Shown here: in pieces, positions 1 through 64,000 of the stretch
Numbering within the stretch: position 1 is the first letter of the stretch
Layout: every line of letters begins with the position of its first letter
Origin: Arcticibacter pallidicorallinus
Lineage (GTDB): Bacteria > Bacteroidota > Bacteroidia > Sphingobacteriales > Sphingobacteriaceae
DNA: 64,000 bases
Direction of reading: 5' to 3'
NCBI RefSeq assembly: GCF_003002875.1
Contig: NZ_PVTH01000003.1
Location: forward strand, 310,001 to 374,000
Made by a program: the position numbers and the translations under genes
Notes under the pieces: generated by a model
What the model saw: only the letters and a program-made list of their open reading frames with translations
The model's database searches: none
What the model was told of the DNA's origin: nothing

Positions 1-44
1 GTATGTTTATAATCCATTGATCTAATTTTTCAAGATAAATATAG

Positions 45-78
45 AACCCGGTGCATAACACCGGGTTTTTTGTTTTTT
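45..78 (+). terminator. Rho-independent terminator-like hairpin upstream of trpE
   Basis: A perfect 9-bp stem (45-53 with 59-67, loop CATAA) is followed at once by a T-rich tract (T-run, G, T-run). It has the form of an intrinsic terminator. Only about 30 bases separate it from the trpE ATG at 108. It either ends an upstream transcript cut off by the window or acts as an attenuator of trpE. No Trp codons are visible in the 44 bases before it. Confidence 0.85.
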
Positions 79-107
79 ATTTTTCGCATCAAGATAATAC
101 GATATAC

Positions 108-1529
108 ATGCATAAGCTATTTACATCATACAAAAAGTTGCTTGCTGACACCACAACACCTGTTAGTATCTACCTGAGAATCAGAGATGTGTTCCCCAAC
201 AGCATTTTATTGGAAAGTTCCGATTATCATAGTCGCGAGAACAGCATGAGCTTTATCTGCTGTGATCCGATTGCGGGTATCGTATTGGATAAAAATACGC
301 TGATGACTTACTATCCGGACGGAAGCAGGATGGAGGTTCCTTCGGAAGGCATTAATCTGCAGGAAGAAGTGACTGAATTCAGAAAAAAGTTCGCGTTTGA
401 AGACGGTGATTTTAAGTTTATATCTAACGGGCTGTTCGGGTACTTCACATTTGAAACTATTGAAAAATTTGAAGACATCAAGCTTACTTCTTCTCTAAGT
501 GAAGCCAGGGAGATTCCCCTATTACAGTACCATGTGTACAAATATGTTATCGCAGTTGACCACTTCAAGAACGAACTCTATCTGTTCGAGCACAGGTGTT
601 CGGAGGAAGAAGAATCCGGTTTAGAGAAACTTCAGTATCTGACACAGAACAAGGATTTTCCAGAGTACCCTTTTGCTTCAGAAGAGTCTGAAACCTCTAA
701 TTTCTCCGACGAGGGTTTTATCGAGGTAGTTGAAAATATGAAAAAGCATATTTTCAGAGGAGATGTATTTCAGATTGTGCCATCCAGGGCATTTTCCAAG
801 CCTTTCAGCGGCGATGAATTTAACGTTTACCGCGCGTTGAGATCAATCAATCCTTCTCCTTATCTTTTCTACTATGACTACGGCGATTTCAAATTGTTTG
901 GATCTTCCCCGGAGGCACAGCTTACTGTAAAAAAAGGGGAGGCGACGATCTTTCCAATTGCGGGAACTTTCTTAAGAACGGGTAATGATGCGATGGATGC
1001 GCAGTTAGCGGAGAAACTGGAGAACGACCCTAAAGAGAGCGCCGAACATGTGATGCTGGTTGACCTCGCTCGAAATGATCTGAGCAGGCACTGTAGCAAC
1101 GTACAGGTTAAGGCTTTTAAGGAGGTTCAGTATTATTCCCATATCATTCACCTCGTTTCGAAGGTGACCGGTATGTTACAGGCAGAGGTAGATCCCTTTA
1201 AGGTTGTGGGAGCCACCTACCCCGCGGGAACTCTTAGTGGCGCTCCAAAGTACAAGGCTTTACAGCTGATAGATAAATACGAAAACACCGGCAGGGGTTT
1301 TTACAGTGGTGCAATAGGGTTCATGCGATTCAACGGAGACTTTAACCACGCCATTATGATCCGCTCGTTTATGAGCAGAAATAACGTTCTTCATTATCAG
1401 GCGGGAGCTGGCATAGTAGCCGACTCGGATCCTCAAAGTGAGCTTAATGAAGTGAATAATAAAATAATGGCTTTGCGCAAGGCGATCGATCTGGCAAAAA
1501 CGATAGTACCGACATTTGAAAAAGTTTAA
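108..1529 (+). CDS. trpE: Anthranilate synthase component I
   Basis: Catalyses chorismate plus ammonia to anthranilate, the first committed step of tryptophan synthesis, working with TrpG. The protein is 473 residues. The start at 108 was chosen because an earlier in-frame start at 51 would run through the terminator hairpin. Visible family signatures are the N-terminal LLES tryptophan-feedback motif (residues 34-37), the FGSSPEA and PIAGT segments, SGAPKYKA, GRGFYSGAIGF and AGAGIVADSDP near the C-terminus, which form the chorismate and Mg site. The LLES motif implies feedback inhibition by tryptophan. It is first in a short run trpE-trpG-trpC; PabB is an alternative, but the LLES motif and trp neighbours favour TrpE. 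Confidence 0.96.
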   Translation: MHKLFTSYKKLLADTTTPVSIYLRIRDVFPNSILLESSDYHSRENSMSFICCDPIAGIVLDKNTLMTYYPDGSRMEVPSEGINLQEEVTEFRKKFAFEDGDFKFISNGLFGYFTFETIEKFEDIKLTSSLSEAREIPLLQYHVYKYVIAVDHFKNELYLFEHRCSEEEESGLEKLQYLTQNKDFPEYPFASEESETSNFSDEGFIEVVENMKKHIFRGDVFQIVPSRAFSKPFSGDEFNVYRALRSINPSPYLFYYDYGDFKLFGSSPEAQLTVKKGEATIFPIAGTFLRTGNDAMDAQLAEKLENDPKESAEHVMLVDLARNDLSRHCSNVQVKAFKEVQYYSHIIHLVSKVTGMLQAEVDPFKVVGATYPAGTLSGAPKYKALQLIDKYENTGRGFYSGAIGFMRFNGDFNHAIMIRSFMSRNNVLHYQAGAGIVADSDPQSELNEVNNKIMALRKAIDLAKTIVPTFEKV

Positions 1530-1627
1530 ACATTTACAGCTGAATGAAACCATCATGTACATACTGTTCCACGCAGCAATAAAATATGTTCATGATAGCT
1601 TCACCACCGAAAACAAATAAAAGTCTG

Positions 1628-2191
1628 ATGAAAATATTAGTTATTGATAATTATGATTCATTCACGTTTAATCTTGTCCATCTGCTAAATGAGTGCGGAC
1701 AAGATCCTGTTGTCTGGAGAAACGACAAGTTTCAGCTTGAGGATGTGAATGAGTTCGATAAAATACTACTTTCACCTGGTCCGGGAATTCCTTCCGAAGC
1801 AGGCCTGTTGCTTGATGTAATCAAAGCTTATGCACCTACGAAAAGCATTTTGGGTGTTTGTCTCGGCGTTCAGGCAATTGCTGAAGTGTTTGGTGGTAAT
1901 CTGTATAATCTTTCGTACCCCGTACACGGTAGGGCTACCGAGATGTCGGTTCTGGATAAAGAGGAAACGTTGTTTTCCGGGCTGCCTGAAACATTCAACA
2001 TCGGCCGCTACCATTCATGGGCAGTAAGCAGAGACGGACTCCCTGACAGTTTACATATCACAGCCAAAGATGCAGAAGGCGTGATCATGGCGCTAAAGCA
2101 TAAGCAATATGATGTAAAGGGAGTTCAGTTTCACCCCGAGTCGGTGTTAACGGAACATGGAAAAATGATGATCTCTAACTGGCTCGCCTAA
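1628..2191 (+). CDS. trpG: Anthranilate synthase component II (glutamine amidotransferase)
   Basis: Class I glutamine amidotransferase of 187 residues that releases ammonia from glutamine for TrpE. The start at 1628 (MKILVIDNYDSF) matches the usual family N-terminus; the upstream in-frame start at 1586 adds 14 residues with no family resemblance. Visible motifs are LLSPGPG (oxyanion loop region), the nucleophilic Cys78 in GVCLGVQAI, and FHPES with the catalytic His and Glu. The usual GxCLGHQ is GVCLGVQ here, so the conserved His after the nucleophile loop is Val. The same protein may serve folate synthesis (PabA) in organisms with one copy; location beside trpE and trpC favours TrpG. Confidence 0.94.
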   Translation: MKILVIDNYDSFTFNLVHLLNECGQDPVVWRNDKFQLEDVNEFDKILLSPGPGIPSEAGLLLDVIKAYAPTKSILGVCLGVQAIAEVFGGNLYNLSYPVHGRATEMSVLDKEETLFSGLPETFNIGRYHSWAVSRDGLPDSLHITAKDAEGVIMALKHKQYDVKGVQFHPESVLTEHGKMMISNWLA

Positions 2192-2198
2192 ACTCTTT

Positions 2199-3035
2199 AT
2201 GATGGAAGATAAAAACGTAAATAATTCCGCTCCGGCGGCTGAACAGAGTGGTATTCTGGCTAAAATAGTTGAAAATAAACGCCTCGAGGTCGCTCAGGCT
2301 AAACAAAATATATCTGTTTCCAGCCTTGAAAAAAGTGAATATTTCGATAGGACATGTTACTCACTTCGGGATTTTATGCTTGCTGAAGGGCGCACAGGTA
2401 TTATTGCTGAGTTTAAGCGCGCATCGCCGTCTAAAGGCATCATAAATGATCTTGCAGAAGTATCAGTCGTAACCAGGCAGTATGCAGATGCTGGTGCTTC
2501 TGCCCTGTCAGTACTTACTGATCAGAAGTTTTTCGGAGGGAAGATTCGCGACCTTGTTGAGGCGAGAGAAGCCAATCAGATACCCATACTTAGAAAAGAT
2601 TTTATAATCGACGAATATCAGATTGTAGAAGCAAAAGCGATAGGCGCAGACATTATATTGCTCATTGCGTCGATTCTTACGCCTCAGCAAGTTGCAGGCT
2701 TTGCCAAATTTGCTAAAACTCTAGGCTTAAATGTTTTGTTAGAAGTACATAACCGCGAGGAGCTAGAGAAGAACATTTTTGACGATTTAGACGCTATAGG
2801 CGTTAATAACCGAAACCTGGATACATTTACTGTTTCAGTTCAGCATTCTCATGATTTGGTGGAATTGATTCCTGATAATTTTTTGAAGATCTCTGAAAGC
2901 GGGATAAGTGATCCGAAGACGATTACTGAATTGAAAGCTGCAGGCTTCAACGGTTTTCTGATTGGTGAAAACTTTATGAAGAACAGTGATCCAGGCTCGG
3001 CAATACAAAATTTTGTAAAAGAACTAAGAAATTAA
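2199..3035 (+). CDS. trpC: Indole-3-glycerol phosphate synthase
   Basis: TIM-barrel enzyme converting CdRP to indole-3-glycerol phosphate. The protein is 278 residues, slightly long because of an N-terminal stretch before the usual ILAKIVENKRLEV helix; a second Met directly follows the first. Seen motifs are IIAEFKRASPSKG with the catalytic Lys, ILRKDFIIDEYQ, the Glu of LLEVH, GVNNRNL, ISESGI and FLIGENFM for the phosphate site. It begins 7 bases after trpG and ends 2 bases before hflX, so it is probably co-transcribed with both. trpD, which in many Bacteroidota lies between trpG and trpC, is absent here. Confidence 0.95.
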   Translation: MMEDKNVNNSAPAAEQSGILAKIVENKRLEVAQAKQNISVSSLEKSEYFDRTCYSLRDFMLAEGRTGIIAEFKRASPSKGIINDLAEVSVVTRQYADAGASALSVLTDQKFFGGKIRDLVEAREANQIPILRKDFIIDEYQIVEAKAIGADIILLIASILTPQQVAGFAKFAKTLGLNVLLEVHNREELEKNIFDDLDAIGVNNRNLDTFTVSVQHSHDLVELIPDNFLKISESGISDPKTITELKAAGFNGFLIGENFMKNSDPGSAIQNFVKELRN

Positions 3036-3037
3036 AA

Positions 3038-4216
3038 ATGCCCAGACAAGAATATTTTGACACAGCGATAAAACCGGAACGCGCAGTTCTGGTGGGAGTG
3101 ATCACCCCAGACGAAAAGGAAGCGCAGGTGCGCGAATACCTCGAAGAGCTTGAGTTCCTCGTGGATACTGCAGGTGGGATAACGGAGAAGACGTTTACAC
3201 AAAAGATGACCCATACAGATCGTTCTACATTTGTAGGAAAGGGTAAACTGGAAGAAATCCAGGCGTATGTGAAATCAGAAGAGATCGATATCGTGGTGTT
3301 TGACGATGAGCTTTCTCCCTCACAAATCAGGAACATAGAAAATGAGTTGCAGGTGAAAATCCTCGACAGAAGCAATCTGATACTCGACATATTTGCAAGC
3401 AGGGCACAAACGGCTCAGGCAAAAACACAGGTTGAACTGGCACAACTTCAGTATCTCCTGCCCCGACTGACACGTATGTGGACCCACCTGGAAAGACAGA
3501 AGGGGGGAATCGGGATGCGCGGTCCGGGTGAAAGCCAGATTGAAAGTGACCGTCGTATGATTCAAACCAAGATTTCCTTGTTGAAAGAGAAGCTTAAACA
3601 GATTGACAAGCAGAACGAAACACAACGGAAAAACCGGGGACAACTCATTCGTGTTGCACTTGTCGGCTACACGAATGTTGGTAAGTCGACAATCATGAAC
3701 ATGATATCGAAGTCTGATGTATTTGCAGAAAACAAGCTGTTTGCAACGCTTGACACCACCGTTAGAAAGGTTGTAATTGACAATCTTCCGTTCCTGATGT
3801 CTGATACAGTTGGTTTTATCCGCAAGCTTCCTCATCATCTGGTGGAGTGCTTCAAATCAACTTTAGACGAAGTAAGGGAGGCAGACATCCTGATACATGT
3901 TGTTGACGTTTCTCATCCGAACTTCGAGGACCAGATCAATACCGTTAATGAGACGCTGAAAGATTTGGGAGCTGCCGACAAAGAGACCATTACGGTATTC
4001 AATAAAATTGATGCCTGGAGACCTGAGTCTGGAGAAGAAGCACCCGTTTTAACGATAGAGGAATTTAAGAACAGTTGGATGGGGAAACACAATAGCCCTG
4101 CAGTTTTTATTTCTGCACTGAATAAGGAAAACGTCGAAGAATTTAAGCAGCTGGTATACGATAAAGCAAAAGCTATCCATACTGCGCGATATCCTTATGA
4201 CAATTTACTATACTAG
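3038..4216 (+). CDS. hflX: GTPase HflX
   Basis: Ribosome-associated GTPase of the HflX family, which in other bacteria splits or rescues stalled and hibernating ribosomes. The protein is 392 residues. The N-terminal half carries the HflX domain, including the glycine-rich signature GMRGPGESQIESD before the linker helix. The G domain follows: P-loop GYTNVGKST near residue 208, DTVG near 254, and NKID near 320. The start is 2 bases after the trpC stop, implying translational coupling to the trp genes, an unusual functional pairing. A -7 promoter element for rbfA follows its stop. Confidence 0.95.
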   Translation: MPRQEYFDTAIKPERAVLVGVITPDEKEAQVREYLEELEFLVDTAGGITEKTFTQKMTHTDRSTFVGKGKLEEIQAYVKSEEIDIVVFDDELSPSQIRNIENELQVKILDRSNLILDIFASRAQTAQAKTQVELAQLQYLLPRLTRMWTHLERQKGGIGMRGPGESQIESDRRMIQTKISLLKEKLKQIDKQNETQRKNRGQLIRVALVGYTNVGKSTIMNMISKSDVFAENKLFATLDTTVRKVVIDNLPFLMSDTVGFIRKLPHHLVECFKSTLDEVREADILIHVVDVSHPNFEDQINTVNETLKDLGAADKETITVFNKIDAWRPESGEEAPVLTIEEFKNSWMGKHNSPAVFISALNKENVEEFKQLVYDKAKAIHTARYPYDNLLY

Positions 4217-4249
4217 GGCTCCTTTAAGGGAGCTCTGAACTCTTATCAT

Positions 4250-4257
4250 TATCTTTG
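4250..4257 (+). promoter_or_regulatory. Predicted -7 element (TATCTTTG) upstream of rbfA
   Basis: Perfect match to the Bacteroidota -7 consensus TAnnTTTG, 46 bases before the rbfA ATG, in the gap after hflX. A short GC stem (GCTCC/GGAGC, about 4219-4234) lies just upstream without a T tract. A clear -33 TTTG is not visible. Confidence 0.5.
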
Positions 4258-4303
4258 GACCGGCCCTTAGGGAATACTGGGGCTTCTTATTTACAAAAAC
4301 AAG

Positions 4304-4678
4304 ATGGAAAGTAAAAGGCAGCAAAAATTCGCAGGAGTAATTCAGAAAGATTTAGCGGAGATATTTCAAAGGGAAGGCATGAACTTCCTGCCTAATATGC
4401 TGGTTACGATCACCAAGGTTCGTATGACCCCCGATCTGGCTATCGCCCGTGTCTTCTTGAGCTTTTTTAATAGTCAGGATTCGAGCCTGGCCTTAAATAC
4501 GATTAAAGCACACGCAAGTGAAATCCGTTATAAGCTTGGCGCGAGGATAAAAAACCAGGCACGCATCATCCCTCACTTGGAATTCTTTATTGACGATACA
4601 AACGAGTATGTGGAGCGTATGGATGAGATCTTTGACAAGATCAGCAAAGAACCTCGACAACCGGACACTGAGGAGTAA
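4304..4678 (+). CDS. rbfA: 30S ribosome-binding factor A
   Basis: Single KH-like domain protein of 124 residues that helps late 16S rRNA 5'-end maturation and 30S assembly, acting in the cytoplasm. The sequence shows the family pattern: basic N-terminal helix ending in QKDLAEIFQREG, a central strand with TKVRMTPDLAIARVFLSF, and the C-terminal RIIPHLEFFIDDTNEYVERMDEI segment. Length is normal. It has its own upstream -7 element and is separated by 41 bases from the next gene. Confidence 0.95.
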   Translation: MESKRQQKFAGVIQKDLAEIFQREGMNFLPNMLVTITKVRMTPDLAIARVFLSFFNSQDSSLALNTIKAHASEIRYKLGARIKNQARIIPHLEFFIDDTNEYVERMDEIFDKISKEPRQPDTEE

Positions 4679-4697
4679 CTGACACTCAATAAATCGG

Positions 4698-4726
4698 CTT
4701 TCATTTCGTTATACTATTAATGAAAG
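4698..4726 (+). promoter_or_regulatory. Inverted repeat enclosing a start codon
   Basis: CTTTCATT (4698-4705) and AATGAAAG (4719-4726) are perfect 8-bp arms with a 13-base spacer. The ATG of the following gene (4720-4722) lies inside the 3' arm. If folded in mRNA it would occlude the start codon. No ligand or regulator can be named. Confidence 0.45.
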
Positions 4727-5394
4727 TGAATATTCTCCTGAGCTTATTATTTCTTCTTCTGACATCACTTATGCCGGAAGAGGATCCTTTTTTCAAAGGA
4801 GGAAATCAGGGATTGCGAAACTTTATCAGCGAGAGTCTGATTTACCCTCATTATTCAAAACACAACTGTATTCAGGGAACCATAGAGGTGAGCTTTCGCC
4901 TCGGTTCAACTGGTAATGTAACGGAGGCGAGAGTTTCCAAAGGTCTCGGCATAGACCTTGATGAGGAAGCTTTAAGGTTGATACGACTGACTTCCGGCAA
5001 GTGGCAGATTCCCGCCGGATATGACTCCACAAGCGCTATTTTTCTCCCTATCAACTTTTCCTTGAGTAACCTCAACTGCTGGAGATCCGAGGCTGAGGTA
5101 CAGGCAGCCATAGAGGCCTATAAAGCTCAGCAATCTCTCTCGGATGCAATTACCACTTACTATGATAATAAGGATAAAGGTGGCTATGACGAAACTGCAG
5201 AACAAAAGATTAAACAGCTAAAAGACCAGCTCGGCTACAATGATGAATACATCGGGAGGGTGATAGATCAGGCGAAAGAAAAGATAAAAAAGGGCGATAA
5301 AGAAAGCGCCTGTCAGGATCTCCGGTTTGTGAGAAAGATAGGTAGTGACCGGGCAAATTCCCTGATCAACGAACACTGCCCGGACGCTAAATAG
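4720..5394 (+). CDS. Small TonB C-terminal domain protein, secreted
   Basis: Predicted 224-residue exported protein. A hydrophobic signal sequence occupies about residues 3-18. Residues about 27-112 form a TonB-C/energy-transducer-like domain, with the patterns QGTIEVSFRLGSTGNVTEA, GIDLDEEALRLIR and a final FLPINFSL strand. The C-terminal 100 residues are helical and charged, ending in a Cys-containing segment. It lacks the long Pro-rich linker and N-anchor of a classical TonB, so it is probably a TonB-like periplasmic protein rather than the main energiser. It sits between rbfA and aat with no obvious functional link. Exact role unknown. Confidence 0.75.
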   Translation: MKVNILLSLLFLLLTSLMPEEDPFFKGGNQGLRNFISESLIYPHYSKHNCIQGTIEVSFRLGSTGNVTEARVSKGLGIDLDEEALRLIRLTSGKWQIPAGYDSTSAIFLPINFSLSNLNCWRSEAEVQAAIEAYKAQQSLSDAITTYYDNKDKGGYDETAEQKIKQLKDQLGYNDEYIGRVIDQAKEKIKKGDKESACQDLRFVRKIGSDRANSLINEHCPDAK

Positions 5395-5459
5395 ATTGCA
5401 CATCCCTTGCGCCTAGCAGGTCATGATAAACTTCCGGGTTCGGTTCATACTATTATTAA

Positions 5460-5467
5460 TAGTTTTG
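5460..5467 (+). promoter_or_regulatory. Predicted -7 element (TAGTTTTG) at the aat start
   Basis: Perfect TAnnTTTG match ending 5 bases before the chosen aat ATG at 5473. The expected transcription start would fall at or next to the ATG, suggesting a leaderless or nearly leaderless mRNA. Confidence 0.45.
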
Positions 5468-5472
5468 TGGCG

Positions 5473-6105
5473 ATGATTTTTAAGCTTGATGAAAAGGACA
5501 CCTTCTTCCCACCCCCGGAGTTGGCTGAGGATGACGGCCTTCTGGCAGTGGGCGGAGATCTCAGTCCCCAGCGTTTAATCAACGCCTATAGTCAGGGGAT
5601 TTTTCCATGGTATTCAGACGAAACACCCATATTGTGGTACTCACCTCATGAACGCTTCGTGCTATTCCCCAACGACCTTAAGGTATCGAAAAGTATGAGG
5701 CAGGTCATTCGTTCCGGGAAATTCAATATCACACGAAATAGGGCGTTTCCAGATGTGATCAGGGAGTGCTCGGCTACAGTCCGCAAAGATCAGGATGGAA
5801 CCTGGATTACGCAGGAGATGCAGGATGCATACATTCGTTTGCACAACCTGGGCATAGCGCACTCGGTGGAGGTGTGGGACGGGAATGACCTGGCCGGCGG
5901 ACTCTATGGCGTTTCCGCCGGAAAAGTTTTCTGTGGTGAAAGCATGTTCAGCCATGCCAGCAATGCTTCCAAGCTGGCTTTGATTTGGCTATGCCAGACA
6001 CAAGAATATCATCTTATTGATTGTCAGATTGAAAGCGAACATTTAACTCGCCTGGGGGCCGAAATGATAAGCAGGAATGAATATCTGAAATTCTTGGCTA
6101 CTTAA
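5473..6105 (+). CDS. aat: Leucyl/phenylalanyl-tRNA--protein transferase
   Basis: Transfers Leu or Phe from charged tRNA to N-terminal Arg or Lys of proteins, marking them for ClpAP degradation (N-end rule). The protein is 210 residues. The start at 5473 (MIFKLDEKDTFFPPPELA) fits the family; an earlier TTG at 5407 would add 22 unrelated residues. Seen motifs: GLLAVGGDLSPQRLINAYSQ, GIFPWYSDETPILWYSP, FCGESMFSH and a terminal HLIDCQ segment with LTRLGA. The stop codon interlocks with the stop of the convergent SNF2 gene (shared TTAA, 6102-6105). Confidence 0.95.
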   Translation: MIFKLDEKDTFFPPPELAEDDGLLAVGGDLSPQRLINAYSQGIFPWYSDETPILWYSPHERFVLFPNDLKVSKSMRQVIRSGKFNITRNRAFPDVIRECSATVRKDQDGTWITQEMQDAYIRLHNLGIAHSVEVWDGNDLAGGLYGVSAGKVFCGESMFSHASNASKLALIWLCQTQEYHLIDCQIESEHLTRLGAEMISRNEYLKFLAT

Positions 6106-8999
6106 CTCAGTATATCTCTGATATCTTCCGAACTTAGAGACTTAACGAAACTCTCCTCCGTGGTGATAAGAGATTCTGCGACAATCCTTTTTCTGCTCTG
6201 CAGAGCTAGTATCTTCTCTTCGATACTATCCTTCGTAATGAACTTATATATAAAAACATTCTTTTTCTGGCCGATACGGTGCGCTCGGTCTACAGCCTGT
6301 TGCTCAACAGCAGGATTCCACCAAGGGTCTAACATAAACACATAATCTGCTTCTGTAAGATTCAAACCCACCCCGCCAGCTTTGAGAGAAATCAGAAAAA
6401 GCTTGATCTCATCGTTTCGCTGAAATTCTTCTACAACCTCCCCGCGGTTCTTGGTCGCACCGTCCAGATAGGAATAGCTAATACCTTCTTTATCGAGATA
6501 CAGGCGATAGATGTCTAGTTGTTTAACGAATTGAGAGAAAACAAGGATTTTATGACCTTCAGCAAGCACATTTTGCAAGGTATGAATGACGTTTTCAAAT
6601 TTCCCGGATTCGCCTTCAAAGCCCTCGTCGACCAAAAGAGGATGGTTTGCAATCTGGCGGAGCTTTGTTAGACCCTGCAATACCTGAATCTGCGTTTTAG
6701 CCAATGTTCCATCTTCCAAAGCCTCTAACAGCGCGTTCCTATATTCAGACTTAACGTTTTCATAGTACTCCGCTTGCTCCTCACTCATCCGGCAATAGAA
6801 TAGCTGCTCCGTCTTTTCGGGAAGCTCTCCGGCAACCTGGTTTTTCGTACGCCTCAGAACGAAGGGCTTGATTAAAGCCTGAAGCTTTCTAGCTTTCTCT
6901 TCATCTTTTTTCTTTTCTATGGGATTTACAAAGTCGTTTAAAAAGAACGTTTGATTACCCAGCAAACCGGGATTTATGAACGACATCTGCGTCCAGAGGT
7001 CGTTTACCGTATTTTCTACGGGCGTTCCGCTTAGTATCAACTTGTGCTTTGCTTTCAGCTGCCTGACCGCCTTATACGCTTTCGAAGCCGGATTTTTGAT
7101 ATTTTGACTCTCATCAAGTATGATATAATCAAAATAAAGCTGGACCAATAAATCAATATCTACGCGTGTGACGCCATAGGTAGTCAGCACTACATCATAC
7201 TCCAGAAACCTTTCAACCTCCTTGCTCCTAGAGGTTCCGGTGTGCACGAGGATTCTAAGCTCAGGCGCAAATTTACCTGCCTCATTTTGCCAGTTGTAAA
7301 TAAGGGAGGTCGGCATAATAATTAGGGAGGTCGATATTGCTCCTTTTGCGAAATTCTCTTCTTTAATCTTTTGCAGCAGTGCAAGTGTCTGAACCGTTTT
7401 GCCAAGCCCCATGTCGTCTGCCAGACAACCCCCAAAATTGTATTTCCTAAGAAAATGAAACCAGTTGTAGCCCGCCTTCTGGTAGGGTCTTAGCAGCCCT
7501 TTAAAGTTCAAGGGAATATCAGTTTCTTCAATCTGTTCAAAAGAGCTTAACATTTGCAGCTTTCGGCCCATTGACAGTGTTGCCAGTTCGCTATTGGCGA
7601 AATCCGCTATCAGGCCTATATGGTGCTTTTTCAATCTTAAATGATTACCCAACTTGTCAGAAAACATCATCAGATCTCCATACTGCGTGAACCACTCTTC
7701 CGGAATAATGGCAATCTCCCCTGAGGGTAAAATATATTCGCGAATCTTGTTTAGAATATGATGCCGCAGATCAATAAATGGTACCTGGTAAGGTCCGAAG
7801 TGTACTACAGCCTGTAAATCAAACCAGTCATTGTTCTCTTTAAAGCCAAGTTCCACTTTGCTGGAACCGAACAAGAAACGTTTAGTACCCTCCTGCTGTT
7901 CGATGATGATACCCATAGCCGATAGCTCATCATGATGAAGGTTAAGCCACTCCAGTACTCCCAACGCCGTATCAGATGTCTCTGTGGCCGCACCTACTTC
8001 AAATTGGGTAAAGATATCAGAAGTCTTTTTCAGGCCAAGCTGGATAAGCTCATCCTGCTTCTTTTTTTCCCATGTTTGAGATCTTCTGATGCGGTGGAAG
8101 GTATAATCATCGCTCTGGACTTCCATCTTGACGGAAACCTTTCTGGATCCTCCCGCAGGAAAAATGTAATTCCCGTACCTGAAGAAGAGTTGCAGCCGCG
8201 AGGTACCTTCCGGAACGTAGTCGACCCGAAGTACCGGAACCGCATCATATCGCTCTGTATTTATGAGGAAACCGTCAGCAAATACATTGTGTTTTTCAAT
8301 CAGGGGGGTAACGAACTTTTCGAAGTATGTTCGTTCTGAGGTTTTCGGGATAGAGATATACCGTTTATTTAAGAACGGCTGGAGCTTCTTTCCTTCCATA
8401 TCGTCCTGAAAATTGTACAGAACGCCTTCCAACAACAGCCATGCGGGCTCATTGCAAACAATCTGCGCGTCTTTGAACATGAACTCAATTCTCACTCCCT
8501 GAAACTTTATGGTAGGGAAATAGCGTGTTTCGGTCTCCGAACGTCTGAAATGAAATAAAACCGATGCAGGCTCTTCAGCAATCGAGAGCGCCTTGTCTAC
8601 AGGCCATCCTTCCCGGCTCATCAGAAAAACTTCCCTTTTGCGTAGCAGTGCAAATGCATCCACCAGACGCTTTTCGATTTTTGGACGTATTAAATTGTGA
8701 ATCTTGTCATCGAATACCCTGGCAAAGAACTCAACCGGGCGGATCATCTTTTTGTAATAGCGCTTGATCACATAGCCCTGCTCCATCTCATCAAGCAACT
8801 TGATAAGCTTAAAATCTAACTCATGAAGATCCTTCGAAAATTCTTCAACGGTATTGCTGAACAAACGCTGATGCGTGAGAGAGAACCCTCCATCGGAATT
8901 AAGCTGAACTGCATGGGGCTCAATCAGCCACCCAAGAAATTCATGCCTGCATAGGGAATATACAACTTTAAATGGCTTCGAACTATCAACACGCAACAT
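6102..8999 (-). CDS. SNF2-family DEAD/DEAH-type helicase
   Basis: Large 965-residue Swi2/Snf2 ATPase, presumably a DNA translocase that remodels protein-DNA complexes. The first ~500 residues are a long N-terminal region of unassigned structure. The ATPase core follows: LRPYQKAGYNWFHFL, Walker A ADDMGLGKT near residue 533, and motif II as DESQ near residue 630 in place of the commoner DEAH/DEAQ. The C-terminal helicase lobe has FSQFVKQLDIY, SLKAGGVGLNLTEAD and VDRAHRIGQ near residues 875-920. The stop interlocks with aat. The start lies 100 bp from the divergent thiamine promoter. The cellular target cannot be told from sequence. Confidence 0.92.
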   Translation of the reverse strand: MLRVDSSKPFKVVYSLCRHEFLGWLIEPHAVQLNSDGGFSLTHQRLFSNTVEEFSKDLHELDFKLIKLLDEMEQGYVIKRYYKKMIRPVEFFARVFDDKIHNLIRPKIEKRLVDAFALLRKREVFLMSREGWPVDKALSIAEEPASVLFHFRRSETETRYFPTIKFQGVRIEFMFKDAQIVCNEPAWLLLEGVLYNFQDDMEGKKLQPFLNKRYISIPKTSERTYFEKFVTPLIEKHNVFADGFLINTERYDAVPVLRVDYVPEGTSRLQLFFRYGNYIFPAGGSRKVSVKMEVQSDDYTFHRIRRSQTWEKKKQDELIQLGLKKTSDIFTQFEVGAATETSDTALGVLEWLNLHHDELSAMGIIIEQQEGTKRFLFGSSKVELGFKENNDWFDLQAVVHFGPYQVPFIDLRHHILNKIREYILPSGEIAIIPEEWFTQYGDLMMFSDKLGNHLRLKKHHIGLIADFANSELATLSMGRKLQMLSSFEQIEETDIPLNFKGLLRPYQKAGYNWFHFLRKYNFGGCLADDMGLGKTVQTLALLQKIKEENFAKGAISTSLIIMPTSLIYNWQNEAGKFAPELRILVHTGTSRSKEVERFLEYDVVLTTYGVTRVDIDLLVQLYFDYIILDESQNIKNPASKAYKAVRQLKAKHKLILSGTPVENTVNDLWTQMSFINPGLLGNQTFFLNDFVNPIEKKKDEEKARKLQALIKPFVLRRTKNQVAGELPEKTEQLFYCRMSEEQAEYYENVKSEYRNALLEALEDGTLAKTQIQVLQGLTKLRQIANHPLLVDEGFEGESGKFENVIHTLQNVLAEGHKILVFSQFVKQLDIYRLYLDKEGISYSYLDGATKNRGEVVEEFQRNDEIKLFLISLKAGGVGLNLTEADYVFMLDPWWNPAVEQQAVDRAHRIGQKKNVFIYKFITKDSIEEKILALQSRKRIVAESLITTEESFVKSLSSEDIRDILS

Positions 9000-9081
9000 G
9001 AAAGGCAGACTAATGAAAATAAGCCGAACTTAAAAAACTCTAAACTTATGCAGAAAAATAGCTAAATCAAAATTTGATGCT

Positions 9082-9089
9082 TAACTTTG
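9082..9089 (+). promoter_or_regulatory. Predicted -7 element (TAACTTTG) for the thiamine riboswitch transcript
   Basis: Perfect TAnnTTTG match. The expected start of transcription is around 9094-9096, only a few bases before the riboswitch begins, which is good positional support. No clear -33 TTTG is seen at the usual spacing. Confidence 0.6.
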
Positions 9090-9097
9090 CGGCATCT

Positions 9098-9207
9098 TAA
9101 GGGGTGCTTGTTAAAACAGGCTGAGATTACACCCATCGAAGAGAATGGTATAAAAGCGTACCTTCCCTCTTCGTGAACTTGATCCGGATAATGCCGGCGT
9201 AGGAATA
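9098..9207 (+). promoter_or_regulatory. TPP riboswitch (THI element)
   Basis: The conserved THI-box segments appear in order: GGGGTGC (from 9101), CTGAGAT then ACACCC, a variable hairpin arm built from GAAGAG and CTCTTC, then GAACTTGATCCGGATAATG and the closing CCGGCGTAGG. This matches the thiamine pyrophosphate aptamer. No terminator hairpin lies between it and the start region at 9220-9262, so control is probably on translation: TPP binding would mask the initiation region of the receptor gene. Confidence 0.95.
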
Positions 9208-9219
9208 ATAAATAAGATT

Positions 9220-11712
9220 GTGCGTATAGCCCCGTTACGCATTCATTTAATTAAAAGCATTTTGAAAAAAATCTACTTAGTTGCCCTTGTGGCACTTATC
9301 CTGCCTTCTTTGGCATGGGCTCAGTTTTCAATCAGGGGAAAAGTAACAGACAAGACGAACCAACGCGCACTCGCCGGTGCAAGCATTACCGTGGGTGACC
9401 GTACTGCCAGAAGCAACGCTTCAGGAGAATTCGACGTTCAAGACCTCGAGGCCGGAACCTATCGTCTATCATTCCGGTTCATCGGCTTCAGTGAGATGTC
9501 AACCACCATCAATCTATCCGGAGACAGGGTCTACAACGCTGCATTATCTCCGATGACCGTACTTACGGACGAGGTCATCGTACGCTCAACAAGAGCTACG
9601 GAGAGCTCGGCTACAACTTACCGGAATCTTAACAAGGAAGAGCTGGATAAATACAATCAGGGGCAGGATCTTCCGTATCTTTTAAATCAAACGCCCTCTG
9701 TTGTCGTCTCATCAGATGCCGGAGCCGGGGTAGGCTATACGGGGCTGCGCATACGGGGTAGTGACGCCACCCGAATAAATGTTACCCTGAACGGAATTCC
9801 TTTAAATAACCCCGAAAGTCAGGGGTCCTTCTTTGTCAACATACCCGACTTTGCTTCATCTGTTGATAATATTCAGATACAGAGGGGGGTAGGGACCTCG
9901 ACCAATGGAGCGGGAGCTTTTGGCGGAAGTTTAAATATCCAGACTATTACACGCCGCGATTCCGCCTACACTGAGCTCAATAATACTTTCGGCTCATATA
10001 ACACCTGGAAGAACACGGTAAACATCGGAACCGGACTACTGAACGGTAAGTTCACCTTCGACGGACGCCTGTCCAGAATCAAGTCTGACGGTTATATTGA
10101 CAGGGGAGCATCAGACCTTAAATCGTACTTCCTGTCCGGTGCCTACTATGGCAAACGGGATATGTTGAGAGTAAATGTATTCTCAGGACAAGAGAAGACT
10201 TACCAGGCATGGAACGGCGTACCCGAGGAAAAGCTAAGGGGCTCTGCCGCAGACCTTAATGATTACTATCAGAACAACAAAGGAGTGTACTTTTTCACAC
10301 CCGCAGATTCTGCTAATTTGTTCGGATCAAACAAGCGAACCTACAACTCATTTCTGTACAAGGATCAGACCGATAACTACAAGCAAGATCATTACCAGGC
10401 GTTTTATACTCATACTTTCAACAGCAAACTATCCCTTAATACGGCCCTACACTATACCTATGGAAGCGGCTATTTCGAAGAGTACAAGAACGCAGCAAAG
10501 TTTGGAAACTATGGATTACCCAATATCGTTACCGGTACTGATACATTGAAAAGAACCGACTTGGTAAGACGCCGCTGGCTGGATAACCATTTTTACGGTT
10601 TAACTTATTCTTTGAATTATAACCCTTCAAGCGACCTGAACCTTATACTTGGAGGCGCTTATAATGAGTACGACGGTGATCATTTCGGCGAGATCATATG
10701 GGCCAGAAACAATTCTTCTAATGAGCCCGGTGATCGTTACTACCAGGGTAACGGCTTTAAAACAGACTTTAACATTTATGGAAAGGTTGAATACCAGCTT
10801 GACGATTTTCTCTTGTATGCTGACCTCCAGTATCGTCGAACCGGCTACAAAATCATTGGAACCGATAAGAACCTAAATAGTCTGGACATAGATGATCAAC
10901 TCAACTTTTTCAATCCCAAGGCAGGAATCACTTATAAGCTTAACAACGCCAATAACGTCTATGCATCGTTTGCTGTAGCCAATAAAGAACCGAACCGCGA
11001 CGACTATATCAATATGCCTGGCGGACGTCCATTAAGAGAACATCTCAAAGACATTGAAGCAGGATACAGGTTCAACAGCTCGTCTTTCCGGGCCGGCATC
11101 AACGGATACTGGATGATCTACAAAGATCAGCTCGTTTTAACCGGTAAAGTAAATGATGATGGCGAAGCGCTTCGACAGAATGTAGCTGACAGCTACAGGC
11201 TTGGTCTTGAAGCGGATGTCCAATGGCCGCTTAGCAGAACCCTCACCTGGGGACTGACTGCTAATCTCAGCCGGAATAAGATCGACAGCTTTACAGAGTA
11301 TGTCGATAATTGGGACACCGGAGGTCAGACCAGTTTCACGCACAATAACACAGACATCTCCTTTTCACCTTCGTTCGTTGGCTCCAGTGAATTAGCCTAC
11401 CGTCCGCTTAAAAATGCAGAGGTCGCCTTACTTAGTAAGTATGTAAGCAGACAGTACATGGATAACACATCCAATGACAGTCGCTCATTAGACGCATTTT
11501 TCGTTAACGACATCCGATTACGCTATAATACATCCGCAGGAAGAATCAAAAACCTGGAATTTTCACTTTTGATAAACAATGTGTTTAGTGAGCTTTATGA
11601 ATCTAACGGATTCACATACAGCTACATCGTTGGAAATCAACTCGCCACTAGTAACGCCTATTTCCCTCAGGCAACGAGAAATTTCCTACTATCCGCGAAG
11701 TTTAAGTTTTAA
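9220..11712 (+). CDS. TonB-dependent outer-membrane receptor, thiamine-regulated
   Basis: Outer-membrane active transporter of about 815-830 residues. Domains in order: signal peptide (hydrophobic run ending LPSLAWA), CarboxypepD_reg-like beta domain (VTDKTNQRALAGASITVGD onward), plug domain (LPYLLNQTPSVVVSS to LNIQT, including GLRIRGSDATRINVTLNG), and a beta-barrel ending in FLLSAKFKF with terminal Phe. Because it is behind a TPP riboswitch, the likely substrate is thiamine, its phosphates or a precursor; that is inference. There is no ATG at the start: GTG at 9220 gives a long basic n-region, while TTG at 9262 gives a typical signal peptide beginning with two lysines. A terminator follows at 11729. 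Confidence 0.93.
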   Translation: MRIAPLRIHLIKSILKKIYLVALVALILPSLAWAQFSIRGKVTDKTNQRALAGASITVGDRTARSNASGEFDVQDLEAGTYRLSFRFIGFSEMSTTINLSGDRVYNAALSPMTVLTDEVIVRSTRATESSATTYRNLNKEELDKYNQGQDLPYLLNQTPSVVVSSDAGAGVGYTGLRIRGSDATRINVTLNGIPLNNPESQGSFFVNIPDFASSVDNIQIQRGVGTSTNGAGAFGGSLNIQTITRRDSAYTELNNTFGSYNTWKNTVNIGTGLLNGKFTFDGRLSRIKSDGYIDRGASDLKSYFLSGAYYGKRDMLRVNVFSGQEKTYQAWNGVPEEKLRGSAADLNDYYQNNKGVYFFTPADSANLFGSNKRTYNSFLYKDQTDNYKQDHYQAFYTHTFNSKLSLNTALHYTYGSGYFEEYKNAAKFGNYGLPNIVTGTDTLKRTDLVRRRWLDNHFYGLTYSLNYNPSSDLNLILGGAYNEYDGDHFGEIIWARNNSSNEPGDRYYQGNGFKTDFNIYGKVEYQLDDFLLYADLQYRRTGYKIIGTDKNLNSLDIDDQLNFFNPKAGITYKLNNANNVYASFAVANKEPNRDDYINMPGGRPLREHLKDIEAGYRFNSSSFRAGINGYWMIYKDQLVLTGKVNDDGEALRQNVADSYRLGLEADVQWPLSRTLTWGLTANLSRNKIDSFTEYVDNWDTGGQTSFTHNNTDISFSPSFVGSSELAYRPLKNAEVALLSKYVSRQYMDNTSNDSRSLDAFFVNDIRLRYNTSAGRIKNLEFSLLINNVFSELYESNGFTYSYIVGNQLATSNAYFPQATRNFLLSAKFKF

Positions 11713-11728
11713 GCGTATATCCATTTAA

Positions 11729-11769
11729 AAACAAGCTTCGACGAAACCGGAGCTTGTTTCATTTTAATC
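11729..11769 (+). terminator. Terminator-like hairpin after the thiamine-regulated receptor
   Basis: AAACAAGCT (11729-11737) pairs perfectly with AGCTTGTTT (11751-11759), followed by a T-rich stretch. It would end or reduce transcription between the receptor and the downstream phosphatase gene, so the downstream cluster may have its own start. A weak -7-like GATATTTG sits at 11794-11801, 19 bases before the phosphatase ATG. Confidence 0.7.
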
Positions 11770-11820
11770 AGTCGAATTCTGATATTCTATTGCGATATTT
11801 GAATACATACATTTTAAAGA

Positions 11821-13476
11821 ATGAATTTACGATACGTATTCCAGGCAGCATTTCTGCTGCTTGCCCTTGATGCTTCAGCACAAAAAAAATCTACATCTTC
11901 TCAACCAATACCCAGACCTAAACTTGTTGTCGGCATAGTCATAGATCAAATGCGATGGGATTACCTGTACCGCTATCAGGACCGATATACAGATGGTGGT
12001 TTTAAGCGACTGCTGAACGAAGGCTTTACTGCCGAAAATACCAATATCGATTATGTACCTACTGTAACCGCAATAGGGCATTCTACCATTTATACGGGAT
12101 CTGTGCCGTCTATCCATGGGATTGCGGGAAATGACTTCATTATCCAGTCGACCGGAAAGTCGATGTACTGCACAGAAGATACTGCATCAAAGACCGTAGG
12201 AAGCCCTTCAAAAGCTGGTGAGATGTCGCCAAGAAACCTGCTTAGCAACACCATGACTGACGAGCTGAAACTGGCTACAAATTTTCGCTCCAAGGTAATC
12301 GGAATTGCCATAAAGGACCGCGGAGGGATTTTACCCGCTGGACATAGCGCTGATGCTGCTTATTGGTTTGACGATCAAACCGGAAACTGGATTACCAGTA
12401 CCTATTACATGAATGAGCTGCCTCAATGGGTCCAAAATTTCAATAACCAAAAGCTGCCGAAGAAGTATCTGGACCAAAACTGGAAAACCTTATTCCCGCT
12501 CGACACTTATTTGCAGAGCGAAAAAGACGACAGTCGTTTCGAAGCAAAGTTCAGTGGAACAACCGCACCTGTCTTTCCACATGAAACATCTAGTATGTAT
12601 GACAGAGACTTCAGCATCCTGAGAACGACCCCTCAAGGCAATACCATCACACTGGATATGGCCAGGGCAGCAATAGAGAATGAAAAGATGGGTCAAAGGG
12701 ATATAACCGACTTCCTTGCGGTTAGTCTATCATCAACAGATTACATCGGGCACCGCTTCGGACCAAATTCTATAGAGGCAGAGGATACGTACCTACGTCT
12801 AGACCGCGACTTATCGGCTTTTTTGAGTTATCTGGACAGCAAGGTGGGCAAAGGAGCATATACTGTCTTCATTTCTGCGGATCACGGAGCAGCGCATAAC
12901 CCTAACTTTCTGACATCACATAACATTCCCTCAGGCATCTTTCCAACCAGTGCGGTTACAAAAGAGTTGAATGCCTACCTGGCTCAGGAGTTTAAACAGG
13001 AGAGACTGGTATTGAGCCTAATGAATTATCAGATAAGCTTAAACAACTCGCTCATTGAAAAGAACAGACTCGATGAAGATGCGATTAAAAAAGCATGCAT
13101 TAAGCACCTTCAAAAAAGAGCGGATATCGCTTATGTAGTCGACATGGAAGCTGCCAGCCAGGCGAGCATCCCTCAGGGATTGAAAGAAAAAATCATAAAC
13201 GGATATAATAGAGAAAGAAGTGGTGCGGTCCAGATCATACTAAAACCCGGATACTACAGTGGCAGCAGCACAGGAACAACTCACGGAACATGGAATCCCT
13301 ATGACACGCATATTCCTTTCGTCCTAATGGGTTGGGGTGTTAAGCATGGCAGCACAAATCGACCTACCGGAATGACAGACATAGCACCAACTATATCAGC
13401 CCTTTTACGCATTCAGGCGCCAAACGGAAATGTTGGAAAACCAGTGACCGAAGCATTACTTAACGAGGTACGCTAA
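11821..13476 (+). CDS. PafA-like alkaline phosphatase family protein
   Basis: Secreted phosphomonoesterase of the alkaline phosphatase superfamily, 551 residues with an N-terminal signal peptide (about 1-21). Metal-site Asp lies in VVGIVIDQMRWDYLY. The candidate Thr nucleophile is in PTVTAIGHSTIYTG. The IKDRGGILPAGHSADAAYWF segment carries the Lys and Arg that mark PafA-type enzymes. DYIGHRFGP and SADHGAAH give the remaining Asp/His ligands. PafA enzymes act in the periplasm on many phosphate esters. Its place between the thiamine receptor and a ThiE/TPK pair suggests it could strip phosphate from thiamine phosphates before inner-membrane uptake, but generic phosphate scavenging is equally possible. 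It is 3 bases from the next gene. Confidence 0.9.
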   Translation: MNLRYVFQAAFLLLALDASAQKKSTSSQPIPRPKLVVGIVIDQMRWDYLYRYQDRYTDGGFKRLLNEGFTAENTNIDYVPTVTAIGHSTIYTGSVPSIHGIAGNDFIIQSTGKSMYCTEDTASKTVGSPSKAGEMSPRNLLSNTMTDELKLATNFRSKVIGIAIKDRGGILPAGHSADAAYWFDDQTGNWITSTYYMNELPQWVQNFNNQKLPKKYLDQNWKTLFPLDTYLQSEKDDSRFEAKFSGTTAPVFPHETSSMYDRDFSILRTTPQGNTITLDMARAAIENEKMGQRDITDFLAVSLSSTDYIGHRFGPNSIEAEDTYLRLDRDLSAFLSYLDSKVGKGAYTVFISADHGAAHNPNFLTSHNIPSGIFPTSAVTKELNAYLAQEFKQERLVLSLMNYQISLNNSLIEKNRLDEDAIKKACIKHLQKRADIAYVVDMEAASQASIPQGLKEKIINGYNRERSGAVQIILKPGYYSGSSTGTTHGTWNPYDTHIPFVLMGWGVKHGSTNRPTGMTDIAPTISALLRIQAPNGNVGKPVTEALLNEVR

Positions 13477-13479
13477 TTT

Positions 13480-14115
13480 ATGCAAAAGTATGTCTCTAGG
13501 TTTCACTACCTTACTCAGGATCTTCAACACAAGTCGCATCTGGAGCAAGTGATCACCGCTTGTGAGTCCGGCGCCAATTGGATTCAGTACCGTTGCTTTT
13601 CAAAGACTGAAGAGCAACACCTGGATGAATTAAATCGTATCGCCGAAGTCTGTGACGATTGGGGCACTACGCTGATCATCACAGATCATACGTCACTGCT
13701 TTCCAAAGCCGATATTCAGGGAGTACATATCGAAGACCTGTCTGCAGATTTTACCTCCATAAGAAAGGAGATCGGCCCCGATAAAACATTAGGAGCTTCA
13801 GCAAACACGCTGGATGATATCAAACGCATAGCTGCGAGCGGGGCGGTCGATTACATCGGCTGCGGCCCCTTTGGTGTCACACTCACTAAGCCAAACGACT
13901 ATCCGATTCTCGGCTTGGAAGGATATAAAGCGATAATGGCCGAGATGGATATTCTTCGAATCGCCATACCAATCATTGCGGTAGGCGGCATCACCGCTGC
14001 AAACATTGACGCACTTGCGGATATGGGTGTGCACGGAGTGGCCGTATCTGCAGCCATCAATAAATCCGACAACCCAGCATCTGCATTCAAGGAGATATAT
14101 AGAAAACTTCATTAA
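13480..14115 (+). CDS. thiE: Thiamine phosphate synthase-like protein (ThiE family)
   Basis: TIM-barrel protein of 211 residues of the ThiE/TenI family, which couples HMP-PP and thiazole phosphate to thiamine phosphate. Seen: WIQYRCFSK where ThiE usually has VQLREK, LIITDHTSLLSKADIQGVH for the usual INDR/GVHLGQ region, then ASGAVDYIGCGPFGVTLTK and IAVGGI for the phosphate site. The overall fold pattern and the GPF-T-TK motif fit, but the substrate-side residues diverge from textbook ThiE, as in other Bacteroidota ThiE paralogs, so TenI-like or altered activity cannot be excluded. Its stop precedes the next start by one base. Confidence 0.85.
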   Translation: MQKYVSRFHYLTQDLQHKSHLEQVITACESGANWIQYRCFSKTEEQHLDELNRIAEVCDDWGTTLIITDHTSLLSKADIQGVHIEDLSADFTSIRKEIGPDKTLGASANTLDDIKRIAASGAVDYIGCGPFGVTLTKPNDYPILGLEGYKAIMAEMDILRIAIPIIAVGGITAANIDALADMGVHGVAVSAAINKSDNPASAFKEIYRKLH

Positions 14116-14116
14116 C

Positions 14117-14683
14117 ATGTCTTCGCATCATATTGTAAGAGAGAAGCAGGAGCCTGCGCTGTTAATTGCTGATTTGGACGGGTTCGATCCCGAAAATCTC
14201 GGACAGCTTTTGGAATGGAGCCCTACAATTATTGTTGCGGAAGACGCCTATGATTCAGCTGACTCTCTGGGAATAAAGATAGATTTCCTGGTCGGCCGAC
14301 CAGATGAATATTCACTCCAACCAAGAACCCAGCTTATCCCTTCAGAAGAGCATGCAATCCAGAGCGCCCTGGACTTCCTGACCCGGGAAAAATATCCTGC
14401 TGTCAATATTATTACCGGCAAGCCAGTTATCACTGACTATCTACCCTACTGCGACCACATCAATATCGTTATCCTTACCATCAAACAGCGAATCTTCATG
14501 GTTCGCTCCGGTTTCAGCAAATGGAAGACGGCAGGCGAAGACATTGAGATCTTGGGCAATGCAACAGAGCTCGTCCATACAGGTCTAGATCAAAACTCCT
14601 CACATATGTTCACTACGCAATCAGATGGCTTCTACTCGCTTCGTTTCCAAGAGTCTTTTATCTTTGTAGCAGAAAATCTTTAG
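14117..14683 (+). CDS. Thiamine pyrophosphokinase-like protein with degenerate motifs
   Basis: Protein of 188 residues beginning MSSHHIVREKQEPALLI. The overall plan resembles bacterial/eukaryotic thiamine pyrophosphokinase: an N-terminal Rossmann-like half (VAEDAYDSADSLGIKIDFLVG), a central repeat-like segment (AIQSALDFLTREKYPAVNIITG) and a C-terminal beta domain (EDIEILGNATELVHT). The key TPK motif near GDxDS is GRPDE here, and the GGRxDH motif is replaced by GKPVITD, so catalysis is doubtful. The start at 14117 was chosen because earlier starts overlap thiE in another frame. It sits one base after thiE and 8 bases before the GNAT gene, so it is probably in the same transcript. Assignment rests on resemblance and context. 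Confidence 0.6.
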   Translation: MSSHHIVREKQEPALLIADLDGFDPENLGQLLEWSPTIIVAEDAYDSADSLGIKIDFLVGRPDEYSLQPRTQLIPSEEHAIQSALDFLTREKYPAVNIITGKPVITDYLPYCDHINIVILTIKQRIFMVRSGFSKWKTAGEDIEILGNATELVHTGLDQNSSHMFTTQSDGFYSLRFQESFIFVAENL

Positions 14684-14691
14684 TACGATTA

Positions 14692-15186
14692 ATGAGCTTG
14701 ACAATAAGGTTAGCAGTACCAGAAGACCTCCCGATAATACATCAGTTGGCTGAAGAAATTTGGTGGCCTACTTATAGCCATATACTTAGAAGTGAACAGA
14801 TAAGGTTCATGCTCGACACGATGTATTCGATCGATACACTGAAAGAGCAGCAGGCTACCGGCACCGAGTTCCTGCTCGCCGGGAGGAACGCAAAGGTCGT
14901 TGCTTTTGCAGGCTATTCATGCAACGAAGAAGATAATAAGCTGAGCATTCACAAATTATATGTACATCCCTCAGAACAGGGAAAGGGCACAGGGAAATCC
15001 CTGATACATCACATCGAACAGACCGCTAAGAATCTGGGGATATCCCTCTTAGAATTGAATGTAAACCGAAAAAATGGCGCATTGAACTTCTACAAGAAAG
15101 TAGGCTTCGAAATTTTTAAAGAAGAAGATATCCCGTACTATCAATACTGGATGAATGATTTTATCCTTCAAAAAAGTCTGAATTAG
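14692..15186 (+). CDS. GNAT family N-acetyltransferase
   Basis: Protein of 164 residues with the GNAT fold. The N-terminus is IRLAVPEDLPIIHQLAEEIW, followed by the acetyl-CoA-binding motif A region KLYVHPSEQGKGTGKSLI (about residues 84-101) and a C-terminal LNVNRKNGALNFYKKVGF segment typical of motif B. Substrate unknown. It follows the TPK-like gene by 8 bases and may be part of the phosphatase-thiE-TPK transcript, but no thiamine link is visible in its sequence. Its 3' end overlaps the convergent DUF4407 gene by 26 bases. Confidence 0.88.
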   Translation: MSLTIRLAVPEDLPIIHQLAEEIWWPTYSHILRSEQIRFMLDTMYSIDTLKEQQATGTEFLLAGRNAKVVAFAGYSCNEEDNKLSIHKLYVHPSEQGKGTGKSLIHHIEQTAKNLGISLLELNVNRKNGALNFYKKVGFEIFKEEDIPYYQYWMNDFILQKSLN

Positions 15187-16270
15187 CCTCCCGAAGTATC
15201 ATCCGCTTTCGTTTTTCCGTCTCTGCATCAATTCTTGTATCTTGAACTGCATCCGTAACCGCCACTTCGAAATCCCTGTCCTTAAAGGAACCATGGATCG
15301 CCGCCTCTTCTGTATTTCCAAGAGCAATATCATAAGGGCCTTTATCGCTCATCAACTTCACGAAAACTGGGAGGCATTCGAATAATATGAACAACAAGCC
15401 GATAAATGCAACGGCCAGATAGGTTCCCAGATCTCTGCTTCCGTCGGCTTTGAAGCTTAACTGACCCAAAGCCCAGTTCCTGTCTGCGAAACCGGCAACA
15501 TTAGCAAGACTATCAAGCTGTTTATTACTAAAAAGCCGCTGGCTTGTAAGCCCGTCTTGGTCCCTCCTCTCACGCACAAAACCTTCCATTGCGGAAATCT
15601 CCGCTCTAACCGCTTCTAAACGGGCGACCTTTTGACTGAGAACCTCCTCTTTTTGCTTTGCGTAAGTCCCATAACCCACTTTACCAGATGTCTGATTCGT
15701 TTTGTCACCAAATATCTCCTGATTCAAAAGATAACGTGACCGGGTGATATCCGCCTGAAGAGAATCCCTTTCAGCTGAAAGGTCTTTTAATTTACTTAGC
15801 TCTGTGCCATACTTATTCTGAAACGTACTGTTAAGTGTATCAATCTTTGAGCGTTGACCATTCAGATAGGAAAGTTTCAGCTTCTCACGAATCTCCTTGT
15901 TGAATATCTTAAGCTCAAGTGGTCTGGAAATCACAATGCCGATCATTATCGCGAGCAGAATTCGCGGAGTTGCCTGAAGTATTTGCTTGTTCACGGAGGC
16001 GTTCTTGCTGATGCTGGAAACAATATACCTGTCCATATTGAAGATAGCCAGCCCCCAGATCAGTCCGAACAGTATTGCAAAGAAAACAGCAAAATTATCA
16101 CCAGAAAAGACAAAATACATGGCGTAGCCACCAGATAGTGTTGCAAAAAGAGCAGTAAAAAAAATTGTCGCACCAATACCAACGTACTTGTTGTGCTCCG
16201 TAGGAAAGTTCCTCAATGTATCTGCATGAACCCCAGAGCAGAACCAAAAAAAACGACTGACACTATCCAT
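15161..16270 (-). CDS. DUF4407 membrane protein
   Basis: Predicted inner-membrane protein of 369 residues, DUF4407 family, function unknown. Two adjacent membrane helices lie near the N-terminus (IGATIFFTALFATLSGGYA and FAVFFAILFGLIWGLAIF, followed by the motif NMDRYIVSS), a third is around ILLAIMIGIVISRPLEL, then a long charged coiled-coil stretch of about 130 residues, and a fourth helix near VAFIGLLFILFECLPVF. The start at 16270 (MDSVSRFFWFCSGV) was chosen over one at 16375, whose extra 35 residues contain no family pattern and cover the likely promoter region of both divergent genes. Confidence 0.85.
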   Translation of the reverse strand: MDSVSRFFWFCSGVHADTLRNFPTEHNKYVGIGATIFFTALFATLSGGYAMYFVFSGDNFAVFFAILFGLIWGLAIFNMDRYIVSSISKNASVNKQILQATPRILLAIMIGIVISRPLELKIFNKEIREKLKLSYLNGQRSKIDTLNSTFQNKYGTELSKLKDLSAERDSLQADITRSRYLLNQEIFGDKTNQTSGKVGYGTYAKQKEEVLSQKVARLEAVRAEISAMEGFVRERRDQDGLTSQRLFSNKQLDSLANVAGFADRNWALGQLSFKADGSRDLGTYLAVAFIGLLFILFECLPVFVKLMSDKGPYDIALGNTEEAAIHGSFKDRDFEVAVTDAVQDTRIDAETEKRKRMILREANSDFFEG

Positions 16271-16385
16271 CCCCTGAATTTTCCCTTTAGAACATCCACA
16301 GGGTGCACTTGTTACAGGAAAATGTAAAAAAATCCTTCTAAAAGCTTTGTCCTTCGCATTGCCCGGAAGCTTCAATCTTAATTCC

Positions 16386-16393
16386 TATCTTTG
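16386..16393 (+). promoter_or_regulatory. Predicted -7 element (TATCTTTG) for the rhodanese gene
   Basis: Perfect TAnnTTTG match 20 bases before the ATG at 16413. A TTG at 16359-16361 is a weak -33 candidate, with a spacing of 24 bases. Confidence 0.5.
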
Positions 16394-16412
16394 AATCAAT
16401 AAACGTTTTGTC

Positions 16413-16730
16413 ATGAAAGAAATAACCGTTGAAGAACTAAAAAAAATGATAGATAATGCTGAAGACTTTCAGCTGATCGACGTTCGCGAATCTTTTGAAT
16501 ACGAGGTATCTCATTTAAATGGCGAAAACATCCCATTGTCAGGTATCATCGTTGAATCAGATAAGATTGCTACAGACAAGCCTGTAATCGTTCAGTGCAG
16601 AAGCGGAAAGCGCAGTGCCGCTGCGATCATGCAGCTTGAGCAGCAGCTTGGGTATGAAAACCTGTACAATCTGGAAGGCGGCATACTTGCCTGGAAAGAG
16701 AAAATAGATCCGTCAATTCCAGTTTATTAA
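16413..16730 (+). CDS. Single-domain rhodanese-like protein
   Basis: Cytoplasmic rhodanese/sulfurtransferase domain of 105 residues. The catalytic loop is VQCRSGKRS, with the active Cys carrying persulfide in this family. Upstream is the typical LIDVRESFEYEVSHL motif (CH2A-like) and downstream NLEGGILAWKE (CH2B-like). The loop length of six residues is standard for sulfurtransferases. The gene has its own promoter element and a terminator, so it is likely monocistronic. The sulfur donor and acceptor are unknown. Confidence 0.93.
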   Translation: MKEITVEELKKMIDNAEDFQLIDVRESFEYEVSHLNGENIPLSGIIVESDKIATDKPVIVQCRSGKRSAAAIMQLEQQLGYENLYNLEGGILAWKEKIDPSIPVY

Positions 16731-16745
16731 TTCACTATACATCAT

Positions 16746-16770
16746 ACGGGTGCCCTGTGCACCTGTTTTT
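16746..16770 (+). terminator. Intrinsic terminator after the rhodanese gene
   Basis: An eight-pair stem (16746-16753 with 16759-16766, one G-U pair) has a 5-base loop and a run of Ts to 16770. It lies 16 bases after the rhodanese stop codon and 18 bases before the next gene. Confidence 0.75.
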
Positions 16771-16787
16771 ACCTCTTTCAAGTACTC

Positions 16788-16982
16788 ATGGGAAAAAAAA
16801 TCTTTCTGAATATCCTGTATAATATCGCGTTGATGGTTATGGTCCTATGTCTGTTCTGGAGCATAAAACATGAGCAGTACGCAGTAACTCTTGGTTCTAC
16901 GGTTATTATCGCCTTCGTTATTTTTCTGAAAATTCAGTTAAGAAAAGAAGTTAAGGCCATGTTCAAAGAGAAAAAGAAATAA
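16788..16982 (+). CDS. Small two-TM membrane protein (DUF6358-like)
   Basis: Protein of 64 residues with two hydrophobic helices (about residues 5-24 and 33-48) separated by a short polar turn, and a strongly basic C-terminus (RKEVKAMFKEKKK). It resembles small Sphingobacteriaceae membrane proteins annotated DUF6358; this family call is from memory and not certain. It ends 1 base before the convergent gene. Function unknown. Confidence 0.6.
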   Translation: MGKKIFLNILYNIALMVMVLCLFWSIKHEQYAVTLGSTVIIAFVIFLKIQLRKEVKAMFKEKKK

Positions 16983-16983
16983 C

Positions 16984-17718
16984 TTAGGGATTCAGCTTTT
17001 GAGCAGGCGCCTTTTCTTTCGTCTTAAACTCCTTGTACGATTTTCTTATATAAACCACAAGGTCGTATTCATTCCAGGAGCGTAGCTGTTCTACACCCGG
17101 CAAATAATCAGCTCTGAAGTCCTGAAGCTCCTCCTGCTTTATTTCCGGAACCGCATTTTTTATAGACAGATCATTGAATCTCCTCGCGACTTCCTGATAC
17201 TCCAGTTCCTGATTGGCGAAATCATTGAACCTCCTGGCCCGCTTGCCGGTTTTACCGAAACGATCTCCAAGTGCTGAAAGCGGACTAAATATATAAGCAA
17301 GTACCGGAGGTTTACCCCCAAAATATGATCCTTTACTTTTGTAAGCGTCTTTTATTTCATTCAAATCAGACTCCAAAGACCTACCTGTCACGACCACTTC
17401 TTCCAATCTCGTAATTTCCTGCAAGTAAACAATCTCATCCCTGAAATCTGATACAATAAGGGGATATGACATATATCCCATGGCAGATACCTCCAATGTG
17501 TCTCCCCGGGAAGCGAGGATACTGAAAATCCCCATTTCATTCGTTGCCACAGAAAAATGGCTCCTTTTATTTTTAACAGATGCACCGCTTATGCGAAGAT
17601 TACTACCGCGCTTCAGCACAGCACCTTGCTGAGCCTTAACTGTCTGCGCAAAGGCCTGTCCACCCAGAAATAACGTGAGCAAAACCATAACAACAGCGAT
17701 AATGCGATAGTTTCCCAT
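16984..17718 (-). CDS. Secreted carboxypeptidase-like regulatory domain protein
   Basis: Exported protein of 244 residues. A signal peptide covers about residues 1-24 (ends GGQAFA). A CarboxypepD_reg-like beta sandwich follows to about residue 115, with SGASVKNKRSHFSVATNE, GDTLEVSAMGYMS and a closing LEEVVVTGR strand. The remaining 130 residues are charged and helical. The beta domain is the same type that heads TonB receptors, but no plug or barrel follows and length suggests a complete small periplasmic protein. Common in Bacteroidota as a stand-alone protein of unknown function. Monocistronic on the minus strand. Confidence 0.8.
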   Translation of the reverse strand: MGNYRIIAVVMVLLTLFLGGQAFAQTVKAQQGAVLKRGSNLRISGASVKNKRSHFSVATNEMGIFSILASRGDTLEVSAMGYMSYPLIVSDFRDEIVYLQEITRLEEVVVTGRSLESDLNEIKDAYKSKGSYFGGKPPVLAYIFSPLSALGDRFGKTGKRARRFNDFANQELEYQEVARRFNDLSIKNAVPEIKQEELQDFRADYLPGVEQLRSWNEYDLVVYIRKSYKEFKTKEKAPAQKLNP

Positions 17719-17810
17719 AAAGTATTACAAAAGTAAGTTAATATTCCGGCCTCTGCCTTTAAATACCCTCATATAACGACGGGATACTTAGAATAGTTCT
17801 ATGAGATTAG

Positions 17811-17818
17811 TATCTTTG
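17811..17818 (+). promoter_or_regulatory. Predicted -7 element (TATCTTTG) abutting yicC
   Basis: Perfect TAnnTTTG match ending 3 bases before the yicC ATG at 17822. Transcription would be expected to start at the ATG, giving a leaderless mRNA. Confidence 0.5.
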
Positions 17819-17821
17819 TTG

Positions 17822-18697
17822 ATGATTAAGTCAATGACCGGCTATGGTATAGCCTCTACTGATTTTGCTAATACCAAATATACTGTCGAGATCAAATCAC
17901 TTAACAGTAAATTCCTTGAGTTAGCACTGAAACTTCCAAAAGCATTTTCAGATAAGGAGCTCATCCTCCGCAACGACTGCTCCAAGCAGATAGAACGAGG
18001 AAAAGTCAACATAACCGTCACTGTAGAATACGCTTCAAACGAGAAAAAGGCGGCTACTATTGATCAGGGACTACTCACTCTTTATTACAATCAGCTCAAA
18101 CAGGCTGCAACCACGCTGAATGATAACGGCAACAATCTTCTACAGCTGGCCCTTACATTTCCGGAAGTAATCAAGTATGAAGAAGATCTGGTCTCTGAAC
18201 AAGAATGGATACAACTTCAGCAAACTTTTGCAGAAGCCATGAACAACTTCCAAACGTTCAGGAAGGACGAAGGCCGTGTATTACTACAGGACCTCGAACT
18301 GAGAATCAAGAACATCCTCAATGCCTTGAAGCAGGTAGAAGAACAGGATCCAAAACGAATTCCGGCAATCAGAGAGAGAATTTCGCAACTTCTGGAAGAG
18401 TTTGTAGGTAAAGAAAATACCGATTCCAACAGGTTCGAGCAGGAGCTGATTTTCTATATCGACAAACTGGATATCACCGAAGAGAAGATACGTCTGAGAA
18501 GCCATTGCGACTACTTTATCGAAGCATTGAAATCAAACGATGCCAATGGTAAAAAGCTTGGATTCATTTCTCAGGAGATAGGTCGTGAAATCAATACAAT
18601 GGGTTCCAAAGCAAACGATGCGCAAATCCAGCAGATCGTAGTTGGAATGAAAGAAGAACTTGAAAAAGCTAAAGAACAACTCTTGAATGTTCTTTAA
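17822..18697 (+). CDS. yicC: YicC family endoribonuclease
   Basis: Protein of 291 residues of the YicC/YloC family, described in other bacteria as an endoribonuclease. The start at 17822 gives the family-standard N-terminus MIKSMTGYG; a start at 17801 would lie upstream of the promoter box. Seen: YTVEIKSLNSKFLEL, a central helical stretch, RIPAIRERISQLLEE, and the conserved C-terminus KKLGFISQEIGREINTMGSK. It heads the yicC-gmk-nadD operon, a common arrangement in Bacteroidota; gmk starts 25 bases after. Confidence 0.93.
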   Translation: MIKSMTGYGIASTDFANTKYTVEIKSLNSKFLELALKLPKAFSDKELILRNDCSKQIERGKVNITVTVEYASNEKKAATIDQGLLTLYYNQLKQAATTLNDNGNNLLQLALTFPEVIKYEEDLVSEQEWIQLQQTFAEAMNNFQTFRKDEGRVLLQDLELRIKNILNALKQVEEQDPKRIPAIRERISQLLEEFVGKENTDSNRFEQELIFYIDKLDITEEKIRLRSHCDYFIEALKSNDANGKKLGFISQEIGREINTMGSKANDAQIQQIVVGMKEELEKAKEQLLNVL

Positions 18698-18722
18698 TTT
18701 TAAAATATAACACCAATACACA

Positions 18723-19292
18723 ATGTCCGAAGGCAAACTGGTCATCTTTTCAGCTCCCTCAGGTGCTGGCAAAACAACTATAGTACATCATCTCCTGAAG
18801 CGCTTCCCGCAGCTGGAGTTCTCCATCTCCGCAACTACCCGCGAATCCAGAGGAAAGGAAACACACCAAAAAGACTATTACTTCATCAGTAAGGAAGAAT
18901 TCTTGCACAGGGTTGCAAAGCATGAGTTTGCAGAATTTGAAGAAGTATACTCAGGAACTTTCTACGGAACACTTAACTCAGAAATTGAGCGTATCTGGAA
19001 GCAGGGGAAATGTGTGGTGTTTGACATTGATGTAGAAGGTGGCCTGCGGCTTAAAAAGAAATTTGGCGACAAAGCATTGGCAATATTTGTGCAGCCTCCA
19101 TCGCTGGAAGTGCTTATCGAACGCCTTACTGGCAGGGGTACAGATAGCGACGATAAGCTTAAAGAGCGTTTCGCCAAAGCAGGTAAAGAGTTAACTTATG
19201 CATCCCGCTTCGACGTAATACTTCCAAATTACGAACTTCAAACAGCCTGTGCAGACGCAGAGAAATTAATCAGTGACTTCTTAGCAAAGTAG
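18723..19292 (+). CDS. gmk: Guanylate kinase
   Basis: Cytoplasmic enzyme, 189 residues, phosphorylating GMP to GDP with ATP. The P-loop SAPSGAGKTT is at residues 10-19. Downstream are the GMP-binding ISATTRESRG and KDYYFISKEEF motifs, FGTLNSE-like YGTLNSEI, FDIDVEGG and the lid-region LTGRGTDSDDKLKERF. Length is normal. It is the second gene in yicC-gmk-nadD, with 3 bases to nadD. Confidence 0.97.
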   Translation: MSEGKLVIFSAPSGAGKTTIVHHLLKRFPQLEFSISATTRESRGKETHQKDYYFISKEEFLHRVAKHEFAEFEEVYSGTFYGTLNSEIERIWKQGKCVVFDIDVEGGLRLKKKFGDKALAIFVQPPSLEVLIERLTGRGTDSDDKLKERFAKAGKELTYASRFDVILPNYELQTACADAEKLISDFLAK

Positions 19293-19295
19293 ACT

Positions 19296-19868
19296 ATGAA
19301 CATCGGTCTGTTCTTCGGTTCTTTCAACCCGGTACACGTCGGTCATCTCATCATCGCTAACCACATGGCCAACTATACCGACCTGGATAAGGTATGGCTA
19401 ATGGTTTCTCCGCATAATCCATTAAAGGATAAAAATGCGCTCATTAACATGTACGACCGGTTGGAGATGACCCGTCTGGCAGTCGAAGATTCACTGAACA
19501 TAACAGTCAGCGATGCTGAGTTCAAGCTGCCGCAGCCATCATACACGATAGACACGCTTACTCATCTAAAGGAGAGGTATCCTGAACATAACTTTTCCCT
19601 CATCATGGGAGCTGACAATCTCACCTCCCTGAAGAAATGGAAAAACTACGAAATACTGTTGAGAGACTATAAGATCGTAGTCTATCCCCGGCCCGGATAC
19701 AACGAGTCTGAGCTGATGCATCACCCATCAGTAACAATTACCAACACGCCGATGATGGAACTCTCTTCAACATTTATCAGGCGTGCAATAAAAGCAGGTA
19801 AGAGTGTTCGATATATGGTACCTGAGTCCGTAATACGTTTTATCGAATCAAAGAACCTGTATGGCTAA
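19296..19868 (+). CDS. nadD: Nicotinate-nucleotide adenylyltransferase
   Basis: Protein of 190 residues converting nicotinate mononucleotide and ATP to deamido-NAD. The nucleotidyl transferase motif GSFNPVHVGH is at residues 8-17, and the C-terminal SSTFIRRAIKAGKSVRYMVP carries the second ATP-binding signature. LIMGADNLTSLKKWKNYE fits the NadD substrate loop. The stop codon interlocks with the stop of the convergent monooxygenase gene (CTAA, 19865-19868). Confidence 0.96.
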   Translation: MNIGLFFGSFNPVHVGHLIIANHMANYTDLDKVWLMVSPHNPLKDKNALINMYDRLEMTRLAVEDSLNITVSDAEFKLPQPSYTIDTLTHLKERYPEHNFSLIMGADNLTSLKKWKNYEILLRDYKIVVYPRPGYNESELMHHPSVTITNTPMMELSSTFIRRAIKAGKSVRYMVPESVIRFIESKNLYG

Positions 19869-21463
19869 GCTTTTCGCCAGCCAATCACCTGCTTTAGATA
19901 ACCATCAATCAACTCCGTGTCTACGATGTCATTGATGTATCCGATATGAAGATCCGGCCTTACTATGATCGCTCTCTTTGCTTTTCGGCTACTCATCTCA
20001 AAGGCCTCAAAGATGGCCTTGTTCCTGTCAGATGGGGGCATATAAAAGAAGTTTAGCGCAAAGGGATAAGCAGATTTGATCCATTTAGCAATGCCCGAGA
20101 CGGCCATAGGGCTCAACTCCCCAAGCACAAGCAGTGTAAAACCGCCTTTTGAACACCACGCTTGAAGATCAGTATCCACTTTCAACTTTTCATCAAACAC
20201 TCTTAAGAATGGCAAGCGATCTCCTGCCTTTATTGCCGTGGTAGCGGAATGATGAACAGAAAGTATACTTTTCCGATAAGTGATGCCTATCTGAGAAATT
20301 CGTTTGAACAGCTCACCTTTTAGATCTTTACTTCTTGCAATACGCTGAATCAAAACAGGCGCCACCCATTTTCTGATCCTCTTAATGAAGAAATTATTCG
20401 AAACAATCATGGAAAATAGCCGGTCCGTAGTCTTCAGTAAACCATGCGCTACCGGCATCCGCTCCACCGAATATGAATCCAAAATCGCTTTATTATATTC
20501 TTTGTTAACTACGCCGGCAAGCTTCCAGGCAAGATTGTAAGCATCCTGTAATCCTGTATTCATACCTTGTCCTCCTACGGGGGAATGAACGTGAGCAGCA
20601 TCACCTATTAAAAAGACCCTTCGCGACCTGAATTGATCAGCCATTCGGTGATGCAAACCATACACCGAAAACCAGTTGCATGACTCCACCTGCAGGGGAA
20701 CACCCAAAGTGAAAGTAACATAAGGCTTCAGGTCATCGAAACGTAGATCTGTTCTATTTTTCAAAGCTGCCGGCACGACTCCTATACAGCGTACCAGGTT
20801 ATTGCTTATCGGAAAAAGCGCGTTGAATCCATCCTTCTTCGAAATGATCCGTATCTGATTGTCAGGATAAGGTATGGTCAGCTCCAGATCAGCCAGGTAG
20901 AACCGGTGAATATAAGAACCACCTGAAAAGTTAATCTTAAGAGCCTTTCTGACTGCGCTGGAAGCTCCATCTGCGCCGATCAACCAGTCGCAGCTTATTC
21001 GCTTATCCAACTCACCCTGCCTCATCTGTAGTACCACACCCTCGTCAGATTGCTCCACGCGTAGCAGAGTGGTATCCCAATACACCGGACACGCATGTGC
21101 AGTCAGGTCTTCCAATAAATGCTTTTCAGTCTTACTCTGCTCCAATGTCAGAACAAATGGAAACAGCGTCTTATCAGAACCGTCAATTATAAGCCGGTCA
21201 GGCTCCTCATCGTTCAAAAAATAAAAATCAAACCCGGAAACCTGCATACCCTCTTTGAGAAACTGATCCGACAGACCGAGCTGCCGCAGTATCTCCAACG
21301 TCCTGGCATGCACTGCTAGAGCTCTCGATTGCTTTGTCAGCTCCTTCTTAGAATCAATAATGACCGGTTGGATACCTTGGCGTAACAAGAGAGCCGCCAT
21401 CATCAAACCCGAAGGTCCGGCTCCAACAATTACTACACTGGCATGATCCGGTAAACTCATCAT
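19865..21463 (-). CDS. FAD-dependent aromatic-ring hydroxylase-like monooxygenase
   Basis: Class A flavoprotein monooxygenase of 532 residues. The N-terminal Rossmann motif VVIVGAGPSGLMMAALLLRQG binds ADP of FAD. The mid-protein DWLIGADGASSAVRKAL (DG motif) and GDAAHVHSPVGGQGMNTG (GD motif) are complete. The C-terminal ~130 residues form a thioredoxin-like domain as in phenol hydroxylases and MhpA/PgaE types. Substrate not predictable. Its start overlaps the upstream rsmI-like gene by 4 bases, implying translational coupling. Related enzymes hydroxylate phenols, antibiotics or polyketides. Confidence 0.9.
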   Translation of the reverse strand: MMSLPDHASVVIVGAGPSGLMMAALLLRQGIQPVIIDSKKELTKQSRALAVHARTLEILRQLGLSDQFLKEGMQVSGFDFYFLNDEEPDRLIIDGSDKTLFPFVLTLEQSKTEKHLLEDLTAHACPVYWDTTLLRVEQSDEGVVLQMRQGELDKRISCDWLIGADGASSAVRKALKINFSGGSYIHRFYLADLELTIPYPDNQIRIISKKDGFNALFPISNNLVRCIGVVPAALKNRTDLRFDDLKPYVTFTLGVPLQVESCNWFSVYGLHHRMADQFRSRRVFLIGDAAHVHSPVGGQGMNTGLQDAYNLAWKLAGVVNKEYNKAILDSYSVERMPVAHGLLKTTDRLFSMIVSNNFFIKRIRKWVAPVLIQRIARSKDLKGELFKRISQIGITYRKSILSVHHSATTAIKAGDRLPFLRVFDEKLKVDTDLQAWCSKGGFTLLVLGELSPMAVSGIAKWIKSAYPFALNFFYMPPSDRNKAIFEAFEMSSRKAKRAIIVRPDLHIGYINDIVDTELIDGYLKQVIGWRKA

Positions 21464-22167
21464 TTCATCAACAAAAATATAGCTGGTATTTTATGGAAGT
21501 CAACCTTCTGCTTCCGCCATTGTTCTATTGGCAGTGAAATAATCCGCTCGTCTTCTCCCGTCAGGTTCACCGCTACACATAAGCGTGTCTTATCGGAGCA
21601 CGTTCTCACAATCTCCTCAATAACCTGATTGTTACGAAAAGGGGTTTCTATAAATATCTGGGTTTGACGGAACTTTTCCGACGCATTCTCCAATTCCTTA
21701 ATTCGCCTTGCTCTCTGAGACTTATCTATCGGCAGATAGCCGTGGAAACTAAAGTTCTGACCGCTAAAGCCGGAAGCCATCAACGCCAGCAAAATCGAAC
21801 TAGGTCCAACCAAAGGAACAACCTGAATACCTCTCCTGTGTGCCTCCGCAACAATGTCAGAGCCAGGATCAGCCACTGCGGGACATCCGGCCTCACTCAT
21901 CAAACCTACATCTTCACCTTTTTCCAGCTCTTTGAAGAAAACACTAAAGTCATTCTTCTCTGCATGTTTGCCATAAGGATGAAGCTTCAACTCACTCTGA
22001 GGTGTCTTAAGCCCCATTTCTTTTAGCCACCGCCGGGCAGTTTTCTCATTCTCAACGATGTATGTTTTCAGCGTGTTAATCAAAGCTGATTGCGTGGCAG
22101 GAATCGTCTGTGCAACAGAATTTTCAGCAAGGGGTACCGGAAGTAAATAGAGCATTCCTTTAGACAT
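21460..22167 (-). CDS. RsmI-like SAM-dependent (tetrapyrrole-type) methyltransferase
   Basis: Protein of 235 residues in the tetrapyrrole methylase superfamily, closest in motif to RsmI, which 2'-O-methylates C1402 of 16S rRNA. Seen: GMLYLLPVPL, VENEKTARRWL, VGLMSEAGCPAVADPGSDI (the RsmI-type GTP/SDPG-like loop) and VPLVGPSSILLALMASGFSGQ. It is about 50 residues shorter than Escherichia coli RsmI and starts LLPVPL rather than the usual LVATPIGN, so it may be a Bacteroidota paralog with another substrate. First gene of a two-gene unit with the FAD monooxygenase. Confidence 0.82.
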   Translation of the reverse strand: MSKGMLYLLPVPLAENSVAQTIPATQSALINTLKTYIVENEKTARRWLKEMGLKTPQSELKLHPYGKHAEKNDFSVFFKELEKGEDVGLMSEAGCPAVADPGSDIVAEAHRRGIQVVPLVGPSSILLALMASGFSGQNFSFHGYLPIDKSQRARRIKELENASEKFRQTQIFIETPFRNNQVIEEIVRTCSDKTRLCVAVNLTGEDERIISLPIEQWRKQKVDFHKIPAIFLLMK

Positions 22168-22240
22168 GCTGCAAATTTGAGCATTTTATTTTTATTACAT
22201 AGCCAACCGGCTTATCTGCCCCTTAGAGTAAACCAGATTT

Positions 22241-22282
22241 CACTAAAAATAAAAGCCGCTCTACTTTCGTAAAGCGGCTTTT
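22241..22282 (-). terminator. Terminator of the tRNA gene
   Basis: A perfect 10-bp stem (22251-22260 with 22273-22282; on the minus strand AAAAGCCGCT and AGCGGCTTTT) is followed on the minus strand by ATTTTTAG. It begins 2 bases after the tRNA 3' end and shares its strand. Confidence 0.85.
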
Positions 22283-22284
22283 AG

Positions 22285-22356
22285 TAGCCCCGGCGGGAAT
22301 CGAACCCACATCTAGAGTTTAGGAAACGCCTATTCTATCCGTTGAACTACAGGGCC
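22285..22356 (-). tRNA. tRNA-Arg (anticodon CCT)
   Basis: On the minus strand the 72-base sequence folds as a cloverleaf. The acceptor stem is GGCCCTG paired with CGGGGCT (two G-U pairs) with discriminator A. The D-arm begins TAGTTC, the anticodon loop is TTCCTAA giving anticodon CCT (reads AGG), and the T-arm has loop TTCGATT with stem GTGGG/CCCGC. CCA is not encoded. The anticodon stem GGCGT/ACTCT has one C-T mismatch. A terminator follows directly. Confidence 0.85.
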
Positions 22357-22415
22357 CTTAATCAAAGCCCGAAAATAGGTTTTTCAAATTGAATATACCT
22401 ATCCGAACATCAAAT

Positions 22416-24491
22416 TTATCTGATAGTACTGCCATTAGCCGTACTTTCAAACGGAGCAACAAAATTAAGCTTTCCATCTGAATTTTCAGACATTAAAATC
22501 ATTCCCTGAGACATGATTCCTTTGATCTCCCTCGGTTCCAGGTTTACAAGGATGCTAACCTGCTTACCTATTATCGCATCCGGCTGAAAATATTCCGCAA
22601 TCCCCGAAACAACCGTCCGCGTGTCAATACCTGTATCAATGGTCAGCTTCAGCAGCTTTTTCGTCTTGGCAACCTTTTCAGCCGTCAGAATTGTTCCTAC
22701 CCGGATATCCATCGCAGAAAATTGCTCGTAAGTAACATTCTCCTTTGCTGGTGCAACAGTCGCCTCTTCTACAGCAGCAGCTTCAGCCACAGATTGTGCC
22801 TTGTCCGCTAGCTTCTTCAATTGCGCCTCAATCACATCATCCTCCACTTTCTCGAAAAGCAGCTCAGGCTTACCCAACTGATGTCCCACCTCAAACCTAA
22901 TCTCCTCATCGTAAGAGAAAACATCCTGACTAAGCCCCAGCATCGTAAAGATCTTCCCGGACGCGACAGGAAGGAACGGCTGAGCCAAGACACCAAAATG
23001 CGCAATAATCAAAAGGCAGTCTTCCAGAACAACGCGCGTTGCCTCCGGATCAGTCTTAAAAGTCTTCCAGGGCTCTTTTTCAGTGAGGTACCTGTTACCC
23101 AATCGCGCGACCTCCATTAAAGAAGCTAAGGCCTGTCTGAATTTATAAGTCTCTATATGCTCCTCAACCTCGTCGTACTGCTTGCCGATCAGGTCATGGA
23201 GTTCCGAATCCCTGAACGAAGACACACCACTAACCTTACCCTCATAATATTTATGCATCAGGATCATCACCCTGTTCACAAAATTACCGGCAATCGCCAC
23301 CAACTCATTATTGATACGAGCCTGGTAATCCTTCCATGTAAATTCACTATCCGATGTTTCAGGTAGAATAGATGTCAGCACATACCTCAACTCATCTTGC
23401 TTACCAGGAAACTCGTTCAGATATTCATGCAGCCATACAGCATGATTCCTTGAAGTAGAAAGCTTATCGCCTTCCAAATTCAGAAATTCATTAGCAGGAA
23501 CATTATGAGGCAGGATATAGTCACCATGCGCATGCAGGATAGAAGGGAAGGTGATGCAATGAAAAACAATATTATCCTTTCCGATGAAATGGATCAGGCA
23601 GGAATTATCTTCCTCATTTTCCTGCTTCTTCCAGTATTTCTGCCAATCCTTACCCACATTCTCAGCCCATTGCTTAGTCGCAGAAATATACCCTATAGGC
23701 GCATCCAGCCACACGTAGAGCTTCTTACCCTTCGCTTCTGCCAATGGAACGTCAATTCCCCAATCCAGATCTCGAGTCATAGAACGAGGCTGCAGGCCCG
23801 CCTTCAGCCATGAGCTGCACTGCCCGTAGACATTTGTTTTCCACTTATTCTTTTTACCCTCCAGTAACCACTCTTCCAACCAGGGCTGATACTTATCCAG
23901 CGGCAAATACCAATGCTTGGTGGTTCTTAAAACAGGCTCATTCCCGCTAAGAGTAGACTTCGGATTAATCAAATCCGTCGGGTTCAATGAAGACCCGCAC
24001 TTTTCACACTGATCGCCATAAGCTCCATCATTTCCACAGTTCGGACAGGTTCCTGTGATATACCTGTCAGCTAAAAACTGATCAAAATCAGCGTCATAGT
24101 ACTGCTCCGATTCCTTCTCAATAAACTCACCCTTCTCATACAGATTGAGAAAGAATTCCTGCGAAAGATCATGATGAACAGGCGAGGAGGTGCGGTGATA
24201 GATATCAAACGAAATCCCAAACTCCGCAAAACTCGTCTTTATCTGAGTATGGTATTTATCGATAATCTCCTGAGGAGTAATGCCTTCCTTTTTGGCGCGT
24301 ATGGTAATCGCTGCACCATGCTCGTCCGATCCGCATATATAAACTACATCCTTCTTCTTCAGACGTAAATGCCTCACAAATATGTCAGCGGGAATATATG
24401 CACCCGCCAGGTGTCCTATATGTAAAGGTCCGTTTGCATAAGGCAAAGCAGATGTGATCGTATATCGCTTAAAGGAATCTAGTTCTGACAT
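22416..24491 (-). CDS. metG: Methionine--tRNA ligase
   Basis: Class I aminoacyl-tRNA synthetase of 691 residues charging tRNA-Met. The HIGH motif (HIGH, residues 24-27) is in LPYANGPLHIGHLAG. A zinc knuckle CPNCG...CEKCG is near residue 145. The KMSKS-type motif is KLSTS near residue 343. The last ~110 residues form a tRNA-binding OB-fold domain (FSAMDIRVGTILTAEKV, VNLEPREIKGIMSQGM), giving the long two-domain form. An Ala/Glu-rich linker separates the parts. The promoter box lies 19 bases upstream of its start, so the leader is very short. Confidence 0.97.
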   Translation of the reverse strand: MSELDSFKRYTITSALPYANGPLHIGHLAGAYIPADIFVRHLRLKKKDVVYICGSDEHGAAITIRAKKEGITPQEIIDKYHTQIKTSFAEFGISFDIYHRTSSPVHHDLSQEFFLNLYEKGEFIEKESEQYYDADFDQFLADRYITGTCPNCGNDGAYGDQCEKCGSSLNPTDLINPKSTLSGNEPVLRTTKHWYLPLDKYQPWLEEWLLEGKKNKWKTNVYGQCSSWLKAGLQPRSMTRDLDWGIDVPLAEAKGKKLYVWLDAPIGYISATKQWAENVGKDWQKYWKKQENEEDNSCLIHFIGKDNIVFHCITFPSILHAHGDYILPHNVPANEFLNLEGDKLSTSRNHAVWLHEYLNEFPGKQDELRYVLTSILPETSDSEFTWKDYQARINNELVAIAGNFVNRVMILMHKYYEGKVSGVSSFRDSELHDLIGKQYDEVEEHIETYKFRQALASLMEVARLGNRYLTEKEPWKTFKTDPEATRVVLEDCLLIIAHFGVLAQPFLPVASGKIFTMLGLSQDVFSYDEEIRFEVGHQLGKPELLFEKVEDDVIEAQLKKLADKAQSVAEAAAVEEATVAPAKENVTYEQFSAMDIRVGTILTAEKVAKTKKLLKLTIDTGIDTRTVVSGIAEYFQPDAIIGKQVSILVNLEPREIKGIMSQGMILMSENSDGKLNFVAPFESTANGSTIR

Positions 24492-24509
24492 TAATTATCG
24501 TGTATTTTG

Positions 24510-24517
24510 CAAAGATA
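24510..24517 (-). promoter_or_regulatory. Predicted -7 element (TATCTTTG) for metG
   Basis: On the minus strand TATCTTTG matches TAnnTTTG perfectly and ends 19 bases before the metG ATG at 24491. The resulting leader is about 14 bases. Confidence 0.5.
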
Positions 24518-24599
24518 CTCATAGATGTCGAAATTTATGAAGATTACAGAATATCAGGACCAATTCCGATATATCCCGTAAATTAGACTTTTTCACCAC

Positions 24600-25496
24600 A
24601 TGATTACTCCTCCATACCTGAAAAAGGGCGACAAAATCGCGATTACTTGTCCCGCTAAAAGCCTGCCTGGCGATATTACAAGCGCTGTCAGATTATTGGA
24701 GTCCTGGGGACTTGAAGTTATCCTTGGCGATACCGTCAAAGCAAGCCACCATCAGTTTGCCGGCGATGACGAGCTCAGAACCAAGGACCTTCAGCGCTTC
24801 CTTGACGATCCGTCGGTGAAAGCCATCATAGCCGCCCGCGGGGGATATGGGACGATAAGGATTATTGATAGGCTTGATTTCACCAGCTTCCTTCACGAAC
24901 CCAAATGGATCGTCGGCTTTAGCGACATTACCGTCTTGCACAGCCATATCCATGCTACCTGTAATGTACAGACCATCCATGGTCAAATGCCCCTGAATGT
25001 CCCTGATGGAACAAAGCCCTCCTTGGAATCGCTAAGAAAAGCCTTGTTCGGCGAATCAATAAACTACAGCTATGAGTCATCAACACCCGGCCGCAGCGGC
25101 TCTGCGAATGGTAAACTCATTGGTGGAAATCTTACGCTACTGGTCATGATGAGTGGCTCCATATCCGAAATGAGCTTCCGTGACAAGATCCTGTTCATCG
25201 AAGATGTGGGTGAATACTATTACTCGATAGACAGAATGCTGTGGCAGCTGAAGCGTGCCGGCAAGCTCTCTGAATTAAAGGGCCTTATTGTAGGTGGCTT
25301 TACTGACCTGAAAGACAATGCCACTCCTTTTGGAGAGTCTTTACAAGAAATGGTGATGAACCATGTAAAAGAATATGACTACCCTGTAGCATTCGAGTTC
25401 CCGGCAGGCCATATTCCCGACAATCACGCATTGATTTTTGGTAGGGATACTAAATTGGATGTTATGCAAACCGGGCTGAGCCTCAGCTTTATTTAA
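24600..25496 (+). CDS. LD-carboxypeptidase (peptidase S66)
   Basis: Serine peptidase of 298 residues in the S66/LdcA-MccF family. LdcA members cut the terminal D-Ala from murein tetrapeptide during cell-wall recycling. The nucleophilic Ser is in VGFSDITVLH. The catalytic Glu is in FIEDVGEYYYSIDRML and the His in FPAGHIPDNHAL. AARGGYGTIRIID and GKLIGGNLTLL are also family-conserved. MccF-type members hydrolyse other acyl-linked toxins, so substrate is not certain. No signal peptide is seen. The stop abuts the stop of the convergent 790-residue protein. Confidence 0.92.
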   Translation: MITPPYLKKGDKIAITCPAKSLPGDITSAVRLLESWGLEVILGDTVKASHHQFAGDDELRTKDLQRFLDDPSVKAIIAARGGYGTIRIIDRLDFTSFLHEPKWIVGFSDITVLHSHIHATCNVQTIHGQMPLNVPDGTKPSLESLRKALFGESINYSYESSTPGRSGSANGKLIGGNLTLLVMMSGSISEMSFRDKILFIEDVGEYYYSIDRMLWQLKRAGKLSELKGLIVGGFTDLKDNATPFGESLQEMVMNHVKEYDYPVAFEFPAGHIPDNHALIFGRDTKLDVMQTGLSLSFI

Positions 25497-27869
25497 CTAT
25501 CTTACCTTAAACTCAAAACTATAGGTACCAGCCTGCCCTTGCTCAGTAAGTCCTTGAATCACGCCACGATATGACCCCGGGCGATCAGAAGTATAAAAAC
25601 TTAGTTGAGTCTTGCCGTCCCTGCCTGTTTCCACATCCGGATTCCATAATAAGAGATTTCTAAAATCCGGAAGTCGGCTATTGAGCTGATCAGGAGAGTC
25701 ATACCGCGGAGCGTAAAACTCCCGAACCTGCTGTAAACCATCGTAGTCAATGATGGAGGCATCCGGATCAAGCTCCATCCCGTCTAAATTGCCTTTATAG
25801 GTATTGAACAGGATAAGCCCCCCGTAAACATCCGGCCCATAAAAATACCTCTTAGACAACACCTCTACGCTTTTGATTTTAAGCGGATCATAACTAAAAA
25901 ACTTCAGCTGGTCAAACATCGGAACTCCGTCCATCAAGACAAGCGGAGGTTCCTCGAAGAAGCCTTTGTTAACGTCTCCGCTGAACACCTGCATCATGGG
26001 CTTACCGTTCCTTCGACGAACTCCTACACCCAGCACATATTCCCTCAAAACTTCCTCTACCGTCGGGAAACGTGTATAATTATCAAGCAGGTACTTTTCC
26101 TCCAAATGACCGTAGAACGGCACGGTGTCTATTATTGATTCGCCAAACCGATTCAGCTGCTCCCTCAGAAAGATGTTATGAGCCTGCATATTGATACTAT
26201 TGATTAAAAGCGTCTTTTTAGGCAATGAAGTGAGCGATACAGGCGAAGAGAACTTAGCCGAATACTTATCAGAAAAAACATCTGTGAGGTCCACGTTGTA
26301 TAGCGCAGTATCCGCATTACTGGTTTGCAGAACGAGAGGTTGCACTCCATTTAGGCCCCTTGTATAAAAATCAACCCTTCCGTCCGAATTACTGGTCCCA
26401 TTGTAATAGCGAATGAACCTTCCCGGAACGGACAAATAGCTTCTGATCCCGCTCACCGGACGATTGGTCACAGAACTTGTTACCCGTGCAGGGACAATAT
26501 GATAACTTGTCTCCGGTATATACTCTGCTTTGAAAGGTTGCTGACTAAAAACCTGATCCCAATTAAACCGGCGCCATCCATGGGTAAGCATCAGATTATC
26601 GATAGCCTGAGATACTTCCTTATCCCCCGAAAAGTAATACTCCGGCTGCTCTATCGTACCTTTTAGCTCCGATCGTAAGAGAAAATAGCTATCGATTCCG
26701 CCGTGGACGCTGTGTTGCAGTGAATCCGCATTGTAAATAGCAATGGAAAGATTGGCTGCTGCAGGCACAGATCCGGTTATCGAAGAACGTACGTCAACCA
26801 GCACTTTTTTCCTTCGGTCATATTCCTGATTATCTGTTGAAGCCTCTACCGTCAGTTCTTTAGGGCTCCGTTTAAACCAAAGACGTTCCGACACCGGTTT
26901 GTAACCCGAATTGAACAGCGTAAAATGCGATATACCATTGTGCAACTTGGTTTTAGGGATGGAAATTTGCGCCTGCCCCTCGTTTAGCCTTACTTTCGAA
27001 GCAACCTCAACTCTATTTGAAGCGTGAACAAAGAGATACATTTCCGCCATATCCCGGCGGTTTGAAGCTACATGAACAAAAACCTCATCATCGCTTTCAG
27101 TTAAAGCCAGCCGATAGCCGTCACTTTTCGCTGCAGGCAATCGATATGTCGCTTTCCTTCCGTCAGAAAACTGAACAACTGCCTTGTACCCAGTGCCTGG
27201 AACTGGAGTCAGCATAAAATTGCCTATCCCAAAACGTCCAGATATCATTTCTGACACGATTCTGCCTGCGTCATCCTGTATATTTCCTTTAATATTCACT
27301 CCCTTACCCGATTCATCGATAGCTCTAAAACCCACCTTACTTTCGACGCCCGACAAAAGGTCCCCCCCTTCAGGGAAGAACTGAACATCGTAGTGCTTTT
27401 CATTCGCACGCACCATATCGGGTTGCGCAGTCAGCGTATTAATAACGCGGATACGCTCTTCAAAAAAGAAATCAGGAGAAAAATTCCTCATCCATCTGGT
27501 GTAGACACGAAAACTGTAGTTTCCAGAAGTTAGACTAACCGGCAGATAGAGCGAGCCATTTCCCTTTCCTTTATTCAGTGCAATCTTAGCCTGAACAACA
27601 GCTTTAGACTGCGCGTTCAGCACCTCAACGTAAGCAACTGAACTTAACTCCAGTGGCCTGTGATACGAAGCATCTACATTATAGATCTTAAACCATAGGA
27701 TTTCACCTGCCAGATAGCTGGTCCGATCAATATGAGCGAAGATCTTTTCCTGTACATGAGACTGGCGGTAGCGGTCAAAAGAGGCATTAATGCTATCAAA
27801 AGCTGCCATCTGCGTCAACCCGATAAACGGCTGTAGCAAGAAACAGAATATTATAAATTTCCTATACAT
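25497..27869 (-). CDS. Macroglobulin-like/TonB plug-domain protein
   Basis: Exported protein of 790 residues with a signal peptide. The N-terminal part (about residues 35-130) resembles a macroglobulin MG2 domain: EKIFAHIDRTSYLAGEILWFKIY and SGNYSFRVYTRWMRNF. Further beta-rich repeats follow. Near the C-terminus (about 590-720) is a TonB-plug-like segment (TVEEVLREYVLGVGVRRR, PLVLMDGVPMFD, IKSVEVLSKRYFYGP, YGGLILFNTYKG) with no following barrel. It is the last gene of a four-gene unit after a DUF4249 gene, with a 7-base gap. Its function is unknown; it may be a surface-exposed partner of the receptor. Confidence 0.8.
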   Translation of the reverse strand: MYRKFIIFCFLLQPFIGLTQMAAFDSINASFDRYRQSHVQEKIFAHIDRTSYLAGEILWFKIYNVDASYHRPLELSSVAYVEVLNAQSKAVVQAKIALNKGKGNGSLYLPVSLTSGNYSFRVYTRWMRNFSPDFFFEERIRVINTLTAQPDMVRANEKHYDVQFFPEGGDLLSGVESKVGFRAIDESGKGVNIKGNIQDDAGRIVSEMISGRFGIGNFMLTPVPGTGYKAVVQFSDGRKATYRLPAAKSDGYRLALTESDDEVFVHVASNRRDMAEMYLFVHASNRVEVASKVRLNEGQAQISIPKTKLHNGISHFTLFNSGYKPVSERLWFKRSPKELTVEASTDNQEYDRRKKVLVDVRSSITGSVPAAANLSIAIYNADSLQHSVHGGIDSYFLLRSELKGTIEQPEYYFSGDKEVSQAIDNLMLTHGWRRFNWDQVFSQQPFKAEYIPETSYHIVPARVTSSVTNRPVSGIRSYLSVPGRFIRYYNGTSNSDGRVDFYTRGLNGVQPLVLQTSNADTALYNVDLTDVFSDKYSAKFSSPVSLTSLPKKTLLINSINMQAHNIFLREQLNRFGESIIDTVPFYGHLEEKYLLDNYTRFPTVEEVLREYVLGVGVRRRNGKPMMQVFSGDVNKGFFEEPPLVLMDGVPMFDQLKFFSYDPLKIKSVEVLSKRYFYGPDVYGGLILFNTYKGNLDGMELDPDASIIDYDGLQQVREFYAPRYDSPDQLNSRLPDFRNLLLWNPDVETGRDGKTQLSFYTSDRPGSYRGVIQGLTEQGQAGTYSFEFKVR

Positions 27870-27876
27870 AGCTTAA

Positions 27877-29034
27877 TTACCAAAAATCCGGCCTGACCGG
27901 AGTACCCCTAAAACGGCAGTCAACACAATCCGGTGAGGCGCCCGTATACGCAGTAATTCCTCCGAAAGGATCACCTCTTGACTCAAGGGGGATATTTGCA
28001 GGAAATATAACAGCTAGACTATCAGGGTGGTTGACAGCAAACTTTTCATCACATAATATGTCATATTGCCAGTCCCCAACCTCCGCCTTTGTAATAAATA
28101 TCCTCACTTGCTTAATCGTCGATGCATCGAAAAAGCCGACAACTTGTTCTGCGGGATCACTTATACAAGATATATTACCCCGGATCTCAGATGGCTGAGG
28201 ATCAAAGATGCTCCCCAGACCTTCGGTATTTTTTTTCATATTTTGCCAGTATTCAAAGCCGGCAGCACTAAGTGCAAACTGTTTTACAAGAATACTATAC
28301 CTCGTGTCAATCTTCCATGAGTTATTCGGGACATGAGCGATTGGGGCAAGATGGATTACATCATCCGTTAACTTGGTAGATGACGCCATGATAACATTCT
28401 TAGAATATTCTGATTGCCAACACGCCCTCGGAAACTGACTTTGGGGGCGTCGTTGAATGATATCGTATGGAAAAGGGCTCCCTAGAGGAGCAGGTACTTT
28501 CGGAACTAATTCATAATAAGAAAAACGTCGGGGGACAATCTCCCACGTTTCCTCGTATTCCCATCGATAATACCTTGTGTTATTGCTGGCGTCATGCGTA
28601 TCAACATAAATCTGAACTCCGGTAGAAGCTCTATTCCACGACACCTCTTCTATATCAGGGGTATTTAAAACACTAACCTCTTCAGAGGCGTATTCTTTTC
28701 CATCAGATGTACGGATATGCAATGAGTATTTTCCGGTCGAAGGAAAACTTGCTGATGTAACATATTGCCCCGCAGATGATTCTGTTAAGGGATACGCCTG
28801 TTTGTTCTCATCAAAGATCGAAACCGTAGCATTTCTTTCGACCAGCTTTGCTCTTGAATCATTAGCCTGCGTTCGGGATAACTTGACCGAGGTTACCCCG
28901 CTACCATTTAAATGACCTTCGACAACCAACAGATTTGTCGCCGTAAATACGACTTCCGGTTCATAAGCTTCTTTACACTTCACGAAGAGAAGCATAACCG
29001 ACAATAGAGTAAAGAAACTGCAAATCTTTTTCAT
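27877..29034 (-). CDS. DUF4249 lipoprotein
   Basis: Predicted lipoprotein of 385 residues. Its N-terminus has a hydrophobic signal with lipobox LLFVKC, making Cys20 the lipidation site. The body shows the DUF4249 pattern: LVVEGHLNGSGVTSVKLSRTQ, beta-sandwich segments (NATVSIFDENKQAY, GKYSLHIRTSDGKEYASEE) and a Cys-rich end (SPDCVDCRFRGT). DUF4249 proteins are found next to TonB receptors in Bacteroidota, but their function is not established. The start overlaps the stop of the STN TonB receptor gene by one base (TGATG). Confidence 0.88.
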   Translation of the reverse strand: MKKICSFFTLLSVMLLFVKCKEAYEPEVVFTATNLLVVEGHLNGSGVTSVKLSRTQANDSRAKLVERNATVSIFDENKQAYPLTESSAGQYVTSASFPSTGKYSLHIRTSDGKEYASEEVSVLNTPDIEEVSWNRASTGVQIYVDTHDASNNTRYYRWEYEETWEIVPRRFSYYELVPKVPAPLGSPFPYDIIQRRPQSQFPRACWQSEYSKNVIMASSTKLTDDVIHLAPIAHVPNNSWKIDTRYSILVKQFALSAAGFEYWQNMKKNTEGLGSIFDPQPSEIRGNISCISDPAEQVVGFFDASTIKQVRIFITKAEVGDWQYDILCDEKFAVNHPDSLAVIFPANIPLESRGDPFGGITAYTGASPDCVDCRFRGTPVRPDFW

Positions 29035-31847
29035 CAGAATCTCAGGTTATAATTGATAAATGGCACAGGAGTAGCAAAAATAGATAGTTTATAACCCTTC
29101 ACCCATCCGTTCTCCGTGGTAAAATAAGTTGAATACGGATTATGTCGTCCTGTGACATTATAAACCCCAATCGTCCAGGAGCTATGTATCCATTGGTGTA
29201 CCTTATGATTGCCTTCAATATTCATGGACAAGTCAGTCCGGAAATAATCAGGAATGCGATACTGGTTCCGGTCCGAATAAAGCATTCTCTCTGCGCCACC
29301 GTAGTAAAACCTGCCTACCGGCAAAGTAATCGGTCGGCCGGTGCTATACGTTACATTAGCCGAAACCGAAAACCGGTGTGATGCTTTAAAATTCCCTACC
29401 ATTGTAAAGTCATGTGGTTTGTCATGATTAGCCGGATAGTACTTTCCACCGTTAATCAACTGAATAGACGTGGGGTCATCCATTTTCAGCATTGTTCTCG
29501 AATAAGTATAGCTTATCCAACCATTGAGCTTCCCGGCAGTCTTCTTAATCTGAAACTCCGCACCGTAAGCCTTACCCTGAGTATTAATAACATCCTGTTC
29601 GAGATGATGATTCATAATCAAAGTAGCACCACTCCTATAATCCAGATAATTATCCAGCCACTTGTAATAGACCTCTGCCGATGTTTCAATAGTATTCGAT
29701 TTGAAATTCTTATACAGTCCGAAAGAAGCCTGTCGCCCCGACTGCGGTTTGATATGTAAATCACTTAGTTTCCAAATATCCGTCGGCGCAATTGCAGTCG
29801 TGTTCGAGAGCATGTGGATATATTGTCTCAAGGTATTGAACGCTAACTTAACAGACATATCGCCGGTAATTGCATAACGGGCTGAGATACGATACTCCGG
29901 CCCCCCGTACTTCTTGATCACATCACCTCTATTAAACACCAGACTATCGGTGACATTGAAGTCGTTCTTAGGCAATCCTTCCGGATACGCATAGGTCGAC
30001 TGAGGGCCGAGATAATGATATAAAGAAAATCTCAAACCCATATTCAGTGAAAGGGCAGGAGTTATTTCAAACCGATCGCCTAAATACACGGCACTTTCTA
30101 AGGCCTGCTCTGACTGCAAGATATCCGGCCTTACGAGAGATTCCGTTCCCCAGGGAACAAACTTACCCGGATGCGTTTTATACAAAATACTGCTTCCACC
30201 AAAATCTAGTGTATGCTTATTACTCAAATAATAAGTAAAATCTGCTTTGAAGTTTGATTGATTGATATCGAACCCCATATCATAAGCATTTATAGGATTC
30301 TCATGAGACTCAACCTGGTACTCGTAATTATCTATGCCGGCAGTCAGAGACATATTAAACTTATTGTGGAAGATATGCTTCCATTTGAGTGACAGGTTCC
30401 TGTTTGAATAGCTGTAAACCGTATCACTATTCAAATTAAAACGATCGTTACTCAGATAACCGGTAAATGCGAGCGTATTCCTGTCATCAAACTTATGATT
30501 CAAGTGAACGTCTATATCAGAGAACGCTGCCTTACTATTCTTATAGCCTGATTTCTCAGGAAGCTTGCCAAGTAACCAGTCAGAATAAGTTGTCCTTCCT
30601 CCCAGCATAAAAGTTGTCCTATCTTTAATAATCGGCCCCTCAATATTAAATCGACTAGTTAACAGACCTATTCCAGCTGAACCCGCAATTTTTTTGCTAT
30701 TGCCCTCGCGGCTGCGTACATCAAGCACAGACGATATCCTGCCTCCAAACCTAGCCGGTATACTACTTTTATATAATTCAATATCTTTTACCGCATCAGA
30801 ATTGAATGCAGAAAAGAATCCAAATAAATGCGTTGGATTATAAATGGTTGCGTCATTATACAAAATCAGGTTCTGATCAGTTCCTCCACCCCTCACATTG
30901 AACCCTGTACTCGCTTCCCCAACCGATTTTACACCCGGTAACGTTAATATCACCCTTAAGATGTCTGGCTCGCCAAAAACCGTTGGAATCTGCTTAATAG
31001 TCGCCATCGTTAACTTCTCGACCCCCATCTGCGTACTCCTGATATTTGCCACTTTCTCAGCAGATATGTCAACCTCTTTGAGTGATCGTACCTGTTCAAT
31101 CATCTCCACATCCAGCTTCCCTTCTGAATACAAATTAATCACTCGTACAGCATCACGCATCCCGATATACCGGATGTTCAATGAATGCCGACCAGCCGGC
31201 AAAGTCAGGGAATAAAAACCCGATTGGTCTGTACTCACGCCTATCCGCGGATTCGTAATGTAAACGTTGGCACCAATAACCGGTTCTCCTGTTTGGGCAA
31301 CCCTTACAAAACCAGCAATCGTAACATTCCCTTTCCTAAAGTTCGCTGTCTTAACGCCGATATCGTAGACTCTGTTATTTGAAGCGATGACAGATATTTG
31401 TGGTTCTGTCTCTGTCAGAAACTCCCTCACCTCCCTTTCGATTTTCCGGACCGGCACTACTTCATCTGATACAAGCTCAGGAAGCAAATTGTCTAGCGTC
31501 ACGACCATTTTATCGCCGGATGTTAAGAATATATTTTTCTGAAAGTCGATTGCATACCGATACTGCGTATTCTTAAACGCCTGATCAAGGACCCAGTCGA
31601 TATTTTTATTTGTGAATTCCAGATTAACCCGCAGACTATCGAACTTTGTTTGGTCATAATAGATCTGGTATCCTGTAGCCGAATTTAAGAAATCGATAAA
31701 TTCGCCTACTTTGGCATTTTCGAGCTTACCGCTTATCAGGATACCCGGCTTTTCCTGACTATAACCCGGTATAGCCAATAAGATGAACCAAATGCCGGCT
31801 AGTGTCTTGAAAAGGCTCATCAATCGCAGACTATAAGGTTTTTTCAT
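29034..31847 (-). CDS. TonB-dependent receptor with STN domain
   Basis: Outer-membrane receptor of 937 residues. Domains in order: signal peptide, an STN-like domain (FIDFLNSATGYQIYYDQTKF to about residue 110), a CarboxypepD_reg domain (TIAGFVRVAQTGEPVIGANV), a plug (LRVILTLPGVKSVGEASTG, FNVRGGGTDQNLILYNDATI, IPARFGGRISSVLDV) and a barrel ending INYNLRF. STN domains in receptors usually interact with FecR-type anti-sigma factors, but none is nearby. It overlaps the upstream gene by 17 bases and the DUF4249 gene by one base. The transported substrate is unknown. Confidence 0.92.
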   Translation of the reverse strand: MKKPYSLRLMSLFKTLAGIWFILLAIPGYSQEKPGILISGKLENAKVGEFIDFLNSATGYQIYYDQTKFDSLRVNLEFTNKNIDWVLDQAFKNTQYRYAIDFQKNIFLTSGDKMVVTLDNLLPELVSDEVVPVRKIEREVREFLTETEPQISVIASNNRVYDIGVKTANFRKGNVTIAGFVRVAQTGEPVIGANVYITNPRIGVSTDQSGFYSLTLPAGRHSLNIRYIGMRDAVRVINLYSEGKLDVEMIEQVRSLKEVDISAEKVANIRSTQMGVEKLTMATIKQIPTVFGEPDILRVILTLPGVKSVGEASTGFNVRGGGTDQNLILYNDATIYNPTHLFGFFSAFNSDAVKDIELYKSSIPARFGGRISSVLDVRSREGNSKKIAGSAGIGLLTSRFNIEGPIIKDRTTFMLGGRTTYSDWLLGKLPEKSGYKNSKAAFSDIDVHLNHKFDDRNTLAFTGYLSNDRFNLNSDTVYSYSNRNLSLKWKHIFHNKFNMSLTAGIDNYEYQVESHENPINAYDMGFDINQSNFKADFTYYLSNKHTLDFGGSSILYKTHPGKFVPWGTESLVRPDILQSEQALESAVYLGDRFEITPALSLNMGLRFSLYHYLGPQSTYAYPEGLPKNDFNVTDSLVFNRGDVIKKYGGPEYRISARYAITGDMSVKLAFNTLRQYIHMLSNTTAIAPTDIWKLSDLHIKPQSGRQASFGLYKNFKSNTIETSAEVYYKWLDNYLDYRSGATLIMNHHLEQDVINTQGKAYGAEFQIKKTAGKLNGWISYTYSRTMLKMDDPTSIQLINGGKYYPANHDKPHDFTMVGNFKASHRFSVSANVTYSTGRPITLPVGRFYYGGAERMLYSDRNQYRIPDYFRTDLSMNIEGNHKVHQWIHSSWTIGVYNVTGRHNPYSTYFTTENGWVKGYKLSIFATPVPFINYNLRF

Positions 31848-32562
31848 CGTAAATCTTCGAAGCTATAATCAATGCCCTTTCTCTATCCTTCTTAAACTTT
31901 ATTTTATTCTTACGTAATTCCGTAGAGATTTCACGCCGTTTACTACCCATCAGTGCGAACATGTCTCTCTTTGATTTAACAAGGTGATAAGCGCCATCCA
32001 GAAACAGATAATATTGATTAAAACTAGTAAAGTCCCGCTCTAAACCATACATGGTGGGCCTTTCATTAAGATGCCTTCTTTTCTTTGCGAACAGAGATAC
32101 TGAATCACCCTCATAAAGGACTTCACACAAGCCTTTAGGGACCACCTGTCGCGATTCTATCACAGGAAAATTCACAAAACGATGATCGTGGAGAACAAAC
32201 TGCTCAATCTTCTCATTTATCAAAGACATCCGGCTGTGTCTGTAAAAATGCGTAATGACCAGCTTTTCGGCGTAAAGATCATATAGCATTGGAATAGTGT
32301 ACCAGACGCCATCAAATTTAACCCGCCCTTCCACAAATTCTTCGCTATCCAGATAAGCTGATCCCTTTATGCTTCTTAGATAACCGGGGTGTTCAATCCC
32401 GTTGTAAAGGTTCGAGCCTGCTGCCAAGGCATCGGTCAAATAATTCTGAGAAGTTTGGAACAATTTCTTACGAAACAACGAATCATCTACAACGAATTGA
32501 GCTACTGCAACCTGCGTCCATGATAAAGCTAGAAACAACAAAGTGTTTGAAAAAAAATGCAC
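31831..32562 (-). CDS. Secreted protein of unknown function heading the DUF4249 unit
   Basis: Protein of 243 residues with signal peptide (hydrophobic stretch ending TQVAVAQ). I do not recognise a named family. The body has repeated short beta-type segments: NLYNGIEHPGY, GRVKFDGVWYTIPMLYDLY, LHDHRFVNFPV and YLFLDGAYHLVKSKRDM. The C-terminus is rich in Lys and Arg (ELRKNKIKFKKDRERA). Similar proteins occur next to receptors in other Bacteroidota. The first usable start is GTG at 32562. It overlaps the TonB receptor gene by 17 bases, so the two are probably translationally coupled. Confidence 0.7.
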   Translation of the reverse strand: MHFFSNTLLFLALSWTQVAVAQFVVDDSLFRKKLFQTSQNYLTDALAAGSNLYNGIEHPGYLRSIKGSAYLDSEEFVEGRVKFDGVWYTIPMLYDLYAEKLVITHFYRHSRMSLINEKIEQFVLHDHRFVNFPVIESRQVVPKGLCEVLYEGDSVSLFAKKRRHLNERPTMYGLERDFTSFNQYYLFLDGAYHLVKSKRDMFALMGSKRREISTELRKNKIKFKKDRERALIIASKIYDEKTL

Positions 32563-32776
32563 CTCTTTAGGTAAATTGATTAGGATTTACTCGTACAATC
32601 TACGAAATAGTTTCCCTATTTACAACTGCTTAGATACTGTTTCCTGTCGCACATCGTTCGCACAACTTTCCTCCCGTTTGGTACCTGATTGCTCGCCTAC
32701 CATATAAGCAGATCTCCAGTGTGGCAATCGCTTTATTCGGATACATTATGAGCACTCCAATCTGGTGATATAATGA

Positions 32777-32810
32777 ACAAAAAAAAACGGCCAGAATATT
32801 CTGGCCGTCT
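32777..32810 (-). terminator. Intrinsic terminator after the second SusCD unit
   Basis: ACGGCCAGAA pairs with TTCTGGCCGT (32787-32808) as a nearly uninterrupted palindrome, and on the minus strand it is followed by a run of Ts (32779-32787). It lies about 20 bases past the stop of the 156-residue lipoprotein gene. The gap 32563-32828 otherwise shows only possible promoter sequence for the upstream-reading gene at 32562. Confidence 0.9.
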
Positions 32811-32828
32811 AAATACAGTATGTTATTG

Positions 32829-33299
32829 CTAAGCTACTATTCTAGCCCTAACTTGAACCGGAATGATGGTCGTTCCGTCATCGAGAGTGATCAAAAACAT
32901 AAATGCAATCTCTCCTCCCGCGACAGGAGTAACCTTGGCTTTTGAGATAAACTCCTGAAGAGTGGTCTTGAAAACGTATTCAGTCGAATTTACCGCAATT
33001 GGGCTCGTTATATAGGTTGATGCGTTAAGACTGGCCGCATTCACACTACTTGTTCCTCCCGCCACTTTGGTAATTTCCTTTATAGTACGGCCAGATGTTG
33101 CAGGAATTGACATCTTTAATTCAATTTCCTTACCTGACGATAATGAATAGGTAATATAAGGATTGAAGCCAAATGTAGTTGCATCAGGAAATGTTACCGG
33201 GATTTCGGGCCTATTATCACTGTTAAAAGTCCCATAGTCCTTGTCGCACGATGTCAATCCACTTGCTATAATAAAGAGTAATATTAAAATTCTTTTCAT
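32829..33299 (-). CDS. Small lipoprotein at the end of a SusCD operon
   Basis: Predicted lipoprotein of 156 residues with lipobox GLTSC (Cys18). The rest is beta-rich with an Ig-like or BACON-like pattern (FGFNPYITYSLSSGKEIELKMSIP, TTLQEFISKAKVTPVAGGEI, FMFLITLDDGTTIIPVQVRAR). I do not recognise a named family. It lies 18 bases after the SusD-like gene and before a strong terminator, so it is probably the last gene of the second SusC-SusD transcript. By analogy with third-position surface lipoproteins it may bind the substrate; that is inference. Confidence 0.7.
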   Translation of the reverse strand: MKRILILLFIIASGLTSCDKDYGTFNSDNRPEIPVTFPDATTFGFNPYITYSLSSGKEIELKMSIPATSGRTIKEITKVAGGTSSVNAASLNASTYITSPIAVNSTEYVFKTTLQEFISKAKVTPVAGGEIAFMFLITLDDGTTIIPVQVRARIVA

Positions 33300-33317
33300 T
33301 TGATTCGTTTAAAATAA

Positions 33318-34805
33318 TTAATCAATATCCCACCAAACTTTAACGTTGGAATATACGTTGTCTGGAAAGTTTGGATTTCTGCTAATCTCCTCATTAATAT
33401 ATGGAGTTCTTACAGGCCTTGTTCCATCAACCCCAACTGCATTTTGGTGTTGGGCCAAAACAGGGTATCCAGTCCTTCTCCAGTCGTTCCACTGCTCAAG
33501 TCCATTTCCATATTGCGCAATATATTTTTGAGTTATGATCTGACGTATTCTATCTTCAGTCGTTCCACTCAAAGTAACAACCTGTGGATTCGCTGCAAAA
33601 TACCCGTCGATTTCAGACTCTGTAAGACCAGCAGAAGACATTGACGCCCTGATACCTTCAGTGTAAAGAGCTTGAGGATCTCCGGGAGTTCCAAGCCTTA
33701 CCGCGGCTTCAGCTAATATAAACGCTCTTTGAAAGTTTGCCAATAGTCGAACCGGGCCCTCTCCGTTAACACCTGTTACATAAGAACTGAATCGCGACCA
33801 CGTTGCCGTAGCCGGTAAGGTAAGTCCTCTAGCACCGTTGTCAACAGTAACATAATCTGTTCCGGGCTTAGTTACAAACTTTGGTAATCTTGGATCGTTC
33901 AATCCCTTCAATAGATTAACAAAACGTGTACTGATCATCAAGTCGTTACGAAAAGAAGATACGTTAGTATAAGTATGAGTTGGAGCCTGACTACCAACCT
34001 GTCCACCAAACTTTATCGTCAGATCCTGTGAGTTATTAACGATATAATTATTCCCCTGAATAACTTCGGTTATGATTTGTCTGGCTTTTTCCGGCTCAAC
34101 GCGACTAATCTGAATGGCTAACTTCAAAAGAAGTGAATTGCCGGCACGCTTCCAATTTGCAATTTTATCAGAATATTGAGGGAAACCATACGCTATATCA
34201 TCAACCCCTGGATCAACACTACTTTCCTTATCTAAGTCACTTAAACCTTCTTTTACCAGGTCAAATAAACTTTGAATATTCGAGCTTGGGTTACCCAGAT
34301 AAATGTCCTTTTGTGAATCAATTCGTGGTTGTGGATTTGCATCCCCTTGTAATGCTTCTGAGTAAGGAACATCTCCCCAAGAATCTGTCGTTAAAGCAAA
34401 TGTGTAGGCCTTCATGATTTTTGCTATCCCTTTATAGGAGTTAGCGTTCAAATCCTCAGATGTCTCCAACAAACGCTCGTAATTGATTAGAGCGCCATTA
34501 TATATTTCAAAACGCCATTGGTTTCCAAAATCCGCACCGTCGGTATTATAAATATCCCAAGCTGCAGGATCGTTTGCTGCACCATAGGTCACACTCATGA
34601 TAGTAGACGCGAAACGATTCAATTCGTTTGAATTCGCAAATGCACTTCCTGATAATGCAGTAGGCAATAATGCAGACGGAGGTACAGCTGTGGGATTATT
34701 AGGCGTTTCATTCACGTCTAAAAAATCGGAGCATGAGGTTGATATCAAAATAATTGATGATAAACCTATTGCCTTTATTTTATTGAAAATCTTAAATTTC
34801 ATCAT
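33318..34805 (-). CDS. SusD/RagB-like substrate-binding lipoprotein (second pair)
   Basis: Outer-membrane lipoprotein of 495 residues in the SusD-like_2 type. Lipobox STSC puts the lipid on Cys25, followed by SDFLDVNETPNNP, the characteristic N-terminal SusD segment. Internal features are AYTFALTTDSWGDVPYSEA, KRAGNSLLLKLAIQIS and the C-terminal QKYIAQYGNGLEQWNDWRRTGYPVL. It forms the lid of the TonB transporter encoded by the gene upstream (gap 7 bases). This branch of SusD is often found in loci without carbohydrate-active enzymes, so substrate class is open. Confidence 0.94.
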   Translation of the reverse strand: MMKFKIFNKIKAIGLSSIILISTSCSDFLDVNETPNNPTAVPPSALLPTALSGSAFANSNELNRFASTIMSVTYGAANDPAAWDIYNTDGADFGNQWRFEIYNGALINYERLLETSEDLNANSYKGIAKIMKAYTFALTTDSWGDVPYSEALQGDANPQPRIDSQKDIYLGNPSSNIQSLFDLVKEGLSDLDKESSVDPGVDDIAYGFPQYSDKIANWKRAGNSLLLKLAIQISRVEPEKARQIITEVIQGNNYIVNNSQDLTIKFGGQVGSQAPTHTYTNVSSFRNDLMISTRFVNLLKGLNDPRLPKFVTKPGTDYVTVDNGARGLTLPATATWSRFSSYVTGVNGEGPVRLLANFQRAFILAEAAVRLGTPGDPQALYTEGIRASMSSAGLTESEIDGYFAANPQVVTLSGTTEDRIRQIITQKYIAQYGNGLEQWNDWRRTGYPVLAQHQNAVGVDGTRPVRTPYINEEISRNPNFPDNVYSNVKVWWDID

Positions 34806-34812
34806 TCTCTAA

Positions 34813-37800
34813 TTAAAATGTAACTCTTAGGTTAAACCCGTAGTTTTTTGTAGCTGGAATACCGTTTAGATCCAATCCCTGGATGTTACCAGCTCCTTGA
34901 GTGTTCAACTCTGGATCACCCGGGAAGCCCGGTGCCCACAACAAAAGGTTACGACCACTTAATCCGAAAGTGACACTACCAAACGGCGTCTTGCTAAGCA
35001 GTGCCGATGGCAGGTTATAACTCAGCGTAACCTCTCTCAATCTATATGCAGTGGCATCAAACACAGCTCCTTCAGATGCTAAGCCGCCTATACCAGACCA
35101 ATAAGACTGAGCACTAATCTGAATATTATTCGGACGGAAAGTTCCGTCTGGATTTGCGATAACGCCAGGTAATATACGAGGTTGATTTCTGTCTACACCA
35201 GTAGGCTCCCAAGAACCACCACTTCTTACATCAACCTGAGAGAAGGAATATAAATTTCCACCTTCTCTAACATCAACTAATGCAGACAAGCTGAAATTTT
35301 TGTATTTGAAGGTGTTGGTCAGACCACCTATCCAATTTGGTTGAGGATTAGCAATGACTTGTCCCGCAGTTCCTGGGACAAATAACCCTGTATTTGGATT
35401 AATCAACAAGTCTCCATTTTCGTTTCTTGTATTTGCCGTTCCTATAATAACTCCATATGGATGGCCTTTGGCTATAGACGGTATAATTCCACTGAAGGCA
35501 TCACCATCAATATCAGAGGTTTCTACGCCAGGAGCGATATCCACAACTTTGTTTCTGATCCGAGTAAAGTTTGCCAGGATGTCCCATGAGAAAGATCTTG
35601 ACTTTATCGGCGTAGCAGAAAGTTGCGCCTCGATACCCTTATTAGTCATCTCACCAATATTGGTTGTACGCGTATCATATCCGGAAGCGCTCGAAACGGA
35701 AACATTAAAGATTTGATTTGTACTCTTGGTATAAAAATAGGTAAAGTCTAATCCAAGCCTATTCCTCAAAAAGCCCACGTTTAATCCAGCTTCGTAAGAG
35801 GTTACAAATTCCGGAGTAAGATCTTCAGAACCGATTCGTGAACTGATCTGAAAACCAGGGATACTTGAACCGCCAACCGATATTGGGAATACAATATCAG
35901 CGACGTTATTTCCAAATGAACTTTGTACATATACGGATTGTAACAAGTATGGATCTGCATCTCTACCTACTTTAGCTGCACTCGCTCTGAACTTAAGGTA
36001 GGATAATACATCTGATTTAATATCAAATGCATCAGTCGGCACAAAACTTAATGAAGCAGCAGGATAAAAATAGGAGTTGTTCTTAGATGGTAAAGTAGAT
36101 GATTGATCCACACGACCAGAAAGTTCGAAGAACAAGTATGAGTTGTAATCCATAGACAACTGTCCGTAATAACCTAGCAACCGTCTTGTTGTATTGCTTT
36201 CATAGGATTGATTAAATACGGAACCATTACTTACATTGTCAAATCCTGGAATTGTCAGCGACTCTGCTAACACGCCCGATTGTTGAAACTTTCTCTGGTT
36301 GATATTTTGACCCAATAATACTGTCGCGTTTAATCCTGAAGTGAAAATATCACTCTTTTTCGCTGTTACTAAAAGGTCACCGTTCAGTTCTGCCCTGAAT
36401 CTTAGATCTTCATCTAATTGACCCTGAGGAGCTCTTGCTGCGCCGATTCGTTGAATCTGCTTACGTCTGTCTGTATACGTATCTGCAGTAATACGATAAC
36501 TAACATTTAACCAATCAGCAAAATCGTACCCGATACTCAAATTACCGAAAGCTCTATCTACATTGCTAGTAAGGAATTCATTTTCTAAACTCCACAATGG
36601 ATGATTCTGACCGCTGGTTGAATAAAAAATGCTCCTTCCTAACTCATCTTTGTAAGGCATTCCCATCAAGTCATAGCTTCTCGGGATTCTGTTAATCTGC
36701 CCGAAAGCACTACCGCCGTTACCCGTTGTCGAGTTTCTTTGAGAAGTCTTCACATAGGTAATAGTACCACCTAGTTTGATCCCGTTATTAAGTTTGGAAT
36801 TTCCACCAATCTGAACGTTATGTCTGTTAAAATCACTCTCTTTAACAATACCGTTATGCAACGTGCTTGACAAAGCCACCGTGAAATTACGGTCTTGATC
36901 ACCCGATGCGAGGTTTAAAGAGTTTTGGTACATTTTACCTGTCTGGAAAAAATCTTTCAGGTTATTTGGATATGCCTGATATGGAACACTTTCCCCCCAC
37001 GATGTCGTTACATTCTCGTATCCCGGAGTTCCAAACGCAGGTCCCCAAGAGTTTGTCGAATTGTTAACAAAGTTATTATTCGCTCCCTGTCCATAGCTGT
37101 TTTGTAGCTTCGGTAAGTAGCTAACGTTCTGAAGATTTACTGAAGAACTAAATGTTACTTCTGTTTTCCCTCCAAGTGCCTTACCTGACTTTGTTGTAAT
37201 GACAATAACACCAGCTGAAGCTCTCGATCCGTACAGAACAGATGCTGCCGGGCCCTTCAAAATATTTATTGATTCTATGCTTTCCGGATTGATATCGTTC
37301 AACCTGTTTGAAGGAGTTGAACCAAATAGCGTCGTCTGGCTGTTATCAGTGTCATTACTGAAAATAATCCCGTCGACCACTATCAACGGCTGATTGCTAC
37401 CATTGAAAGACGTTATACCTCTAATGTTAATATTAGTAGAGGCTCCTGGCGCACCAGAAGAACTTCCGATGTTCACACCTGAAACTTTTCCCTGAAGCGT
37501 ATTTAATACGTTTGATTCAGCACGCTGAGATATTTCGTCACCTTTAACGGTCTGAACAGCATATCCCAAAGATCTTGAATCCCGCTCAATACCGAGGGCA
37601 GTAACAACTACCTCGTTTAATTGATTATCGTCTAGGGCCAAAGAAACAATAAGATTGGATTTGTTTCCCACTACGATTTCTTGAGAAGCATAACCAATGT
37701 AAGTAAACACCAATACGGAATTGTTCGCAGGCACCTTTAGGGAAAACTGCCCATTGGCTCCCGTTTGAGTTCCTACTGTAGTTCCCTTAACTCGAACACT

Positions 37801-37923
37801 AACTCCCGGTAGGGGAAAGCCATCGTCCTTTCCATTGACTGTACCCGTAACGGTACGTTCCTGCGCCATTACACTAGTGCATAAGAGCAACAAGACGAAC
37901 AATTTTGATAGAATTTTCTTCAT
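34813..37923 (-). CDS. SusC/RagA-type TonB-linked outer-membrane protein (second pair)
   Basis: TonB-dependent transporter of 1036 residues. Domains: signal peptide (LLLLCTSVMA), CarboxypepD_reg domain (GTVNGKDDGFPLPGVSVRVKG, VFTYIGYASQE), plug with TonB-linked signature (GVNIGSSSGAPGASTNINIRG, QPLIVVDGIIF, ESINILKGPAASVLYG, AGVIVITTKSG) and a barrel ending NYGFNLRVTF. It has no N-terminal STN domain. The N-terminal half is clearly paralogous to the SusC at 39755-42949. The SusD gene follows after 7 bases. The partner and substrate are unknown. Confidence 0.95.
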   Translation of the reverse strand: MKKILSKLFVLLLLCTSVMAQERTVTGTVNGKDDGFPLPGVSVRVKGTTVGTQTGANGQFSLKVPANNSVLVFTYIGYASQEIVVGNKSNLIVSLALDDNQLNEVVVTALGIERDSRSLGYAVQTVKGDEISQRAESNVLNTLQGKVSGVNIGSSSGAPGASTNINIRGITSFNGSNQPLIVVDGIIFSNDTDNSQTTLFGSTPSNRLNDINPESIESINILKGPAASVLYGSRASAGVIVITTKSGKALGGKTEVTFSSSVNLQNVSYLPKLQNSYGQGANNNFVNNSTNSWGPAFGTPGYENVTTSWGESVPYQAYPNNLKDFFQTGKMYQNSLNLASGDQDRNFTVALSSTLHNGIVKESDFNRHNVQIGGNSKLNNGIKLGGTITYVKTSQRNSTTGNGGSAFGQINRIPRSYDLMGMPYKDELGRSIFYSTSGQNHPLWSLENEFLTSNVDRAFGNLSIGYDFADWLNVSYRITADTYTDRRKQIQRIGAARAPQGQLDEDLRFRAELNGDLLVTAKKSDIFTSGLNATVLLGQNINQRKFQQSGVLAESLTIPGFDNVSNGSVFNQSYESNTTRRLLGYYGQLSMDYNSYLFFELSGRVDQSSTLPSKNNSYFYPAASLSFVPTDAFDIKSDVLSYLKFRASAAKVGRDADPYLLQSVYVQSSFGNNVADIVFPISVGGSSIPGFQISSRIGSEDLTPEFVTSYEAGLNVGFLRNRLGLDFTYFYTKSTNQIFNVSVSSASGYDTRTTNIGEMTNKGIEAQLSATPIKSRSFSWDILANFTRIRNKVVDIAPGVETSDIDGDAFSGIIPSIAKGHPYGVIIGTANTRNENGDLLINPNTGLFVPGTAGQVIANPQPNWIGGLTNTFKYKNFSLSALVDVREGGNLYSFSQVDVRSGGSWEPTGVDRNQPRILPGVIANPDGTFRPNNIQISAQSYWSGIGGLASEGAVFDATAYRLREVTLSYNLPSALLSKTPFGSVTFGLSGRNLLLWAPGFPGDPELNTQGAGNIQGLDLNGIPATKNYGFNLRVTF

Positions 37924-37978
37924 ATACTTTCTTTAACTAATGATTGAAACATAAAAATGGTGAGTTTATTTCACTTTT

Positions 37979-37986
37979 CAAACTTA
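37979..37986 (-). promoter_or_regulatory. Predicted -7 element (TAAGTTTG) for the second SusC
   Basis: On the minus strand TAAGTTTG matches TAnnTTTG perfectly, about 55 bases before the SusC ATG at 37923. It lies after the terminator of the first SusCD pair, consistent with separate transcription of the two pairs. Confidence 0.4.
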
Positions 37987-38095
37987 TTTGCTCAAAACTT
38001 TAATGCTTTAATAAAAGATTAAAGGAAAGCTATAATTATTTCATTTGAAAAGTGCCCTTATAGCTGGATCCGCCAACAATTTATTCCCTAAAACT

Positions 38096-38129
38096 AAAAA
38101 AGGGCCGCCTTTCGGCGACCCTTTTTTTA
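38096..38129 (-). terminator. Bidirectional terminator between the SusCD pairs
   Basis: GGGCCGCC pairs with GGCGACCC (one C-A mismatch) around a TTTC loop, with A-run on one side and T-run on the other, so it can work on both strands. It follows the stop of the first SusD-like gene by about 40 bases on the minus strand. Confidence 0.85.
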
Positions 38130-38170
38130 TTGATTGAAGTTTGGATACTCTTCGATCTTATTGGATTTTA

Positions 38171-39745
38171 TTAACGAGTTCCTCCAGCCCACCAGACCGC
38201 TTCAGTATATACATACTGTCCGTTGCCAAATAACGCTTGGATGTTCGGATTTGTGGTTGTGTCATCGTTACCATAGGTAAATCTCAATGGAAACTCTTTG
38301 GTGTTCTTTAAAACAATCAGGTTTTCTCCCAGACCCTTTAATCTTCTAATATCGTTGTATGCTTCTACAGACTCTCCTGACGCTCCGAAGAACGCAAGAT
38401 ACTTCTGATTCATTATTTCCTTCAATGGATTTGCAGTCAACAATGGCGCTACGCTCGTATCAAAATAACTTCCTGCCTCTGTAGGAGTTATCGCTTCGGT
38501 AGTCTCCTCTAAACCGCCATAAGTAGCAACAGTTGGCGCTTTAAACGCAGCTGCTACAGACACCTCTGTATTAGCAATTGCCGCTACAACCGCATCCTTA
38601 ACAACAGGCGCGACTACCGAAGTTGCTGCACCTTGTCTTGCCAGAGCTTCTGCCTTCAAAAACAAGATCTCATGATAACTAAGCAACAAAGTCGGTGCTG
38701 TCTGAGAGAACATGAACGCGGAGGTATGATAATAATACTGCTGCTCCTCATTTGCACCATTAGGCGCCATTAGCTCGTAATCTTCAGTACCCGGTTTTAC
38801 GTCCGCTAACTGTACCCAATCAGCACCTACAAATGAACGACGAAGTCTTGGATCGTTGCGCTCAATGAACTTATCAACCAAACTACGGCTAGCCGCTAAA
38901 CCGTCACGGCTCCACTGGAAGTCAAACGTTGGGTTTAAATTGTTAGCGTCGTATATTCCAAACGCTGCCTGATCTCCCGCAGATGCAAAAGATAGATTCG
39001 CGTTATCAATTACACTCTGCAGATCAGCCTGAGCATTTGTTGAACGTTTAAGCAAACGCATAGTATAACGAGCCTTTAATCCGTAAGCGAACTTAAGCCA
39101 TTTCGCTTTGTTACCCCCGTATAAAAGGTCATACTGAGCAGGACCGCCTGAGGCATGACTGTCTGTTTTCTGCAAATCAACAATCGCGTTATCCAGATAC
39201 GACATGATCGCCTGATAAATAACCTCTTGTTTATCTACTTTTGGAGAGAAGCTGATTCTGTAGTCGCCAGCCTCAGTCCACGGTGCATCACCATACAGAT
39301 CCGTGATCAATGCCAAATTATACGCCGCCAGAACTTCTCCCATTCCTTTTGTAACATAATTTCCAGCTTGTGGACCGCCTTCCGAACACTTTTCAATAAT
39401 GAGTTTCGCATCCTTCAGAGAAGTATAAAGAGAACCCCATGTATTGTTATATGTGGACGCCGAGCTAGGTTGAGCTGTACGCATCTCAGCATAAAATAAC
39501 TGGTTGTGAGTTCCAACCTCATGCTCCACATATGCAGACGCATATGTATTTCCTTCGCCACCCTGGTTTGAAAATGCCGTTCTTGTAATAACGTCGGCAA
39601 GGATAAATTTCGCCTGTGCATCAACCGAGTGATTAACATCTTTGTTGATGTCGTCCATGATATCCTCTGAACAACTACTGAATACCAATGGCACGGTAGC
39701 CATCAGAATCCATGAATATTTTTTTAAGTCTTGAATAACTTTCAT
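38171..39745 (-). CDS. SusD/RagB-like substrate-binding lipoprotein (first pair)
   Basis: Outer-membrane lipoprotein of 524 residues of the SusD-like_2 type. Lipobox FSSC places the lipid on Cys25. Seen segments are EDIMDDINKDVNHS, YNLALITDLYGDAPWTEA, KWLKFAYGLKARYTMRLL and a C-terminal MNQKYLAFFGASGESVEAYNDIRR. An Ala/Val-rich insertion lies around residues 370-410. The partner SusC ends 10 bases upstream. It shares layout with the SusD at 33318 but is not a close copy, so the two systems probably bind different ligands. Confidence 0.93.
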   Translation of the reverse strand: MKVIQDLKKYSWILMATVPLVFSSCSEDIMDDINKDVNHSVDAQAKFILADVITRTAFSNQGGEGNTYASAYVEHEVGTHNQLFYAEMRTAQPSSASTYNNTWGSLYTSLKDAKLIIEKCSEGGPQAGNYVTKGMGEVLAAYNLALITDLYGDAPWTEAGDYRISFSPKVDKQEVIYQAIMSYLDNAIVDLQKTDSHASGGPAQYDLLYGGNKAKWLKFAYGLKARYTMRLLKRSTNAQADLQSVIDNANLSFASAGDQAAFGIYDANNLNPTFDFQWSRDGLAASRSLVDKFIERNDPRLRRSFVGADWVQLADVKPGTEDYELMAPNGANEEQQYYYHTSAFMFSQTAPTLLLSYHEILFLKAEALARQGAATSVVAPVVKDAVVAAIANTEVSVAAAFKAPTVATYGGLEETTEAITPTEAGSYFDTSVAPLLTANPLKEIMNQKYLAFFGASGESVEAYNDIRRLKGLGENLIVLKNTKEFPLRFTYGNDDTTTNPNIQALFGNGQYVYTEAVWWAGGTR

Positions 39746-39754
39746 GTGATTATT

Positions 39755-42700
39755 TTAAAATCTAACGTTTATACCTAAACCGTAACTAGATGTTCCAGGA
39801 AGTGAAAAGCGTTCAAATGCACCTGTCATATTCGTATTTCCCTGAGATGCTTCCGGATCAAGTCCAGGAAGTTTAGACCATACCAATATATTTCTTGCAA
39901 ACGCATTTAAATTGACATTCAATCCTTTTCTTGCCAGTACCGGATAACCAAGTGAAATTTCTCTAAGCTTAACAAACGAAGCATCGTAAATCATAGATTC
40001 AGAGATGTTATTAAGATTCAGGAAGTAGGCCTGAGCGTCCTCGCCCTTGATCATAATATCGTTTGGAGCATACGTCGGGTTTCCTTGCGCATCAGTTCCG
40101 GTAACCTTTACAGCATCTTCCGGGAACATAAACGTAGTACCTGGCTTACGAAGATCAGCAGAATACTGGCTCACACCATACATATCCATCAAACCAGCAG
40201 TACCGCTATACATTTGTCCACCGTTCTTCCAGTCTAATACAGCACCAATTCTAAATTTGTATAGTTCGAAAGAGGTATTGAAGCCTAATTGGAAGTCAGG
40301 AGCAACGCGACCGATAACAGTCTCCTCGCCTACCTGAGGCATACCTTTCGCATCAACAACAATCTGACCTGCGTCATTTCTTAAGTAGCTGATACCGTAT
40401 ATCGTCGGGAATTTCTCTCCAATACTTGCACGTACCTGTGGCTCAACAAAACCACCAAGGAAAATACTGCTTACTCCAGTAGCTAGTTCATCTACGTAGT
40501 TGTCGATCTTAGTGAAGTTGAAACCGAAATCCCACTTGAAGTTTTCTCTATCAATCGGCTTAACTCCAACTGTTAACTCGTGCGCGTTGGTATGGATAGA
40601 TCCACCGTTGGTAACAATCGCTGATGAGCCAGTCGATCCAGCCAAAGGAACAGAGAATATCTGATCCTTCACATTCTGTCTCGAGAAGGTATATCCTAAA
40701 GTAACCTTTCCATTCAAAAATCCAAGGTCTGTACCAATTTCGTATGACTGTGTATTCTGTGGCTTCAGGTTAGGATCATATACTGTAGCATTAGGAGTAT
40801 ATGCGACAACACTTCCTATCGGATACAAGATTGGCGTTCCAGAAGAGAAACCTCCACCATATACCGGTGTAGAGAAGTAAGAATCAAAATAATCTCCAGC
40901 CTGACCTACTTCAGCATAAGAAACACGTACCTTACCATAGGTCAGGAAGTTGTTTTTAAGTGGATTAAGCTCGGTGAATATCCATCCCAATGAAGCAGAA
41001 GGATAGAAGAATGACCTGTTGTTTCTTGGCATCGAAGATACTACGTCGTTTCTTCCGGTAAGATTCAGATATAACATATCCTTAAATCCTAAAGACACGT
41101 TTGCGAATGTACCAACAGTACGTTTCTTTCTGTACTCTTCCTGTGCGTTATAGTTCGATGCGTTATCCATATGGTTCCAACCTGAAAAGTTGAAGTTTGC
41201 ACCATAAGCATAATCGTACTTAGTTGCTCTGTCAATATATTCATTACCCACTAATGCATCAAAAACCAAGTCATCATTGATATTCCAGCTATACATGGCT
41301 GTAGCCAATGAGTTGAATTCATTAACATTATAACTATACTGGTAGATTTCGCCCAGAGCGTTTGCATGACCATAACCCCATACATCAGAGTAATTGGTCG
41401 TATAAGAGTCTACACCCAGTTGGTATTTAAAAGTAAGTTTCTGATTGTCAGTACCTAGATCTGTAAAGTATTGCAAATAGGTATTACCAAAAAACCGGTT
41501 GTTTCGCTCTGTAAATTTATTATTGTCAACAGCCCAGTAAGCTGCATCAAATCCACTTGTTCCGCGATAAGTATTCTGCGTGTATGGATCGCCTGCAATG
41601 TGCGAAGGAATACCCTTCAGGTCATAACTTGGCGATGCTCCGTAAACTGTAGCTAAAACCCCATTATTCGCAGAAGACTGCTTTCTGATTTTTGACGAAA
41701 CGAAATTTCCGGAGAATCCTGTTGTCCAGTTATCATGAAGCTTTGCTTCTCCGGCCAACTTAGCGTTGTAACGATTAAGTCCGGTTGAAGGAATAATACC
41801 ACTTGAATTCGTATTACCTAAAGTGAAAGCATAGTTCCCTTTATCAAAAGCGTTTGCCACGTTTACTGCGTTACTGAAAGTAGCACCGGTTTTAAGAAAA
41901 TCTTTGGTGTTATTATACGCTTGTGGTGTCGCCCATGGATCCAATCCAGCCAAAGCTCGTTGTCTTACATAATACTGACCTTTATAGGCATCACTACCAT
42001 TAGTGTACGCGTTGTTTGTATTACCACCATACGTTGGGTCATTAGCTAGTTCATCGATCAGCGGTCCCCATGATAATGACTGAGTTGGATTATAGCCACC
42101 ATTCGTACCCTGAGCATATTCCTTTTGGAAATCAGGTATAACGGTTACTTCATCAAACGATGTCGTTGAATTAACAGATATTTGAGGTTTTCCTGTTGCC
42201 CCTTTTCCTTTTTTGGTTGTGATAACGATTACACCATTTGACGCACGCATACCGTACAGAGCAGAAGCTGCCTGTCCTTTTAATATATTTATGCTCTCGA
42301 TGTCATTCGGATCAATATCTACTCCCCGGTTGGCAAAGTCAGTACCTGTAACTGAATTTTCAGTGCTCATATCAATTGCCGAGCTGATTGGCATACCGTC
42401 CACTACATAAAGCGGAGTATTATTACCTGTAAAAGAACGGGATCCTCTAATGGTTATCTTGGAAGATGCACCCGGCATTCCTGATGATGGGGCGATTTCA
42501 ACTCCCGAAACCTTTCCCTGCATGGCAGTTGCCAGGTTAGTTCCAGCTCCTTGTGTCAGCGACTCACCGCTTACATTTTGAGTTGCATAACCTAAAGCCT
42601 TTTTTTCTCTTGAAATACCAAGAGCTGTAACAACGACTTCTCCTAACTGCGTAGCATCAGAAGACATGCTGATATTTACAACTGATCTTGATCCGACAGA

Positions 42701-42949
42701 AACTTCCTGTGTAGAATAACCAATGTAAGTTAATACCAACACCGCATTGTTTCCCGGAACCTGAATGGAAAATTGGCCGCTAGCTCCTGATTGAGTTCCG
42801 ATAGTCGTGCCTTTTACTCTGACACTAACTCCCGGAAGGGGCAGCCCATCATCCTTTCCTTTAATAGTACCTGTTACGGTACGATCTTGCGCAATTACGC
42901 TAGTGCATAACAGCAACAAGATGAACAAACTTGATAGAATTTGCTTCAT
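39755..42949 (-). CDS. SusC/RagA-type TonB-linked outer-membrane protein (first pair)
   Basis: TonB-dependent transporter of 1064 residues. The start MKQILSSLFILLLLCTSV was chosen; a GTG at 43000 would add 17 residues before the signal peptide. Domains: signal peptide, CarboxypepD_reg (GTIKGKDDGLPLPGVSVRVKG), plug (GVEIAPSSGMPGASSKITIRG, TPLYVVDGMPI, ESINILKGQAASALYG, NGVIVITTKKG), barrel ending SYGLGINVRF. The N-terminal domain is closely similar to that of the second SusC at both protein and DNA level, marking a tandem duplication. It is first on its transcript. Confidence 0.95.
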   Translation of the reverse strand: MKQILSSLFILLLLCTSVIAQDRTVTGTIKGKDDGLPLPGVSVRVKGTTIGTQSGASGQFSIQVPGNNAVLVLTYIGYSTQEVSVGSRSVVNISMSSDATQLGEVVVTALGISREKKALGYATQNVSGESLTQGAGTNLATAMQGKVSGVEIAPSSGMPGASSKITIRGSRSFTGNNTPLYVVDGMPISSAIDMSTENSVTGTDFANRGVDIDPNDIESINILKGQAASALYGMRASNGVIVITTKKGKGATGKPQISVNSTTSFDEVTVIPDFQKEYAQGTNGGYNPTQSLSWGPLIDELANDPTYGGNTNNAYTNGSDAYKGQYYVRQRALAGLDPWATPQAYNNTKDFLKTGATFSNAVNVANAFDKGNYAFTLGNTNSSGIIPSTGLNRYNAKLAGEAKLHDNWTTGFSGNFVSSKIRKQSSANNGVLATVYGASPSYDLKGIPSHIAGDPYTQNTYRGTSGFDAAYWAVDNNKFTERNNRFFGNTYLQYFTDLGTDNQKLTFKYQLGVDSYTTNYSDVWGYGHANALGEIYQYSYNVNEFNSLATAMYSWNINDDLVFDALVGNEYIDRATKYDYAYGANFNFSGWNHMDNASNYNAQEEYRKKRTVGTFANVSLGFKDMLYLNLTGRNDVVSSMPRNNRSFFYPSASLGWIFTELNPLKNNFLTYGKVRVSYAEVGQAGDYFDSYFSTPVYGGGFSSGTPILYPIGSVVAYTPNATVYDPNLKPQNTQSYEIGTDLGFLNGKVTLGYTFSRQNVKDQIFSVPLAGSTGSSAIVTNGGSIHTNAHELTVGVKPIDRENFKWDFGFNFTKIDNYVDELATGVSSIFLGGFVEPQVRASIGEKFPTIYGISYLRNDAGQIVVDAKGMPQVGEETVIGRVAPDFQLGFNTSFELYKFRIGAVLDWKNGGQMYSGTAGLMDMYGVSQYSADLRKPGTTFMFPEDAVKVTGTDAQGNPTYAPNDIMIKGEDAQAYFLNLNNISESMIYDASFVKLREISLGYPVLARKGLNVNLNAFARNILVWSKLPGLDPEASQGNTNMTGAFERFSLPGTSSYGLGINVRF

Positions 42950-43160
42950 TGTTCTCTTTAAATTAATGATTAAGTCATAAAAATCGTTAGTTTTTTCCAC
43001 TAATCAAATTTTTAATGATTTAATTTTCAATTTATCACGCGTTTAAGCAAAATTTTTAATAATTCCTCAATTTCATGGGCGTTCTGAGCTAGAAATTTTC
43101 CGCCCGGGCTTTAGAAACCATTAACCGGATATGATAGCGAAATAAAAATATTTAAAAAAA

Positions 43161-43191
43161 TATACTACTATGTATTGCATAGTAGTATATA
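43161..43191. promoter_or_regulatory. Perfect 13-bp-arm palindrome, candidate PadR operator
   Basis: ATATACTACTATG (43161-43173), spacer TATTG, then CATAGTAGTATAT (43179-43191): a perfect inverted repeat with 13-bp arms. It ends 20 bases before the padR-like ATG, and a TTTG ending at about 43206 gives a possible -7 element right beside it. The position overlaps the expected promoter, so binding would block transcription; this is the usual form of PadR autoregulation. Confidence 0.8.
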
Positions 43192-43210
43192 AAACATATA
43201 TCTTTGTGAT

Positions 43211-43570
43211 ATGATAGTAGAGAATACGCAAACCCAGATGAGGAAAGGTATCTTAGAGTACTGCATCCTCTCTATTATATCAAGGGGTGAGATCTACGCC
43301 TCCGATATAATAAATGAGCTTAAGCAAGCGAAAATGCTGGTCGTAGAAGGAACTCTTTATCCACTGCTAACCCGATTGAAAAACAACGGGCTCCTGAGCT
43401 ATAACTGGATCGAGTCGACTTCCGGACCACCCAGAAAATACTATCAGCTTACCGAAGCTGGCCGGGATGTTTTAAGCAAGCTGGATCTAACGTGGGAAGA
43501 ACTACGATATGCAGTAAACGTGTCCATGCAGGGCCGACCAAATCAAAATAACGAAACCTCAAACGCCTAA
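43211..43570 (+). CDS. PadR family transcriptional regulator
   Basis: Winged-helix DNA-binding protein of 119 residues. Family motifs: RKGILEYCILSIISRGEIYASDII at the N-terminal helices, KMLVVEGTLYPLLTRLKNNGLL for the recognition helix region, and SGPPRKYYQLTEAGRDVL for the wing. It is short (PadR-s2 type) with no large effector-binding extension. It is followed after 4 bases by the PspC-domain gene, and the pair is a recurrent Bacteroidota arrangement. The palindrome at 43161-43191 is its probable operator. The effector is unknown; related proteins respond to envelope stress or drugs. Confidence 0.93.
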   Translation: MIVENTQTQMRKGILEYCILSIISRGEIYASDIINELKQAKMLVVEGTLYPLLTRLKNNGLLSYNWIESTSGPPRKYYQLTEAGRDVLSKLDLTWEELRYAVNVSMQGRPNQNNETSNA

Positions 43571-43574
43571 TCCC

Positions 43575-45146
43575 ATGAATAAGACCATTATCATTAATAT
43601 AAACGGTATCGTTTTCCATATAGAGGAAGACGCTTACGAAATCCTCCGGTCATATATGACCGAGGTAAAACGCCACTTTGCTTACTCAACCGACAACGAA
43701 GAAATTGTTCAGGATATAGAAAATCGCCTGGCCGAAATGTTCACTGAACGCCTTACAGAACAAAGTAAACAAGTGATTGTGCAACAGGATGTTGTCGATA
43801 TCACTGCGAGAATGGGCAATGTGAACGATTTCGATGTTGAGTTTGACGATCAACCCTTCAATGAAATGCGTACTGCACACCGCTCTCTTTTCCGGGATCC
43901 GGAAGATCGCATGATTGGGGGGGTATGTTCCGGACTGGGGCATTACTTTGATATCGAGGCAAAATGGGTAAGACTTATCGCAGTTCTTGCTACCATCTTA
44001 TGGGGAACAGGACTGATTGTCTATCTCATTCTATGGATGGTTACACCAAGAGCTAAAACCAGAGCCGACAGGATGGCTATGAAGGGGGAACCCATCAACT
44101 TGCAAAATTTTAAACGGAATTTGGATGAAGAAATTGATGCGCTTCAGCAAAACCTAAACCAGGCTGGAACTCAGCTAAGACCCGGATTGAATGCTACTGA
44201 AGATTTTCTAAGGGAAGCTGGCGACAGAACAGGAACCTTCCTTACAAAGGTTCTTGGAATCATTTTTAAAATTGTCGGTGCTTTTGTAATATTCGTCTGC
44301 TGCAGTTTGTTATTCAGCTCATTGTTGGGATTACTTTTCATCATGGGATTCTTCGACGGACATGAGCTGGACACCTTCCCCTTTAATGTCATTAATCCCG
44401 ATTATCAGTCGCCCATCTATTTTAGTGCCGCGATATTAATCGTCATTCCGCTAATCGCACTTATCTTGTTTGCTCTCCGGGTACTGTTTAACAGGAAAAT
44501 AACCGGAAAGACGACATCGTTTGCGCTGCTGATCATCTGGATTACTGGCTTGGGTATAGCAGTCTTCTATGGTGCTAAGGTCGGGTCTGAGTTCAAGTCA
44601 GAAGCCAGGTACGAACAACAATCGCTTATGAAAGCCTATCCCGTCTACCATATTAAACTCAATAAACAGCGGTTCTTCTCGAAGAATGATAGCCTCAACT
44701 ACAACGTTACGTTTAACGGCAGAAATGGAAAGGTAAAGATGGCCAGCGATATTGGTGAAATTAAACTGTATGTCGAAAGAAGCGATGATAGTACAGCATT
44801 CATTGTCAGGGATTTCTCGGCTCGTGGTCGCGATTTCGAGTCTGCGCTTAGAAACGCTCAGAAGAGTGGCTACGAATTCGTTCAAGCCGATTCTATCCTT
44901 ACACTCGACAAATACCTCCACTTTCCACCTCAACAAGCTTACCGGGATCAGGAAGTAAAGGTTACTTTGAAAGTTCCTTTAAATACCCGGCTAATCTTTG
45001 ATGGGGAAATAAACTCGATCATACGAGACATAAATCTTCGTGATTGCCTGCCCGAAGACAGTGAGTGGGAAACACCTTCGGAATGGATTATGACGACTAC
45101 GGGCCTCAAGTGCGTCAATGACTCATCTAACGAAGGGATTCGATAG
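43575..45146 (+). CDS. PspC-domain membrane protein
   Basis: Protein of 523 residues. The N-terminal ~95 residues are soluble. A PspC domain follows at about residues 105-160, with RSLFRDPEDRMIGGVCSGLG and a membrane helix LIVYLILWMV. Then comes a heptad-like stretch (LDEEIDALQQNLNQAG). Three further membrane helices are near VGAFVIFVCCSLLFSSL, AAILIVIPLIALILFAL and FALLIIWITGLGIAVFY. The last ~180 residues are an extracytoplasmic beta-rich region. PspC domains signal membrane stress in other bacteria. Co-transcription with the PadR gene suggests regulator-controlled envelope-stress function; no PspA is nearby. Confidence 0.85.
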   Translation: MNKTIIININGIVFHIEEDAYEILRSYMTEVKRHFAYSTDNEEIVQDIENRLAEMFTERLTEQSKQVIVQQDVVDITARMGNVNDFDVEFDDQPFNEMRTAHRSLFRDPEDRMIGGVCSGLGHYFDIEAKWVRLIAVLATILWGTGLIVYLILWMVTPRAKTRADRMAMKGEPINLQNFKRNLDEEIDALQQNLNQAGTQLRPGLNATEDFLREAGDRTGTFLTKVLGIIFKIVGAFVIFVCCSLLFSSLLGLLFIMGFFDGHELDTFPFNVINPDYQSPIYFSAAILIVIPLIALILFALRVLFNRKITGKTTSFALLIIWITGLGIAVFYGAKVGSEFKSEARYEQQSLMKAYPVYHIKLNKQRFFSKNDSLNYNVTFNGRNGKVKMASDIGEIKLYVERSDDSTAFIVRDFSARGRDFESALRNAQKSGYEFVQADSILTLDKYLHFPPQQAYRDQEVKVTLKVPLNTRLIFDGEINSIIRDINLRDCLPEDSEWETPSEWIMTTTGLKCVNDSSNEGIR

Positions 45147-45452
45147 AATAAGCGCACTCCAACTGGTCTACGGATAGTCGTCCAGTCAAGACCGCGCTTA
45201 TATACAGCCGTTAATAGCCACTCATTTTGCCGTGATAAGTCCGACCTGGGAATAGTAAGGTCGGACTTATCCCTGGCTTTCATCCGTACATATAGCTCTT
45301 CATATAAAGAAGTACTAAGCTCAGCCTAAGCGAGGCTTGACTGCTTTTGAGGTACGGAATTTTAAAAAATCCATAAAATTTTGTCGATTTTGGCGAAAAA
45401 ATCGTCACAGGTTTTCTGCCGCGGTACCTTGTTCTCCAAATCAAACAAGGTT
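45147..45452. other. Gap with a strong inverted repeat
   Basis: No gene is supported in these 306 bases. They hold a perfect 14-bp inverted repeat (GATAAGTCCGACCT 45234-45247 and AGGTCGGACTTATC 45258-45271, spacer 10 bases), without a T tract on either side. A second short stem, CGATTTT with AAAATCG, lies at about 45384-45403. The start of the following gene was set at 45453 and not further upstream. Confidence 0.6.
45234..45271. repeat. 14-bp perfect inverted repeat
   Basis: Arms are 45234-45247 and 45258-45271 with a 10-base spacer. The stem is strong but lacks a U-tract, so it is not a standard terminator. It may be a 3' mRNA-stabilising hairpin of the PspC gene or a protein-binding site. 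Confidence 0.7.
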
Positions 45453-46520
45453 ATGGCAAAAGTAGACAAGAAAGGAATCGTTCGCGGCAAGGCAGGTTCC
45501 GTTGTATATCGCGGGTACCGCGAAATGAACATCATCCAGGGGAAACCCCGCAAATTCGAACAGACCAGTGCCAGCATCCAGGCCTCCACGGAGTTTGGTC
45601 TCTCCAGTACGACGGCGGCAGTGATCAGGCAGGCCTTCGAGCCGGCCTACGTGCACCGGGACGGCGAGGCGGTGAGCCGCAGCACGCAGCTGGTGTACCG
45701 GGGTCTTCGGGATAGCCTCACAGGAAGCGTTGGTCAGCGTGACCTGCATGATGCGGACCTGGAGAGCCTCATCGGGATGGACTTTAATATCAAAAGCCGG
45801 ATGAGCGAAGTATTGCAGGTTAGCCAGCGGGTGGAGCGGGATGAGGAAGGTCGCCTAAGCGTTTTCATGGGGGCCTTAAACGCCAAAACCGACCTGAAGG
45901 TACCGCTAAGCATCAGTAAACCAGTGAGCAAGTACCGCCTCCGTTTCAGTCTGATCGGCTTCAACTTCCGGAAGGAGTACTATGAATATCTGGAAGTGAA
46001 AGATGTGGAGTTTCGCTGGCAGGGAAAGCTGGAAGCCCAGGAAATCCGCTTTGAAACCCGGCCGGAAGCCGATCAGCTGCTGATGCTCAGCGTATCGCTT
46101 TTGGCTTATAGTGAAACCCGGATGGAAGAAGGCTATGTATTGCTCAACAGCAAGGAGTTCAGTCCCTGTTCGATCATCGCTGCTTTCCACGCGGAAGAAC
46201 CGGGAGAATATCCTGCGGGTCCTGTGAATATGGAGCTCAACGAGGCGCAGCAAGTAAGAGGAGCATCCATTAATAACATGTGTTATGAAGGTAACCGGCT
46301 GCTGCGGGAGCAGGAACGAAGGAACGAGAAAATGACAACGACGGCGATAATAACCACGAAGAAACGACCGAAAGAAGAGGAAAGCAAGGTGCATTTCCAA
46401 GCGGGGAAGCGGGTGTCGTTTTCTTCTAAACCGCAGATTATTTCTTCAAGAGGGCATAAACAACAAGAGGCTATATCCTTAGCAGATACAGCCCCTTGTT
46501 TATTAAGTGATAACTATTAG
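45453..46520 (+). CDS. GC-rich gene of unknown function
   Basis: Protein of 355 residues that I cannot assign. The start at 45453 (MAKVDKKGIVRGKAGSVVYRGY) was chosen over one at 45381. No signal peptide or membrane helix is seen. The N-terminal ~100 residues have a G-K-x-G-x-V-V pattern followed by QGKPRKFEQTSASIQAS, loosely like DUF6266-type proteins. The middle is beta-rich (KYRLRFSLIGFNFRKEYYEYL), and the C-terminus is charged and low-complexity. Base composition is visibly more GC-rich than the neighbours, with GCC, GTG and CGG codons common, suggesting transfer or a different constraint. The last ~20 codons run through a terminator-like hairpin and the stop interlocks with pyk. Confidence 0.7.
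   Translation: MAKVDKKGIVRGKAGSVVYRGYREMNIIQGKPRKFEQTSASIQASTEFGLSSTTAAVIRQAFEPAYVHRDGEAVSRSTQLVYRGLRDSLTGSVGQRDLHDADLESLIGMDFNIKSRMSEVLQVSQRVERDEEGRLSVFMGALNAKTDLKVPLSISKPVSKYRLRFSLIGFNFRKEYYEYLEVKDVEFRWQGKLEAQEIRFETRPEADQLLMLSVSLLAYSETRMEEGYVLLNSKEFSPCSIIAAFHAEEPGEYPAGPVNMELNEAQQVRGASINNMCYEGNRLLREQERRNEKMTTTAIITTKKRPKEEESKVHFQAGKRVSFSSKPQIISSRGHKQQEAISLADTAPCLLSDNY
46462..46500 (-). terminator. Hairpin at the 3' ends of the GC-rich gene and pyk
   Basis: Imperfect stem: AACAAG/CTTGTT, GGCT/AGCC and TATC/GATA with two A-C mismatches, loop of 7 bases. It lies inside the last codons of the plus-strand gene and 17 bases past the pyk stop on the minus strand. It most resembles a terminator for pyk and may act in both directions. 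Confidence 0.6.
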
Positions 46521-47947
46521 TCAACAGTTGTTACACGGATCATGTTGGTTTTACCCTTTTTCTCGATCGGCATTGCAGCTGTATTGATGATCACATCACC
46601 TGGCATAATCATTTTTTCTTCTTTCAAGATACGATTCACATCACTGATAGACTGATCAGTAGACTCTGATTTATCGTAATAAAATCCTCTTACACCCCAT
46701 AGCAAGCTGAGAGTACCTAAAAGTCCTTTGTTGTTAGTAAAAATATAGGTCCCTGCTTTCGGGCGGTGACTTGATATTTCAAAAGCGGTATAGCCTGAAG
46801 AAGTCATGGCTACGATACCTCTTGCATTGGTCTTCGCAGATAGATAAACGGCAGAACCGCAAACTGCATTAGACATATAACGAGGAGAACTTTCGTCTAA
46901 TTTCTTAGGTGTCTGGTACGGATAAGCTGTTTCTTCAATATTCTTGATGATCTTACTCATGGTCTCAATAACGATGATTGGGAATTCACCCACTGAAGTT
47001 TCACCGCTTAGCATCACTGCGTCAGCTCCGTCAAGCACAGAGTTCGCTACGTCATTTACCTCTGCACGGGTAGGGCGAGGTGTAGTGATCATACTTTCTA
47101 ACATCTGTGTCGCTACGATAACCGGCTTAGAGGCCTGCAGACACTTTGCTGCGATCATCTTTTGAAGAACCGGGACCTGCTCCATTGGCATCTCAACACC
47201 CAGGTCACCACGGGCAACCATTACTCCATCGGTAGCAGCAATAATCGCATCGATATTTTCGATAGCCTCTGGCTTCTCGATCTTCGCAATAACCCTTGCA
47301 GTTTTTCCGCTCCTGTTGATGATGCGCTTCAGGTCGATGATGTCTTCGCCAGTACGAACGAAAGATAAACCGATCCACTCTACGTCATTCTTAAGCGCGA
47401 ATTCCAGGTTATGCAAGTCATCTTCTGTTAAACTTGGAATAGATATTTTAGTATTAGGCAGGTTTACACCTTTACGAGATGTAAGAATTCCGCCATGTAC
47501 AACTTCGCAAATAACTTTGTCTTTATTATTGGTATCGATTACGCGCATTTGCAGCTTTCCGTCATCCAGAAGGATGATTTCGCCGGCACGTACATCTCTT
47601 GGAAAGCTGGAGTAGGTAATGTAGATCTGCTGATCGTTGCCAACCATTTCTTCCGTTGTAATTTCAATCTGGCTGCCGTTTACGAGCTTAATACCGCCAT
47701 CCTGAACCATTCCAATCCGGATCTTCGGGCCTTGTAAGTCGGCCAGGATTCCCACGTGCAGTTTGTACTGATGGTTGATCTCGCGGATAACATCAATCAC
47801 CTTCTGGTGATCTTCCTGACTTCCGTGAGAAAAATTCAAACGGCATACGTTTACTCCTGCCTTGATCATGGCCAGCAAAGTCTCTTTGCTGGAGGAAGCC
47901 GGCCCGAGGGTGGCAACTATCTTTGTCCTTTTGTGAACTTGTCTCAT
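46517..47947 (-). CDS. pyk: Pyruvate kinase
   Basis: Glycolytic enzyme of 476 residues making pyruvate and ATP from PEP and ADP. The N-terminus RTKIVATLGPASSSKETL is standard. The catalytic Lys lies in VIAKIEKPEAIENID and the PK signature is in DGVMVARGDLGVEMP. NFSHGSQEDHQ and LDGADAVMLSGETS are typical. The C-terminal allosteric domain is complete and ends RVTTVD. The stop interlocks with the stop of the GC-rich gene (46517-46520). A dyad (GGTGTA/TACACC, 47975-47991) lies 28 bases before its start. Confidence 0.97.
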   Translation of the reverse strand: MRQVHKRTKIVATLGPASSSKETLLAMIKAGVNVCRLNFSHGSQEDHQKVIDVIREINHQYKLHVGILADLQGPKIRIGMVQDGGIKLVNGSQIEITTEEMVGNDQQIYITYSSFPRDVRAGEIILLDDGKLQMRVIDTNNKDKVICEVVHGGILTSRKGVNLPNTKISIPSLTEDDLHNLEFALKNDVEWIGLSFVRTGEDIIDLKRIINRSGKTARVIAKIEKPEAIENIDAIIAATDGVMVARGDLGVEMPMEQVPVLQKMIAAKCLQASKPVIVATQMLESMITTPRPTRAEVNDVANSVLDGADAVMLSGETSVGEFPIIVIETMSKIIKNIEETAYPYQTPKKLDESSPRYMSNAVCGSAVYLSAKTNARGIVAMTSSGYTAFEISSHRPKAGTYIFTNNKGLLGTLSLLWGVRGFYYDKSESTDQSISDVNRILKEEKMIMPGDVIINTAAMPIEKKGKTNMIRVTTVD

Positions 47948-47974
47948 TTTAACCTAAACTATTATGTTTGTAAA

Positions 47975-47991
47975 GGTGTACATTATACACC
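47975..47991. promoter_or_regulatory. Dyad upstream of pyk
   Basis: GGTGTA and TACACC form perfect 6-bp arms around CATTA, in the 56-base gap between the IPExxxVDY gene and pyk. The position (28-44 bases before pyk) fits an operator or leader hairpin; no T-tract follows. Confidence 0.4.
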
Positions 47992-48003
47992 ATTAATTAT
48001 TTA

Positions 48004-48420
48004 CTAAAATATCAGATTTTCTTTAGATTTTAATTTCCCTGGATCAACTTCTGCCGCCACGACCACTTCGGGTATGCGATTAATCCCTCCGAGCATATGA
48101 TCCAGGTCTTCCTGGTCAATAAAATTCCTGACTAAAATAAAGTAATCTACGTTTTTCATTTCGGGTATCAAATAACCCTCCGTACCTTTGTTTGCCAGCA
48201 AAAAGAGATCCGTCTCAGATTCAGGTAGTTGATAAAAATACCTGGAGAAGAAGGAGTGACCTGAGCTGGCATTGGGAACAGATAAATCTTCCATACGAGC
48301 AAAATCATGTGATATTTGCCGATTGATCTTGAAGGCGAGCGTATAATCTTTTAGTGAAGATGTTATCGCGACTAAAACAAAATCGAGATCTAATTCGTAT
48401 TTTAGAGTAAATCTGTTCAA
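48004..48420 (-). CDS. IPExxxVDY family protein
   Basis: Bacteroidota protein of unknown function, about 138 residues, named for its motif, here seen as LIPEMKNVDYF. The N-terminal half has alternating hydrophobic strands (KYELDLDFVLVAITSSLKDYTLAFKINRQ), and the C-terminus is acidic to basic. No ATG fits the N-terminus: TTG at 48420 gives NRFTLKYELDLD directly after the first residue, while further in-frame starts (GTG 48441, TTG 48456) would run into the predicted -7 box TACCTTCG (48441-48448). It precedes pyk by 56 bases on the minus strand. This gene order is recurrent next to acpP-fabF-rnc in related genomes. Confidence 0.8.
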   Translation of the reverse strand: MNRFTLKYELDLDFVLVAITSSLKDYTLAFKINRQISHDFARMEDLSVPNASSGHSFFSRYFYQLPESETDLFLLANKGTEGYLIPEMKNVDYFILVRNFIDQEDLDHMLGGINRIPEVVVAAEVDPGKLKSKENLIF

Positions 48421-48505
48421 AATGATTGCTGAAACCGCCACGAAGGTACAAAACAATAGCCATTGGGTATGTGATGTTGATCATTTTTAACCAAAAACAA
48501 AAAGG

Positions 48506-48536
48506 TTTGATATTTATCAGATTTTATTTTTCTTTG
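48506..48536 (+). promoter_or_regulatory. Predicted promoter of acpP-fabF
   Basis: TTTG at 48506-48509 and TTTCTTTG at 48529-48536 (one mismatch to TAnnTTTG) are separated by 19 bases, which fits Bacteroidota -33/-7 spacing. The acpP ATG is 34 bases downstream. Confidence 0.5.
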
Positions 48537-48570
48537 CAGATAATTAATAACCATATAAAAAATAGAAACT

Positions 48571-48807
48571 ATGTCTGATATCGCTTCAAGAGTAAAAGCA
48601 ATTATCGTGGAAAAATTAGGAGTGGATGAGAGTGAGGTGAATCCTGAAGCATCATTTACAAACGATTTAGGAGCTGACTCACTAGACACCGTTGAGCTGA
48701 TCATGGAGTTCGAAAAAGAGTTCAATGTAGCTATTCCTGATGACCAGGCTGAAACAATCGGTACTGTAGGTCAGGCTATTGCCTACTTAGAAAAAAACGT
48801 AAAGTAA
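48571..48807 (+). CDS. acpP: Acyl carrier protein
   Basis: Acidic four-helix carrier of 78 residues for fatty acid synthesis. The 4'-phosphopantetheine attachment site is Ser37 in [18 protein letters not shown]. Length and charge are typical. It is the first gene of acpP-fabF-rnc, the classic fatty acid synthesis arrangement, with fabF 19 bases later. Confidence 0.98.
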
Positions 48808-48826
48808 TCACGCTGCCAAAACATAA

Positions 48827-50080
48827 ATGGAGCTAAAAAGAGTTGTAGTAACAGGACTTGGTGCACTTACCCCAATTGGAAATACCGTTCCCGAATATTG
48901 GAATGGTCTGATCAATGGGGTGAGTGGCGCTGCTCCGATTACGAGGTTTGACGCAAGTTTATTTAAAACTAAATTTGCCTGCGAGGTTAAAAACTTCAAA
49001 CCTGAAGATTTTCTTGATCGTAAAGAAGCAAGAAAGTTAGACCCATTTGTACAGTATGCACTTGTTTCTACTGATGAAGCCGTTGCAGACGCCGGCCTGG
49101 ATTTTGAGAACCTTGACACCCACCGCATCGGAGTAATCTGGGGCTCGGGCATTGGAGGTTTGAAGACGTTTCAGGACGAAGTAACGAGCTTTGCACTTGG
49201 TGACGGAACTCCGCGATTTAATCCTTTCTTCATCCCCAAGATGATTCTGGATATCGCGCCGGGTCATATTTCTATTAAATATGGTTTAAGAGGTCCTAAC
49301 TTTTCTACTGTTTCTGCTTGTGCCTCATCAACCAATGCGTTGATTGATGCTTTTAACTACATCCGCCTGGGAATGGCTGATGTAATCATCTCCGGTGGTT
49401 CTGAGTCCATCATTAATGAAGCGGGAATGGGTGGCTTCAATGCCATGCATGCACTCTCTACAAGGAATGATGATCCTGCTACCGCTTCTCGTCCGTTCGA
49501 TAAGGACAGAGACGGTTTCGTTGCGGGAGAAGGATCAGGAACCATTATATTGGAAGAACTTGACCATGCAATTGCCCGCGGCGCTAAGATCTACGCTGAG
49601 ATTATCGGTGGGGGTATGAGTGCTGATGCCAATCACATCACAGCGCCACATCCGGAAGGATTAGGTGCTAAGCTGGTTATGTCTAATGCGTTGAAAGATG
49701 CGCGACTGACTACTGCCGACGTAGATTACATCAATGTTCATGGTACTTCGACCGGATTGGGTGATAAGAGCGAGTCTAAAGCCATTGTAGCCCTTTATGG
49801 TGAAGATGCTTACCGCTTGAATATCAGTTCGACCAAGTCGATGACAGGGCACTTACTCGGAGCCGCCGGCGCCGTGGAAAGTATTGCTGCCATCCTTGCT
49901 GTTAAAAATGACATTATACCTCCAACAATCAACCACTTTACTGATGATCCGGAGATTGACCCACGCCTGAACTTAACTTTCAATACAGCTCAGAAGAGGC
50001 TCGTACGTGCTGCTCAAAGCAACACTTTCGGCTTCGGTGGTCACAACGCTTCCGTAATCTTTAGAAAGTACGAAGATTAA
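48827..50080 (+). CDS. fabF: 3-oxoacyl-ACP synthase II
   Basis: Condensing enzyme of 417 residues that elongates acyl-ACP with malonyl-ACP. The catalytic Cys is in STVSACASSTNALIDAF, with His residues in NVHGTSTGLGDKSE and KSMTGHLLGAAGAVES. The N-terminus RVVVTGLGALTPIG and C-terminus NTFGFGGHNASVIF are standard KAS II. It follows acpP by 19 bases. A 142-base gap precedes rnc. Confidence 0.97.
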   Translation: MELKRVVVTGLGALTPIGNTVPEYWNGLINGVSGAAPITRFDASLFKTKFACEVKNFKPEDFLDRKEARKLDPFVQYALVSTDEAVADAGLDFENLDTHRIGVIWGSGIGGLKTFQDEVTSFALGDGTPRFNPFFIPKMILDIAPGHISIKYGLRGPNFSTVSACASSTNALIDAFNYIRLGMADVIISGGSESIINEAGMGGFNAMHALSTRNDDPATASRPFDKDRDGFVAGEGSGTIILEELDHAIARGAKIYAEIIGGGMSADANHITAPHPEGLGAKLVMSNALKDARLTTADVDYINVHGTSTGLGDKSESKAIVALYGEDAYRLNISSTKSMTGHLLGAAGAVESIAAILAVKNDIIPPTINHFTDDPEIDPRLNLTFNTAQKRLVRAAQSNTFGFGGHNASVIFRKYED

Positions 50081-50222
50081 ACTGGATTTATTAATTGCCA
50101 TAAGGCCCGGGTCTGTCTGATCTGCATTTGAGATAAATTTATCATGGAAGATGGATTTATTTTAAATGCCTTAATTACCGACTTCGGGCTTTTGTCATTT
50201 AATAAATGGATCAAACACACGA

Positions 50223-50951
50223 ATGCCAATATCCTCAATTTATAAGCTTTATTTTTCTCCTCAACGCAAGTACATTTCCTTGATGAGGAACCTTCTTGGC
50301 TTTGTGCCCGGAAATATTAAGCTTTACCGGATGGCTTTCAGGCACCGTTCTGTTGCCATCATCCTGAAGAACGGTACGAAAAACAGTAACGAGAGGCTGG
50401 AGTTTTTGGGTGATGCAGTGCTGGGAGCTGTCATTGCTGACGAGCTATTCAAACGCTATCCTTACAAAACAGAAGGTTTTCTGACTGAAATGCGCTCGAA
50501 GATTGTGAGTCGCGTTAACCTTAATCAGCTCGCTAAAAAGCTCGGTCTTGATGAGCTCATTGAGTACGATAATCGCATCGTCAACTTCCCTACAAAGCAA
50601 AGCTCCCTTTTAGGTGACGCTTTTGAAGCATTGATTGGGGCGATCTATCTGGACAAAGGATACGAGTTCACGCATAATTTCCTTTTGATGCGTATAATCA
50701 AGCCGCATATTGACATCCTTACGCTTGAGAATACGGAGACAAATTTCAAAAGTAAGCTTATTGAGTGGTGCCAGCGCCAGGGAAAGGATATTCTCTTTGA
50801 AATCGTTCCTAACGGTGAAGGTGAGAGCATGAAACTGTTTACGGTGAATGCGCTGGTTGACGGTGAAACCAGAGGCGTGGGACGCGATTACAATAAAAAG
50901 AATGCCGAGAAGCTGGCAGCTGAAAAAGCCTGCGAGGATCTCGGAATTTAA
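50223..50951 (+). CDS. rnc: Ribonuclease III
   Basis: Double-strand-specific endoribonuclease of 242 residues, involved in rRNA and mRNA processing. Signature NERLEFLGDAVLGAVIA carries the first catalytic acidic group. GDAFEALIGAIYLDKG gives the second Asp/Glu pair. The C-terminal ~65 residues are a dsRNA-binding domain (NFKSKLIEWCQRQG, KKNAEKLAAEKACEDL). The N-terminus is somewhat extended before the first helix, as in other Bacteroidota. A weak hairpin with CGGG/CCCG lies after its stop. Confidence 0.96.
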   Translation: MPISSIYKLYFSPQRKYISLMRNLLGFVPGNIKLYRMAFRHRSVAIILKNGTKNSNERLEFLGDAVLGAVIADELFKRYPYKTEGFLTEMRSKIVSRVNLNQLAKKLGLDELIEYDNRIVNFPTKQSSLLGDAFEALIGAIYLDKGYEFTHNFLLMRIIKPHIDILTLENTETNFKSKLIEWCQRQGKDILFEIVPNGEGESMKLFTVNALVDGETRGVGRDYNKKNAEKLAAEKACEDLGI

Positions 50952-50985
50952 ATGGCACGGGTTTTCTGCCCGCACCATCCTTTAT
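50950..50985. terminator. Possible terminator between rnc and mlaD
   Basis: TGG-CA-CGGG pairs with CCCG-CA-CCA around a TTTTCTG loop, with a T-rich stretch after it. Two internal mismatches make it weak. It lies between convergent genes. Confidence 0.4.
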
Positions 50986-51966
50986 TTACTTCATCTTTTC
51001 TTCTTCTTTAGCCTTCTTGCGGAAGAATCCGCGAAGCAAAAAGTTATGTTGTAAAGCCTCCAAATTCTCATCTAGCTTCTGGGAGCTGGTTTCCAGATTC
51101 GTCAAGGTCTTTTTAAGGCTCGCTGCCGATTCCTGATCGTTTAATAATACACCTATCGCGTTGTTCTTGTCATTCAGCTTCTGCCCTGCTGTGCTCAGAT
51201 CTTCAGATAGGGAAGCAGCGGCAACGGAGAGCTTCCGGATGTTTCCGACAGATCCTTCAAGCTGAGAGAAGACTCCCGTATCGGTGAGCAGCTCATCTAC
51301 CAGACCGCCCTTAGTATTTAGCTTATTTGAAAAAGCGCTAAGTGATACAGCGGTGCGGTTAATATTCTGAGACGCACTGTTCAAGCCAGCCATAGTATTC
51401 TTCAGATTTCCGGCCATAAGCGAATCAGTGAGCAACGCTCCGATAGCGCCTTCGCCATTTGCCATCTTACCGCTAATAACCTTTAAATTTCCTGTTATTT
51501 CAATCAGATTTCTGTTGTTTGCCTGCAAGTCTTCCAGCATGGCGTCCGTGCTCAGCGCTTTCTTAACATGAAGACGGTCTCCTGATTCGACCACGGGTAA
51601 ATTGATGTTTCCACCCTCTATTACGATGATCCTGTTTCCGATGAACCCTTCAGAACTGATCTGGGCAGTAGCATTTTTATGTATATACTTCTGAGCTTCT
51701 TGCTCTACGTTCATTTTGATTTTGACCTGAGAGGTACCGTAAAAGTCGATCTTCTTCACAGTGCCTATCTTTACCCCGGAAAACCACACGTTATTTCCGA
51801 CTTTAAGACCCGCTACGTTATCAAAAATTGCATTCAGCTCAATACTCTTCACAAAGCGTTTTTGTTGTCCTGCAAGCGTAAAAATACCGGCTACGAACAG
51901 GACAATACCCAGGAACACAAAAATGCCAACTATTACTGAGCGTTTATTTTCTGAAGTTTCCATCAA
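50986..51966 (-). CDS. mlaD: MlaD-type MCE domain protein
   Basis: Periplasmic or inner-membrane-anchored MCE protein of 326 residues for phospholipid trafficking. A single membrane helix lies near residues 11-28 (VIVGIFVFLGIVLFVAG). The MCE domain follows at about 38-115, with AIFDNVAGLKVGNNVWFSGVKIGTVKKID and SSEGFIGNRIIVIEGG. The remaining 200 residues are a long helical region with repeated small-residue heptads. It is the last gene of mlaE-mlaF-mlaD, overlapping mlaF by 4 bases. Confidence 0.92.
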   Translation of the reverse strand: MMETSENKRSVIVGIFVFLGIVLFVAGIFTLAGQQKRFVKSIELNAIFDNVAGLKVGNNVWFSGVKIGTVKKIDFYGTSQVKIKMNVEQEAQKYIHKNATAQISSEGFIGNRIIVIEGGNINLPVVESGDRLHVKKALSTDAMLEDLQANNRNLIEITGNLKVISGKMANGEGAIGALLTDSLMAGNLKNTMAGLNSASQNINRTAVSLSAFSNKLNTKGGLVDELLTDTGVFSQLEGSVGNIRKLSVAAASLSEDLSTAGQKLNDKNNAIGVLLNDQESAASLKKTLTNLETSSQKLDENLEALQHNFLLRGFFRKKAKEEEKMK

Positions 51967-52736
51967 GATGTAAAATTATAGTTATAAAAAGTTTGAATGC
52001 GTTCATCCTCTGTATTAAACACTTCTTCAAATGTGCCCGTCTTCTCGAACCGGCCATCGAGTAGCATCATGATACGGTCGCCGGTTGATTTAGCACAAGT
52101 CAGGTCGTGAGTGATGATTATGGATGATGTATTATATCGTTCCTGAACCTCATTTATGAGGTTGTTTATATCTATGCAGGTGATTGGATCGAGCCCTGCA
52201 GTAGGTTCGTCATAGAGCATGATCTCCGGCCGCATGATCAACGTTCGGGCGATACCGATACGTTTACGCTGTCCGCCCGATAATTCAGACGGCATCTGGT
52301 TTAAGGCCTGTGACAGTCCAACTCCTTCGAGTACTTCCTCGATCGCGTGGTCGATCTCCTTTCTTGTGACATGCGGAGCGTTCCGAACCAGCGGAAATTC
52401 AAGATTTTCTTTAACCGTCATACTATCATATAACGCGCTATTCTGAAACGAGAACCCAATCTTTAAACGTAGTTGTTGCAGTTCTTTTGTCGTCAACTTG
52501 TCGACTTCCTGCCCGAGTACGTTCACCGTACCGGCGTCCTGCTTAAGCAATCCGGATACGATTTTGATTAATACCGACTTTCCTGTCCCTGAGCGCCCCA
52601 GCACTACCAGGTTTTCGCCCTTATAAAGTTCCAGATCGATATCGCGCAAAACATGAAGATCACCAAAAGATTTCCTCAATCCTTTGATGGAAATAGGATG
52701 TTCGCTCATATCGACGGGTGCAATAGGTTTTTCCAT
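51963..52736 (-). CDS. mlaF: MlaF-type ABC transporter ATP-binding protein
   Basis: ATPase of 257 residues for the MlaE permease. Walker A GRSGTGKS is near residue 48. The signature ELSGGQRKRIGIARTL, Walker B MLYDEPTAGLDP and the switch His (IIITHD) are intact. It overlaps mlaD by 4 bases and mlaE by 1 base, showing tight translational coupling. Together they drive phospholipid transport between the membranes. Confidence 0.96.
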   Translation of the reverse strand: MEKPIAPVDMSEHPISIKGLRKSFGDLHVLRDIDLELYKGENLVVLGRSGTGKSVLIKIVSGLLKQDAGTVNVLGQEVDKLTTKELQQLRLKIGFSFQNSALYDSMTVKENLEFPLVRNAPHVTRKEIDHAIEEVLEGVGLSQALNQMPSELSGGQRKRIGIARTLIMRPEIMLYDEPTAGLDPITCIDINNLINEVQERYNTSSIIITHDLTCAKSTGDRIMMLLDGRFEKTGTFEEVFNTEDERIQTFYNYNFTS

Positions 52737-53518
52737 CAGCGTATTGCGTTAACTACCTGAACTACTAAAATCTCTTCAATAAAGATGAGGAACATGGATA
52801 CCACAACAGCAGAATTCGCCGCTTTACCTACGCCTTCCGTGCCTTTTGAAGAGTTATATCCCTGATAGCATCCCACAGCTCCAATAGTGAAGCCAAATAG
52901 CGTCGCTTTTATAACAGATGAAAACAGGTCGAGAAAGGATATGTTTTGCAGGGAGCTTTCGACGAAGGAAGAAAAACTGGTCTGCTCATTCTGTGTAACA
53001 TTGATAAATGAGCCTGCAAGTGCCACCACCCCGGTATAGATAGCCAGTATGGGTATCATAAAGGTCGTTGCTATCATGCGGGTTACGACCAGGAATTTGA
53101 AAGGATTGGTGCCGGATACTTCCATCGCATCGATTTGTTCAGTCACCTTCATGGAACCCAGTTCTGCCCCAATCTGCGATCCAACCTTTCCTGCCGCGAT
53201 AAGTGCTGTCACGAGTGGCGCCAGGGCCCTGATAATTGCAATGGATACCAGACTTGGAAGCCATGAGGCGGCACCGAACTCTGCCAAAGAAGGCCGCGAC
53301 TGTTTAGTGAACACTAATCCTGTTATAAAGCCTGTCAGTGTGATCAGGGGTAACGATTTATATCCGATATCGTAACACTGCTTCACCAGTTCCTTAAACT
53401 CATAGGGCGGAAAAAGCACTTCTTTGAAGAATCTTAATAAGAATCGGTAGACATCATATAAGGTTGTGAAAACCCCGTCTATCTTTTTGGAAATAATGTA
53501 TTTACCTGATTTCTTCAT
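52736..53518 (-). CDS. mlaE: MlaE-type ABC transporter permease
   Basis: Inner-membrane permease of 260 residues, MlaE family. Membrane helices are near residues 50-72 (LPLITLTGFITGLVF) and in four further hydrophobic stretches. The family loop GSQIGAELGSMKVTEQIDAMEV is present, followed by NPFKFLVVTRMIATTFMIPILA. It is first in mlaE-mlaF-mlaD. MlaB and MlaC are not encoded here. Confidence 0.95.
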   Translation of the reverse strand: MKKSGKYIISKKIDGVFTTLYDVYRFLLRFFKEVLFPPYEFKELVKQCYDIGYKSLPLITLTGFITGLVFTKQSRPSLAEFGAASWLPSLVSIAIIRALAPLVTALIAAGKVGSQIGAELGSMKVTEQIDAMEVSGTNPFKFLVVTRMIATTFMIPILAIYTGVVALAGSFINVTQNEQTSFSSFVESSLQNISFLDLFSSVIKATLFGFTIGAVGCYQGYNSSKGTEGVGKAANSAVVVSMFLIFIEEILVVQVVNAIR

Positions 53519-53748
53519 AGATGAATGTGTGAGGTACTGCTCTGAGCTCCTGACTTTTTTTGTCTTTTGTTCAAAAAATTCATGCGTGCCGCAAACTTAC
53601 TTGAAAATATATTATCTAACATATGATTATTCTCATATTAATGTAATTGCTTGTAATAAGATATAAATTCAAGCCTATTTGTTTCAGATAAAATAAATAC
53701 GTGATAAAATAAGGTTGGGTATTACTAATATTTTTAGTATTTTTAACT

Positions 53749-54819
53749 ATGCCTTATGAAAACAATAACGAATACTTTAAGGGTAGGGGAGCCCAAATAA
53801 ATACACATAGCAAATTCTCAAGCATCCGGTACGTAAAAGAGCATATTGAAGGGATAGATGAAGAGCTATACGAACATACTGCTACGCAGCTCATTGATAC
53901 TTATCCGAAAAGTATCGTCAGCAAATCAGAAAGTCCGGACCTTCGGTTTATGTACTCTGTGAACCCTTATCAGGGATGTGAACACGGTTGTCTCTATTGC
54001 TATGCACGAAATTCGCATGAATATTGGGGATATAGCGCCGGATTGGATTTCGAACGTAAGATCATCGTGAAGCGAAACGCACCAGAACTGCTTGAAGCAT
54101 TTTTCAATAAACGGGGATACTCACCTCATCCCATCATGCTGTCTGGAAACACCGACTGCTATCAGCCCATCGAACGGAAGCTGGGTATTACCAGGGAGCT
54201 ACTAAAACTTTTCTTAAAATATAAGCATCCTGTGAGCATCATCAGTAAAAACAATCTTATTGTGCGGGATCTGGATATTCTGGAGCCTTTGGCCAGGCTC
54301 AACCTTGTTCATGTATCAATAACCATCAATTCGCTGAATGAAAGTTTGAGACAGAAGATGGAACCGAGAACAGTGACAGCGAACAGCCGCTTGAAGGTTA
54401 TCCAAGCGTTAAGCAAGGCGGGCATACCGGTACACCTCATGATTGCTCCTATAGTCCCCGGACTAAACAGTGATGAAATACCCGCATTGGTGAGAGCAGC
54501 AGCGAACGAAGGCGCGAAGGCAGCGTCGTTTACCCTCGTGAGGCTAAACGGAGTGATTTCGGAAGTTTTTACTGACTGGCTTCACAAGGCCTATCCTGAT
54601 CGGGCCAATAAGGTGCTGAATATGATCGCATCATGTCACGAAGGCAAGCTAAACGACTCCAGATGGGGAACGCGTATGAAGGGCGATGGTAAAATAGCGG
54701 AGAGTATCCACTCGTTATTTGCTATCGCTCTGAAGAAGTATATGCCGGATAACCAGCTTCCGGACTTTGATTTAAGTCACTTCCTTCCCGCCAGCGGCAG
54801 GCAGACTTCGCTGTTTTGA
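53749..54819 (+). CDS. PA0069-type radical SAM protein
   Basis: Radical SAM enzyme of 356 residues of the PA0069/SPL-like family. The iron-sulfur cysteines are in the CxxxCxxC motif seen as GCEHGCLYCYARN. Family segments are MYSVNPYQ, LSGNTDCYQPIERKLGITR and MIAPIVPGLN for the barrel, with the C-terminal WGTRMKGDG. No fused domain is found. The true substrate of this family is not established. It is monocistronic and ends in a strong terminator shared with the next, convergent gene. Confidence 0.92.
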   Translation: MPYENNNEYFKGRGAQINTHSKFSSIRYVKEHIEGIDEELYEHTATQLIDTYPKSIVSKSESPDLRFMYSVNPYQGCEHGCLYCYARNSHEYWGYSAGLDFERKIIVKRNAPELLEAFFNKRGYSPHPIMLSGNTDCYQPIERKLGITRELLKLFLKYKHPVSIISKNNLIVRDLDILEPLARLNLVHVSITINSLNESLRQKMEPRTVTANSRLKVIQALSKAGIPVHLMIAPIVPGLNSDEIPALVRAAANEGAKAASFTLVRLNGVISEVFTDWLHKAYPDRANKVLNMIASCHEGKLNDSRWGTRMKGDGKIAESIHSLFAIALKKYMPDNQLPDFDLSHFLPASGRQTSLF

Positions 54820-54828
54820 TATAAAACA

Positions 54829-54873
54829 AGAGAGGCTATACCGTTTAAACAGTATAGCCTCTCTCGTTTTATA
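54829..54873. terminator. Strong bidirectional terminator
   Basis: AGAGAGGCTATAC (54829-54841) pairs perfectly over 13 bases with GTATAGCCTCTCT (54852-54864). Flanking runs of A (plus side) and T (54867 on) fit termination in both directions, between the convergent radical SAM and zinc-ribbon genes. Confidence 0.92.
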
Positions 54874-54909
54874 TATAGACGAAACGGATAGAAATCCGTT
54901 ATTCTTTAT

Positions 54910-55662
54910 TTAGAAAACACCTTCTTCGGTGTGCTCACCGCTTAACGCTTCATCAACAAGTATTCTTCCGCAATGCTCGCATACGATGATCTTCTTATGC
55001 TGACGGATGTCTAACTGACGCTGAGGAGGAATCTGATTGAAACATCCTGCGCATGAATCACGCTGAATAGTTACCACAGCTAATCCATTTTTAGCATTTC
55101 CACGCAGACGGTTGTAGGCAGTAAGAAGTCTTTCGTCAATGTTTACCTCCGCTTCAGCAGCCTTAGCAGAAAGCTCCTGCTCCTCTTTCTGAGTTTCAGA
55201 AGTGATATTCTCCAATTCGGACTTCTTCAGTTCAAGATCTTTCTTACGTTCTTCAAGATCAAGAAGAGCTCTTTCGTATACTTGAGTCTTATTAACGATT
55301 TCGAAGTTAAATTCCTTAATCTTCTTCTCGCTTACCTGAACATCAAGACCCTGAATTTCGATCTCCTTAGAGATAGCATCGTACTCACGGTTATTCTTTA
55401 CTTCGTTAAGCTGTGTTTCGTATCTCTTTGTATTAGCAAGAGCATCCTTAATCATGTTTTTCCGGGTAACGATTGAGTCCTCCAGATCATCAAGATCAGC
55501 TTTTATTTTTTGTATACGAGTTTCAAGACCGGCAACTTCATCTTCAAGATCGGAAACCTCCATTGGAAGTTCACCTCTTACCTGTCTGATCTTATCAACT
55601 TTGGTGTGAATTGTTTGCAGTTCGTATAAAGCCTTAAGCTTCTGTTCTACGGTTTGTTCCAT
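54910..55662 (-). CDS. Coiled-coil zinc-ribbon protein (CdsZ-like)
   Basis: Protein of 250 residues. About 190 residues of charged coiled coil (VSDLEDEVAGLETRIQK onward) are followed by a C4 zinc ribbon, CAGC...CEHC, near residues 205-240. It belongs to the C4-type zinc-ribbon family related to Chlamydia CT398/CdsZ, which in Chlamydia links sigma-54 and type III secretion; role in Bacteroidota unknown. It shares one base with the upstream nif3 gene, a common and conserved pairing. Confidence 0.9.
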   Translation of the reverse strand: MEQTVEQKLKALYELQTIHTKVDKIRQVRGELPMEVSDLEDEVAGLETRIQKIKADLDDLEDSIVTRKNMIKDALANTKRYETQLNEVKNNREYDAISKEIEIQGLDVQVSEKKIKEFNFEIVNKTQVYERALLDLEERKKDLELKKSELENITSETQKEEQELSAKAAEAEVNIDERLLTAYNRLRGNAKNGLAVVTIQRDSCAGCFNQIPPQRQLDIRQHKKIIVCEHCGRILVDEALSGEHTEEGVF

Positions 55663-56759
55663 TAAATTAAGTAATTTATGGGGTTTGTATCTATTGCTGT
55701 TAAATGGATTGCAAAGTTAGGAAATTTTTTCTTAATAATATCAAATAACAGCTCCTGCGTAAATTGCTCAGTTTCAAAATGTCCCATGTCTGAAATGACG
55801 ATTTTTCCCTCCGCGTCGAAAAACTCATGATACTTAAAATCTGCCGTGATAAATACGTCCGCTCCGGCCGAAATTGCTGCTTGCAGGAGAAAGCTTCCTG
55901 AGCCTCCGCAGACGGCTACACGTCTGACCGGGTTCCCTCTGAGCGCGGTGTGTCTGATGACCCTGGCACCAAGGGCTGACTTCGCGAATTGAAGAAACTC
56001 CATTTCGTCTGTCGCTGTCTGCAGAGTTCCGACCATGCCTGCTCCTGCCTGATAAAATGAGTTAGACAGTGGGTAGAGATCGTAAGCTACTTCCTCGTAA
56101 GGATGGGCTTCAAGTAATGCTACCAATACTTTGCGCTCCAGATAATCGGGATAAATGGTTTCGACTCTCACTTCCTCTTCGTGATGCAGTTCGTTTACCT
56201 TTCCTGCGAAAGGACCCGCATTCTCACCTGCTTTAAACGTACCGGTTCCGGTAACATTAAAACTGCAGTCTGAATAGTTTCCGATATGTCCAGCGCCAAC
56301 TTGGAAAACGGCGTTTCTTACCCGTTCCACGTGGCACAGGGGCACGAATGTGACCAGCTTCTTCAGTAGATTTTTCTTGGGTGACAAGATCTGCATGTTT
56401 TGTAAGCCCAGCTTTTCACAGATCTTAGCATTGACCCCACCGCTTACATGGTCGAGATTGGTATGGATGGCATAAAGAGCAATATCATGCTTAATAGCCT
56501 TCATCACTGCTCGTTCAACGTAATTCTTCTTATTGAACCTTTTCAAGCCTTTAAATACTATCGGATGGTGGGAAATAACCAAGTTGCAGCCTTTGCTGAT
56601 CGCTTCGTCTATAACAGCCTCGGTACAGTCCAGACTAATCAGCGCAGCAGTAACCAGGGTATGAGGTTCTCCCACTATGAGGCCAGAGTTATCGTAGTCT
56701 TCCTGTAAAGAAAGAGGAGCAATGCCTTCCAGATATTGGGTTATATCACTTATCTTCAT
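55662..56759 (-). CDS. Nif3-like dinuclear metal-centre protein
   Basis: Protein of 365 residues, Nif3/YbgI family (NGG1-interacting factor 3). The start at 56759 (MKISDITQYLEGIAP) was chosen; 30 bases earlier the sequence has no family resemblance. Metal-binding His and Asp/Glu segments are VISHHPIVFKGLKRF, YAIHTNLDH, and HFETEQFTQELL at the C-terminus. A middle domain, including AHPYEEVAYDLYPL, is the PII-like insert of the long form. It overlaps the upstream membrane protein by 14 bases and the zinc-ribbon gene by 1 base. Biochemical role unproven. Confidence 0.93.
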   Translation of the reverse strand: MKISDITQYLEGIAPLSLQEDYDNSGLIVGEPHTLVTAALISLDCTEAVIDEAISKGCNLVISHHPIVFKGLKRFNKKNYVERAVMKAIKHDIALYAIHTNLDHVSGGVNAKICEKLGLQNMQILSPKKNLLKKLVTFVPLCHVERVRNAVFQVGAGHIGNYSDCSFNVTGTGTFKAGENAGPFAGKVNELHHEEEVRVETIYPDYLERKVLVALLEAHPYEEVAYDLYPLSNSFYQAGAGMVGTLQTATDEMEFLQFAKSALGARVIRHTALRGNPVRRVAVCGGSGSFLLQAAISAGADVFITADFKYHEFFDAEGKIVISDMGHFETEQFTQELLFDIIKKKFPNFAIHLTAIDTNPINYLI

Positions 56760-57237
56760 ATTCCTTCTGCTCGTCTTTCTCAAGGACATTCTTGTACCAG
56801 CTTATCTTAGACCAATAGGTCAGAAAAAGGATGATCTGCAGGATGCCGATAATTTCAATAGCAATGGCTACGTTATCCGGAATGCCTTTAGTGGCGTTGA
56901 TCATCTCTTCGGGAGTTTTAGCAGACAGTCTGATCATCACAGAAGGGACAACGGATATAAGGGATATTGCTGCATAAAGCATCCCCTGCATAAATGTGGG
57001 TCTTTCGGTTACATCAAAGTCGCGTGCCGTCAACTCCTTCTTTAACGATGAACTTAGCTTGGTAGCAACCACAAAATTCCAGATCCAGTTAAAGCCGGGA
57101 ATGAGAAGCAGCCATATAAGTTTAGGTTTTATATCCTGATTTTCGGGCGCGACATGAGAGAGTGTTTTCGTGATGCTAAAGCAAAAAAAGCCTGTCATTA
57201 AGAGGCTGATGAAAGCGGCTATAAATAGTGGAGCCAT
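56746..57237 (-). CDS. Four-helix membrane protein
   Basis: Predicted inner-membrane protein of 163 residues with hydrophobic segments near residues 1-22, 40-60, 85-105 and 122-142, and a charged C-terminal tail (EKDEQKEYEDK). The first pair encloses a GFNWIWNFVV motif. I do not assign a family with confidence. It overlaps the nif3 start by 14 bases, suggesting co-translation, and follows a run of other small membrane proteins. Confidence 0.7.
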   Translation of the reverse strand: MAPLFIAAFISLLMTGFFCFSITKTLSHVAPENQDIKPKLIWLLLIPGFNWIWNFVVATKLSSSLKKELTARDFDVTERPTFMQGMLYAAISLISVVPSVMIRLSAKTPEEMINATKGIPDNVAIAIEIIGILQIILFLTYWSKISWYKNVLEKDEQKEYEDK

Positions 57238-57309
57238 AGTTCTGTATTAATATTTGTCTTGAGCAGACAAAAGTACACATTTAGCCAGGAATGCTGACAG
57301 GTGTGATCT

Positions 57310-57675
57310 CTAGCGGTTATAAACCATCTTTATCATCTGAGCGCTCTCGACAGCCACCGTTTGATTAAAGTCGTTGGCTATGCTTCTGTAATTGATCAGG
57401 TCGACAATTGTACCGATAAAGCAGAGACCGGCAGTGAAGAAATACAAAATGCCCATACCGATCTGACGGGTCGCAAATCGCTGCACACCAGCAACACCAA
57501 TAAAGCCCAAAAGCGTGAAAAGTAGCACAGTGTCCGTGCTGAATCGTTTGCCCGAGTAAAGCATAACAAAGCGCTGTGCTTGTTCATCGGTCATTCCGGT
57601 AGTTAACTGACTAAGAAATTGAAATTCTTCCGGTGTGATTCCTCTAATACCATAGAGAAGATTATGCAGATTCAT
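57310..57675 (-). CDS. TM2-domain membrane protein
   Basis: Protein of 121 residues. A 45-residue soluble N-terminus (TPEEFQFLSQLTTGMTDEQ) precedes a TM2-type helical hairpin: LLFTLLGFIGVAGVQRFATRQ and ILYFFTAGLCFIGTIVDLI. TM2 proteins have two helices joined by a short turn with a basic or polar motif. The gene overlaps the DUF2752 gene upstream by 4 bases. Function unknown. Confidence 0.85.
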   Translation of the reverse strand: MNLHNLLYGIRGITPEEFQFLSQLTTGMTDEQAQRFVMLYSGKRFSTDTVLLFTLLGFIGVAGVQRFATRQIGMGILYFFTAGLCFIGTIVDLINYRSIANDFNQTVAVESAQMIKMVYNR

Positions 57676-57971
57676 ATAACTGATTTAGACAGGAAAGTTA
57701 CTTTTATTTTCATCGATAGAGAAACTATTCGATGAAATAAAATGAGCATCCCGGGAAGACCAAACCAATGATAATCTAACGATCTGATGAAATTACCATG
57801 AAGAATAGCGATCAGGGATCTGCCAAAGCCACATCCCGGGCACCAGTGCCAACCGGAATTAGCTAGCGGACACAGTGAAAGATGGGGAGTTGAATCCAGA
57901 TCGGCAAAGGCCAGAAGACACAGTGCCGTTACCCAAAAAGCAAGCTCGATTAGCAGACCACTTATTTTCAA
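57672..57971 (-). CDS. DUF2752 membrane protein
   Basis: Small membrane protein of 99 residues. The DUF2752 signature is seen as LCPLANSGWHWCPGCGFGR with the CPGCG core, followed by a helix beginning SLIAILHG and a C-terminal hydrophobic stretch. The paired Cys residues may bind metal or form disulfides. It overlaps the TM2 gene by 4 bases and is 1 base from the DUF4199 gene. Function unknown. Confidence 0.85.
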   Translation of the reverse strand: MKISGLLIELAFWVTALCLLAFADLDSTPHLSLCPLANSGWHWCPGCGFGRSLIAILHGNFIRSLDYHWFGLPGMLILFHRIVSLSMKIKVTFLSKSVI

Positions 57972-57972
57972 C

Positions 57973-58386
57973 TTATAGATTTCGCTGTTTATTCATTAAA
58001 AGTAAGGAAATAGATAATGTAAACAACACCCCAACGAATCCGGCTGCTCCTACGCGACCCATAATATCGGCCCCCAGTTCATTATTAACGAACTGTACGT
58101 ATACAACTACAAAAAATGCTGCTATTATACCTCCTACAAGCATGATCTTAAAGCCTTCAAAGATTCCCTCAAAGAATTCCATACGTCCCCCGTTAAAGTT
58201 ATTTCTGAAGCTTTTGATTCCCAGATAGAGTCCTATAAGAGGTATGAAGACGGAAACATATTCCAGCCAGGAAGCTTTGTCTATCTTCGGGTACTGCTCT
58301 TCGTAGACACCCATCAGATGCAGGAAGAATATCCATACACCACTTAAAAGACCTATTATCACTCCGTATTTGACTGCGTTTTTCAT
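57973..58386 (-). CDS. DUF4199 membrane protein
   Basis: Membrane protein of 137 residues matching DUF4199: hydrophobic segments near residues 7-27 (VIIGLLSGVWIFFLHL), 44-60 (YVSVFIPLIGLYLGI), 78-98 (MLVGGIIAAFFVVVYVQFV) and 108-130. The conserved Gly-Ile-Lys turn (LYLGIKSFRNNFNGGRMEF) is present. It is first in a run DUF4199-DUF2752-TM2. Function unknown. Confidence 0.85.
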   Translation of the reverse strand: MKNAVKYGVIIGLLSGVWIFFLHLMGVYEEQYPKIDKASWLEYVSVFIPLIGLYLGIKSFRNNFNGGRMEFFEGIFEGFKIMLVGGIIAAFFVVVYVQFVNNELGADIMGRVGAAGFVGVLFTLSISLLLMNKQRNL

Positions 58387-58523
58387 ATTTTAAGATGTTT
58401 AGTAAATGTATTGTTATGCTTAACATCCGGTTATCAGGAATTGTTCCTTACACTTAACATATTTTCCCTACCAATCGCGTTTATAGTTATGCAAGGGCAA
58501 TTTTCCATTCATCATAAGCAGTC

Positions 58524-58555
58524 TTGGAGTATCCCTGCATGAAAATGTATATTTG
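58524..58555 (+). promoter_or_regulatory. Predicted promoter of mfd
   Basis: TTG at 58524-58526 and TATATTTG at 58548-58555 (perfect TAnnTTTG) are 21 bases apart, which matches the Bacteroidota layout. The GTG start is 16 bases later, so the leader is short. Confidence 0.65.
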
Positions 58556-58570
58556 TGAAGATTTAGACAC

Positions 58571-61500
58571 GTGAATATAAGGAACATATTAGATCAGTAT
58601 AAAAAAGACGCAAGAGTTGAAAGTCTCGCTTCGGTATTAAATTCGTCTAAGAGCCCACGGGTGCATTTAAAGGGACTGGTAGGTTCTAGTGATGCGATGG
58701 TTGCTACTGCAACCTACTTCATCCAGCACACCAATATGCTTTTTGTATTGCCAGACAGAGATGAAGCGGCCTATTTTCAAAGCGACCTGGAAAGTCTATT
58801 AGAGAAAGAGGTATTGATCTTTCCGTCGTCTTACCGCAAACCCTTCGAATTTACGCAGCCTGATAGTGGCAATGTACTGCTTCGTGCCGAAGTTCTGAAT
58901 GAGCTTATTCATTCTACAGAATACGGCAAGGTGATCGTGACTTATCCTGAAGCTTTAGCTGAGAGGGTCATCAATCGCGATTCTCTGGAGAAAAACACCC
59001 TGGAGATAGCGGTATCCAACAAGCTCAGCATTGAATTCATCAACGAGTTTCTCATCGAATACGACTTTGAGCGTGTAGATTTCGTGTATGAGCCAGGTCA
59101 GTTCTCCATCCGGGGTGGCATCGTTGACATATTTTCGTTTTCTCATGACCTCCCGTATAGAATCGAGTTCTTTGGCGACTTCATTGAGAGCATCAGGACG
59201 TTTAAAATTGAGGATCAGCTTTCTGAGGAGCATGTCAAGAGCATTACGATTGTGCCGAATGTGCAGTCGAAATTTCTGACTGAACATAATATATCTCTCC
59301 TGGAATACATCGATCCGAATACCTCAATCTGGTTTAAGGATGTACAGTTTACGCTTGATATCCTGAAAACGGGATATAAGAAGGCTGCCGAACTATGGAA
59401 AGGCCTCAGCGTAGCGGATAAGCAACAGAACCAGGAGTGGATAGACCCTAAGTTCAACTTTACCGAAGACAAGCTTCTGGCAGACCAGCTTAGGGATTTC
59501 GCAATAGTCGAGTTTGGAAAGCAGTTCTTCTATTCACCGGGAAAAGTAATCGAATTTGATACAAAACCACAGCCCTCTTTCAATAAGGACTTCAATCTGT
59601 TGATTCATAACATCAAGCAGAATGAGGCTCAGAAGTTAACCAACTATATTTTTACTGATTCCTCAAAACAAGTTGAACGTTTATATACTATTTTCAGCGA
59701 TATAGATCGTACGATAACATTCACACCGATTCATATATCGATCAGGGAAGGATTTCTGGATTATGAGCAGAAAATTGCCTGCTACACAGACCATCAGATA
59801 TTTGACAGATACTACAAATACAAGCTTAAAAAAGGATACACCAAGTCGCAGGCTATCACTCTTAAGGAGCTTAAAGACCTTAAATCTGGAGACTATATTA
59901 CCCATATTGACCATGGTATAGGAAAGTATGCTGGACTGGAAAAAGTGGAAGTCAATGGAAAGACTCAGGAGATGATTCGATTGGTGTATGCAGACAATGA
60001 CCTCTTGTATGTGAATATCAACTCCCTGAACAGGATATCCAAATATTCAGGAAAAGAGGGTACGCAGCCCCGGATGAATAAGTTAGGTACCGATACCTGG
60101 GAGAAGCTCAAGAAAACTACTAAAAAAAAAGTTAAAGACATTGCCCGGGACCTGATCAAGCTGTACGCGCTGCGGAAGGCTCAAAACGGGACGGCCTTCC
60201 CGCCGGATACTTATCTTCAGACAGAACTGGAAGCTTCGTTTATCTATGAGGATACTCCCGATCAGGAAAAGGCTACAGCAGACGTAAAAAGGGACATGGA
60301 ATCTCCACATCCAATGGATCGCCTGATATGCGGGGATGTCGGATTTGGCAAGACAGAGATTGCTGTACGAGCGGCTTTTAAAGCTGTTGCGGATAGTAAG
60401 CAGGTGGCTATTTTGGTTCCAACGACCATCCTCGCCCATCAGCATTACAAAACATTTAAAGCCCGTCTTGACGATTTCCCTTGCAATATCGATTATATCA
60501 ACCGGTTTAAAACCAGCAAACAGGTAAAGGAATCTTTGCAGAAGGTTGCGGAAGGTAAGATTGATATCCTGATAGGTACTCACAGGCTGGTAAGTAAAGA
60601 TGTGAAATTTAAAGACCTGGGCTTACTGATCATCGATGAAGAGCAAAAGTTCGGTGTCGGGGTTAAAGAGAAGCTTAAGCAGCTCAGGGCGAACGTCGAT
60701 ACGTTGACGCTAACCGCAACCCCCATTCCTCGAACACTTCACTTTTCGCTCATGGGAGCGAGGGACCTCTCTATCATAGCTACCCCTCCACCTAACAGAC
60801 AGCCGGTGGTTACTGAACTGCATATCTTCAACGATACGCTGATCAAGGAAGCCGTGGAGTTTGAACTGGAGCGGAACGGACAGGTTTTCTTTATCCATAA
60901 CCGGGTAAACGATCTGCCGCAACTGGGAGGTCTGATTAAGAAGCTGGTTCCGAATGCGCGCATTGGAATAGCCCACGGCCAGCTGGAAGGGGATGCTCTC
61001 GAAGATGTGATGCTTAAGTTTATCAACGGGGACTATGATGTTCTGGTTGCTACTACCATTATCGAAGCGGGACTGGATATTCCGAATGCCAATACGATTT
61101 TAATCAATCATGCCCACATGTTTGGATTAAGTGACCTGCACCAGATGCGGGGTAGAGTTGGCCGATCTAATAAAAAAGCGTTCTGCTATTTACTTAGTCC
61201 GCCTCTTTCAACTCTTACTTCTGAAGCCAGGAAGCGTCTAAGCGCGATTGAGGAGTTCTCTGACCTCGGCAGCGGATTCAATGTCGCGATGCGTGACCTA
61301 GACATCAGAGGCAGCGGGAATTTACTGGGTGCTGAACAGAGCGGCTTTATCGCTGAGATTGGTTTCGATATGTATCACAAGATCCTCGATGAAGCTATTA
61401 TAGAATTGAAAGATGAGGAGTTCAAAGACCTTTTTAAAGATGAAAAGCCAAGACCGCTTATATCATTCACACAGATAGACACGGATCTGGAAGTCCTTAT

Positions 61501-61915
61501 TCCTGATAGTTACGTAACGAATATTACCGAGCGATATAATCTTTATACGGAAATATCCAAACTAGAGACCGACGAGCAGCTTTCGGCATTTGAAAAGCAG
61601 CTGGCAGACAGGTTTGGTCCCGTCCCTCTGCAGGTTAAGGAGTTGCTTAAGACTCTTAAACTTCAGTGGCTGGGAAAAGAAATAGGATTTGAAAAGGTTT
61701 CTTTAAAGAAAAATACGCTCAAAGGCTACTTCATATCGAATCAGCAGTCTCCTTATTTTGAGAGCACGCAGTTCGGTAATGTTCTTCAGTTTGTTAAAGC
61801 AAACGGTCGGAGGTGTAACCTTCGGGAAGTTAAAAAAACCCTGAGGTTAGCGGTGGAGGAAGTTCGCAACCTCGACGATGCAATAGAAGTACTTGAGCAA
61901 ATCTACTTTGGATAA
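58571..61915 (+). CDS. mfd: Transcription-repair coupling factor
   Basis: ATP-dependent translocase of 1114 residues that removes stalled RNA polymerase and recruits UvrA. The start is GTG (MNIRNILDQYK). Domain order: UvrB-like N-terminal region, a CarD-like RNA polymerase interaction domain (GDYITHIDHGIGKYAGLEKV near residue 440), helicase core with Walker A GDVGFGKTE (about 590), DEEQ box (about 690), the TATPIPRTL and MRGRVGRSNKKAF motifs, and a C-terminal TRCF domain. Length is standard. The stop lies inside the terminator hairpin. Confidence 0.97.
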   Translation: MNIRNILDQYKKDARVESLASVLNSSKSPRVHLKGLVGSSDAMVATATYFIQHTNMLFVLPDRDEAAYFQSDLESLLEKEVLIFPSSYRKPFEFTQPDSGNVLLRAEVLNELIHSTEYGKVIVTYPEALAERVINRDSLEKNTLEIAVSNKLSIEFINEFLIEYDFERVDFVYEPGQFSIRGGIVDIFSFSHDLPYRIEFFGDFIESIRTFKIEDQLSEEHVKSITIVPNVQSKFLTEHNISLLEYIDPNTSIWFKDVQFTLDILKTGYKKAAELWKGLSVADKQQNQEWIDPKFNFTEDKLLADQLRDFAIVEFGKQFFYSPGKVIEFDTKPQPSFNKDFNLLIHNIKQNEAQKLTNYIFTDSSKQVERLYTIFSDIDRTITFTPIHISIREGFLDYEQKIACYTDHQIFDRYYKYKLKKGYTKSQAITLKELKDLKSGDYITHIDHGIGKYAGLEKVEVNGKTQEMIRLVYADNDLLYVNINSLNRISKYSGKEGTQPRMNKLGTDTWEKLKKTTKKKVKDIARDLIKLYALRKAQNGTAFPPDTYLQTELEASFIYEDTPDQEKATADVKRDMESPHPMDRLICGDVGFGKTEIAVRAAFKAVADSKQVAILVPTTILAHQHYKTFKARLDDFPCNIDYINRFKTSKQVKESLQKVAEGKIDILIGTHRLVSKDVKFKDLGLLIIDEEQKFGVGVKEKLKQLRANVDTLTLTATPIPRTLHFSLMGARDLSIIATPPPNRQPVVTELHIFNDTLIKEAVEFELERNGQVFFIHNRVNDLPQLGGLIKKLVPNARIGIAHGQLEGDALEDVMLKFINGDYDVLVATTIIEAGLDIPNANTILINHAHMFGLSDLHQMRGRVGRSNKKAFCYLLSPPLSTLTSEARKRLSAIEEFSDLGSGFNVAMRDLDIRGSGNLLGAEQSGFIAEIGFDMYHKILDEAIIELKDEEFKDLFKDEKPRPLISFTQIDTDLEVLIPDSYVTNITERYNLYTEISKLETDEQLSAFEKQLADRFGPVPLQVKELLKTLKLQWLGKEIGFEKVSLKKNTLKGYFISNQQSPYFESTQFGNVLQFVKANGRRCNLREVKKTLRLAVEEVRNLDDAIEVLEQIYFG

Positions 61916-61950
61916 TGGCGCTTTTAACCATTATCCAAAGTATTATAATT
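61906..61950 (+). terminator. Terminator overlapping the mfd stop codon
   Basis: CTTTGGATAATGG (61906-61918) pairs perfectly with CCATTATCCAAAG (61928-61940) around a 9-base loop. T/A-rich sequence follows. The mfd TAA (61913-61915) is within the 5' arm. The convergent TonB gene ends at 61961, so it may serve both. Confidence 0.88.
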
Positions 61951-61960
61951 TAAATTTTTC

Positions 61961-62971
61961 TTATTGCAGCTGAAAGGTTAAAGGCAAAATACAGTAGGTT
62001 CTTACGGAAGCACCCTTGATTGATCCCGGCTTCCATGCGGGAGAACCCTGCAAAATACGAACAGCCTCTTCATCGCAGCCGCTTCCTATTCCCTGACGAA
62101 CCTTTACATCTGCAATAGAGCCATCTTTTTCGACAATGAAGCTAAGATAAACCTTGCCCTGAACATTATTCTGACGGGCAGCTGCCGGATACTTCAGGCT
62201 TGATGCAATATACTTTGACAATTCTCTCTGTCCCCCGTTGAATTCTGGTTCTACTTCAACCTGAGCCATATCATAGATCTTATTTTCCGCAGGGGCTTCT
62301 ACCGCAATATCCGGTGTAAACTCTTCGTCTGGAGGAGTTGATATCGTATCAGGTGCAAGCTGCACAACAGATTCGTTTCGGGTTTCTATCACAGTCAGAG
62401 ATTCTATTTTACCCTCTTCATTGATCCGCATTTCATACTTCAGGTCGGCAGAATACTGTTGTCTCACTGATGGTCGAAAATAGCGTTCCTTAGCCCAATA
62501 AGTAGCCGTTATCTTGGAATTTGCGCGTGAGAATTCCAGCGACGAAACTACCCAGGTTCTGCTGAAACTGCTTACTTGAGACATACGCTTCCAATAGATA
62601 TCCTTTAGGCGGGTATAATCAAGATTATGGTAGTTGTAGAAGGTCTCTGTTAAAGGCGCGAAATAACTGGGCGGATCGAAATATCCCCTGCGCTGATCAT
62701 GATAGAAAGCTTCTATAAACTTCACAAGCGACGACCGTACCTGTTCATCATTCATCGAGGCGTTCTGATCGAGTAAGGAATTATCGTCAATTACCGTTAC
62801 CGGCGTTTTATCATTTGAAAATATACTCCATGGATCATCCACAAACAGCGTAAGATAGCCCATTACAAGAATTAGCAGTCCGAGGCCAATCGCCATATAC
62901 CATAGCGATCGATCAGATCTTACCGGATCCTTTTCATTCTCTTCGTTGTTGTTTTCGGGTGTGAGGTCCAT
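61961..62971 (-). CDS. Energy-transducing TonB-domain protein
   Basis: Protein of 336 residues. An N-terminal charged segment precedes a single membrane anchor near residues 25-45 (WYMAIGLGLLILVMGYLTL). A periplasmic NTF2-like middle domain spans about 70-200 (VKFIEAFYHDQRRGYFDPPSYFA, SRTWVVSSLEFSRANSK). The C-terminal ~85 residues are a TonB-C domain (LSKYIASSLKYPAAARQ, VQGKVYLSFIVEKDGSIADV, GSGCDEEAVRIL) ending PLTFQLQ. The linker is not the long Pro-rich type, but the order fits a TonB variant. It may energise one of the receptors in this window; not testable from sequence. Confidence 0.88.
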   Translation of the reverse strand: MDLTPENNNEENEKDPVRSDRSLWYMAIGLGLLILVMGYLTLFVDDPWSIFSNDKTPVTVIDDNSLLDQNASMNDEQVRSSLVKFIEAFYHDQRRGYFDPPSYFAPLTETFYNYHNLDYTRLKDIYWKRMSQVSSFSRTWVVSSLEFSRANSKITATYWAKERYFRPSVRQQYSADLKYEMRINEEGKIESLTVIETRNESVVQLAPDTISTPPDEEFTPDIAVEAPAENKIYDMAQVEVEPEFNGGQRELSKYIASSLKYPAAARQNNVQGKVYLSFIVEKDGSIADVKVRQGIGSGCDEEAVRILQGSPAWKPGSIKGASVRTYCILPLTFQLQ

Positions 62972-62975
62972 GTAG

Positions 62976-63776
62976 CTATGTTGTAAAAATTACCAAATAT
63001 ACGTAAACCAGCGGTGCCGCTATAAATAATCCATCAAAGCGATCGAGGACGCCGCCATGCCCGGGAAGTAAACTTCCGGAGTCCTTCACATCGAAGCTGC
63101 GCTTGAGCATTGACTCACAGAGGTCACCGAGCGTACCTCCGACCACAATAATGAGCGATATTATCGCCCAGTGGATATAGGATATGCCGGTAAATTGTGT
63201 GCTGAGTATGAACGCTGCCAGCAAACTCACGATCATGCCTCCGAAGAAACCTTCCCATGTTTTTTTTGGCGAATGCCTCTTAAAAAGTTTGTTTTTACCG
63301 AGGCTTCTGCCAAACAGATAGGCACCGGTATCACTGGACCACAACAATATTAGGAATCCAAGAGAATAGTGAAAATTGTAAATGCCTTCTATAAAACCGA
63401 TTCCTGCATAAAAGCAAAAAGGAATGACGGTAAAAATGACACCCGTAAAGGTAAAGGCAAGGTTCTGGAAAGGATTGTTAGTCTTCCGGTAAAGTTCAAA
63501 AATGAAGACGGCTACAGCGATCGGTACTATCAGCAGGAGGTAACGAGTTTCGCCATTCATCAATTGGTACAATACAGATGAAAAAACGCTCAGGCCAAGG
63601 AGCGCGCCTGTTATGCGTTGAGGCCTAAGCACATCTTTTTTAACCAATCTGTAAAACTCGTCCAGACACAGCATGCTTAAGATAAGGAAGAAGACAGCGA
63701 AGGTCTTTTCTCCTAAGAGAACTGACCCAAGCATAATTGAGACAAAGAAAAAGCCTGTTATTGCTCTGGTTTTCAT
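62976..63776 (-). CDS. cdsA: Phosphatidate cytidylyltransferase
   Basis: Inner-membrane enzyme of 266 residues making CDP-diacylglycerol from CTP and phosphatidate. Several membrane helices span residues 6-200. The CdsA signature is SDTGAYLFGRSLGKNKL followed by SPKKTWEGFFGG, with the C-terminal GDLCESMLKRSFDVKDSG and LPGHGGVLDRFDGL motif holding the catalytic Asp residues. It ends 5 bases before the TonB-domain gene on the minus strand and overlaps the DUF2007 gene by 4 bases. Confidence 0.97.
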   Translation of the reverse strand: MKTRAITGFFFVSIMLGSVLLGEKTFAVFFLILSMLCLDEFYRLVKKDVLRPQRITGALLGLSVFSSVLYQLMNGETRYLLLIVPIAVAVFIFELYRKTNNPFQNLAFTFTGVIFTVIPFCFYAGIGFIEGIYNFHYSLGFLILLWSSDTGAYLFGRSLGKNKLFKRHSPKKTWEGFFGGMIVSLLAAFILSTQFTGISYIHWAIISLIIVVGGTLGDLCESMLKRSFDVKDSGSLLPGHGGVLDRFDGLFIAAPLVYVYLVIFTT

Positions 63777-63976
63777 AATTCGTTACTAATAATGATCTCG
63801 ATAGCCTTTTGAAAATTAGCCTCGTGTATGTAAACTTCCACATCTCCTAATTTGTACGGGAAGCCTTGTTTATCTAAGATTACAGCATCTATCTCGTGGT
63901 CTATCAGCACTTGTCTAACAATTTCAGACTTGAAGAAGTCAGATGAACTATAAATTTTAACCCAGCCTTTAGTCAT
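63773..63976 (-). CDS. DUF2007 putative signal-transducing protein
   Basis: Small protein of 67 residues matching DUF2007: KIYSSSDFFKSEIVRQVLIDHEIDAVILDKQ, then VEVYIHEANFQKAIEIIISNEL. These are short ferredoxin-like domains, probably cytoplasmic; function not established. It overlaps cdsA by 4 bases. Confidence 0.85.
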   Translation of the reverse strand: MTKGWVKIYSSSDFFKSEIVRQVLIDHEIDAVILDKQGFPYKLGDVEVYIHEANFQKAIEIIISNEL

Positions 63977-64000
63977 TCAGTACTTCCTTTTTCTGTTTAG
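63977..64000 (-). CDS. C-terminal end of an upstream gene (partial)
   Basis: On the minus strand the frame ends LNRKRKY and TGA at 63977-63979, right before the DUF2007 ATG. Only eight codons are visible, so the product cannot be identified. Tight packing suggests that it is co-transcribed with the DUF2007 gene and cdsA. Confidence 0.4.
   Translation of the reverse strand, partial: LNRKRKY

Follow-up and report, generated by a model that had tools for sequence, protein, structure and literature searches.

The thiamine-acquisition neighbourhood of the Sphingobacteriaceae would consist of two transcription units, the first comprising a TPP riboswitch and a TonB-dependent receptor, and the second pafA, thiE', tpk' and a GNAT acetyltransferase gene, with ThiL finishing the synthesis of TPP. 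We place the probability of this reading at a little under 0.6. It comes from the analysis of a window, by which we mean the whole stretch of 64,000 nucleotides of Arcticibacter pallidicorallinus DNA (genome size 4.1 Mb), and of 121 Sphingobacteriaceae genomes, which are drafts of varied completeness. The first-pass annotation had described receptor, PafA, ThiE-family and TPK-like genes on the + strand after a riboswitch, and this block is real.

The riboswitch-led receptor and the gap before pafA

The TPP riboswitch (THI element) lies at 9090–9222 on the + strand and has an extended arm. It matches RF00059 over model positions 1–105 with 49.5 bits and E = 1.1e-7, which is below the gathering score of 54.3, and the element is absent from a default scan of the whole window. 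The low score is likely due to the long insertion in one arm. The match covers the full-length aptamer with its conserved core, and lies upstream of a thiamine-type gene. Our own model R1, built from eight such elements including this one, scores it at 109.3 bits. Applied to the fetched loci, this model places a switch ahead of 41 of 43 receptor genes, mostly 44–82 nt before the called receptor start; eight of these 41 switches had gone into building it. The two receptor genes without a switch are truncated at the edge of the fetched sequence. The full-length match together with this recurrence rules out a chance or false match. The element is a genuine member of the TPP riboswitch family that is scored low by its long arm.

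Immediately before the aptamer is the sequence TAACTTTG (9082–9089, +), of the type TAnnTTTG, which we take to be the Bacteroidota −7 promoter consensus. Of 41 homologous upstream regions, 38 carry TAnnTTTG at a distance of 6–13 nt from the aptamer, on its 5' side (shuffle mean 1.9, maximum 7). The three loci lacking it (L103, L104 and L105) are all from Arcticibacter, the window's own genus. The strict two-box pattern TTTG-N17-23-TAnnTTTG has no match ahead of the 9090–9222 aptamer. The earlier description of a complete THI element with a promoter box is borne out by the RF00059 match and by TAACTTTG.

The receptor gene (9262–11712, +) has the Pfam TonB barrel, plug and CarbopepD_reg_2 domains. 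Its start is assumed to be the TTG at 9262; the list of open reading frames begins at the GTG at 9220. As a TonB receptor led by a TPP riboswitch it is of the OMthi type, and with the riboswitch it would form the first unit. From the riboswitch family, the receptor would be made when TPP is low, and may capture thiamine or thiamine phosphates. The genome contains a second TPP switch match, on contig C2, heading thiC, a TenI/ThiE-like gene, thiD, thiE, thiG and thiH; thiC and two TMP-TENI genes of this operon are confirmed by family scans, and the other genes are named from reading of the sequence. Elsewhere in the family, ThiM-like and ThiE-like genes follow a strong TPP switch in three loci (L034, L037 and L038), ThiM being named from sequence reading. 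Two of the genomes concerned (G055 and G076) have no ThiC match, and the third (G058) has one.

A terminator-like hairpin stands 3' of the receptor gene at 11729–11759 (+), with a 12-pair stem, the T-rich tail CATTTTAATC, a folding energy of −15.5 kcal/mol and z = −3.95. Such sites number 10 across the region, against 6.9 in shuffles. This agrees with the terminator placed by the first-pass annotation at 11729–11769, where it would split the block. Beyond the hairpin is GATATTTG (11794–11801, +), 27 nt before the start of pafA. From its recurrence ahead of pafA, it is probably the −7 element of a promoter that serves pafA separately. Within the 80 nt upstream of pafA, exact copies of GATATTTG occur in 15 of 58 loci (shuffle mean 0.09, maximum 2), and the looser [TG]AnnTTTG in 25 of the same 58 (shuffle mean 3.7, maximum 9). 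The element is also present in four loci where other genes separate the receptor from pafA (L131, L133, L134 and L135). From pafA onwards the genes are separated by only 3, 1 and 8 nt, so pafA-thiE'-tpk'-gnat looks like one unit; given the recurrent element and the hairpin, it would have a promoter of its own.

Because the hairpin and the recurrent GATATTTG lie between receptor and pafA, the latter is probably outside riboswitch control in A. pallidicorallinus. The riboswitch probably governs the receptor in this genome, with pafA expressed on its own. These elements bear directly on the function that had been proposed for the block: a salvage route under riboswitch control that brings thiamine phosphates through the outer membrane, removes their phosphate with PafA, and restores TPP by means of ThiE and TPK-like enzymes. 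That the riboswitch controls the phosphatase is not supported here, given the hairpin and the separate promoter-like element ahead of pafA. The gap varies among relatives. Twenty receptor-pafA gaps are shorter than 200 nt, and inspection by eye finds a clear hairpin with a T-run in six of them (the window, L105, L120, L159, L147 and L148). In ten relatives the gap is only 22–51 nt, mostly with no terminator evident by eye, and there read-through from the riboswitch transcript into pafA is possible.

PafA and the conservation of its neighbourhood

The pafA gene (11821–13476, +) encodes an alkaline phosphatase of the PafA family, scoring 803.3 bits with NF042991. With a cut-off of 650 bits exceeded and the active-site motifs present, it belongs to the PafA equivalog. 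It aligns with PDB 5tj3, which we take to be the PafA of Elizabethkingia, with E = 3.4e-195 and with the active-site motifs in register. Its signal-like N-terminus, read by eye, suggests a periplasmic location. PafA would be a general periplasmic phosphomonoesterase, which by promiscuity could also strip thiamine phosphates.

Within the family, PafA is above cut-off in 108 of the 121 genomes, tpk' is found in 101 with one match each, and thiE' in 61, this last set having been cut by hand at E = 3.3e-50. On the same strand and within 5 kb, linkage is seen for PafA and thiE' in 33 genomes, for thiE' and tpk' in 43, and for PafA and tpk' in 34. PafA lies this close to either thiE' or tpk' in 44 of the 121 genomes, from 12 genera; the other 64 of the 108 genomes with PafA show no such linkage to either gene. 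The first-pass annotation had made its case depend on conserved co-occurrence of the phosphatase with thiamine genes, and that co-occurrence is found. Since the adjacency extends to many genera of the family, the link is not an accident of one genome.

Of 58 PafA loci, 30, from 11 of 21 genera, have PafA after a switch-led receptor. For these and the other fetched regions the linked genomes were picked first, and 30/58 is therefore an overstatement; the counts over 121 genomes are free of that bias. The recurrent order receptor-(PnuT)-PafA-thiE'-tpk' favours the salvage proposal. Across the fetched loci, 13–21 genera have the five core genes, compared with 1–8 for the other genes of the window, a difference inflated by the use of PafA, thiE' or tpk' as the anchor for choosing the loci. 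In the 31 genomes of other families in which both were found, PafA and the TPP switch are never within 10 kb of each other (under stricter switch filters, by which weak matches are lost); in three of the 31 they share a contig, at least 77 kb apart. Taken with the linkage counts, this indicates that the arrangement is a family trait, retained in part of the Sphingobacteriaceae while the flanking order changed. Among the matches listed from open-licence texts, no title was recognised as describing the block or its probable pseudoenzyme tpk'.

PafA could instead be a housekeeping enzyme of phosphate acquisition within an ancestral neighbourhood, its place beside thiamine genes having no functional meaning. 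PafA is present in 108 genomes whether linked or not, its gene has its own promoter-like element, and neighbours unrelated to thiamine are widely shared too (the GNAT gene in 16 genera and an M28 peptidase gene in 12). In passages of PMC8812569, PafA of flavobacteria is reported to be constitutive and phosphate-insensitive, with which the separate expression of pafA agrees. Against this, the core outlasts the surrounding order, in the numbers of genera given above and with the same inflation. We regard the housekeeping explanation as possible, if doubtful. The window protein resembles the PafA of Elizabethkingia and Flavobacterium (PDB 5tj3; PMC8812569, in the passages on that enzyme) in being a full-length relative above the NCBIfam cut-off with the active-site motifs kept, and differs from it in gene neighbourhood. 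By term search, thiamin, vitamin and riboswitch are all absent from the main text of PMC8812569.

The altered thiE' and tpk' genes and the GNAT gene

The product of thiE' (13480–14115, +) is a paralogue of ThiE with an altered diphosphate and metal site. It has the TMP-TENI domain (PF02581, 140.9 bits) in common with the ThiE/TenI family, but falls below both ThiE equivalog cut-offs, with 130.6 bits against 145.1 for TIGR00693 and 182.1 against 227 for NF000736. The operon ThiE of the same genome scores 160.9 and 226.9 respectively, the latter also just under its cut-off. In what we take to be Bacillus subtilis numbering, K61, N92, D93 and D112 are presumably the residues that bind Mg and diphosphate. 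The window protein has F, T, D and S at these positions and retains only D93; the equivalents of Q57, R59, S130, T156, T158, K159 and G188 are kept. Among 39 aligned ThiE' members of the family, K61 is kept in 2, N92 in 1, D93 in 17 and D112 in 15. The altered site counts against rebuilding of TPP by these enzymes. ThiC is found in 46 of the 121 genomes. All 23 genomes with both ThiC and thiE' have a further ThiE-family match, and in 34 of the 38 that have thiE' and no ThiC the only ThiE-family match is thiE' itself. Thus thiE' neither tracks de novo synthesis nor replaces the operon ThiE, and a role in salvage or binding would fit better. In one genome the ThiC match falls into two pieces, of which the first contains in-frame stops (G020:C96:30618-31978).

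The tpk' gene (14117–14683, +) encodes a protein of 188 residues. It has no match in Pfam and NCBIfam at E = 0.001. There is a sub-threshold match to DUF4350 (E = 0.04), and neither PF04263 nor PF04265 is listed up to E = 10 (the filters drop most matches above 0.1). The 23 members of the tpk' alignment have no match to NCBIfam TPK models up to E = 1. A search of PDB sequences with the tpk' profile returned a best E of 0.13 and nothing meaningful, so that comparison of folds was needed. The AlphaFold (AF2) model has a mean pLDDT of 91.8, with residues 1–9 below 50. Searching the PDB with this model using Foldseek gave 27 matches at E ≤ 0.001, the best being 2omk with E = 1.7e-12. Twenty-three of these are chains titled as TPK, and the other four are chains of 3cq9, whose title names no function. 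VIA-align superimposes tpk' on 2omk (Bacteroides TPK) with Z = 17.6 and rmsd = 2.5 over 174 residues; the best row outside the TPK and 3cq9 set of Foldseek is SteA, with Z = 9.3. The predicted structure of tpk' has the TPK fold.

The catalytic motifs are another matter. We aligned 11 intact TPKs, 107 distinct Sphingobacteriaceae sequences and six sequences from one other Bacteroidia family (f8), 124 in all; the alignments are gappy at the lost motifs, and single residues there are uncertain. In the 113 non-intact sequences the TD pair never shows T or D, the GxRxDH site has neither D nor H, and the SSN site has neither S nor N, mostly as a result of deletions. The window protein has gaps or changes at all three sites. 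The aspartates of GDFD are D in 31 and 15 of the 107 family sequences and both are D in four; the window has R and D. The protein thus has the fold of a TPK, without GDFD, TD, GxRxDH and SSN and without a match to PF04263 or PF04265. With these motifs missing from the window protein and from all 107 family sequences, the salvage proposal loses its last enzymatic step, the rebuilding of TPP by the TPK-like protein.

Relatives with intact GDFD, TD, GxRxDH and (S/N)SN motifs, 11 in number, are found in other families of Bacteroidia. Three were scanned, and score 87.6–96.5 bits on PF04263. They have an N-terminus MSSHH...QEP in common with tpk'; for TPK, as represented by 2omk and these relatives, the length is 219–220 residues, compared with 188. 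The six f8 sequences (L277, L278 and L284–L287) lack the TPK motifs and keep the MSSHH tail; two were scanned, with no match. This may be a second, independent loss. BLAST comparison with our own gene clusters found no ThiE, PafA or GNAT gene adjacent to seven tpk' relatives in other families. One such relative (L293) has a single weak receptor match, of 25%, about 2 kb upstream.

A decaying pseudogene was considered for tpk' and rejected. The 68 sequences translated, the window's own included, have no internal stops, and the median dN/dS is 0.15 (range 0.04–0.37) for the only 20 pairs with 0.2 < dS < 1.3. The protein is maintained under purifying selection, and is most simply a pseudoenzyme derived from TPK. 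It would most likely bind a ligand or a partner and not make TPP. Missing motifs do not prove missing activity. The active site might have been rebuilt, with tpk' still working as a thiamine pyrophosphokinase and supplying the TPK that the family otherwise lacks. Its TPK fold, its selection, its single match in each of 101 genomes and the lack of any other PF04263 match in the genomes are in keeping with that. Yet no family sequence has the TD pair, GxRxDH or SSN, GDFD is variable, and 20 of the 121 genomes have no tpk' match either. We think a rebuilt TPK unlikely to be correct, and return to the pseudoenzyme.

The N-terminus of tpk' (MSSHHI.REKQEP) is its most conserved part. Residues S2, S3, H4, H5, Q11, E12, P13, E33 and W34 are invariant in 124 of 124 aligned sequences, an invariance that is partly built in, as some tpk' loci were found by patterns including MSSHH and LLEW. 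Relatives in other families were chosen by the pattern MS[ST]HH, and the one among 18 outside the family that lacks it (L288) was dropped. All 48 family sequences found without the tail pattern have SSHH. Over codons 1–15 the mean pN is 0.03 and pS is 0.83, which rules out constraint at the level of DNA as the source of this conservation; pN is 0.20–0.37 in other parts. The tail is predicted to be disordered, and it is common to the intact TPKs elsewhere.

The gene that follows (14692–15186, +) encodes a GNAT acetyltransferase (PF00583). Its best NCBIfam match is rimI, with 53.6 bits against a cut-off of 86.4. A GNAT gene is next downstream of tpk' within 150 nt in 33 of 47 loci, with a gap of 10 nt or less in 31. 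It probably belongs to the pafA-thiE'-tpk' unit, from which the first-pass annotation had left it out.

From thiamine to TPP in the Sphingobacteriaceae

PF04263 has no match in any of the 121 Sphingobacteriaceae genomes; the same search is positive in 7 of 14 control genomes, including Bacteroides and Bacillus. ThiL is over its cut-off in 118 of the 121, and has some match, weak in places, in 120. TMP can thus become TPP, a step that we expect ThiL to perform from the presence of its gene. No known enzyme acting on thiamine itself was found in the family, even where a PnuT-type transporter gene stands behind a TPP switch. A search for a thiamine kinase beside switch-led PnuT genes found an acyl-CoA-dehydrogenase-like gene in next position in six loci; the other neighbours were compared by BLAST with our own clusters only.

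An acyl-CoA-dehydrogenase/flavin-monooxygenase-like gene comes after the PnuT-type gene in each of the 15 loci examined (L109, L110, L127, L131, L133–L136, L158, L301–L305 and L307), with PF08028 in the one that was scanned. Eight of the 58 PafA loci have this pair of genes after the receptor and ahead of PafA; the PnuT-type gene there speaks for the salvage proposal. Behind PnuC-type genes stands a NadR-like AAA_28 kinase gene, in four of four loci (L167–L169 and L291, the last named by reading). The present genome has a single PF04973 gene (C3:267209), and the gene after it reads as a NadR-like kinase. The PF04973 protein is not a PnuT candidate; it groups with the PnuC-type proteins beside NadR-like kinases, outside the PnuT-type clade. 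The PnuT-like transporter that the first-pass annotation suggested looking for elsewhere was accordingly not found among the PF04973 genes of this genome.

In Bacteroides, pnuT is followed by tnr3, according to passages of PMC5613172. That OMthi-pnuT-tnr3 locus resembles ours in having a TPP riboswitch ahead of a TonB receptor, and biosynthesis in a separate riboswitch operon. The two differ in that PafA, thiE', tpk' and GNAT genes follow the receptor here, where the genome has yielded no PnuT-type gene and the TPK relative lacks its motifs. Of the salvage route originally envisaged, the conserved order of phosphatase and thiamine genes stands, while the regulatory link, the last enzymatic step and the PnuT partner are not supported in this genome. 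We now consider that route improbable.

Returning to the two units with ThiL, we offer a more tentative suggestion about their history, to which we give rather less than even odds. The Sphingobacteriaceae may have lost TPK activity while retaining the TPK gene, whose product would be a pseudoenzyme serving a second and older function through the invariant disordered N-terminus MSSHHI(V/I)RE.QEP that is common to intact TPKs of other Bacteroidia. The RimI-like acetyltransferase may modify this tail, and salvage would proceed by ThiL together with an unrecognised thiamine kinase.

The Sphingobacteriaceae have switch-led receptors, a PnuT-type transporter in many members, and ThiL, yet this analysis recognised no enzyme in them that phosphorylates thiamine. 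Naming a gene TPK by its position or fold can misassign a step of vitamin salvage. The conserved TPK-derived protein without TPK motifs, and its tail that is more conserved than the rest, provide concrete targets, and a story of a salvage operon gives way to a sharper question of how this family turns thiamine into TPP.
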